A stretch of 34,461 bases of DNA from assembly GCA_003003725.1 (NCBI GenBank), contig PVWI01000030.1, positions 1 through 34,461 on the forward strand, given 5' to 3'. The translations under genes and the position numbers were made by a program. A model generated the notes under the pieces. That model was given only the letters and a program-made list of their open reading frames with translations, was not told the DNA's origin and did no database searches. Within the stretch, counting starts at the first letter, position 1, and each line of letters begins with the position of its first letter. The DNA comes from a filamentous cyanobacterium Phorm 6 (GTDB taxonomy: Bacteria > Cyanobacteriota > Cyanobacteriia > Cyanobacteriales > Microcoleaceae). Positions 1 to 34,461 of this stretch are shown here, in pieces.

Positions 1-2877
1 CTGGTTAAGTTGGAACGGTGGGAGGAAGCGGTAGAAGCTTACCGGATGGCGATCGAATTAAATCCCGATTTTAGCTGGTCTCACAACAATTTAGCTGATG
101 TTTTGCTGAAGTTGGAACGGTGGGATGAGGCGGTAGAAGCTTACCGGAAAGCAACTGAGTTAAATCCCGATTTTAGTTGGTCGCACAATTATTTGGCTGA
201 CGCGCTGGTGAAGGGGGAACGCTGGGATGAGGCGATTTCGGCTTACCAAAGGTCGATCGAACTGAATCCCGACCATTTTTGGGCGCACAACAATCTAGCA
301 GAAACGCTGGTGAATTTGGAACGCTGGGATGAGGCGGTTGTTGCGTACCGGCGGGCTAACGAAATCGACCCGAATTTTTTCTGGTCCGAGAGCAAGTTGG
401 GCGACGCGCTGCTAGAAATGGAAAGGTGGGAGGAGGCGATCGCAGTTTATCGGCGGGCGGCCGAGTTGAATCCTGATTTTGCGTGGACTTATTACAACAT
501 GGGGACGGCTCTGGAGAAGCTGGAACGGTGGGATGAGTCGATCGCTTCTTACCGCCGTGCTGTGGAAATTCAGCCGGATTTGCCGTGGATCTCGCAAAAG
601 CTGGCTGATGCTTTGAGGATGCGATCGCAGTGGGATTTGCAGGAGGCGATGCGTTTGTACCGACGGGCGATTCAGGAGAATCGTGATGATGTGCAGTTGT
701 ATCACAAGGCGTTGGAGATTGCGCCGAATGATGCTGACCTTTATGTTGAGTTGGCGAATGCTTTGGTGCGGCACAGTTGGCCGGATGGGGCGATCGTCTT
801 TTATCAGATGGCGTTGCAGATTCGGCCGGGCGATCGGGGGATTTCGGCGCGGTTAGACAAGGTGCTGGAAAAAAAAAAGCCAATTAAAAATCAGTCGCGA
901 GTAGAGGTATTGAGTCCGGCTAAAAGCCCCGAACCACTTCCCAGTAGTCGTATTGAGCATCAGTCGCGAGTAGAGATATTGAGTCCGGTTAAAAGCCCCG
1001 AACCAGTCCCCAGTAGTCGTATTGTTGTCAGCGAACATCGGAAAGCTAAACCCTTGAACGGAGATGTACGTCTGATTGCTTTCTATCTGCCACAGTTCCA
1101 TCCAATACCAGAGAATGATTTATGGTGGGGCAAAGGTTTTACGGAGTGGACTAAAGTAACCAAAGCTCAACCTTTATTTGAAGGACACCATCAACCTCAG
1201 CTTCCAGCAGAGCTAGGTTTCTATGACTTACGGATTCCTGAAGTTAGAGAAGCGCAGGCAGCCCTAGCGCAAAAATATGGGATATTTGGTTTTTGTTATT
1301 ATTATTATTGGTTCGCAGGTAAGCGCTTGCTTCACCTTCCTCTTGATGAAGTGTTGCGAACAAAAAAACCTGATTTTCCATTCTGCGTTTGTTGGGCGAA
1401 TGAAAACTGGACCAGACGGTGGGATGGAGCCGAACATGAGATCCTGATCGCGCAAGAACATTCGCCAGAGCAAAATAAAGCTTTTGCCGAAAGTTTAATT
1501 CACATTTTGCTTGACGAGCGATATATTCGCATCAATGGCGAACCCTTACTCATTGTCTATCGGAGTGATATTTTGCCAGATCCTCTACAGCTCACAGAGC
1601 AGTGGAGAGAGGTTTTTAGAGCAAATGGTGTCGGAGAAGTTCACCTTTGCCTCGCCATTACCTGTTTTTCAGGTTATGTAGACCCGGTGAGCATAGGTTT
1701 TGATTCTGCGTTGCAGTTTCCACCGCATGGAGTACCTGCTCGCGAAATTTCACCTTCTGAACTTGCGGGAATGCACCCAGATTTCACCGGAAAGCTGATG
1801 GATTATCAAGATGGCGCTATCAATGCCGTAGCGACAAACCTTCCAGACTTTAAAATATTTCCTGGAGCTATGCCGTCATGGGATAACACGGCTCGAAGAG
1901 GAACTACTGCTCATGCTTTTATTAATTCCAGCCCCGATATTTACGAGTTTTGGTTGCGCGGTGCGATCGAAAAAACCACACAAAGGAATTCAGGCGATGA
2001 ACGAATTGTTTTCATTAACGCTTGGAATGAATGGGCGGAAGGAGCCCACCTAGAACCAGATCAGAAATATGGACATAGCCACCTTTTAGTTACCAGTAAA
2101 GCACTTAACGGGACACACGGTTGGAGAACGAGTCTTAATCTGCTACGCTATTTTCCTAATAAAACCGTAGACTATCTGAATCAACTGCTTGATGAATTAG
2201 AGGAAAAAACTACTGCTCATGATCGTTCTATTCAGGCATTGTACAGCATGATCCAAAGACTCGTTATCATCTCTGAGATCGATCATTATCAACAATATTC
2301 TGAATTATGGTGGAACTTGGAATCCCCTAAACCTGAAATGCAGTTCGATATCAATTCTATTGTTATATCAGGCTGGATATTGTCTGCAATTTCTAGGGCT
2401 GTTAGCATAGAAGTCATGTCTAACGATCGGATTATTCAGCGATTTCCTGTTAATATAGAGCGTCAGGATATAGGTGACGCTTATTCCTTTCCTGATGCGC
2501 ATCGTAGCGGTTTTTCAGCAAGGTTAAAATTAGGCTGGGTAGAATCTGAACAATCTATAAATTTGCGTGCTGTTCTGCAAGATGGAAGTTATATTCCATT
2601 ATCATTAATCCGGTTACAACAAGGCTATAAGACTATTCAAAAGTTAGGGATAGCTGTAGATGAAAATGGTCAATTCCGTTATTCCCAGTCAGATATTGTA
2701 AAAGCAAGGATCAATCAGATCCGAATTCTTCCTCTTGAAGGAAGCGATGAGCAGCGTTGGGAATTGTTGAATCAATTGGAGAAAGAAATCGAGGCTCAAG
2801 AACAAGTAATTGAATCACTATCCAATTTTCTTAAACAGATCCCTGAAACGAATCTTTTCGCTTTCGATGCGGACTAA
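1..2877 (+). CDS. TPR-WbsX glycosyltransferase, 5' end outside window
   Basis: Predicted cytoplasmic glycosyltransferase for surface polysaccharide. The frame is open to base 1 and the first in-frame codons already read as TPR sequence (VKLERWEEAVEAYR), so the true start lies upstream. Three parts are visible. Bases 1-850 encode about seven 34-residue TPR units of the type LERWDEAVEAYRKATELNPD. Bases 870-1045 encode a linker containing a run of ten A and a 69-bp tandem duplication. Bases 1060-2155 encode a WbsX-type domain (Pfam Glyco_tran_WbsX), recognised by AFYLPQFHPIPENDLWWG, GFTEWT, GFCYYYYWF, WANENWTRRWDG and NAWNEWAEGAHLEPD. Bases 2305-2630 encode a C-terminal module starting WWNLESPKP that also occurs at the N-terminus of the methyltransferase at 3978-5483. 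The family is associated with O-antigen and exopolysaccharide clusters. The sugar donor and acceptor cannot be told from sequence. Confidence 0.88.
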   Translation: MVKLERWEEAVEAYRMAIELNPDFSWSHNNLADVLLKLERWDEAVEAYRKATELNPDFSWSHNYLADALVKGERWDEAISAYQRSIELNPDHFWAHNNLAETLVNLERWDEAVVAYRRANEIDPNFFWSESKLGDALLEMERWEEAIAVYRRAAELNPDFAWTYYNMGTALEKLERWDESIASYRRAVEIQPDLPWISQKLADALRMRSQWDLQEAMRLYRRAIQENRDDVQLYHKALEIAPNDADLYVELANALVRHSWPDGAIVFYQMALQIRPGDRGISARLDKVLEKKKPIKNQSRVEVLSPAKSPEPLPSSRIEHQSRVEILSPVKSPEPVPSSRIVVSEHRKAKPLNGDVRLIAFYLPQFHPIPENDLWWGKGFTEWTKVTKAQPLFEGHHQPQLPAELGFYDLRIPEVREAQAALAQKYGIFGFCYYYYWFAGKRLLHLPLDEVLRTKKPDFPFCVCWANENWTRRWDGAEHEILIAQEHSPEQNKAFAESLIHILLDERYIRINGEPLLIVYRSDILPDPLQLTEQWREVFRANGVGEVHLCLAITCFSGYVDPVSIGFDSALQFPPHGVPAREISPSELAGMHPDFTGKLMDYQDGAINAVATNLPDFKIFPGAMPSWDNTARRGTTAHAFINSSPDIYEFWLRGAIEKTTQRNSGDERIVFINAWNEWAEGAHLEPDQKYGHSHLLVTSKALNGTHGWRTSLNLLRYFPNKTVDYLNQLLDELEEKTTAHDRSIQALYSMIQRLVIISEIDHYQQYSELWWNLESPKPEMQFDINSIVISGWILSAISRAVSIEVMSNDRIIQRFPVNIERQDIGDAYSFPDAHRSGFSARLKLGWVESEQSINLRAVLQDGSYIPLSLIRLQQGYKTIQKLGIAVDENGQFRYSQSDIVKARINQIRILPLEGSDEQRWELLNQLEKEIEAQEQVIESLSNFLKQIPETNLFAFDAD
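869..879 (+). other. A10 homopolymer in coding frame
   Basis: Ten consecutive A residues encode EKKK exactly between the TPR array and the linker before the WbsX domain. The reading contains A AAA AAG, a heptamer known as slippery in bacterial frameshifting. A one-base change would separate the TPR array from the glycosyltransferase domain. Slippage itself is inference. Confidence 0.6.
892..1029 (+). repeat. 69-bp tandem duplication in the linker
   Basis: Two adjacent 69-bp copies (892-960 and 961-1029) differ by a few substitutions. Both encode a 23-residue proline- and serine-rich linker starting QSRVE(V/I)LSP and containing KSPEP and PSSRI. The copy is in frame, so it lengthens the flexible hinge between the TPR array and the WbsX domain. 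Confidence 0.9.
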
Positions 2878-2929
2878 AGAAGATTTGCGATAGTTTGTAA
2901 ATTACAGAGTAGTGTGAGGAATTTGAGTA

Positions 2930-3802
2930 ATGAAGAAGATTTCAGAAAATCCCCTAGTATCCGTAGTTATTCCCTGTTACAAGCACGAAAAGTTTATTCA
3001 GAGATGTTTGGATTCAGTGGCTGCTCAGACTTATAAAAATATAGAAGTTGTCATTGTTGACGATTGTTCGCCGGATGGTTCAGCTTCGGAGATTCAGCGG
3101 TTAGTTGAGAGTAAAAGTTGGCGAGATAGATTTTCTCAGCCCTCACAATTTCACGGTTTTACTAAAAATCAGGGAGCTCATGCTGCAATCAACTATGGTA
3201 TAACCCAAGCGAAGGGAGAGATTATTGCACTTTTGAATTCAGATGATGTGTATCACCCAGAACGAATCAAAGCTACGGTTAATGCAATGCAGAAAGGAGG
3301 GTATGAATTTGTATTTAGCCGCGTCCAGTATATAGATGAAGATGATAGGGTTGTAACTAACTCTCATGCTGTCGCTAAGAATTATTTTAATTACCAAAGA
3401 AATATTAACCTTAAGCCGTTTCCTTCTGTTGGATTTGCTTGCTTGTCAGCAAATGTAAGTATTTCTACTGGAAATTTTGTTTTTACAAAAGCGCTTTTTA
3501 ATCAGGTGGGTGAGTTTAACGATTATCGGTATTGCCATGACTGGGATTTTCTGTTGCGTTCCATAATTTATACAGAACCATTTTTTCTTGAAGAAGACCT
3601 CTATTACTATCGGTTTCATGGAAAAAATACTTTTGAGTCTTTGGCAGCAATTGGCCCTCAAGAATCAGCAAGCTTGCTCAGAAACTTTTTCTCAAAAGTT
3701 CAATGTCATTGGTCGCCTAACGCCATTGCACCTTCTCCATTGAATTGGCCTGGTTTCTTTGAACTTTTTATCCACTGGTATGGATTAGAGCGGTTTATGT
3801 AA
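2930..3802 (+). CDS. Family 2 glycosyltransferase (GT-A fold)
   Basis: This 290-aa protein transfers a sugar from a nucleotide-sugar donor, probably during assembly of a surface glycan. The N-terminus PLVSVVIPCYKHEKF is the classic GT2 opening. D44-D45 in VIVDDCSPDGS bind the nucleotide, NSDD at 103-106 is the DXD-like metal site, and CHDWDFLLR near residue 202 resembles the ED/DWD acceptor-base motif. No membrane segment is seen, so it is not a processive synthase of the membrane type. The ATG is preceded by GAGGAA at good spacing. It lies 52 bp behind the WbsX gene on the same strand and may be co-transcribed with it. It ends before a perfect 18-bp hairpin. Donor specificity is unknown. Confidence 0.9.
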   Translation: MKKISENPLVSVVIPCYKHEKFIQRCLDSVAAQTYKNIEVVIVDDCSPDGSASEIQRLVESKSWRDRFSQPSQFHGFTKNQGAHAAINYGITQAKGEIIALLNSDDVYHPERIKATVNAMQKGGYEFVFSRVQYIDEDDRVVTNSHAVAKNYFNYQRNINLKPFPSVGFACLSANVSISTGNFVFTKALFNQVGEFNDYRYCHDWDFLLRSIIYTEPFFLEEDLYYYRFHGKNTFESLAAIGPQESASLLRNFFSKVQCHWSPNAIAPSPLNWPGFFELFIHWYGLERFM

Positions 3803-3833
3803 AGACTAAGGCGATCAATTCGCAAGCATTTGC

Positions 3834-3872
3834 CTAATACGCTCACAGTGTCCTACACTGTGAGCGTATTAG
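3834..3872. terminator. Perfect 18-bp hairpin between convergent genes
   Basis: CTAATACGCTCACAGTGT (3834-3851) and its exact reverse complement (3855-3872) are separated by CCT. The stem lies 31 bp after the GT2 stop and about 105 bp from the stop of the convergent methyltransferase. There is no T-run on either side, so a bidirectional terminator or RNA-stabilising hairpin is possible but not proven. Confidence 0.5.
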
Positions 3873-3882
3873 TAAGTAGTAA

Positions 3883-3966
3883 GACACAATTAATTACACA
3901 AAACTCTGGGCTACAAGCCTTGTCTAGTAAAGAATCAGTAAAAAATCAGTGTGTAATTAATTCTGT
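3883..3966. repeat. 84-bp inverted-repeat element, MITE-like
   Basis: The ends are inverted: GACACAATTAATTACACA at 3883-3900 and a near-complementary TGTGTAATTAATTCTGTC at 3949-3966. The core is short and non-coding. This has the shape of a miniature inverted-repeat element. No matching second copy was seen in the window and no clear target duplication is visible. Confidence 0.5.
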
Positions 3967-3977
3967 CCAATTACTTA

Positions 3978-5483
3978 TCAGCGATCGCCAACAGGTTTTT
4001 GCATAACGATCAGCGATTGCGGGATGATCGCTGGATCGTAGGTGAAATCGCAGAAATCTAGATATTTAGTCCACTCTCGCTCAACGTACTTCTGAGGGAT
4101 TACAGCTTCTCCGTAAAAAGATGCGTCCCGAGGACCTCCGCCCCCCGTCGCACTGTATAAAAACTTACCGCTGTCGTAATCTGCCAGAGCTGCTTCAGTA
4201 TTCACAAATGAGTGTGCCAAGGCATGATGCCAATTATTAGAAGTATTGCTCTGGTTTCGGAGGGTGCGACAAAGTTCAATAAAACTACGCGCCTGAGTGG
4301 TAGCGACGAAGATGCCTCCTGGTTTTAGTATCCTCGAAAACTCTTCCACCCACTTGATGTGGACAGGTTCTGCCAAATGAGAAAAGACAGAGTAGGCGTA
4401 AACAATATCGAAACAGCCATCAGACAACTCCAAAGGAGGTAGTGGTTGGATCGCGCTGTAGTTTCCGTGTTTGACTGTGTTGATACAGAGCTGAGTCATT
4501 TCTGAATCGACATCAATCCCATATAAATTCTCAGCAGCGACATCTTTGAGGAAAAATCGAATTATCCGCCCCCATCCACAACCAAAATCGAGAATACGGC
4601 TCTCTCGCCCTAATTTCAGCCCCAGTTTCCCTAAATACCGCTTGATTTCAGAATAGAAATTAAACGCTTCGTTAAGAGCCTGCTGTCCCGACATCCCGAC
4701 AAACTGACGCTGAAGTTCTTCTGGCGGAAATCCCGGCATTTCAATGCCGTCTACAACTTTGTGATCCAGACTTTTAAGCAGTGTCTCCAACCATTCTCGA
4801 TCGCTCATCCCAGACCCATAAGTCAAGATAGCAGCGTTAGTGCTTTTGCAGGCAACAGCCTCCGGTTTGACAGGAGAATTTGTTTTCTGGTTCGCCAATT
4901 CTGCGGATAAATTCATTGTGGCGATCGCTTGCGATTGATTCTCCGTCTGGTACTTTTGGGAGTTTAAGCGCGGTAATTGCTCTTGAGTTTGGCGGAGCAA
5001 AGGCTTATGTTGCTCCAACTCTGACTGAATTTGCTCTAGTCGAGTCCGAGAACGCTTTAAATCTGCCTGAATCTGCTTTAAGCGCGGCAGCTTTTGCCGA
5101 AATCTCACCACAGCGATCGGCACAATGCTTTGATCTGAAAACACAGCTTCGAGAACTAATTCACATTCATCTGACAGTTCGCCTACTCCTACTTCAGCCG
5201 AAAAGCCACAGTTTTCCGAACCTGCTACATTTGAATGAATTTTAGCTACATCCGGGCGAGGATTATTAGTAGCAATTTCCTGAATTACTGTGCCACCGCT
5301 AGTTACTTTGATAGCAACTGCTGGATATTTTTTTCCTAAGATCCAGCCATAAACAAAAATTTTGTCCGTTTCAAACTGGAGATTATTGCGCGGGCTGTCT
5401 ATATTATAGCCCCATAGCAAGCCGGAATCTTCTACGGACAACGCAGCTACATCTAAAATTTCAATTAAAGCTTGTTCGCTCAT
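3978..5483 (-). CDS. Methyltransferase with GWIL module and coiled coil
   Basis: This 501-aa protein has four parts. Residues 22-130 form a module with GWILG and CGFSAEV that aligns with the C-terminus of the WbsX protein. Residues 131-185 are a predicted coiled coil rich in Q, L, R and E. Residues 190-290 are a linker. The class I SAM-dependent methyltransferase domain follows, with motif I ILDFGCGWG at 297-305 and the acidic strand GIDVDSEM around 322. The substrate is unknown; given the neighbours it is probably a sugar or glycan end. The ATG at 5483 is preferred because an upstream in-frame start at 5546 would overlap the preceding gene by 29 bp. It is the last gene of a minus-strand trio, 34 bp behind the broken sulfotransferase. 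No strong ribosome-binding site is visible. Confidence 0.82.
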   Translation of the reverse strand: MSEQALIEILDVAALSVEDSGLLWGYNIDSPRNNLQFETDKIFVYGWILGKKYPAVAIKVTSGGTVIQEIATNNPRPDVAKIHSNVAGSENCGFSAEVGVGELSDECELVLEAVFSDQSIVPIAVVRFRQKLPRLKQIQADLKRSRTRLEQIQSELEQHKPLLRQTQEQLPRLNSQKYQTENQSQAIATMNLSAELANQKTNSPVKPEAVACKSTNAAILTYGSGMSDREWLETLLKSLDHKVVDGIEMPGFPPEELQRQFVGMSGQQALNEAFNFYSEIKRYLGKLGLKLGRESRILDFGCGWGRIIRFFLKDVAAENLYGIDVDSEMTQLCINTVKHGNYSAIQPLPPLELSDGCFDIVYAYSVFSHLAEPVHIKWVEEFSRILKPGGIFVATTQARSFIELCRTLRNQSNTSNNWHHALAHSFVNTEAALADYDSGKFLYSATGGGGPRDASFYGEAVIPQKYVEREWTKYLDFCDFTYDPAIIPQSLIVMQKPVGDR

Positions 5484-5517
5484 TTTTTTAGCTTTTGTTA
5501 GGAATGAATATCTTATT

Positions 5518-6333
5518 TTAACTGAAAACTGTGACAGTGTTAGCAATCACAGAACGATTTTGCTCCATTTTTGCCTGAACTTGTGACAGCTTCTGCCGAG
5601 ATGCACTCAAAGCGAGATCGTACTGTTCAAATGAACTTGACAACCCTTGGCGTTTAGCTCTCATATCTAATGCTTTTTGATACAGTTCCATGTCTTTGCT
5701 AGTTATTTCTGTTAGCCTTTTCATTGTACTTTTGTCAGTCAATGCTTTTTGTAAAAGCTCCTGATAATTAGGATACTTATTTTGATTAAAAACCTCCATT
5801 TTAAACTCAGGCAAACCTAGCATCTGCTTCAGTTCTGCTAAATCATCTTGAAAAAATTCTTGAACACCAACAAAGTAAAAATCAGTTAAATCTACATCTC
5901 GACAATAGTACTAGACCAAGGGATTCATCCAGTTTTTAGCATTCATTTCTGCAAACTCTAACAGACTGATGTTATTTTCAACCATATACTTATGTTCTTC
6001 ACTAAAAAAAACATTTTCTTTGGGCTGCGACTTCCAAAAAAAGTAGCCAGAAATGAATTGAATAATTGGATTTCTCATCCAGATTATTCTTTTTGCTGAT
6101 GGGAAGTAATCCTTGTATTTCCTTGCTGGAAAATGACCGTGAATAACCCTAGCTTGTGGTTGATCAGACAATCTATCCAGAGTATTTTCTAATTTTTCCT
6201 GTTGTTGATAGTCACCAAAAACTTGCATCTCGCCGTAGACCTGTTTTAAAATTCTCCCAAAAGTTCCTCCCGCTGTTTTGTGTACGTGGACTGAGATGAT
6301 TTCCACTTGAGAATCCTTGAATAAATTATTCAT
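5518..6333 (-). pseudogene. PAPS-type sulfotransferase split by one amber codon
   Basis: The gene would encode 271 residues of a P-loop sulfotransferase that moves sulfate from PAPS to a glycan or other hydroxyl. HVHKTAGGTF near residues 16-25 is the 5'-phosphosulfate loop, and RIIWMRNPIIQFISGYF near 82-98 is the 3'-phosphate site. Codon 141 (bases 5911-5913) is TAG, after NWMNPLV. The same frame continues without another stop as YYCRDVDLTDFYFVG and then a normal helical C-terminus, so the lesion is one nonsense change and not a frameshift. The ATG at 6333 follows GAGGAG 11 bases upstream; a longer start at 6390 would overlap the preceding methyltransferase gene. It may be a recent pseudogene, a read-through gene or an assembly error. 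The family assignment is firm. Confidence 0.85.
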
Positions 6334-6373
6334 TTCCAATTTGGCTCCTCTTGTTTGCTGCTGAACTGATATT

Positions 6374-8275
6374 TTATGAAATAGTAACAACAGTTCTAAG
6401 AGCTGTTATACTCCGCATCAGTTGTTTCCACTCCGCTGAGTTAGTGAGAGAATAACTATCAAATTCATAACCTTTCTCTAACGATAACTTCGCAAAACTT
6501 TCTAACCAGTTTACCACTGTTTCTGTGCGCGATAAAGGGGTACATTTCAAAGATTGCTGCAAATAGTGAGCCACACCAGCCAGATCACCTTTACCGTAAG
6601 CATACCAAGCCTCCCACAACAAGAGATTGTACTGCGTCGGGTGCTGTCCCTCTGCCTGAGTGGCGGCTAGATTTTTTTGAAATAGCAATCGCTCCAATAC
6701 TTCCTGAGTCTGATGCAGTTGGGACTGAGATTGTTCTAAGACAGCATTCGTCTCGTTCAGTTGAACTTGAGCTTGTGCTAGTTTTGCACCAGTTTGACCC
6801 TGTTGAGACTGAGATTGTTTGAATTTCGTTTGAGTTTGTGCTAATTCGGCTTCAGTTTGAGCCTGTTGAGACTGAGATTGTTCTAATTCTGCCTGAGTCT
6901 CGCGTAGTTGAGACTGAGATTGTTTCAATTCTGTCTGAGTCTCGTGCAGTTGAGATTGAGATTGTTTCAATTCTGTCTGAGTCTCGTGCAGTTGGGATTG
7001 AGATTGTTCCAACACCACCTGAGTCTCGTGCAGTTGAGATTGAGATTGTTCCAACACCACCTGAGTCTCGTGCAGTTGGGATTGAGATTCTTCTAACACT
7101 GCCTGAGTCTCGTGCAGTTGAGATTGAGATTCTTCTAACACCACCTCGGTATGTTGCAGTTGAGATTGAGATTCTTCTAACACCGCCTCGGTATGTTGCA
7201 GTTGAGACTGAGATTGTTCCAATTCTGCTTGAGTCTCGTGCAGTTGAGACTGAGATTGTTCCAATTCTGCCTGAGTCTCGTGCAGTTGAGACTGAGATTG
7301 TTTCAATTCTGTCTGAGTCTCGTGCAGTTGGGATTGAGATTGCTCTAACACGGCCTCGGTATGTTGCAGTTGGGATTGAGATTGTTCTAACACTGACTCG
7401 GTATTTTGCAGTTGAGACTGGCATTGCATTAATATTACCTCAGTCTGATGAAGTTGAGACTGGTATTGACTCAGGAATGCGTTGGTTTGATGCAGTTGAG
7501 ACTGAGATTCTGCCAATGCTATCTGATTTTCTTTGAATAAGTCGTCTGGCTTGTCTATATATATAGAATCTATAGCTGGTTGCACATTTGTAACTTCATC
7601 TGAACATAGAGCGATAAAATAAATTGGCTCTTCTAAGGAGCAAACCTTCTGATTCACTTCACTATCATCAAAGGTATAAGCATTGAAGCTAGGTTGACTC
7701 GCTTCCTTCAAAGGAAAAATAAAAGATCCTGTTGCCAACCTTTGACCGTAGATTTTAACGTGCTTAAAGTGGCGATTCAGCAAGCTAATAAATTGATAAT
7801 CGTAAAGCTCTTTGACGTGAAATGGATTAGAATATTCAGGCAAATCTGAATAAGTCAGCCGATTGGGAGAAGAAATTATCAGCAGCCCTCCTGGATTGAG
7901 AACCCTTTTGATTTCTTGCATCATTTCTTCATGTTGATTGTGATGCTCAATCGTTTCAAAGGATGTAACAATATCTACAGATTGACTGGGAAGGGGAATC
8001 GCCTCACAAGCTCCTACCACAAACTCTAAATTGGGACGATCTCCGTACTTTTGATTTGCATATTCTACAGATTTGGAGTCAATATCAACTCCCACGACTG
8101 AACGAGCAAATTTTGATAAGCTTGCAGATCCGTATCCCTCTCCTGAAGCGATATCCAGCACTTGTTTGTCGCGAGCTAACTCCATCGACAGAGCATACCT
8201 GTGCAAATGTTCATACTTGATTTGCCCCTTCATGCAAGAAGGCAAATATCTTTCACCTGTAGGTTCTAATTCCAT
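6374..8275 (-). CDS. SAM methyltransferase with ~20x14-residue coiled coil
   Basis: This 633-aa protein starts with a class I methyltransferase domain at about residues 1-200: motif I VLDIASGEGYGS at 39-50, VVGVDID at 60-66, and FETIEHH and LNPGGLLIISSPN further on. Residues 252-528 are a long coiled coil made of about 20 units of 14 residues, consensus QSQLHETQAVLEQS, exactly two heptads each. The last 105 residues are helical (LLLWEAWYAYGKGDLAGVAHYL). The ATG follows AGGAGG nine bases upstream. It is the first gene of a minus-strand trio. Methyltransferase plus extended coiled coil is the plan of WbdD, which caps E. coli O9a chains and measures their length, but no WbdD kinase domain is seen here. 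The ruler role is inference. Confidence 0.85.
   Translation of the reverse strand: MELEPTGERYLPSCMKGQIKYEHLHRYALSMELARDKQVLDIASGEGYGSASLSKFARSVVGVDIDSKSVEYANQKYGDRPNLEFVVGACEAIPLPSQSVDIVTSFETIEHHNQHEEMMQEIKRVLNPGGLLIISSPNRLTYSDLPEYSNPFHVKELYDYQFISLLNRHFKHVKIYGQRLATGSFIFPLKEASQPSFNAYTFDDSEVNQKVCSLEEPIYFIALCSDEVTNVQPAIDSIYIDKPDDLFKENQIALAESQSQLHQTNAFLSQYQSQLHQTEVILMQCQSQLQNTESVLEQSQSQLQHTEAVLEQSQSQLHETQTELKQSQSQLHETQAELEQSQSQLHETQAELEQSQSQLQHTEAVLEESQSQLQHTEVVLEESQSQLHETQAVLEESQSQLHETQVVLEQSQSQLHETQVVLEQSQSQLHETQTELKQSQSQLHETQTELKQSQSQLRETQAELEQSQSQQAQTEAELAQTQTKFKQSQSQQGQTGAKLAQAQVQLNETNAVLEQSQSQLHQTQEVLERLLFQKNLAATQAEGQHPTQYNLLLWEAWYAYGKGDLAGVAHYLQQSLKCTPLSRTETVVNWLESFAKLSLEKGYEFDSYSLTNSAEWKQLMRSITALRTVVTIS
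6690..7520 (-). repeat. 42-bp tandem repeat array, about 20 units
   Basis: Inside the methyltransferase gene a 42-bp unit is repeated about 20 times with no spacers. Inner units are nearly identical at DNA level and outer units are more diverged; one half-unit (QTKFKQS) breaks the period. Every unit is in frame and encodes two coiled-coil heptads. Such arrays change copy number easily by slippage or recombination. The array also opens spurious reading frames on the other strand. Confidence 0.92.
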
Positions 8276-8635
8276 CTTTAATATCCTCCTGCTGTCTAAT
8301 TTATCGCTATATCTACTGATTTTATACTAACCAGAGTACCATCTCCCTCAGTCTATCCAAGACTCTGAGCGGTGGCAGGAAGTTTCCGCCAGTTCAACTC
8401 CAAACAAGCAAACCCCTCGTCCAGAAAATTCTTGACAGTATAACTTTACCTTGGCCGCGATCGCGCTTTTGCACCGGCGATACTGGGATAAAACCGTTAC
8501 CGTACCGACTATATCAGATATCAAGCCACCTGATGATCTGTTGCCAAAATGGTGTATTATAAACAAGCTGGTGCTGTAGTAAGCAGCCCCATTGGCTTAA
8601 AAGTAATATTTTATACAAAAAATAATCAACCGAAA
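8276..8635. promoter_or_regulatory. Divergent intergenic region, 360 bp
   Basis: This spacer separates the minus-strand methyltransferase trio from the plus-strand TPR gene and should hold promoters for both. A TTGACA at about 8431 and AT-rich TATTATAA at about 8553 are visible, but their spacing to each other or to partner boxes is not convincing. A HIP1 octamer lies near 8457. No small gene or stable hairpin is supported. Confidence 0.35.
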
Positions 8636-11600
8636 ATGAACGAGCAAAAGGCTGTAACCGAATTCGAGAAAGGCAATCAACTTCTGCAAGACGGCAAACT
8701 AGAAGATGCGATCGCAGCCTATTGCTGTGCGATCGAGTTAAATCCCGCAAATTCCTGGTTTCACCACAACCTAGGAGAAGCTCTAGCCAAACAGGGGCGA
8801 TTTGATGAAGCGGTCACAGCTTTTTGTTCCGCTATAGAAATCAAACCGGATTTTTCTTGGTCTCATCACTACTTGGGAGATGCCCTCGCTCAACAGCAAA
8901 AATGGAAAGAAGCCACCGAGGCTTTCCGCACAGGGATTGAACTGAATCCCGAACATTTTGGGACTTACTGTGGCTTAGGGCAGAGCTTGGAAAAACTTGG
9001 GTTATTTGATGAGGCGATCGCAGCTTACCGCCGTGCAAGTAAACTGAACCCTGATGCTGATTGGATTCATCATGCCTTGGCAAATGTACTGCAACAGCGA
9101 ACTCAGTCGGATGTAGCAGGGGCGATCGCCTCGTACCGCCAGATCGTAGAACTAAATCCTGACAACGTGGAAGCCTATCAGAATCTTTTGCAGGTTCAAC
9201 CCGATAACTCAGAAACCTGGTTTCAGTTGGCCGAAGCTTTTGTGAGAAAGGGAAAGACGGAGAAAGCGATCACATCTTACCGCCGTGCGATCGAACTAAA
9301 CCCACGCGCGATCGAACTAAACCCAAAATCTTTCTTGTTGTACCAGCAGTTTGGCAAAGTTCTGGCCAACCAGGGGGATGTAGCAGGGGCGATCGCTTCT
9401 TACCGCCGCGCGCTCGAACTAAACTCAAAGTCAGTTGAGGTTCTCGAAGATTTGTGGGTTGAATTGAGCCGACCAAGACAGTGGGAGCAAGCAGTAGACC
9501 TCTACCGCCAAATCCTTGAAGCTAACCCAGATATACCATTAGCTCACTACCATTTAGGAGCAGCCTTGACTTACCTGTGTAGGTGGGAGGAAGCCTCAGC
9601 AAGTTACCAGCGGGCAATAGAACTAAACCTGGAGTATTCGTTTTGGCCACACCAACTCTTGGGGTCTACCCTGGCGAAACAAGGAAAGCTGAATGAGGCG
9701 ATCGTGGCTTACCAAAATGGCTTAGAGATTGAACCAAACGGGCGGGGATACTTTGAATTAGGGCTGCTGTTTGTAGAATACGAACACTTGAATGAAGCCA
9801 TTTTATCTCATCAAAAAGCTGTAGAGATTGAACCAAACCAAGCACAGGCTTATTCATCTTTGCTGGAACTCGTTAGTAGAGCGTACCATCAGTTAGGAGT
9901 CCATCAAGCAGAACAAGGTCTGTTAGATGAAGCCATCGCATCTTACCTAGAAGCCGTAAAAATATCGCCAGAAACGTTTGACTATTGTCATCGGTTGGGA
10001 GAACTTTTGGCAAGAGTAAATCAACCAGAACACTGGGAAAAAGCGATTAATATTTATGAACATATTATTACCAAGCAGCCGGAATCAAGTAATGCCTACC
10101 ATTTTTTAGGAGATATTTTTAGATATACACAACAGTGGGAAAAAGCTAAAGATGCCTATTGTAGAGCTATTGAGCTATCTCCAGAAAGAGATGTATTGCA
10201 TCATTTCCTAGCACATATTATTCACCATCATTCTACTACAACAACATGGGAAGATGCTGTTGAATTTTACCGCCACGTTATTGCGATTCATCCCCAAATA
10301 GCATGGTTTCATTACCATTTAGGAGCTTCATTGGCTCTTTTATCTCGGCTTGAGGAAGCAGTAGAGAGTTACAAAAGGGCAATCGAAATGAATGTTGCTC
10401 CTAATTCTTTTTGGCCTTATTATTTACTAGGGAATGCTTTACTTGGACTGGGTAATGTAGATGATGCTATTAAATCTTATCAAAAAGCATTAGAGAGTGA
10501 ACCAACAGAAAATTTTTATCAAACAATAGAGCAATTGTTGCTCCAGAACAACTATTTAGAAGAAGCAGTCAAGTGGTATCAGAATCTTTTAAACTTCAAC
10601 ACAAAGTGGGCAGGACTCCACTCGGATTCACATAAAAGTTTCATAAAAAATTATTATGATTTAGGTTTCCAAAAAGCCAAAGAAGGAAGAATCAATGAGG
10701 CTATATCTTGTTTTCATGCTGCTGAAAATCGTCCAACAGATGGAGAGATTTACGAGGAAATCTGGAAAGGATTAAATGAGTTAGCACCCCTCAATGAAAA
10801 TAATCCCTATTATCCTTCTGAAGTTAAGTGGCAACAGCCCTATTACTACTTTTCGCACGCAAGTACAAATAAATATAGGGTGATATATTCTTATGCATTA
10901 AACGATGACGATGAAATTTTTATTGAAAACAGTGGTTTTTCTATAGATTATCTTAAGTTAATAGGATTAGATGATGTTGATAAAGAAAAGATTTTTATTC
11001 AGAGCTTTCAGGATTCACCAGATGTTACGTCCTTATTTGACGAAGAAGTAACTTGCTTCTTTACAGGGAAAGGTAGATTTTTTCAACAAAGTATAGTAGA
11101 AACTGGCTATATTTATTCATTATGCCCAGTAACAGGTCAAATTCTTAGAACAAATCAATCATTTCCTCTACAATGTGCAGCATTCTTAACGAGAACAGCT
11201 TATCGTTTTGTTGGTCAAGAAGTTTTTTATTTGATAGCTGGTAGTTGGCTAGGAGACATAGAGTATATTTATTTTCCGAGGATAGAGCTTATTTTTGTGC
11301 TGGCTCCGAGCTTTGATACCAATGGTCGCAATTTAATTAACGAATTAAAAGCCCTGATGATTAGTTGTTGGCAGAGCGTTAAAAAATACATAAATAGTAA
11401 TCAGAGAGAGATAGCTGTAACTACGGCTTTTTTTGCAAATTTTGGACACCAGCTATCGAATGAGTTTACGGGAATAGCCACTTTCTTTGAAAAAGGAACA
11501 ATCCACAAAATTGATAAATTTATTGTAGGAGAATATGAACACTTTAATGTTGCTGATATTTTTCCTGGAGTTTCCCAAGAGCAGATAGTTAGATTAGAAA

Positions 11601-12337
11601 GAGATAAGTTTCTGCCCTTGGGAATTGATATCCTCTTTCAAACGACGATAGAAAATAGTTATTTTGTGGTTAGACTTTCACAAAGTTATATCAAGGAAAC
11701 ATTAGCACAGCTCATGTATAAAGGAGGCCTCAAACGATCGAGTCAGCAAGTTTTACAGGAAGTTGAAGAAGTCAAACAGCATTTTCCTATATTGTGTATC
11801 CAAATTCGTAGTCATTATCGCTTATGGCTATCTCAAGTAGAAGGAACCGCCAACATCATCAAAGCTATCCATGCAGATTTTCCAAATTTAGCAGTGGTAT
11901 TCGACGGTTGGTCTATAGGTGAAATGCCTGATACTAGGTCTTTGAAAGGAATAGAAGAAGATGGAGTAATTATAGAAAAAATACGGGAGTTACTACCCCC
12001 CAATATTCAGACCTATAGCGCTAGTGGTCGAACAACCTGGGAAACAGTTGTTTGGGCTAATAGCGTAGATCTCTTTATGGCACCAATTGGCGCAGGTGGT
12101 ATGTATTTAGTAGGGCTGGCAAGAAAGAAAGGTGTTATGTATAGTAACCGAAGGATTTTGAGTCAGATTAGTCAGGATTATAAAAAAATTAGAGAAAATG
12201 TAATATTACCCATATTTGTTCCTATTGATTCCATTTATGATGATTTAGATGCTATGGATAGTAATTTTGATTTAGATTGGCAAGTTATTTACTATGAACT
12301 CAAGAAGATTATAGATAGTCTTAATACTGAAAAATAA
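8636..12337 (+). CDS. Large TPR protein with glycosyltransferase-like C-terminus
   Basis: This 1233-aa protein has about 18-20 TPR-like units from the start to roughly base 10600, with the pattern LAKQGRFDEAVTAFCSAIEI and frequent YRRAIELNP. The last ~580 residues are different. They include FFANFGHQLSNEFTGI near base 11430 and VVWANSVDLFMAPIGAGG near 12050, a layout reminiscent of the C-terminal donor site of GT-B or GT61-like (DUF563) enzymes; this is a weak family call. The ATG at 8636 (MNEQKAVTEFEKG) is preferred over 8549 because the TPR motif begins there; no clear ribosome-binding site is visible. By eye the TPR half is richer in G+C and HIP1 sites than the AT-rich C-terminal half, which suggests a fusion of parts with different histories. 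Confidence 0.75.
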   Translation: MNEQKAVTEFEKGNQLLQDGKLEDAIAAYCCAIELNPANSWFHHNLGEALAKQGRFDEAVTAFCSAIEIKPDFSWSHHYLGDALAQQQKWKEATEAFRTGIELNPEHFGTYCGLGQSLEKLGLFDEAIAAYRRASKLNPDADWIHHALANVLQQRTQSDVAGAIASYRQIVELNPDNVEAYQNLLQVQPDNSETWFQLAEAFVRKGKTEKAITSYRRAIELNPRAIELNPKSFLLYQQFGKVLANQGDVAGAIASYRRALELNSKSVEVLEDLWVELSRPRQWEQAVDLYRQILEANPDIPLAHYHLGAALTYLCRWEEASASYQRAIELNLEYSFWPHQLLGSTLAKQGKLNEAIVAYQNGLEIEPNGRGYFELGLLFVEYEHLNEAILSHQKAVEIEPNQAQAYSSLLELVSRAYHQLGVHQAEQGLLDEAIASYLEAVKISPETFDYCHRLGELLARVNQPEHWEKAINIYEHIITKQPESSNAYHFLGDIFRYTQQWEKAKDAYCRAIELSPERDVLHHFLAHIIHHHSTTTTWEDAVEFYRHVIAIHPQIAWFHYHLGASLALLSRLEEAVESYKRAIEMNVAPNSFWPYYLLGNALLGLGNVDDAIKSYQKALESEPTENFYQTIEQLLLQNNYLEEAVKWYQNLLNFNTKWAGLHSDSHKSFIKNYYDLGFQKAKEGRINEAISCFHAAENRPTDGEIYEEIWKGLNELAPLNENNPYYPSEVKWQQPYYYFSHASTNKYRVIYSYALNDDDEIFIENSGFSIDYLKLIGLDDVDKEKIFIQSFQDSPDVTSLFDEEVTCFFTGKGRFFQQSIVETGYIYSLCPVTGQILRTNQSFPLQCAAFLTRTAYRFVGQEVFYLIAGSWLGDIEYIYFPRIELIFVLAPSFDTNGRNLINELKALMISCWQSVKKYINSNQREIAVTTAFFANFGHQLSNEFTGIATFFEKGTIHKIDKFIVGEYEHFNVADIFPGVSQEQIVRLERDKFLPLGIDILFQTTIENSYFVVRLSQSYIKETLAQLMYKGGLKRSSQQVLQEVEEVKQHFPILCIQIRSHYRLWLSQVEGTANIIKAIHADFPNLAVVFDGWSIGEMPDTRSLKGIEEDGVIIEKIRELLPPNIQTYSASGRTTWETVVWANSVDLFMAPIGAGGMYLVGLARKKGVMYSNRRILSQISQDYKKIRENVILPIFVPIDSIYDDLDAMDSNFDLDWQVIYYELKKIIDSLNTEK
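9287..9325 (+). repeat. 21-bp in-frame duplication at a HIP1-like site
   Basis: GCGATCGAACTAAACCCA occurs at 9287-9304 and again at 9308-9325, giving RAIELNPRAIELNP. The second copy adds seven residues and breaks the 34-residue TPR spacing at this unit. It looks like a small recent tandem duplication. Confidence 0.8.
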
Positions 12338-12595
12338 TATGAGAAAAATAAAAGCTCTCCTTCAGAAACTAGCGTAACTAGAAAACCTTTAGCTAGATTC
12401 GCTTCAGGCAAGCCCTAGAGCGGCGAGTGATATTTTTACTCAATTCACTTTTATCAAAAGACCAAGCAAGGAATTGAAAGAATAAATGATGTTAAGTTTA
12501 GGGAAAAATAGATTTTTACTTTTGAATCGAGTGCCTTGCTAGCCAGAAAATGACTAACAAGGTCTCTTTGTACACTTCTTTATCCCAAACTCACG

Positions 12596-13717
12596 TCATT
12601 CAGTTATCACACACTTCTTTAAACATTCACTCACATATATAATTTGATCTTCGGTGAGATTCAGTGCCGAAGGTAAATTTACAGCGAATGGCGATAGGCT
12701 CAAAGAAACCGTATTTTGGGGTTGAGATTCCAGTAAAAATCCTTGATATGCTGGTAAAGCGCTCAGAGGATAAAAGAAAGGTCTAGCATCAATATCTTTT
12801 TCCTTGAGTCGCTCGATCAGCTCTCCTTTTTTTACTCCCAGCTTTTCATCCAGAATTGCTGTCACCATCCAATAGGTATTTTTCACTCTATTTGCTTCTT
12901 GGTTCAGGGTAATGCCAGAGAAACCGTCTAAAGATGCTTTGTACCAAGCAAAAATTTCCCGCTTGCGAGCAATCAACTCCTCAATTCGTTCTAGTTGAGC
13001 TAACCCCAAAGCTGCTTGCATACTGCTCATTTTATACTTGTAAGCAACTTCACTATTCCAGAACAATTTACTATCTGGATCTCGACCATGATCGCGGAGA
13101 AATAAACAACGCTGGTAAATATCCTCTCTGTCTGTGACTAGCATTCCCCCTTCGCCGGTTGTGAGAGTTTTGGAACCATGAAAGCTAAAAGTGCTAACAT
13201 CACCGAAACTTCCAGCTTTTCTACCCTTATACTCAGATCCGATCGCCTCTGCTGCATCCTCAATAACAGCAATACCATGTTTGTCTGCGATTTCCAGAAT
13301 CGCATCCATATCTGGCATATTGCCATATAAATCAACGATGATCACTGCCTTAGTCTTCGGTGTAATCCGTTCCGCAAAAGATTCAGCAGAAAGACACCAA
13401 GACTTTTCATCAATGTCAGCGAAAACAGGAGTCGCACCCACATAACTAATAGGTGCAGAGGTGGCGATCCAAGTAATATCAGGAACAATCACCTCATCCC
13501 CAGTTCCGACCCCCATAGAAAGTAATCCTAAATGCAGACCTGAAGTACAAGATGGTAAACTAATTGCATATTTGCGCCCTACATAAGCAGCAAAAGCTTT
13601 TTCAAACCGATCGTGGTACATATTGGCGTTGCCATACCACGCATTAGTGACTGCATCAGTCACATAGTCAATCTCTTTCTGAGTAATCCAAGGCCCAGCA
13701 ACAGGAATACGTTCCAT
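12596..13717 (-). CDS. DegT/DnrJ/EryC1 aminotransferase, perosamine-synthase-like
   Basis: This 373-aa PLP enzyme transfers an amino group, normally from glutamate, to a keto-sugar nucleotide. The N-terminus RIPVAGPWITQKEIDYV, D154 in VIEDAAEA and the Schiff-base lysine K183 in FHGSKTLTTGEGG are all present. Overall it reads most like GDP-4-keto-6-deoxymannose 4-aminotransferases (perosamine synthase), and gmd elsewhere in the window would make that substrate; a CDP-keto-sugar is the alternative. The ATG at 13717 is chosen because GGAGG stands nine bases upstream and overlaps the stop of the preceding gene; 13759 would overlap that gene by 38 bp. It is the last gene of the ten-gene operon. 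Confidence 0.88.
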   Translation of the reverse strand: MERIPVAGPWITQKEIDYVTDAVTNAWYGNANMYHDRFEKAFAAYVGRKYAISLPSCTSGLHLGLLSMGVGTGDEVIVPDITWIATSAPISYVGATPVFADIDEKSWCLSAESFAERITPKTKAVIIVDLYGNMPDMDAILEIADKHGIAVIEDAAEAIGSEYKGRKAGSFGDVSTFSFHGSKTLTTGEGGMLVTDREDIYQRCLFLRDHGRDPDSKLFWNSEVAYKYKMSSMQAALGLAQLERIEELIARKREIFAWYKASLDGFSGITLNQEANRVKNTYWMVTAILDEKLGVKKGELIERLKEKDIDARPFFYPLSALPAYQGFLLESQPQNTVSLSLSPFAVNLPSALNLTEDQIIYVSECLKKCVITE

Positions 13718-13721
13718 TTGT

Positions 13722-14459
13722 TTAATCCTCCACACACTTAAGATAACCGTCAGGCGCAACAGTAATCAGTAACTTAGCTTCGATATCCTTGTCAATTTCA
13801 AAACGTTTATTAGTCTTAAGAAATTCCCAAACTGCTGTTTTAGGATTGTTGCCTTTTCCCCAAGGGCGATCGGAGAAAAAGTCTTCAGGCATATCCTCTA
13901 CCACTGTATCGAAAACTACTAAGTAACTATCTTTAGTTACCAGGGGCGAGTAAAGTTCCAATTCTTTCAATACATGGTCGTGGGTATGATTAGAATCGAG
14001 AATGACAAGCACCCGACTATTGCCTTTAGCAAAATCAAAAACCTGTTTTGCTATTTCTTCATCAATAGAAGAACCCTCAATCATTGTGATGCGCTTGAAC
14101 ATGGGATGTTTCTCAATTTCTACCCGATTGTGCTGACGGATGTCAACATCAATTCCTAAAACTTGACCCTCACCACCTATTAACTCAAGCATTGATGAGT
14201 GGAAAATCAGGGAACCGCCATGAGCAATACCTGTTTCGATAATCAAATCTGGCTTAACTTTCCAGATGATTTCCTGCATTGCCATGACATCTTGAGGGAG
14301 TTGAATAATCGGACGCCCCATCCACGTAAAGTTATAGGGATACTTATATGAGGTTATTTCTCTCAACCAAATACGAGAAAGTGCCTGAACATCGACATCA
14401 GCTTTAAGCCGGTCAATGTTACCTGTTACTTCAGCAAAAAACTTAGCGACTTCGCTCAT
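13722..14459 (-). CDS. CmcI-like (cephalosporin hydroxylase family) methyltransferase
   Basis: This 245-aa protein belongs to the CmcI/rhamnosyl O-methyltransferase family, which has a class I SAM-binding fold despite the name cephalosporin hydroxylase. Visible marks are IIETGIAHGGSLIFHSSML around residues 72-90 (SAM loop), GIDVDIRQHN near 103-112 and LVILDSNHTHDHVLKELELY near 151-170 with metal-binding acidic and histidine residues. In sugar clusters, members methylate sugar hydroxyls, which is the likely role here. Its ATG shares one base with the stop of the WbqC gene (TAATG), so translation is probably coupled. Confidence 0.85.
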   Translation of the reverse strand: MSEVAKFFAEVTGNIDRLKADVDVQALSRIWLREITSYKYPYNFTWMGRPIIQLPQDVMAMQEIIWKVKPDLIIETGIAHGGSLIFHSSMLELIGGEGQVLGIDVDIRQHNRVEIEKHPMFKRITMIEGSSIDEEIAKQVFDFAKGNSRVLVILDSNHTHDHVLKELELYSPLVTKDSYLVVFDTVVEDMPEDFFSDRPWGKGNNPKTAVWEFLKTNKRFEIDKDIEAKLLITVAPDGYLKCVED

Positions 14460-15169
14460 TAGATAAACTCCTTCCAGTTAATGGTTTCTGATGTAATTAT
14501 TTTACGCCCAGCTTTACCCATATTGGCAATTAAATCGAGAATAGACACATAAGGTGTAAATTCTCCATAAAGTTGCGGGTAAGTTTTCTTTTGATAGCTC
14601 ATATACTCGACGCGAATCCCATGTTCCTCAAACAAATTATGATTTAGGTACTTCCGTGCGCCATGACCTGTAATATATATATCACCATTTAGGTACTTAA
14701 CGATGTCTAAGACCCGTTGTGAACCTTTTCCCGGTATATTAAGTTTTGATGAATACAAAAAATTGTCTGGTTTTCCAATTTCAAAGTATTGACAAACTAA
14801 ATTCATGCTAGCGATCGCTACTTCTGCAATCGTTGTTGCAGGCTGACTGTAAACAGACTCAACAAGCGCCAACATCTCCTGACTATAAGGCGCTTTAGCA
14901 TACACTTGGGATAGAAAATTAATATGACGTATACACCAATCTTTTTTCTGCTTAACTGTTACCTCTCTAATCTCTTGCCCCAATTGTAGATTGTCTAGAG
15001 GAACTGTTAACCACTTAGAACCTTCAGTATGTTTAATTTGTACTCGATTCACAAAGCTTCCTTTTGAGAATTGAACATCATCATAATGAACATACATATC
15101 TGCCAATCTAATTTGCTCAAAAAATCCTACCCAAGGAAAAAACATGGGTTGTGAAATAACAATTTTCAT
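14459..15169 (-). CDS. WbqC-like family protein
   Basis: This 236-aa protein matches the WbqC family (Pfam WbqC), recognised by the N-terminus IVISQPMFFPWVGFFEQI, HYDDVQFSKGSFVNRVQIK and WLTVPL. The family is common in O-antigen and modified-sugar clusters, often beside aminotransferases and acetyltransferases as here. I know of no settled biochemical activity for it; a transferase acting on amino sugars is often supposed. Start and stop are fixed by overlaps: four bases with the GNAT gene upstream and one base with the CmcI-like gene downstream. Confidence 0.88.
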   Translation of the reverse strand: MKIVISQPMFFPWVGFFEQIRLADMYVHYDDVQFSKGSFVNRVQIKHTEGSKWLTVPLDNLQLGQEIREVTVKQKKDWCIRHINFLSQVYAKAPYSQEMLALVESVYSQPATTIAEVAIASMNLVCQYFEIGKPDNFLYSSKLNIPGKGSQRVLDIVKYLNGDIYITGHGARKYLNHNLFEEHGIRVEYMSYQKKTYPQLYGEFTPYVSILDLIANMGKAGRKIITSETINWKEFI

Positions 15170-15693
15170 AGTTTTTTAGAGGAGTCTAATAATTTTTCCA
15201 TAATCAGTACGTCATAAAACTGACACTGATTATAAAAGTGTTGAAAATGGATACCGACCTTTCGATATCCCAGTTTCTCGTATAAGGATATAGCAGGTTG
15301 ATTGTCAGCCAAAACTTTTAATATTATTTTTCTAATTTTAAAAATTTCTAGAGCATAACTTTCTAAAATAGGAATTGCATCTTTGCCATAACCTTTACCC
15401 TGATCCGAAGGTGAAATACAAATTCCGATTTCCCCAAAACCATGAATAAAATTCATATTGGTCAATTGGATATATCCACAAGCTTGATTATTTTTCTTTT
15501 CGGCAATTACAAAAAAAATAGTTTGCGGATTAGTGGTATGACTATTAAGCCAATCTTTCACCTTTTGAGTAGTGTTAGCCCTTGGAAGAGACATCAGCTT
15601 TGTTTGTAAAACCAGGTTATTTCGCAGGGAAACAAGTAAATTGATATCTTCTTCTAATGGCTGACGTAATGTTACCAAGGTTGCTTCTAACAT
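15166..15693 (-). CDS. GNAT-family N-acetyltransferase
   Basis: This 175-aa protein is of the RimJ/RimL type: TLVTLRQPLEEDINLLVSLR at the N-terminus, then GEIGICISPSDQGKGYGKDA, where QGKGYG is the acetyl-CoA pyrophosphate loop, and ADNQPAISLYEKLGYRKVG near the end. In this operon the likely acceptor is the amino group installed by the aminotransferase at 12596-13717, giving an N-acylated amino sugar. The ATG at 15693 is chosen because GGGAGGGAG precedes it by nine bases; the longer start at 15765 would overlap the methyltransferase gene by 44 bp. The stop overlaps the WbqC start in an ATGA. Confidence 0.85.
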   Translation of the reverse strand: MLEATLVTLRQPLEEDINLLVSLRNNLVLQTKLMSLPRANTTQKVKDWLNSHTTNPQTIFFVIAEKKNNQACGYIQLTNMNFIHGFGEIGICISPSDQGKGYGKDAIPILESYALEIFKIRKIILKVLADNQPAISLYEKLGYRKVGIHFQHFYNQCQFYDVLIMEKLLDSSKKL

Positions 15694-15721
15694 AGACTCA
15701 ATCTCCCTCCCAGCAGTAATA

Positions 15722-16885
15722 TCAAAGGTTAAAATACAAGTGATTTCGTCCTTTCCAACAGTCAATACTTTCGATACTACTAGAGGCAGTTTGAGGATTT
15801 AAACCAACATATATAACCTGAATTTCGTCACTTAATTCACTGGGGGCTATAATAGGCTTTCCAAATAAAGACTTACCTTGACGATAAGGATTTTGATCGA
15901 TAAAATACTTAACGCGATCTAGGTCTTTTAAGCAAGTAGCAATAAAGGTTCCATAAAAGCCTGAGCCATAAATAGCACTCTGTTTAGCATTTTTGTGTTT
16001 TTCTTCAAACTCTGTAACTTTATTGGAAATAACTTCCCAATAATTAGCCATTTCCATAGCTTTTGTATAAATTGCTTCTACATTTTGTTTGACAACTAAT
16101 GGAGATGATGTCTTCACTGGCAAATGAGGTTTTTGAGCAACTATGACAAATGATCCATAGTGAGCATCTGCATCAATTGTAATTGATTGAAACCCTATAT
16201 CTTCCAGTAAAAATTGCAGGGATGTTTCCGAAAAATGATTAACATGATCGAGAACCACAAAGTCTGCTGTATTTGTATAAATGTTAGGAACAATGCAATA
16301 GAAAAAACTCCCCGGCTTGAGTAGTTCTTGAATTTTACAGAGCATGGCTCTGGGATCGACAACGTGTTCTAGAGAAAAGAAGGAAGTTACTAAATCAAAA
16401 TACTCATGCCACTCTGGTTTCAAGAAATAAGTAGACCAGTTTTCAGGTTTTGCAAATGTTTCCCAAAAGGGGATGTACATTTCACTGACATCGAACAAAT
16501 GAGGGGTAATATCGGGTCGATTTTGAACCAATTTCTTGAGTGTCGCACTTTTAGCACAACCATAATCGAGCATCAAAGAATTTTCCGGCAAGGTAAGTTT
16601 TTCCAAAAGAACTTGAACTTGATGATCTATCCGAAATATTTTTTTGCTCTCAATCACCTTATACAGTTGGTCTTCTTCTTCTGTGTCAATCAGAATTTTA
16701 TAAGTCTGATCGTAATATTCGGCTATATTATTAATTTCCGTTGTTTGGAGATGACCACAGTGATGACAAAAAAACACTTCCGTTTCTTGGGGATATATCT
16801 CACACAAAGAAGTTATAGAAAGATTATTTTCAGAAACATACAGAGGGTTTTCTATAGACAGTTGACAAACATTACACTTAACCAT
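15722..16885 (-). CDS. Zinc-ribbon SAM methyltransferase, nucleotide-sugar type
   Basis: This 387-aa protein has a small N-terminal zinc site (C4, C7, C40, C43), a class I methyltransferase core with motif I LMLDYGCAKSATL near residue 104 and SLEHVVDP near 170, and a C-terminal Rossmann-like part with AIYGSGFYGTF and YVGLNPQ. This is the three-part plan of sugar C-methyltransferases such as TylC3/NovU, but it is more diverged than the neighbour at 18332-19564. The exact substrate is unclear and it may act on a different sugar position. AGGAG stands ten bases before the ATG. Confidence 0.78.
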   Translation of the reverse strand: MVKCNVCQLSIENPLYVSENNLSITSLCEIYPQETEVFFCHHCGHLQTTEINNIAEYYDQTYKILIDTEEEDQLYKVIESKKIFRIDHQVQVLLEKLTLPENSLMLDYGCAKSATLKKLVQNRPDITPHLFDVSEMYIPFWETFAKPENWSTYFLKPEWHEYFDLVTSFFSLEHVVDPRAMLCKIQELLKPGSFFYCIVPNIYTNTADFVVLDHVNHFSETSLQFLLEDIGFQSITIDADAHYGSFVIVAQKPHLPVKTSSPLVVKQNVEAIYTKAMEMANYWEVISNKVTEFEEKHKNAKQSAIYGSGFYGTFIATCLKDLDRVKYFIDQNPYRQGKSLFGKPIIAPSELSDEIQVIYVGLNPQTASSSIESIDCWKGRNHLYFNL

Positions 16886-16901
16886 TTTTGTGATTCTCCT
16901 A

Positions 16902-17753
16902 TTAATCCAAGATCAACTCAGGATGGACTTCTTTAATGTCTCTACCAGACGCAAAAGAACCTTTCCAGCCTATTTTAATGCCAGTTGTGTCATGAAAGTT
17001 AAAGTAGCGCATCTGCATACTCCAGCGCGATCGTTTACCTTTGTTAAAACTAGAAGCGTGTAAAGTTAAAAAATCAATAATAATTAAGTCTCCTGGCTTA
17101 CTAAGAGGGGCTACTCTTTGATAACGAGTAATCAAATCCTGTTCATTTTCTAAAATCAAAGAATAAGCACCAGACTTTTCAGGATTTTTAGGATCTTTAG
17201 TGTAAACCGGTACTAATCCGTCTTTATGAGAACCTAAACAAAACTCAACTGGTCCTAATTCTGTTGTTACTGGAATTAGTGAACTCCAAAACACCAAACC
17301 ATCTAAACTACGAAACTGAGCCGGATAGTCTTGGTGCCAGGGAGCCCTATATTTTTCTTCAAAGGGGTTATCAATCCTAATCCCATAACCACCAGCAGCA
17401 ATTCCAGCCATATCTGTCTGACGCAGTTGAGCCACTAATGATTCATGGAGGGGCGAAGCTACCAGCCTCATAAAAGCAGGAATTTGTTTGACTGCATCAT
17501 AGACTTCTCCCCCAATGCTGCGATTGTGAGAAATTAATTGTTGATAACCAAAATCAAAAGTTTCTGGAGAAAATGGTAATTTATTTATTGACAATCGATA
17601 TTTATCAATAAGAATATGAATTATTTTATAAATGCCATACTGAATGGGCTCTATATCTTGCTTCAAATCATAAAATGAATCAAGTAAAATGAAACCGTTT
17701 TGATAAAATTTGTCTACCTGCTCTTGAGTTAATAATTTCGGTAAATCATTCAT
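16902..17753 (-). CDS. Phytanoyl-CoA dioxygenase (PhyH) family oxygenase
   Basis: This is an Fe(II)/2-oxoglutarate oxygenase of about 283 residues (296 if the upstream ATG at 17792 is used). The metal triad is visible: HQD in PWHQDYPAQ, and the distal His in DFLTLHASSF, followed by the R of KRSRW that should bind 2-oxoglutarate. GPVEFCLGSHKDG is the typical family strand. Members in biosynthetic clusters hydroxylate or oxidise small molecules or nucleotide sugars; here a hydroxylation or ring oxidation of a sugar is plausible. The start is uncertain: 17792 lies only 6 bp after the epimerase stop and fits tight packing, while 17753 starts nearer the conserved part. Neither has a good ribosome-binding site. 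Confidence 0.82.
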   Translation of the reverse strand: MNDLPKLLTQEQVDKFYQNGFILLDSFYDLKQDIEPIQYGIYKIIHILIDKYRLSINKLPFSPETFDFGYQQLISHNRSIGGEVYDAVKQIPAFMRLVASPLHESLVAQLRQTDMAGIAAGGYGIRIDNPFEEKYRAPWHQDYPAQFRSLDGLVFWSSLIPVTTELGPVEFCLGSHKDGLVPVYTKDPKNPEKSGAYSLILENEQDLITRYQRVAPLSKPGDLIIIDFLTLHASSFNKGKRSRWSMQMRYFNFHDTTGIKIGWKGSFASGRDIKEVHPELILD

Positions 17754-17798
17754 GACAACATATTTTCTCTTTGTCTTTAGTTTTTTAGGCATTTAATA

Positions 17799-18335
17799 TC
17801 AACAGGAAACAGAGAAATTTTCATATTCTCTATCTCTATCTGAGATAATTAGATTAGTGGACATCCATTGAATTGCAAAAGCTGTATCATTCCATCGAAT
17901 ACCTTTTGCTGACTCAGGATGATAAAACTCTGACATTTGGTAAAAAACCTCAGTATTATCTACCAAAGTCTGAAACCCATGCGCCAGACCTTCAGGAATA
18001 TAAAGAATTTTGTGGTTCTCAGATGTTAGATAGACTGCTACCCACTGCTTAAAAGTTGGTGACTCTGGACAGATATCTATAATTACGTCATAAATTGCAC
18101 CGCTTGTACACCTTACCAATTTAGCTTCCTCATAAGGTTTAGCCTGATAGTGCATCCCTCGTAAAGTCCCACGATTGCGGTTAAATGATATATTACACTG
18201 CACGAGATTAGAAGTCAACCCTCGTTCTGCAAACTCCTTTTGACACCAAGAACGCCCAAAAAAGCCGCGCTCGTCCTCTATTCTATCTACCTCAATAACG
18301 TAAGCTCCCTTAATTTTTGTTTCAGTAAATTTCAC
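17799..18335 (-). CDS. RmlC-like nucleotide-sugar 3,5-epimerase
   Basis: This 178-aa cupin has all the marks of dTDP-4-dehydrorhamnose 3,5-epimerases: DERGFFGRSW, H62 in TLRGMHYQ (catalytic base), VRCTSGAIYDVIIDI, YIPEGLAHGFQTL and the tyrosine in VFYQMSE. Because it sits behind rfbF and rfbG and no rmlA/B/D is seen, the substrate is more likely CDP-4-keto-6-deoxyglucose or its C-methylated form than dTDP-sugar. Its start overlaps the stop of the C-methyltransferase gene in an ATGA. Confidence 0.87.
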   Translation of the reverse strand: MKFTETKIKGAYVIEVDRIEDERGFFGRSWCQKEFAERGLTSNLVQCNISFNRNRGTLRGMHYQAKPYEEAKLVRCTSGAIYDVIIDICPESPTFKQWVAVYLTSENHKILYIPEGLAHGFQTLVDNTEVFYQMSEFYHPESAKGIRWNDTAFAIQWMSTNLIISDRDREYENFSVSC

Positions 18336-19564
18336 CTTATCACCTCGACTTGAGGAATCAGCACCACAAACTTACCTCCCCACTCCCGGATATAATCCAT
18401 CTGACTTACTATCTCATCTTTGATGTTCCAAGGCAAGATCGCCAAATAATCCGGTTTAGTTTCCCGAATTTTATCTGGATGATATACCGGAATCTGAGTT
18501 CCCGGCAAAAACAAACCCTGCTTGTGCGGGCTTAAATCCACCGTATAATCAATCAAATCCGTGCGGATACCGCAATAGTTTAGCAGCGTATTAGCCTTAG
18601 CCGGCGCACCGTACCCCGCAATTGATTTGCCCTGGTTTTTGGCCTCAATTAGGAAACTTAGCATTTGGCGCTTGGTAGACTTCACCTTTTCGCCAAATCC
18701 TACATAAATTTCAATTTCGTTGAGTCCTGCTTGCATTTCCTTAGCTTTAAGTTGGGAAATGCGATCCTCAACCTGTATACTCTCACAATCTGCGTGCCTT
18801 CCGTAAATCCGCAGAGAACCCCCGTGCGTCGGCAGCTCATCCACATCAAACAAAGTTAAACCGTGACTTGCAAAAATATTCTCAACCGTCAGCAACGAAA
18901 AATAAGAGAAATGCTCGTGGTAAATCGTGTCAAACAGATTGTCTTGAATGAGTTGCAATACATGAGGAAACTCCATTGTCAAGACACCGTTTGGCTTCAG
19001 GAGAATTTTCATCCCCGCCACAAAATCATTCAAATCGGGTACGTGAGCCAACACATTATTGCCCAGCAACAAATCCGCCTGCTTCCCTCTTGCAACCAAC
19101 TCTTTAGCCGTTTCCACTCCAAAAAACTTGACCAAGCTTGGAATGCCTTTTTCCTCAGCTACTTTGGCTACATTTGCAGCCGGTTCAATCCCCAATACGG
19201 GAATTCCTTTCTGCTGAAAATACTGGAGCAAATAGCCGTCATTGCTAGCGAGTTCAATTACCTGACTGGTTGTGTCAAATCCAAACCGCTCCACCATCAA
19301 ATCAGTATAATTCTTGGCGTGGCGCAGCCAAGAGTCTGAATAGGAAGAAAAATAGGCATAGTCGCTGAAGATGCTATCCGGGGATTCAAACTCTTCTAAC
19401 TGCACTAAAAAACAATTAGCACAGACATAAGTATGAAGCGGATAGAATTTCTCTGCACAATTCAGATGCTGTTGAGGTAGAAAAGCATTCGCCAGTGGCG
19501 ACATCCCCAGATTTACAAAAGTATGCTCCAATGGGTAACTGCAAAAACGACATTTAGATGGCAC
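18332..19564 (-). CDS. Sugar C-methyltransferase (TylC3/NovU type)
   Basis: This 410-aa protein has the full three-domain plan of nucleotide-sugar C-methyltransferases. The zinc-binding N-terminus has C5, C8, C48 and C51. The SAM domain has QVIELASNDGYLLQYF. The catalytic stretch is TIYHEHFSYFSLL, and the C-terminal domain includes IAGYGAPAKANTLLNYCG. Known members add a methyl branch at C3 of 4-keto sugars. The start is GTG with AGGGGG eight bases upstream. It lies 67 bp behind rfbG, the largest gap in this operon, and overlaps the epimerase gene by four bases. Its substrate is probably CDP-4-keto-6-deoxyglucose. Confidence 0.87.
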   Translation of the reverse strand: MPSKCRFCSYPLEHTFVNLGMSPLANAFLPQQHLNCAEKFYPLHTYVCANCFLVQLEEFESPDSIFSDYAYFSSYSDSWLRHAKNYTDLMVERFGFDTTSQVIELASNDGYLLQYFQQKGIPVLGIEPAANVAKVAEEKGIPSLVKFFGVETAKELVARGKQADLLLGNNVLAHVPDLNDFVAGMKILLKPNGVLTMEFPHVLQLIQDNLFDTIYHEHFSYFSLLTVENIFASHGLTLFDVDELPTHGGSLRIYGRHADCESIQVEDRISQLKAKEMQAGLNEIEIYVGFGEKVKSTKRQMLSFLIEAKNQGKSIAGYGAPAKANTLLNYCGIRTDLIDYTVDLSPHKQGLFLPGTQIPVYHPDKIRETKPDYLAILPWNIKDEIVSQMDYIREWGGKFVVLIPQVEVIR

Positions 19565-19631
19565 CGAATTAGCCCCCTTGACTATCCAATAAGAGAAAGA
19601 AAATTAAAACCCCAGTCACAGAAATCTTCAA

Positions 19632-20630
19632 TCACACGGTGATGACACAAGTGTTTTCCTCCATTAAAAATTTCTCATACCACTCAATTGTTTCTTTCAA
19701 CCCTTCTTCTAAAGGATACTTAGATTCCCAGCCGAGCATTTTTCGAGCCTTATCTGCCGAGAGATACTGATGTTTGATTTCATTCTTTGCCCGATTCAAT
19801 ACGACCGGCTCTAAATGACTCTTGTTCATCAATTTCAAAACCTTATCTACCATGCCCCGCACCGAAATTTGCAACTCGTTGCTGAAATTAAATGCTTCTC
19901 CCAAAATTTCTTTTCTGTCCATTTGCTCTGCCAAATGCAGATATGCTAAAACTCCATCCTTAGCATAAAAATAGTCCCGAATAAAAGTGCCGTCACTGCG
20001 GATGACTACCGGCTTGTCTCGTAATGCCGATCGAATTGTAGACGGAACAATGCGATTAAAATTCAAGTCTCCGCCACCGTAAAAGTTGCCGCAGCGAGTA
20101 ATGCAAACAGGCAAACCATAACTGACATAATAAGTCCGACTAATTAAATCAGCACAGCTTTTAGAAACGTCGTAGGGGTGTTCTCCTTGCAGCGGAGTTG
20201 TTTCGCTGTAAGGCAACACTAGCTGGTCTCCATAGGCTTTATCGCTGGATGCGATGATAATTCGACTCACACCACCGACGCGGCGACAAGCTTCTAGAAT
20301 ATTCCAAGTGCCTTTAATATTCGTTTCAAAAGTTGCTAGCGGCTCTCTATTTGCAACTCCCACAATTGTCTGAGCTGCTAAATGAAACACCGTGTCTATT
20401 TCATATTCATTAATCGCTCGTTCTACAGTTGGCAAATCTTCGACACAACCGCGAACGATATTAATCTGTCGATACCACTCTCCAGCATAAAGTCGGGATT
20501 GTGGCACCAAGTCACGCACTAATCCCGTTACCAAGGCTCCCCTTTGCAGCAACTCAGCTACTAACCAGTTACCCAAAAGACCTGTGCAACCTGTCACCAA
20601 TACCGATCGATCGCGCCAAAATTCACTCAT
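19632..20630 (-). CDS. rfbG: CDP-glucose 4,6-dehydratase
   Basis: This 332-aa short-chain dehydrogenase converts CDP-D-glucose to CDP-4-keto-6-deoxyglucose. [14 protein letters not shown] near residue 11 is the nucleotide loop, and SSDKAYGDQ and [10 protein letters not shown] carry the catalytic serine/aspartate/lysine and YxxxK elements typical of Rfb[19 protein letters not shown] is also characteristic. The ATG at 20630 overlaps the rfbF stop in an ATGA and has GGAAGG upstream; a TTG at 20645 is less likely. The pairing with rfbF makes the assignment strong. Confidence 0.93.
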
Positions 20631-21403
20631 TCCCACACCTTCCAAGGAGCCTCTCCATTATCCCAAAGTTCGTTCAAATATCTATACTCGCGGTAAGTAT
20701 CCATCGCAAAAAAGAAACCTTCGTGGCGGTAAGCCATCAATTGCCCCTCTGCCGCTAACCGTTCTAGAGGTTCCCGCTCTAAGAAACAATCATCCCCGCT
20801 CAAATCTTCAAATATGCTGCGGTGAAGTATCAAAAACCCTGCACTTGCCCAGCCATCTATTTGAGGTTTTTCCGTGAATTCCAGAACTTTGCCTTGGTTG
20901 TCCACATCTAAAATACCATATCGAGATGTCGGACGTACTGTACTAACAGTTGCCAGCTTACCATGAGACTTGTGAAAATCCAACAGCGCCCCAATATCGA
21001 TATCAGCGACTCCATCACCATAAGTCACCATAAAGGTATCCTCGGCAATGTATTTTTCCACCCGCTTTACCCGCCCTCCAGTCATGGTGTCCGGGCCTGT
21101 TTCTGCCAGTGTCACCTTAAAATTTTGCTCTTGATGATCCTCGTGATAGGTGATCTGGTTTTGGCGGCCCAAGCAAATAGTAAAATCATTATTCATCGCT
21201 TCATAATTCAGGAAATACTCCTTAATCATGTTCCCGCGATAGCCCAAACACACAATAAAGTCCCGGAAACCGTAGTGGGCATAGGTCTTCATAATATGCC
21301 AAATAATCGGCCGCCCGCCCACATCAACTAAGGGTTTAGGACGAAATTCTGTTTCTTCTCGGAGACGAGTCCCCAAACCACCGGCTAGTATAACTACTTG
21401 CAT
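20627..21403 (-). CDS. rfbF: Glucose-1-phosphate cytidylyltransferase
   Basis: This 258-aa nucleotidyltransferase makes CDP-glucose from CTP and glucose-1-phosphate. The signature [19 protein letters not shown] near residue 8 is that of RfbF, whose RPKP motif separates it from Rml[13 protein letters not shown] holds the metal-binding aspartate, and [20 protein letters not shown] is the usual C-terminus. It is the first clear biosynthetic gene of the ten-gene minus-strand operon, 33 bp after a small DUF5678-like gene. It commits glucose to the CDP-deoxysugar branch. Confidence 0.94.
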
Positions 21404-21436
21404 TTTTTCACACTTTGAAATGTCATCAACTAATCT

Positions 21437-21676
21437 CTAGTTACAGTGGAATCCTGGGAAACGGACAGCAGTTCCAAATTCGCTTTCAAATATGCGACAA
21501 AGCACATAACTCAATTTAGGTGTATCAGGGGTAATTCCATCCTTCATTTTGTCATAATCTGGATCGCAACTAATCACCCCTCGGTTAGTATAAGCGATCC
21601 ACTGACCCCGATATTTCTTCAACTCACGGCGATTCGCCTTATACCACTCCTTAGCCGTCGCATATTCTGCCTCCAT
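21437..21676 (-). CDS. Small DUF5678-like protein
   Basis: This 79-aa protein reads like DUF5678 proteins: WYKANRRELKKYRGQWIAYTNRGVI followed by DPDYDKMKD. The family function is unknown; members are small cytoplasmic proteins, common in cyanobacteria. The ATG at 21676 has GGGGTGAAA just upstream. The frame stays open further up through a hydrophobic stretch (VVLGRLGVATIGLSG) but lacks an ATG there, so a longer membrane-anchored form from TTG at 21730 is possible but not preferred. It precedes rfbF by 33 bp. Confidence 0.62.
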   Translation of the reverse strand: MEAEYATAKEWYKANRRELKKYRGQWIAYTNRGVISCDPDYDKMKDGITPDTPKLSYVLCRIFESEFGTAVRFPGFHCN

Positions 21677-21730
21677 ATTTTCACCCCACAATATTGTCTC
21701 AAACTCATTTGCGATCAAAACACCACTCAA

Positions 21731-22064
21731 CCCAATTGTTGCAACTCCCAGTCGCCCCAGAACAACCCACTTCCAGAATGATTTCCCAGAAGCCTACCAC
21801 AATTTCGAGTCAGTTTTGCCCGATCGCGCCCAATGAACTCAATCCTCCTACGAACATACCAGACCGCAGCCCCTCTCAGGATGTTCCCACAGAACCGGTA
21901 TTGTAGATCAGCCATCAGCCACAAATAATGGAGGACACGGCAATGCCGTTTCCCTACCCCAAAATTATATTGTAGGGAAACGACAATGCCGTTTCCTGAT
22001 TCAGGTCAGGCACGACAATGCCGTTTCCCTGCTCCAAAATAATGTGGCAAACCTTAAACAATAA
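21731..22064. repeat. Spacer with three copies of a GGCAATGCC-type palindrome
   Basis: Three related copies stand at about 21934-21955, 21978-21996 and 22009-22029, each carrying (GG/GA)CAATGCCGTTTCC; two are followed by a CCAAAAT(T)AT tail. They belong to the same family as copies in the spacer upstream of gmd. The first 200 bp of this stretch hold no gene I can support. Confidence 0.7.
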
Positions 22065-22508
22065 TTAGGGTAAAAAATCAGAATCCAGCAAATTAGCAGC
22101 GGTAAAATTACACTTTTCGGGAAAAGTTTCAGGTGCTAATTCACTTTTTTTAATTGCTCGCTTTCTAGCTTTGACATAAATTTCTTCAATCTGCTGCAAA
22201 AAATAATTATACAAAGTCTGAGACTCCAACAACAACTCTAGTTCAAACCGAAAATTATCAATTTCATTTTGCAAACCTTTAGCACAACGATCCCTTTCTG
22301 ATTCCCAATATTGATAAAGTAATAAATGAATCAACAGTTGTCGTAAATAACTATCTACTTTGCGTCTTTGTTCGTTACCCAAACTTAAAATTTCCTCCAT
22401 TAAGTGTGGCAAATCAAGCTGATCAATCTCTTTTTTTTCTAGCGTTTGATAAGTTTCTTGCAGCCACAGATAATAATCTCGTTCATAAAGAGCAGACACA
22501 TCATTCAT
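22065..22508 (-). CDS. DUF29 family protein
   Basis: This 147-aa protein matches DUF29: LYERDYYLWLQETYQTL, then LDLPHLMEEILSLGNEQRRKV and SYLRQLLIHLLLYQYW. The family is small, helical and highly multiplied in filamentous cyanobacteria; its function is unknown to me. Its ATG overlaps the stop of gmd in an ATGA, so it is translated with gmd, although nothing in its sequence suggests a sugar enzyme. Confidence 0.88.
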   Translation of the reverse strand: MNDVSALYERDYYLWLQETYQTLEKKEIDQLDLPHLMEEILSLGNEQRRKVDSYLRQLLIHLLLYQYWESERDRCAKGLQNEIDNFRFELELLLESQTLYNYFLQQIEEIYVKARKRAIKKSELAPETFPEKCNFTAANLLDSDFLP

Positions 22509-23473
22509 CTGATTACCTCCACTTGTCGCCTCGCCTCCACCATCATCCGCACCACATCAGGCATCTGATACTTCGCCTCCCACCCCAATTTTTCTTTCGC
22601 CTTACCCGGATTTCCCCTCCCAACTGCAATCTCCGTCGGTCTGTAGAGACTCGCATCCGTTACCAAATGTTCCTGCCAATCCAAACCAGCCGCCACAAAC
22701 GCTGTCTGCACAAACTCCTCCAAAGGATAACTCGCACCAGTAGCAATTACATAATCGTCCGGTTCATCCTGCTGCAACATCAAATACATCGCCTCCACAT
22801 ATTCCGGAGCCCAACCCCAATCCCGCTGCACCGAAATATTACCCAAATGCAGTTTTTCCGAACTACCCGCAGTAATTCGGCACACAACAGATACAATCTT
22901 TTGGGTGACGAACCTCTCCGGCCGCAGCGGGGACTCGTGATTGAACAGAATACCAGAACACGCAAACAAATTGTACGCTTCCCGATAATTCGCTACTTCC
23001 CAAAATGCCGCTGCTTTCGCCACCGCGTAGGGACTTCTGGGGCGAAAGGGCGTATTTTCATCCGCTGGATTGCCTCCCGTATCTCCAAAACATTCGCTGG
23101 AACTGGCATTATAAAGTTTAATTTTGCCGCCGGTAAACCGGATTGCTTCTAACAGATTTAACGTGCCTGTAGCAATGCTTTCGAGAGTTTCTACGGGTTG
23201 CTCAAAAGACAGACCGACGGAACTTTGACCCGCTAGATTGTACACTTCATCGGGCTGAATTTTCGCTAGTACCTGCAAGACGCTGCGAAAATCGTTGAGA
23301 GACATGGATTCTAGTTTTACTCTGTCTCGGATTCCTAAACTGGCAAGGTTTCGGAAACTCGACATTTGGGCATCTCTGGATGTGCCGCAGACTTCATAAC
23401 CTTTATCCAAAAGCAGTTTCGCTAAATAAGCTCCATCTTGACCGGATATACCACAAATTAGTGCTTTTTTCAT
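22505..23473 (-). CDS. gmd: GDP-mannose 4,6-dehydratase
   Basis: This 322-aa short-chain dehydrogenase converts GDP-D-mannose to GDP-4-keto-6-deoxymannose, precursor of GDP-fucose, GDP-rhamnose and GDP-perosamine. ICGISGQDGAYLAKLLL is the NADP loop, NASSSECFG holds the catalytic S/E, and SPYAVAKAAAFW holds YxxxK; RDWGWAPEYVEAM is a GMD hallmark. No fucose synthase (fcl) follows, so its product could feed the perosamine-type aminotransferase downstream. It carries no visible ribosome-binding site. Confidence 0.92.
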   Translation of the reverse strand: MKKALICGISGQDGAYLAKLLLDKGYEVCGTSRDAQMSSFRNLASLGIRDRVKLESMSLNDFRSVLQVLAKIQPDEVYNLAGQSSVGLSFEQPVETLESIATGTLNLLEAIRFTGGKIKLYNASSSECFGDTGGNPADENTPFRPRSPYAVAKAAAFWEVANYREAYNLFACSGILFNHESPLRPERFVTQKIVSVVCRITAGSSEKLHLGNISVQRDWGWAPEYVEAMYLMLQQDEPDDYVIATGASYPLEEFVQTAFVAAGLDWQEHLVTDASLYRPTEIAVGRGNPGKAKEKLGWEAKYQMPDVVRMMVEARRQVEVIR

Positions 23474-23620
23474 ATAAATTATTTAACTTGATGATTCGGC
23501 GGTTGAAACCGCTCCTAAACAAACGAAGTCTGCCTTCGCAGACTAAGAACTCAAAATCATTGAGACAGGGCTCATATCAAATCCGGTAGCATCGGAATTA
23601 ATATTACCCGAAATTAGGAG

Positions 23621-23840
23621 ACGGCAGTGCCCATAGGTGTCAACTTAAGCCTGAAATCCTTGAGAAATATCGCTTTTACCCCAGTCCAGATCCCCCTAAA
23701 TCCCCCTTAAGAAGGGGGACTTTGAGAAGACTCCTGTCCCCCCCTTCTTAAGGGGGGCTAGGGGGGATCTAGATTTAATAGTCAAACAGCAGTCTCTGAC
23801 TACGTTTGACGTTAAGTTGACACTCCTTGGGCAGTGCCGT
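23621..23840. mobile_element. 220-bp inverted-repeat element with a nested palindrome
   Basis: About 34-bp ends at 23621-23654 (ACGGCAGTGCCCATAGGTGT onward) and 23807-23840 (ending GGGCAGTGCCGT) are imperfect inverted repeats. A second palindrome at 23688-23770 (AGATCCCCCT... AGGGGGGATCT with TTAAGAAGG in each arm) is nested inside. No transposase is present, so these look like MITEs moved in trans. Confidence 0.65.
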
Positions 23841-23884
23841 CTCCCTACAATTAATCAAGGTAGGGACACGGCACTGCCGTCTCC
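23833..23884. repeat. Inverted pair of GGCANTGCC repeats
   Basis: GTGCCGTCTCCCTAC and GTAGGGACACGGCAC face each other across a short AT-rich loop. The unit is the same palindromic family found at 21934-22029. Confidence 0.65.
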
Positions 23885-23911
23885 TCTATATCATAAGGAA
23901 TTTAGCTTTGA

Positions 23912-23933
23912 GGCAGGGGTTTCAACCCCTGCC
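23912..23933 (-). terminator. Possible gap2 terminator hairpin
   Basis: GGCAGGGGT and ACCCCTGCC flank a four-base loop about 40-60 bp after the gap2 stop. There is no clear T-run, so it may be a dispersed palindrome that only sits in terminator position. Confidence 0.4.
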
Positions 23934-23974
23934 GGACTGCCGGACGGCTGGACTGCCGGAAAGAAGTCAGGGAT

Positions 23975-24994
23975 CTAGCCTTCCCAACGTTCGGCGACCA
24001 ATTCAGCCAAGTCAACAACCCGCTGACTGTAGCCCCACTCATTGTCGTACCAAGACAACACCTTCACCATGTCGCCGTCCATCACCAGCGTCAAACTGGA
24101 ATCTAGGATCGAAGAAGCATCATTTCCGCGATAGTCGCAAGAAACCAAAGGCAAATCGTTGTATTCCAAAATCCCCTTCATCGAACCTTCGGCTGCTTCT
24201 TTGAAAACTTGATTTACCTGCTCGGTAAAAGTCTTTTTCTCTACCTGAGCCACAAAATCAACTACGGAGACGTTGGGAGTCGGCACGCGCATGGCGATGC
24301 CATTTAACTTACCCTTCAATTCTGGAATCACCAAAGCCACAGCTTGGGCCGCTCCGGTAGAAGTCGGCACAATATTCATTGCCGCAGCCCGCGCCCGCCG
24401 CAAGTCGCGGTGGCTGGCATCCAACAAGCGCTGGTCGCCAGTATAGCTGTGCGTAGTGGTCATCATGCCTTTGATGATGCCAAAATTATCGTTAAGCACT
24501 TTCACTACGGGAGCTAGACAGTTAGTGGTACAGCTAGCATTGCTGATGACAGTGTAGTCATTGTGCTTGTAGTTGTGGTGGTTGACTCCCATCACATAAG
24601 TCCCTACTTCTGGCCCTTTACCCGGAGCTGTAATCAGCACTTTTTTCGCGCCGGCCGTGATATGCTTCGATGCACCAGCTTGGTCAACGAAGACACCGGT
24701 TGCTTCAATAATCAGATCAATACCCCAATCTTTCCAAGGCAGGTTGAGCGGATTGCGATCGCTCACGCATTTAACTGTCTTGCCATTGAGAATAATCGAA
24801 TTTTCATCCGTACTGATGTCCACACCCTTCAACGTTCCCATCATGGAATCGTATCTCAGCAAGTGAGCATTAGTTTTCGGATCGGAAGTGTCATTAATTG
24901 CTACCAGCTCAAGCTGGCTGTTTTCCCTGCCCAGCCAGCAGCGCGTAAAACTGCGGCCGATACGCCCAAAACCATTGATCGCGACTCGAATCAC
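23975..24994 (-). CDS. gap2: Glyceraldehyde-3-phosphate dehydrogenase, Gap2 type
   Basis: This 339-aa enzyme interconverts 1,3-bisphosphoglycerate and glyceraldehyde-3-phosphate. INGFGRIGR is the coenzyme loop, [12 protein letters not shown] contains the catalytic C155, and [11 protein letters not shown] the catalytic histidine. The coenzyme region reads [22 protein letters not shown], as in the NADP-accepting Gap2 of cyanobacteria and plastid GapA/B used in the Calvin cycle. The start is GTG with AGGAGG seven bases upstream. A small inverted repeat (25032-25054) lies in the leader. Its upstream neighbour is a relic IS605 element. Confidence 0.95.
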
Positions 24995-25031
24995 TGTAGT
25001 ACCTCCTAACGATGGCAGCCTTTAGCTCAGG

Positions 25032-25054
25032 CTTAAATTTTTTCAAAATTTAAG
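25032..25054. promoter_or_regulatory. Small inverted repeat upstream of gap2
   Basis: CTTAAATTTT and AAAATTTAAG are separated by three bases, 38 bp before the gap2 start codon. It could be an operator or leader hairpin, or simply flank of the adjacent IS605 relic. Confidence 0.35.
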
Positions 25055-25063
25055 AATTGACTT

Positions 25064-25440
25064 TTGACATCCTCACCGGGTTCTCATCCACGGTGATTCC
25101 CAAACCTCACGATTTGAGTTTCTGCTTCATCACAACTGCCTCCACCCACAAGGAGTTTTCTGGTCTTATGTTCGCTCCACAGACTAACCCCGCTAGCCCA
25201 GCGGTTTTTATGCGTCGAATACCTAAAAGGAATTCTTATCTGTTGTTTTGATTCCAGGGATGTTTACCATTGCCCTATCCTCTTTTCCCGGTCTACCGAT
25301 TTGTCTGCGCCGCCAGTTGCACTGGACTTCGCTCGTTAGGCTGTCTGAATCCATCGTCGCGGGTGGGTCATTGACCACACTATAGTTTAATATAAAGCCG
25401 TCCTAAAACGACGGGGTTTCCACCCACCTTTCTGATGACA
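25064..25440 (-). mobile_element. Relic of an IS200/IS605 tnpB element
   Basis: Read on the minus strand, a 43-residue open tail (25235 down to 25107) contains CGANIRPENSLWVEAVV and ends in TGA, resembling the C-terminal tails of cyanobacterial TnpB. After the stop comes GGGAATCACCG, a loop, then CGGTGAGGATGTCAA, the usual right end of such elements and the 3' end of their omega RNA. At the other side a hairpin CCGTC/GACGG (25398-25414), with AATATAAAGC before it and GGTTTC after it, matches a motif at 27704. Most of tnpB is gone. Confidence 0.65.
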
Positions 25441-25561
25441 CCAGATCATATCGCAAAGCTCGATCCTTTCTAACTCTTTTTGTGTTTATCAAAAAAACCC
25501 GAACTTTTCTAGAAGGCAGAAATGGGAAAAAAGCTGAAGCGAGAGGGCTTTCTACCCCTGG

Positions 25562-26275
25562 TTACTGATAAAGCTGATGGGCGGTAATATAAGTTCGGAC
25601 AACTTCGGGGACTAAGTAGCGGAGGTCGCGATTTTCGGCCGAGCAGCGGCGGATGTGGCTGGACGAAATCTCGATCGCACTCATAGACAACACCTCCCAG
25701 CGAATTTCCACGTTCCTCAGAGACATTTGTGCGGCCACTCGCAAGCCAACAGCATTTGTCTGAGCCTGCATCTTGTCGCCGGAATCGATCGGCTTTCCAC
25801 CCGCACTATTTCCCGACTCGGGCGCTTCCCCCCGATCCCCGCTGGCTGCTGACGAACCATCTCTCTGACTCGGGCGCGGGGCTACCAACCAGTCGCACAA
25901 CCCGCCAATTTCGCGACATCTGTGCCATTGGGGGAGAATTTGGAGTGCGTCACTACCAATAATCCAGTACCACTGATGATCCCCGGGATACAATTTTTGC
26001 AAATACAGCAGGGTGTCGATCGCAAAAGAACTGCCGGAGGGATTTGCCTCTGGTGGCGAAAGTACGAAGTTTGGGCGATCGGCGATCGCCAGAGCGAGCA
26101 TTTCCCGGCGCTGCTCAAAACTTGCCAAATCCGGGCGCCACTTGTGAGGAGGAGAGCGATCGGGTACCCAAATGACTCGATCGAGCTTAAATTGACTTGC
26201 AGCCGTCTGGGCCACCAACAGGTGCCCCCAGTGAACCGGGTCAAAAGTCCCGCCCAAAATCGCTATTTTCGCCAT
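25562..26275 (-). CDS. nadD: Nicotinate-nucleotide adenylyltransferase
   Basis: This 237-aa enzyme joins nicotinate mononucleotide and ATP to give deamido-NAD. GGTFDPVHWGH near residue 8 contains the HxGH nucleotide-binding motif, VPDRSPPHK is typical of NadD, and EISSSHIRR is the ISSTxIR motif. The protein is longer than most bacterial NadD because of a serine-, glycine- and aspartate-rich insert of about 40 residues near 150-190. The ATG at 26275 is fixed by the motif; no good ribosome-binding site is visible. Confidence 0.92.
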   Translation of the reverse strand: MAKIAILGGTFDPVHWGHLLVAQTAASQFKLDRVIWVPDRSPPHKWRPDLASFEQRREMLALAIADRPNFVLSPPEANPSGSSFAIDTLLYLQKLYPGDHQWYWIIGSDALQILPQWHRCREIGGLCDWLVAPRPSQRDGSSAASGDRGEAPESGNSAGGKPIDSGDKMQAQTNAVGLRVAAQMSLRNVEIRWEVLSMSAIEISSSHIRRCSAENRDLRYLVPEVVRTYITAHQLYQ

Positions 26276-26334
26276 ACAAAGTGGTAGTCTTGGTAAATCT
26301 TTGTGGGTTTCACCCCACATCGGGCTTCATTCAG

Positions 26335-26372
26335 TTGACAGTTGACCTGTGACAGTTGACCTGTGACAGATG
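26335..26372. repeat. Short direct repeat CAGTTGACCTGTGA
   Basis: The 14-mer is present twice in tandem just upstream of nadD, following a related CAGTTGA. It is a short tandem repeat of the kind scattered through this window. Confidence 0.6.
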
Positions 26373-26596
26373 AGGGCGACCTCTTCCTTTTAGGTAGAGG
26401 ATTGGAGTAATGAATAGTTTTCTTTTAATTTCTCCCCGATCAGGGTTCCGGCTTTAAACCAATTCTTTGGAGTAAAAACATCGCGGGGCCTTTGCTGACG
26501 TATCCCAGCACAGCCAGGGGATGGAAAAAAATCATACAGGAATATGCGATCGCCCAAAATCAGTCTGTTGCCCCAGACCCCAAACCCCATCCTCTG

Positions 26597-27745
26597 TGAA
26601 GTACCCGACGCTGACCGCTAAGCGGTACAGCACGGGCTTCCAGTTTCATAGGCTCACGGCATTCCTACATACTCCGTTCAGGTCTTACGAAGCCTTCGGA
26701 GGTTTTAGGCAATGCTTACGATTAGCAATACATCGCGACAGACTCCCGTAATGCCTTGCAGCATTACCGAACCAGCAATCCCACTTCCTGAGATTGTTAA
26801 ATAACTGTTTGTGTCAGGCCCAGATATTCAGCGGTGGGGTGGCTTCCTAGACTGCACTACTACCTCAAGGGTGTTTGAGTTGGCTGCTTCGGGTCATCGA
26901 CCATCTCTATTATAGGGCTTGCTGAATAGAACTAGAAGCTATGACTGCCAATGGTTTCAAGATTTTTAAACACAAAAAAGTGCAAGGTTATTATGTTTGT
27001 CGGCTCAAAATCCTTGGATTTCGGTGGAAAATTGTGGAGTAAATTTGGGAACCCATCTCCGAATCTCCCATTTTTCAAGCTGTTTGGCACCTAGATTCGA
27101 TTTGTGGGCTTTTTCAGCAAGCCCTATTATAGCATGAAACCCTTGCCTAGTATGGATTTGTTTCGGCGCACCTCAACAAACCTGTCTTTCATCCCACCCG
27201 CCTATCAAAGATTATGGGGTAGGGATTCCCGCCGATCTAGCTAACCTGCAATTTTATAGTTGTGACCGTTCCGGAAATCGACTCGGTACTAAGTCATATA
27301 GGATATCAAGACAAACCTCTCTACAAATCCCCAAATTTAGGGAAGCGCAGAGAATTGTATACAAAAATGTCTAGCGAACTGTATCCTGAAAAAAACAATT
27401 CTTGATGTCAGGAACCTCAGCCCTGACGGCATGAGGCTTGTAAGATTCTTACGAGCCGTCCTGACCAGCCTAAGACTTCCCTTGGTCTACGTTTTTTGAG
27501 TCACGACACCCTGGGATGCCTAGCTAGTCCCCTGAGAGTGTCATTTGCAGTTAAACAGTTTTAAGGTCACTGAAACAGTGCTGCAAGTCTAAAAAGCTCA
27601 GAAAACATTGACCGACAAGCTAACTTTACTCCGCAAGGGAGTTTTGGAGACAACCATATCTCCACGGAGGGGCAACCATGCTCCTCCTTCCCGAAAGGGA
27701 ATATAAAGCCGTCCTATAAGGACGGGGTTTCTACCCATTTTTTTG
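26597..27745 (-). mobile_element. Second IS200/IS605 relic, interrupted
   Basis: On the minus strand, a short tail with LPKTSEGFVRPERSM ends at 26665, followed by the hairpin GAAGCCCG... CGGGTACTTC (26598-26640), which has the look of an IS605 right end. The other end is AATATAAAGCCGTCC-TATA-GGACGG (about 27702-27725) and GGTTTCTACCCA, closely matching the motif at 25388-25426 and in the same orientation. The stretch 27630-27700 is rich in small hairpins. A 210-bp element has inserted at 26915. No intact tnpA or tnpB remains, and I see no other gene in 26276-27791. Confidence 0.55.
26915..27124. mobile_element. 210-bp insertion with terminal repeats and 7-bp target duplication
   Basis: GGGCTTGCTGAA at 26915-26926 and TTCAGCAAGCCC at 27113-27124 are perfect inverted ends. 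TATTATA flanks both sides (26908-26914 and 27125-27131), a direct target duplication. Inside, a 33-codon open stretch (ATGACTGCC onward) reads like a transposase tail, so this is probably an internally deleted DDE-type insertion sequence. Confidence 0.8.
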
Positions 27746-27791
27746 ATGATATCGCGTGTTATTGGCGTGGCGTGGTGTGTGAGGAGCGAAG

Positions 27792-29351
27792 ATGCGGAGT
27801 TCTGTTGATTTCAGCGGTAGACCATTTCATTTCATCGGCATTGGTGGGATTGGGATGTCAGCCATTGCCTATATTCTAGCTAAACGCAAGTTGCCTGTGT
27901 ACGGCTCCGATATTAAATCGAGTCACATAACCGAGCGCTTGCAAAAAATTGGAGCTCATATTTTTTGGCGTCAAGACGCCAGCAATTTTGAAGTATTTCA
28001 AACGGCTCTCAACGGTAGCAGTCCCGATCGCACGCAGCAGGAAAGGGCTATATCCTCGGCATTAGCTGGGACGGTATCGACTGCCGCCGTAGCGACAGCC
28101 GAAGCTCTCCAATCGAATGGCAACGGTTCCAGTGTCCAAGCAATGGGGGGATTGCCTCAAGTAGTATGTTCTACGGCAATTCACCCGGCAAATGCCGAAT
28201 ATCGAGCTGCTTTAGATTTGGGCTGTCCGATTTTTCATCGATCGGATGTGTTGGCAGCCTTAATTCAAGATTACCAAAGTATCGCCGTAGCCGGAACTCA
28301 CGGCAAAACTACTACTAGCAGCTTAATCGGCTTCATGCTGATGGCTGCGGGTCTAGATCCGACGATTGTAGTCGGAGGCGAGGTAAATGCTTGGGAAGGC
28401 AATGCCCGTTTGGGAGAAGGGCCTTACCTAGTTGCCGAGGCTGATGAATCCGACGGTTCTCTCGTCAAGCTAGTAGCCAAAATTGGCATAGTGACGAATG
28501 TGGAACTGGATCATCCAGACCATTACGATACCCTCGATCAGGTAATAGACACATTTAAGGTGTTTGCCCAAAATTGTCAAACCTTGATAGGCTGCATTGA
28601 CGATGAAATTGTCAAAGACTGCATTCAGCCTCATATCAGCTACAGTTTGAACCCGGACAAGGGTGCTGACTACACAGCTTCGGACGTGGAGTACGGTGCC
28701 GAAAGCACCAAGGCTGGCATTTGGGAGCGAGGAGCTTTTTTGGGGGAAATGCAGTTGAAGTTGCTGGGGACACACAATCTCAGCAATGCACTAGCGGCGG
28801 TAGCGGTGGGTCGATTGTTGGGATTAGAGTTTTCGGCGATTGCGAAAGCGATTGTCGGCTTTGAAGGAGCTCGCCGCCGTTTTGAGGTGCGGGGTTTTCA
28901 CAATGACATTCTGTTTGTGGACGACTACGCCCACCACCCTAGCGAAATTCTTGTTACTTTGGCGGCGGCTCGTTTGCGCATCGAAGGTAGCGAAAAGAAT
29001 CCCAAATCCCGAAGAGTAGTTGCTATTTTTCAACCGCACCGTTACAGCCGGACTCTGACATTTTTGCCAGAATTTGCTCAATCTTTTGGGGATGCAGATT
29101 TGGTTGTGGCTTGCGATATTTATAGTGCTGGGGAACCGAATTTAGGACAGATTAGCGGGCAACAGGTTGCTGATTTGATTGCTAAAGAAGGTGTAGAAGT
29201 TGAGTTTCAGCCTTCCCTGGAGTCGGTAAGTAAGTTTTTAACCGAAAATCTGCAACCGGGGGATTTGGCTCTGTTTTTGGGAGCTGGGAATCTGAATCAG
29301 ATTATTCCAGAGGTGATGGCTTTTTATCAAGAAGCCGATCGCCCGGATTAG
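27792..29351 (+). CDS. murC: UDP-N-acetylmuramate--L-alanine ligase
   Basis: This 519-aa enzyme adds L-alanine to UDP-MurNAc in the cytoplasm, the first peptide step of peptidoglycan synthesis. FHFIGIGGIGMSAIA binds the UDP part, GTHGKTTTSS at 168-177 is the ATP loop, EADESDGS and NVELDHPDHYD are Mur ligase motifs, and VDDYAHHPSEI and FQPHRYSRT belong to the C-terminal domain. GAGGAG precedes the ATG. Between DASNFEVFQ and PQVVCSTAIHPAN there is an insert of about 45 residues rich in A, S, T and G that ordinary MurC lacks. It is followed by murB. Confidence 0.95.
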   Translation: MRSSVDFSGRPFHFIGIGGIGMSAIAYILAKRKLPVYGSDIKSSHITERLQKIGAHIFWRQDASNFEVFQTALNGSSPDRTQQERAISSALAGTVSTAAVATAEALQSNGNGSSVQAMGGLPQVVCSTAIHPANAEYRAALDLGCPIFHRSDVLAALIQDYQSIAVAGTHGKTTTSSLIGFMLMAAGLDPTIVVGGEVNAWEGNARLGEGPYLVAEADESDGSLVKLVAKIGIVTNVELDHPDHYDTLDQVIDTFKVFAQNCQTLIGCIDDEIVKDCIQPHISYSLNPDKGADYTASDVEYGAESTKAGIWERGAFLGEMQLKLLGTHNLSNALAAVAVGRLLGLEFSAIAKAIVGFEGARRRFEVRGFHNDILFVDDYAHHPSEILVTLAAARLRIEGSEKNPKSRRVVAIFQPHRYSRTLTFLPEFAQSFGDADLVVACDIYSAGEPNLGQISGQQVADLIAKEGVEVEFQPSLESVSKFLTENLQPGDLALFLGAGNLNQIIPEVMAFYQEADRPD

Positions 29352-29508
29352 CTCTCAGAAACCATTCGAGTCGATTTACAGCCCCGGCGGTGCAAATTGC
29401 ACTGATACTGCTGACTTGATCGGCTCGCTCAAACATGGCTTCCCAGCCACCGATAAATGAAATTTCAACCACGTCTTCTCTGCGAAGGTATTTTTAAGGA
29501 TTTTCAAG

Positions 29509-30465
29509 ATGGTGACAATCTCGAATGACTCCTCTGTTAAGGAAAATCGGCGAGTGTATTCTCCTATTTCTTTGCGGGGAACTGACTGCAAGATCAACTC
29601 CCAAGTTTCGCTGGCGGGCCTGACTTCCTTCCGAGTCGGTGGGCCGGCGGAATGGTACATCGCTCCCCGCAGCATGGAGGCTTTGCAAGCGAGTTTTGCC
29701 TGGGCACACGATGAAGGAGTACCGGTGACTCTGTTGGGTGCCGGCTCTAATCTGTTGGTGAGCGATCGGGGTTTATCCGGTTTAGTCGTCGCCACTCGCT
29801 ACCTAAAACAGGTAAATTTTTATCCAGAAACAGGTCAAGTTACAGCCGGAGCGGGGGAGTCAATTCCCCGCCTCGCTTGGTTGGCGGCTAAACGCGGCTG
29901 GAAAGGTCTAGAATGGGCTGTTGGTATACCGGGCACTGTGGGAGGGGCTGTGGTGATGAATGCAGGCGCTCACAAGGCCTGTACTGCTGATATTCTGGTA
30001 AATGCTCGCGTCCTATCCCCAGGCGGCAAGGTGGAAATTCTGACTCCCCAAGAGTTGGAGTACCGCTACCGGACTTCGGTGCTGCAAGGGGGCGAAAAGC
30101 TGGTAACAGAAGCGACTTTCCAGTTGCAGCCGGGATTCGACCGATCGCAAGTCATGGCAGAAACTAATGACAATTTCAGCCAGCGGCGGACGAGTCAACC
30201 CTACCATCTGCCTAGCTGCGGATCTGTCTTCCGTAACCCCGGCCCGAAGACAGCCGGTTGGTTCATCGAACAAGCGGGACTGAAGGGATACCAGATCGGT
30301 GGCGCACAAGTTGCTCAGCGTCATGCTAATTTTATTCTTAACTGCGGGTCGGCAACGGCCAATGATATTTTTCAAGTGATCCGCCACGTTCAACAGCAAG
30401 TCGAGCAGCGGTGGTCGCTGTTGTTGGAGCCAGAAGTTAGAATACTGGGAGAGTTCCCCTTCTAA
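29509..30465 (+). CDS. murB: UDP-N-acetylenolpyruvoylglucosamine reductase
   Basis: This 318-aa flavoenzyme reduces UDP-enolpyruvyl-GlcNAc to UDP-MurNAc with NADPH. TSFRVGGPAEW and LLGAGSNLLVSD bind FAD, GLEWAVGIPGTVGGAVVMNAGAH is the family signature, SCGSVFRNP contains the catalytic serine and LEPEVRILGEF the catalytic glutamate. It is a type I MurB by layout. An AAGGA lies upstream of the ATG. It follows murC by 157 bp on the same strand, a common cyanobacterial arrangement. Confidence 0.95.
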   Translation: MVTISNDSSVKENRRVYSPISLRGTDCKINSQVSLAGLTSFRVGGPAEWYIAPRSMEALQASFAWAHDEGVPVTLLGAGSNLLVSDRGLSGLVVATRYLKQVNFYPETGQVTAGAGESIPRLAWLAAKRGWKGLEWAVGIPGTVGGAVVMNAGAHKACTADILVNARVLSPGGKVEILTPQELEYRYRTSVLQGGEKLVTEATFQLQPGFDRSQVMAETNDNFSQRRTSQPYHLPSCGSVFRNPGPKTAGWFIEQAGLKGYQIGGAQVAQRHANFILNCGSATANDIFQVIRHVQQQVEQRWSLLLEPEVRILGEFPF

Positions 30466-30527
30466 GGCATCATTGAAGTAATACGGAAACGGCAAACTGC
30501 CAGCCTACACACAATCAGAAATTAGTT

Positions 30528-30878
30528 ATGACAAAATCAGGACAAGGATTTGGCTTCGGCCTCGGCAAAATGAAAGAACTGACTGAAGCTTTCAAAAAAG
30601 CTCAGCAGGTTCAAGAAGGAGCTAAAAAGCTTCAAGAAGATCTGGATGTAATGGAAATTGAGGGAACTGCCGGCGGCGGCTTGGTTAAGGTTTTTCTCAG
30701 CGGCAACCAAGAACCCCGCCGCGTAGAAATTTCGCCGGATGCCCTCGGTGAAGGTGCTGATGTGGTTTCTGAACTCGTCACTGTGGCGATGCAGGATGCT
30801 TACGCTAAGTCTACGGCTACGATGCGGGAGAAAATGGAAGAACTCACCGGCGGACTCAATCTCCCCGGTTTCGGTTAG
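30528..30878 (+). CDS. ybaB: YbaB/EbfC nucleoid-associated protein
   Basis: This 116-aa DNA-binding protein of the YbaB/EbfC family forms dimers on the nucleoid. [20 protein letters not shown] is the N-terminal helix, [25 protein letters not shown] the central sheet, and [14 protein letters not shown] the C-terminal helix. The glycine-rich ends are usual. It lies 62 bp behind murB on the same strand. The role in the cell (chromosome organisation or regulation) is known only in general terms. Confidence 0.93.
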
Positions 30879-30944
30879 TCATTAGTCATCAGTCAATTGT
30901 TGACTGTTGACTGTTGACTGATTAAACTTTCTGGAAAACCCCTA

Positions 30945-31040
30945 TATAGCCTTTCTCAGGTACATGAGGTATGTAATAAGGCTTGAAAGTCCCGATATTC
31001 ATGGAATCTCGTGTACCTCATCTTTCTAAGAAAGGCTATA
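30945..31040. mobile_element. 96-bp MITE with TA-flanked inverted ends
   Basis: TATAGCCTTTCT at 30945-30956 and AGAAAGGCTATA at 31029-31040 are perfect inverted ends; a weaker second pair (GGTACATGAGGT and GTGTACCTCAT) lies inside. If the outer TA pairs are the target duplication, the element is of the IS630/Tc1 MITE kind. Confidence 0.65.
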
Positions 31041-31044
31041 GTAA

Positions 31045-31103
31045 GGTGCGTCGCTGCTCCATGTTCGATGGAACTTGCAGATTGACTCTGAAAGCGACGC
31101 ACC
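31045..31103. repeat. 59-bp palindromic element GGTGCGTCGCT
   Basis: GGTGCGTCGCT at 31045-31055 and its complement AGCGACGCACC at 31093-31103 bound a short core. It lies directly beside the 96-bp MITE, in the spacer between ybaB and the phosphatase gene. Confidence 0.65.
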
Positions 31104-31133
31104 CTACAAATTAGCACTGTTGACTGTTGACTG

Positions 31134-31308
31134 ACTAATAACTAATAACTAATAACTAATAACTAATAACTAATGACTAATAACTAATAACTAATAACTA
31201 ATAACTAATGACTAATAACTAATGACTAATAACTAATAACTAATGACTAATGACTAATAACTAATAACTAATGACTAATAACTAATAACTAATAACTAAT
31301 AACTAATG
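31134..31308 (+). repeat. 25-unit heptamer array ACTAATR
   Basis: Twenty-five uninterrupted units of ACTAATA or ACTAATG. Units 6, 11, 13, 16, 17, 20 and 25 are the G type, each giving an ATG. The ATG of unit 25 is the start codon of the phosphatase gene; the six earlier ones open only four-codon frames (ATG ACT AAT AAC TAA, or GAC for AAC). Heptamer arrays of this type are known as STRR sequences in filamentous cyanobacteria. Confidence 0.95.
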
Positions 31309-31794
31309 ACTAAATTATTGTTTGTCTGCCTTGGTAACATCTGCCGATCGCCCTCAGCAGAAAATATCATGGATCATTTAATCGAAAAAGCAGGTTTGGG
31401 CGATCGTATCACCTGCGATTCCGCCGGAACTGCCGGCTATCACATTGGTAGCGCCCCTGACAGCCGCATGACATTGGCTGCGAGGAAGCAAGGAATTGAA
31501 TTGTTAGGCGCAGCCCGTCAATTTCAAAGGAAAGATTTTGAAAATTTTGATTTGATTCTGGCGATGGATCGGGACAATTATCGGAATATTCTTGCTCTCG
31601 ACAAGGCCGGAAAATATCAAGATAAAGTGCGGTTGATGTGCGATTTTTGCCAGAAATACGACCTAAAAGAAGTGCCAGATCCTTACTACGGCGGCCCGGA
31701 GGGATTCGATCGCGTAATTGATTTGCTGATGGACGCTTCGGAGGGTTTGTTGGAGTATGTTATGAGTCAGGAACAATTAACAATTAACAATTAA
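31306..31794 (+). CDS. Low-molecular-weight protein-tyrosine phosphatase
   Basis: This 162-aa cytoplasmic phosphatase has the loop VCLGNICRS with catalytic C8 and R14, and the general acid D125 in DPYYGG. In bacteria such enzymes often act on tyrosine kinases that control exopolysaccharide export, which would fit the glycan locus, though it sits among housekeeping genes. The start codon is the last ATG of a 25-unit heptamer array and has no ribosome-binding site. It must be right or nearly so, because the family begins only a few residues before the loop. The last residues (LTINN) and the stop are encoded by a second heptamer array. Confidence 0.93.
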   Translation: MTKLLFVCLGNICRSPSAENIMDHLIEKAGLGDRITCDSAGTAGYHIGSAPDSRMTLAARKQGIELLGAARQFQRKDFENFDLILAMDRDNYRNILALDKAGKYQDKVRLMCDFCQKYDLKEVPDPYYGGPEGFDRVIDLLMDASEGLLEYVMSQEQLTINN

Positions 31795-31837
31795 CAATTA
31801 CCAATTACCAATTAACAATTCCCAATTACCAATTACC
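31774..31837. repeat. Heptamer array CAATTAM at two convergent gene ends
   Basis: About nine units of CAATTAA or CAATTAC (one CAATTCC). The array encodes the last residues and stop of the phosphatase on the plus strand and the last residues GNW and stop of the response regulator on the minus strand. No hairpin terminator is present between the two. Confidence 0.9.
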
Positions 31838-32539
31838 TACTAAATGATGTTCCATCGCAAAGCGAACGAGTTCTGTTCGGTTGCTGCTTTCGGTTTTTCT
31901 GAACAAGCTGCTGACGTGCTTTTCGATGGTGCGAGGACTGAGGTGGAGCCGATCGCCAATTTGAATATTAGAAAGACCTTCTGTCAGCAAATCTAGCACT
32001 TGTTGCTCTCGTTGCGTTAAAGCTGGAGCATTTTGGCTTGGAGAATAGCCATCGCCCGTTTTTGACTTTTGAGTTAAAAAATCGGTTTCATGGTGGCTGT
32101 TAGCTCTGTGGCGTGCCTCTGTTGACGTAGGTTCTGGTTCCGAACGAGAAGGTGCCTGAGCAATTAGGGCGTAGCGATCGAGTAAAGACCGAATTACCGC
32201 CCCTAATTCACTGAGTTCAAAAGGCTTAGCCAGATAATTGTCGCACCCCATCTGATAGCCGCGAATCCGTTCCTGGGTGCTGGTGCGTTCCGTCAGAAAA
32301 ATCACCGGCAGCAAGCGGAAAGCCGGACGAGTCCGAACTCGCCGCACGAATTCGTAACCATCCATTTCGGGCATTGTGATGTCGGTGACAATCAAGTGAG
32401 GCCCAAATTCCTCTACCAAGCCCAAAGCTTCTTTGCCGTTCTCAGCAGCGATTACAGAGTATCCAGTAATTTCCAGATAATCGGTAATCGACAAGCGAGT
32501 CGCGAAATCGTCGTCAGCAACCAGAATTGTCAAGGGCAT
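31826..32539 (-). CDS. Response regulator, receiver plus LuxR-type HTH
   Basis: This 237-aa NarL/FixJ-type regulator has a receiver domain at 1-120 with acidic pair D9/D10, phospho-acceptor D53 in VTDITMPEMDGYEF, T83 in FLTERTS and K105 in LAKPFE. A charged serine- and threonine-rich linker follows, and then a LuxR helix-turn-helix at about 170-230 (LTQREQQVLDLLTEGLSNIQIG, cut here to the family core LTQREQQVLDLL). The layout resembles the Ycf29-like regulators of cyanobacteria and red-algal plastids, but I cannot confirm that. No sensor kinase is nearby. The C-terminal GNW comes from a heptamer array. Confidence 0.9.
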   Translation of the reverse strand: MPLTILVADDDFATRLSITDYLEITGYSVIAAENGKEALGLVEEFGPHLIVTDITMPEMDGYEFVRRVRTRPAFRLLPVIFLTERTSTQERIRGYQMGCDNYLAKPFELSELGAVIRSLLDRYALIAQAPSRSEPEPTSTEARHRANSHHETDFLTQKSKTGDGYSPSQNAPALTQREQQVLDLLTEGLSNIQIGDRLHLSPRTIEKHVSSLFRKTESSNRTELVRFAMEHHLVGNW

Positions 32540-32608
32540 GGGGGAATTAAAAGTTAAACAGTTAAAAATTAAAAATGACTAATTTCACTTTTCATTTTTA
32601 TTCTACTG

Positions 32609-34201
32609 TTAAGTTTCTTGATAACTGGTAGTCAAAGTGGCCGGCTGCGCAAAATTTCCCTTCAAAGCTACGCCGCGCCCGTTGGCTGCCAAATGCCGCA
32701 GAGTTTTGTAAATTGTCTCGATTTGCTCTGGTGTTCCGGCTTTTTTGGCGATTTCTGCTACAGACAGAGGTGTGTCAGCGTCTTTGATCACTTGTAGTAC
32801 CCGTTGCTGCAAGTCCAACACAGCAGCGGCCGCTTTTTTGCCTGCTTCCACCCCTGGCTGGTGATAGGCGTTGACATTCACTAAGGAACCATAAAAACCT
32901 ACTGCTCTTTCGTAGAGGGCAATTAACGCTCCGACAGTGCGAGGATTGACTTGAGGAATTGTGACAACGATCGAATCTCGGTGATTTTCGTACAAGGCTT
33001 GTCGAGTTCCCTGTAACAAGCCAGACAAATAATCTCCGCAAGTAACGCCCGGTTCTACTTCTGGGGAAATGCCTTTTCTGTCTTCCAAAACTTCGATAAA
33101 TGTTAGGAAGAAATTCGACACGCCGTCTCGGAGTTGCTGGACGTAGGCGTGTTGATCGGTGCTGCCTTTGTTACCGTAGACTGATATTCCTTGATGAACT
33201 ATGTTGCCATCTAAATCTTTTTCTTTGCCGATCGACTCCATGACTAATTGTTGCAAATAGCGGCTGAACAATAGCAGTGAATCTTTATATGGCAAAACTA
33301 CCATATCTTTTTCGCCGCGTCCGTTGCAGGCAAAGTACCAGGACATTGCTAACAGGGCGGCGGGATTGTTTTTAATTTCGGGGGTTCTGGTAGCTTCGTC
33401 CATGACTTTAGCACCGTCGAGTATTGCCCGAATGTCGATGCCTTGCAAAGCTGCTGGCAACAGTCCGACTGCTGAGAGTTCCGAAGTGCGTCCTCCCACC
33501 CAGTCTGACATCGGGAATGTGGCAATCCAGCCTTGTGATTTGGCTAATTTGTCTAGTTGGCTGTCAACTCCGGTGATGGCTATGGCTTGTTTGGCGAAGT
33601 CGAGTTTTTGGGCTGCGAAGGCTTTTTGAACTTCGATCATGCCGTTGCGGGGTTCGGGGGTGCCGCCGGATTTGGAGATGGTAATTACTAGGGTGCTGAC
33701 GAGTTTATCCTTGATTTTGTTCAGGATGCGATCGATCCCCGCCGGATCTGTGTTGTCAATGAAATGTATTGCTCGGGGTGGAATGTCTGGGGATAAAGCT
33801 TCGGAGACAAATTGGGGGCCGAGGGCAGAACCACCAATCCCGATCGAGATTATGTCGGTAAATTGGGGAGCGAATGGTGGCTTGATCTCGCGGTTTTGAA
33901 CTTTCTTGACAAATTCTTCGATTTGTGCTATGCCTTCGATAATTTCTTGTTTGAGTTCTGAGGTAGGGGCGAGATCGGGATTTCGCAGCCAGTAGTGGCC
34001 CACCATGCGGTTTTCGTCTGGATTGGCGATCGCCCCTGCTTCCAAAGCTGCCATGTCTTTGAAAGCTTTGTCAAATTTTGGTTTCATTGTGGCGACGAAA
34101 GCATCGTCGAACCCCATCCGGCTGATATCGAGATAAAGTCCCAATCCCTCATGATAGTAAAGCCAGTCTTGATAGCGTTGCCAGAGTGCTGTGGCGTCCA
34201 T
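32609..34201 (-). CDS. pgi: Glucose-6-phosphate isomerase
   Basis: This 530-aa enzyme interconverts glucose-6-phosphate and fructose-6-phosphate. [15 protein letters not shown] and [14 protein letters not shown] bind the sugar phosphate, and [17 protein letters not shown] and [11 protein letters not shown] carry conserved active-site residues of the cyanobacterial branch. A C-terminal part (residues about 455-515, with [20 protein letters not shown]) resembles a small winged-helix domain, common in this branch. A weak AGAGAA precedes the ATG at 34201. Its substrate pool also feeds the nucleotide-sugar genes. Confidence 0.95.
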
Positions 34202-34403
34202 AGGAATTCTCTACAATTTTTATAATGTGCGATCGGCCCCGTCGGGAATCCAACAATTGTAGTTTAAAACTTACCGAAGAACACCTGATCTTAAGAACAG
34301 GCTCTTATCGCCTGTTCCACAAAGAGTCAGTTTTATTGTGGGATGGGCAGGAGAGCCCACCCTCGAATCTTAACAACAGGTTCTTATAGAACCCATTTGA
34401 CAT

Positions 34404-34437
34404 CTTTTACGGTCTTGTGGTAGCGTGACCGTAAAAG
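34404..34437. repeat. 11-bp perfect inverted repeat upstream of pgi
   Basis: CTTTTACGGTC and GACCGTAAAAG are separated by 12 bases. It lies about 200 bp upstream of the pgi start near the window edge, after a second hairpin (GAACAGGC... GCCTGTTC, about 34297-34319). No gene is seen in 34202-34461. Confidence 0.55.
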
Positions 34438-34461
34438 CATTATCCAGTAGCAGCCATGCCT

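Follow-up and report, generated by a model that had tools for sequence, protein, structure and literature searches.

A cyanobacterial methyltransferase with a repeat-built arm of variable length, from a family often linked to Wzm-Wzt exporters

Organization of the locus and of the encoded protein

The window analyzed here, i.e. the whole stretch of 34,461 nucleotides of a contig from a filamentous cyanobacterium of the Microcoleaceae, contains on the reverse strand a gene whose product combines a methyltransferase domain, a coil encoded by a DNA repeat array and a C-terminal module. The features of this gene and of its neighborhood are the following:

6374..8275, reverse strand: open reading frame (ATG start, 633 residues) for methyltransferase, repeat coil and C-terminal module
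7541..8275, reverse strand: class-I SAM methyltransferase domain, residues 1-245, of the FTGERY/YEHLHRY family
6692..7507, reverse strand: array of ~19.4 units of 42 bp (14 residues) each, forming a heptad ladder, residues 257-528
6377..6649, reverse strand: C-terminal helical module, residues 543-633, also present on GT2/GT4, sulfotransferase and other proteins
5518..6390, reverse strand: sulfotransferase gene, split (5911-6390 and 5518-5823); an intact single open reading frame in G008 (L045; 290 residues) and G007 (L046; 294 residues)
3978..5546, reverse strand: second methyltransferase, with an N-terminal beta-type domain (domain assigned by eye)
1..2877, forward strand: TPR-WbsX glycosyltransferase, open at the contig end
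2930..3802, forward strand: GT2 glycosyltransferase
8549..12337, forward strand: TPR protein, the divergent neighbor

The methyltransferase domain was recognized in Pfam as Methyltransf_11 (residues 40-134, E 5e-24), and in NCBIfam the full protein had, among the best 25 of 38 matches, none but generic ones to methyltransferases and coils that stayed below the cut-offs. Tandem Repeats Finder detected the array as a period of 42 with 13.2 copies and 87% matches (6865-7417), and with the register set by hand it covered residues 257-528, that is, 272 residues or 19.4 units of 14. These values agree closely with the sequence-only reading, which had described an SAM methyltransferase followed by ~276 residues of coil in ~20 units encoded by 42-bp repeats. 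The longest hydrophobic run at an exact 7-residue spacing was 32 heptads, compared with at most 6 in shuffled sequences (n = 200), which excludes a chance repeat as the explanation of the array. The open frames that cross the array on the other strand or in other frames were rejected as genes because they merely mirror the repeat. The 13 central units showed a mean pairwise DNA identity of 0.81 and invariant leucines at positions 5 and 12, and the final units were irregular. The heptad core is weak, with one Leu per heptad, the second core position being Gln or Ser/Thr.

The continuity of the coil was checked with an AlphaFold2 prediction (13-row alignment; mean pLDDT 63, pTM 0.36), which as a model of the monomer cannot by itself prove a coiled coil. 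The prediction placed helices at residues 252-326 and 338-538 (block pLDDT 45-74), separated by a low-confidence break at 326-337 (pLDDT <50), and a helical C-terminal domain at 546-628. The latter corresponds to the module at residues 543-633, which was absent from the sequence-only reading. The gene product is probably a surface-sugar methyltransferase with a long repeat-built arm; its substrate would be a sugar, and its coil may oligomerize.

The gene is separated by 273 bp from the upstream divergent open reading frame, which leaves no room there for the small methyltransferase gene described below for related loci. Elsewhere in the window, a 69-bp duplication (93% matches; 890-1024, forward strand) lies in the stretch of the TPR-WbsX gene that separates the WbsX domain from the TPR region, and heptanucleotide repeats mark both ends of a low-molecular-weight phosphatase gene (ACTAATA, 25.7 copies, 31134-31313; CAATTAC, 9.1 copies, 31772-31837).

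The methyltransferase family and Wzm-Wzt export

A scan of genome contigs, for which six methyltransferase domains were aligned, gave 44 loci of the METHYLTRANSFERASE family, and the sequence fetched around them, up to 6 kb to either side, was searched by tblastn with Pfam-confirmed Wzm and Wzt. A Wzt-type ATPase was found near 36 of the 44 loci, Wzm near 29 and a Wzt C-domain near 27; these counts keep two loci cut by contig ends (L096 and L082) and a frame-broken one (L074), and they include as a miss L097, whose match (27% over 134 residues) does not make it a true family member. The eight loci that lack Wzt are L097, those of G008 (L054) and G007 (L059), L060, L063 and L065 from Planktothrix, L073 from Baaleninema, and L067 from an Acidobacteria bin. 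Since an even phylum sample held few family members (8/386), these linkage counts derive mainly from the pattern-selected set of 44 loci. As a second route, 11 family-bearing genomes from the even sample and from a search of relatives (6/118) were scanned for Wzt_C. Outside f1, the family to which the window belongs, Wzt_C lay ~36 bp to 1.5 kb upstream of the methyltransferase gene on the same strand in 6/6 genomes (G085, G236, G325, G356, G449 and G129), whereas within f1 (G000, G008, G007, G039 and G059) it was either nearly 2 Mb distant or on a separate contig in 5/5. At least four of the former six are records of the 44-locus set (G085/L057, G236/L061, G356/L056 and G449/L086), so that the second route is not independent of the first and confirms its result rather than adds to it.

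Long heptad arms were found in a minority of the Wzt-linked loci. The heptad ladder exceeded every shuffle in only 9 of the 36 (L055, L056, L062, L064, L066, L071, L076, L077 and L086), where it reached at most 25 heptads, and the remaining ones have a short arm or no such arm; this score is blind to other arm patterns, and L073, for instance, scores 5 (shuffle maximum 6) yet has a plainly repetitive coil. A basic-aromatic tail of the SKFWK type follows the coil in 13/44 loci, all of them Wzt-linked, with a charge of +4 to +6 in the five tails examined; it occupies in many relatives the place that the helical module has in the window protein. We do not call this tail amphipathic, since the hydrophobic moment of SKFWKLR was no better than that of shuffles in 5/5 cases. 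In several of the loci, from Acidobacteriota, Nitrospira and Proteobacteria (L069, L070, L078, L079, L081, L085, L087, L093 and L095), the methyltransferase continues as a fusion into a long C-terminal region, glycosyltransferase-like by eye, and a Wzt-type ATPase lies near each of them.

The wbdD genes of E. coli O8 and O9a are encoded near Wzm-Wzt, a proximity that they share with the relatives of the window gene. As in WbdD-type terminators (E. coli O9a/O8, Klebsiella O3/O5), which join an N-terminal class-I methyltransferase, a long coil and a C-terminal segment, an N-terminal capping-type enzyme (residues 1-245) is followed in the window protein by an extended heptad array (residues 257-528), and an extended coiled coil is described as a hallmark of the terminator strategy (PMC11231755). 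The members of the family that elsewhere lie close behind a Wzm-Wzt exporter are, accordingly, candidate chain terminators. The window gene differs from WbdD in having no transporter neighbor, no kinase (as in O8) and a different C-terminal module, which stands where WbdD carries its membrane-associated amphipathic helix and polymerase recruitment site. The product is a putative terminator only, and its arm is repeat-built and about twice as long as the WbdD coil of ~20 nm (PMC5082667). The sequence-only reading had deduced from the absence of a kinase that the capping chemistry would differ, which holds against O9a but not against the WbdD of E. coli O8 and Klebsiella O5, where methyl alone is the cap (PMC11231755, PMC3482155). 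The absence of WbdD from the best 50 matches of a structural comparison shows nothing either way.

The ORF6 terminator of Klebsiella O7, for which cyanobacterial orthologues are mentioned, resembles the family in that it and these orthologues combine methyltransferase and coil with or without C-terminal glycosyltransferase modules, an arrangement that the long fusions of the non-cyanobacterial members recall (PMC11231755). It differs from the window protein by a kinase domain between methyltransferase and coil, and a change in the length of a repeat array is not among the features described in the excerpted account (PMC11231755).

The window copy lies outside the transporter context. With tblastn at 1e-3, neither Wzm nor Wzt was found in the 34-kb window, in 52 kb of the G008 contig, in 39 kb of the G007 contig or in the fetched Planktothrix stretches, the sole exception in these searches being a 26% ABC-ATPase match in G039, ~24 kb from the gene. 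The window's own genome (6.6 Mb) has two Wzt_C genes, both on other contigs (C294 and C280). In the methyltransferase tree, which omits L074, L096 and L097, the loci without Wzt clustered (3 label changes against a shuffled mean of 7.5, with 0/500 shuffles as low), a clustering that near-copies favor; support was moderate, 88/94 (drawn open), for the group with the transporter-less cyanobacterial loci, which includes three Wzt-linked rows. In cassettes such as L055, L062 and L066 a small methyltransferase gene lies between Wzt and the big methyltransferase, and it still adjoins the big one in G007, in L060 and in one of two Planktothrix stretches (L048). This retention is compatible with relocation from a Wzm-Wzt cassette, and we infer that direction for the move.

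In the window's genus the position next to Wzt is filled by another gene. On C294 the gene after Wzt (L053, 9020-10552, reverse strand) encodes a methyltransferase of another kind, in which a coil and an SKFWKLR tail accompany a domain that looks beta-type by eye; the protein also seems to have a CBM-like domain (by eye), which can be likened by eye to that of the O7 ORF6 terminator (PMC11231755). This methyltransferase-coil gene was found in 24/24 same-genus genomes searched (loci L127-L151; partial in G016), ~90 bp from Wzt_C in 3/3 checked (G000, G008 and G007), and its coil spans 91, 98 and 105 residues in 9, 12 and 2 of 23 genomes, i.e. it varies by heptad steps within a narrow range. Should the genus have a coiled-coil ruler, the Wzt-adjacent locus on C294 would be the better place for it. 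The next gene on C294 (L053, 3632-8995, reverse strand), close to Wzm-Wzt, encodes a protein of 1788 residues with a weak Sulfotransfer_3 start, a coil and GT2, GT2 and GT4-type domains, a layout reminiscent of terminator-coil-polymerase proteins, except that a sulfotransferase would stand where these have the terminator.

Orthologues with an intact methyltransferase but no coil in an equal glycan context had been named beforehand as evidence that would contradict a ruler. Such orthologues were found in Planktothrix, where the context is similar but not equal: the methyltransferase is 60-61% identical to that of the window, the WbsX domain 73% and the GT2 68%, whereas tblastn revealed no homologue of the window sulfotransferase in these stretches and matched only the N-terminal domain of the second methyltransferase. 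In the Planktothrix protein the methyltransferase is preceded by TPR repeats and followed by another domain, and a coil is lacking (the ladder scores 5, the best shuffle 8); these orthologues thus contradict a ruler in part.

These data bear on the proposal of the sequence-only reading that the window gene encodes a possible WbdD-like ruler. Methylation would then cap the non-reducing end of the glycan, and the ~40-nm arm would set the chain length needed to reach the active site. WbdD likewise carries its methyltransferase N-terminally, at the distal end of an extended coil (PMC11231755), and both the frequent linkage of the family to Wzm-Wzt and the heptad-phased steps by which the arms differ (see below) argue in the same direction. 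For the window protein itself such a ruler is nonetheless unlikely: no transporter is nearby, another coil methyltransferase fills the Wzt slot in the genus, most Wzt-linked loci are without a ladder above shuffles, the Planktothrix relatives have no coil, WbdD is a weak match (E 3.4e-4, 30th of 68 in a PDB sequence search), and the tail is found on sulfotransferases, other unrelated enzymes and enzyme-free proteins. The comparison with WbdD is better backed than the letters alone showed, but for part of the family and not for the window gene.

Array length among relatives

The nearest relative, G008, has a methyltransferase 95% identical to that of the window and a protein of 661 residues instead of 633, and the difference of 28 residues equals exactly two units. 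The end units of both arrays correspond, and the middle ones have turned over; among the 15 central units of G008, Leu 5 is invariant and position 12 is Trp in two and Val in one. The dN/dS values between the window and G008 (0.10 for the methyltransferase and 0.34 for the module) indicate purifying selection. In Nostoc calcicola and Desmonostoc geniculatum (L055 and L056) the arms are one unit (14 residues) apart despite methyltransferase domains that are identical in protein and 99.2% identical in DNA, and the differences are 28 residues between L064 and L086 and 14 between L062 and L071. Multiples of 14 residues thus separate the arms in 4/4 sister pairs with repeat-built coils, compared with differences of 12, 0, 2 and 0 in four pairs without them; the long-tailed fusions L069 and L070 differ by 15 residues, and L059/L060 was left out because L060 is cut by a contig end. 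Each species is represented by one genome in the sets, so that repeat counts are compared between species, and short-read assemblies may miscount arrays; many of the units, however, are not identical. Because the unit is 42 bp long, its gain or loss preserves both the reading frame and the heptad phase, and the best reading of these comparisons is that arm length evolves through gain and loss of repeat units. The earlier suggestion that a DNA array encodes the length of the rod and can change it by two heptads at a time was borne out between species, by the two extra units of G008 and the single one that separates Nostoc from Desmonostoc. In the G007 homologue (L046, 8815-10523, reverse strand) the methyltransferase and the coil with its module are in different frames with a short overlap, and this copy is broken or misassembled.

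Such length changes might also be neutral, the arm being a low-complexity helical linker altered by unequal exchange whose phase and helix are kept and whose length is meaningless. This account, which we regard as improbable, is consistent with ladders that range from chance level to 25 heptads inside one methyltransferase family, with the finding that every sister pair with repeat-built coils differs in length, and with array units that turn over beside a conserved methyltransferase. It does not fit well with the retention of Leu 5 and 12 in the central units of the window or with pair differences made of whole 14-mers, and the narrow range of 91-105 residues in the Wzt-adjacent coil of the genus indicates that proteins of this kind can have a constrained coil length.

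An effect of unit number on rate or processivity, through more docking or substrate contact rather than through a measured distance, is a quite remote prospect. The model for it is NeuO, a polysialic acid O-acetyltransferase that, like the window protein, is a glycan-modifying enzyme with a variable count of repeat-encoded heptads, and whose activity increases linearly with their number (PMC3046976); unit number varies in arms of the window type also. The heptads of NeuO are, however, positively charged and unresolved in the crystal (PMC3046976), whereas the units of the window are Q-rich and predicted to be helical, and NeuO further differs in the N-terminal position of its repeats and in its enzyme fold. 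A phase-variable on/off switch of the NeuO type was rejected, because the 7-bp units of NeuO shift the frame and the 42-bp units of the window keep it, the array being open through 272 codons.

The shared C-terminal module and a tailoring role

The module was detected in 40/59 relatives at E <= 1e-8. It has no Pfam, NCBIfam or confident PDB match (best E 0.05 in a PDB sequence search), and Foldseek with the module model returned 0 matches at E <= 0.001 (234 at E <= 10). Aligned in 33 rows, it is a candidate new family carried by glycosyltransferase, methyltransferase and sulfotransferase proteins. The sharing of coil and module was followed in 19 places of the genus and family, chosen from module matches. 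The domain ahead of the coil is methyltransferase-like by eye in six of them, none of which (6/6 scanned) has such a Pfam match, an FkbM methyltransferase in two (both Pfam-matched), a Methyltransf_24 enzyme in one, and by motif a sulfotransferase in five (Pfam match in L118, L122 and L123, none at 1e-5 in L119 and L124). Masked sequence precedes the coil in two places, and in the remaining three, which gave no Pfam match, coil and module occur without an enzyme domain; each of these coil-only genes lies beside a stand-alone sulfotransferase gene, and the open frames abut or overlap. Other module matches in the window's own genome were seen on glycosyltransferase proteins (C343 and C377). Neither Wzm nor Wzt was found in any of the 19 places within the ~7-12 kb fetched. 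That such diverse, unrelated activities have this tail in common speaks for docking or co-assembly rather than for chain termination as such, and a docking role of the module would be in agreement with this distribution.

We therefore favor, with a probability of about 0.5, the reading that the window protein is a glycan-tailoring O-methyltransferase with a long Q-rich helical arm and a small C-terminal docking module, because coil and module occur on several kinds of enzymes and on enzyme-free proteins, no Wzm/Wzt is nearby and the Wzt slot is otherwise filled. The module would be a common anchor that gathers GT2/GT4, sulfotransferase, FkbM and coil-only proteins at the growing glycan, and the arm would be a spacer that sets the reach of the methyltransferase. 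Whole 42-bp units would be gained or lost with the frame never broken and the heptad phase kept, and in the lineage of the window the methyltransferase would have come to lie in a transporter-less cluster for sulfation and methylation. Against this tailoring role, the contig is only 34 kb long and a transporter encoded elsewhere, as Wzt_C is on C294 and C280, could serve in trans, the long arm is itself a terminator marker, and the neighboring sulfotransferase gene is split in the window genome.

A broader proposal, which we put forward tentatively and hold to be rather doubtful, is that the long-armed Wzt-linked cyanobacterial members are O-antigen chain terminators with a minisatellite ruler, in which the copy number of the 42-bp unit would determine modal length, and that in an offshoot represented by the window protein this writable arm became joined to a docking tail common to many glycan-decorating enzymes. 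In our literature searches no paper stood out that brings together Wzt-linked coil methyltransferases of cyanobacteria and repeat arrays, and coiled-coil rulers of glycan length have so far been established in a few enteric serotypes. Some members of this transporter-linked methyltransferase family have coils of near-identical units, with close relatives exactly one or two units apart. If the proposal is true, sister species with near-identical enzymes would differ in O-antigen length by fixed increments, and since the unit-wise variants occur in nature, arm length could be compared with LPS banding without engineering, as in Nostoc calcicola (FACHB-3891) and Desmonostoc geniculatum, one unit apart, or in Nostoc sp. 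LEGE 12450 and Desmonostoc muscorum FACHB-395, which differ by two units. The module, in turn, joins methyltransferase, sulfotransferase and glycosyltransferase proteins and may offer a handle on how surface-glycan enzymes are organized in this cyanobacterial family.
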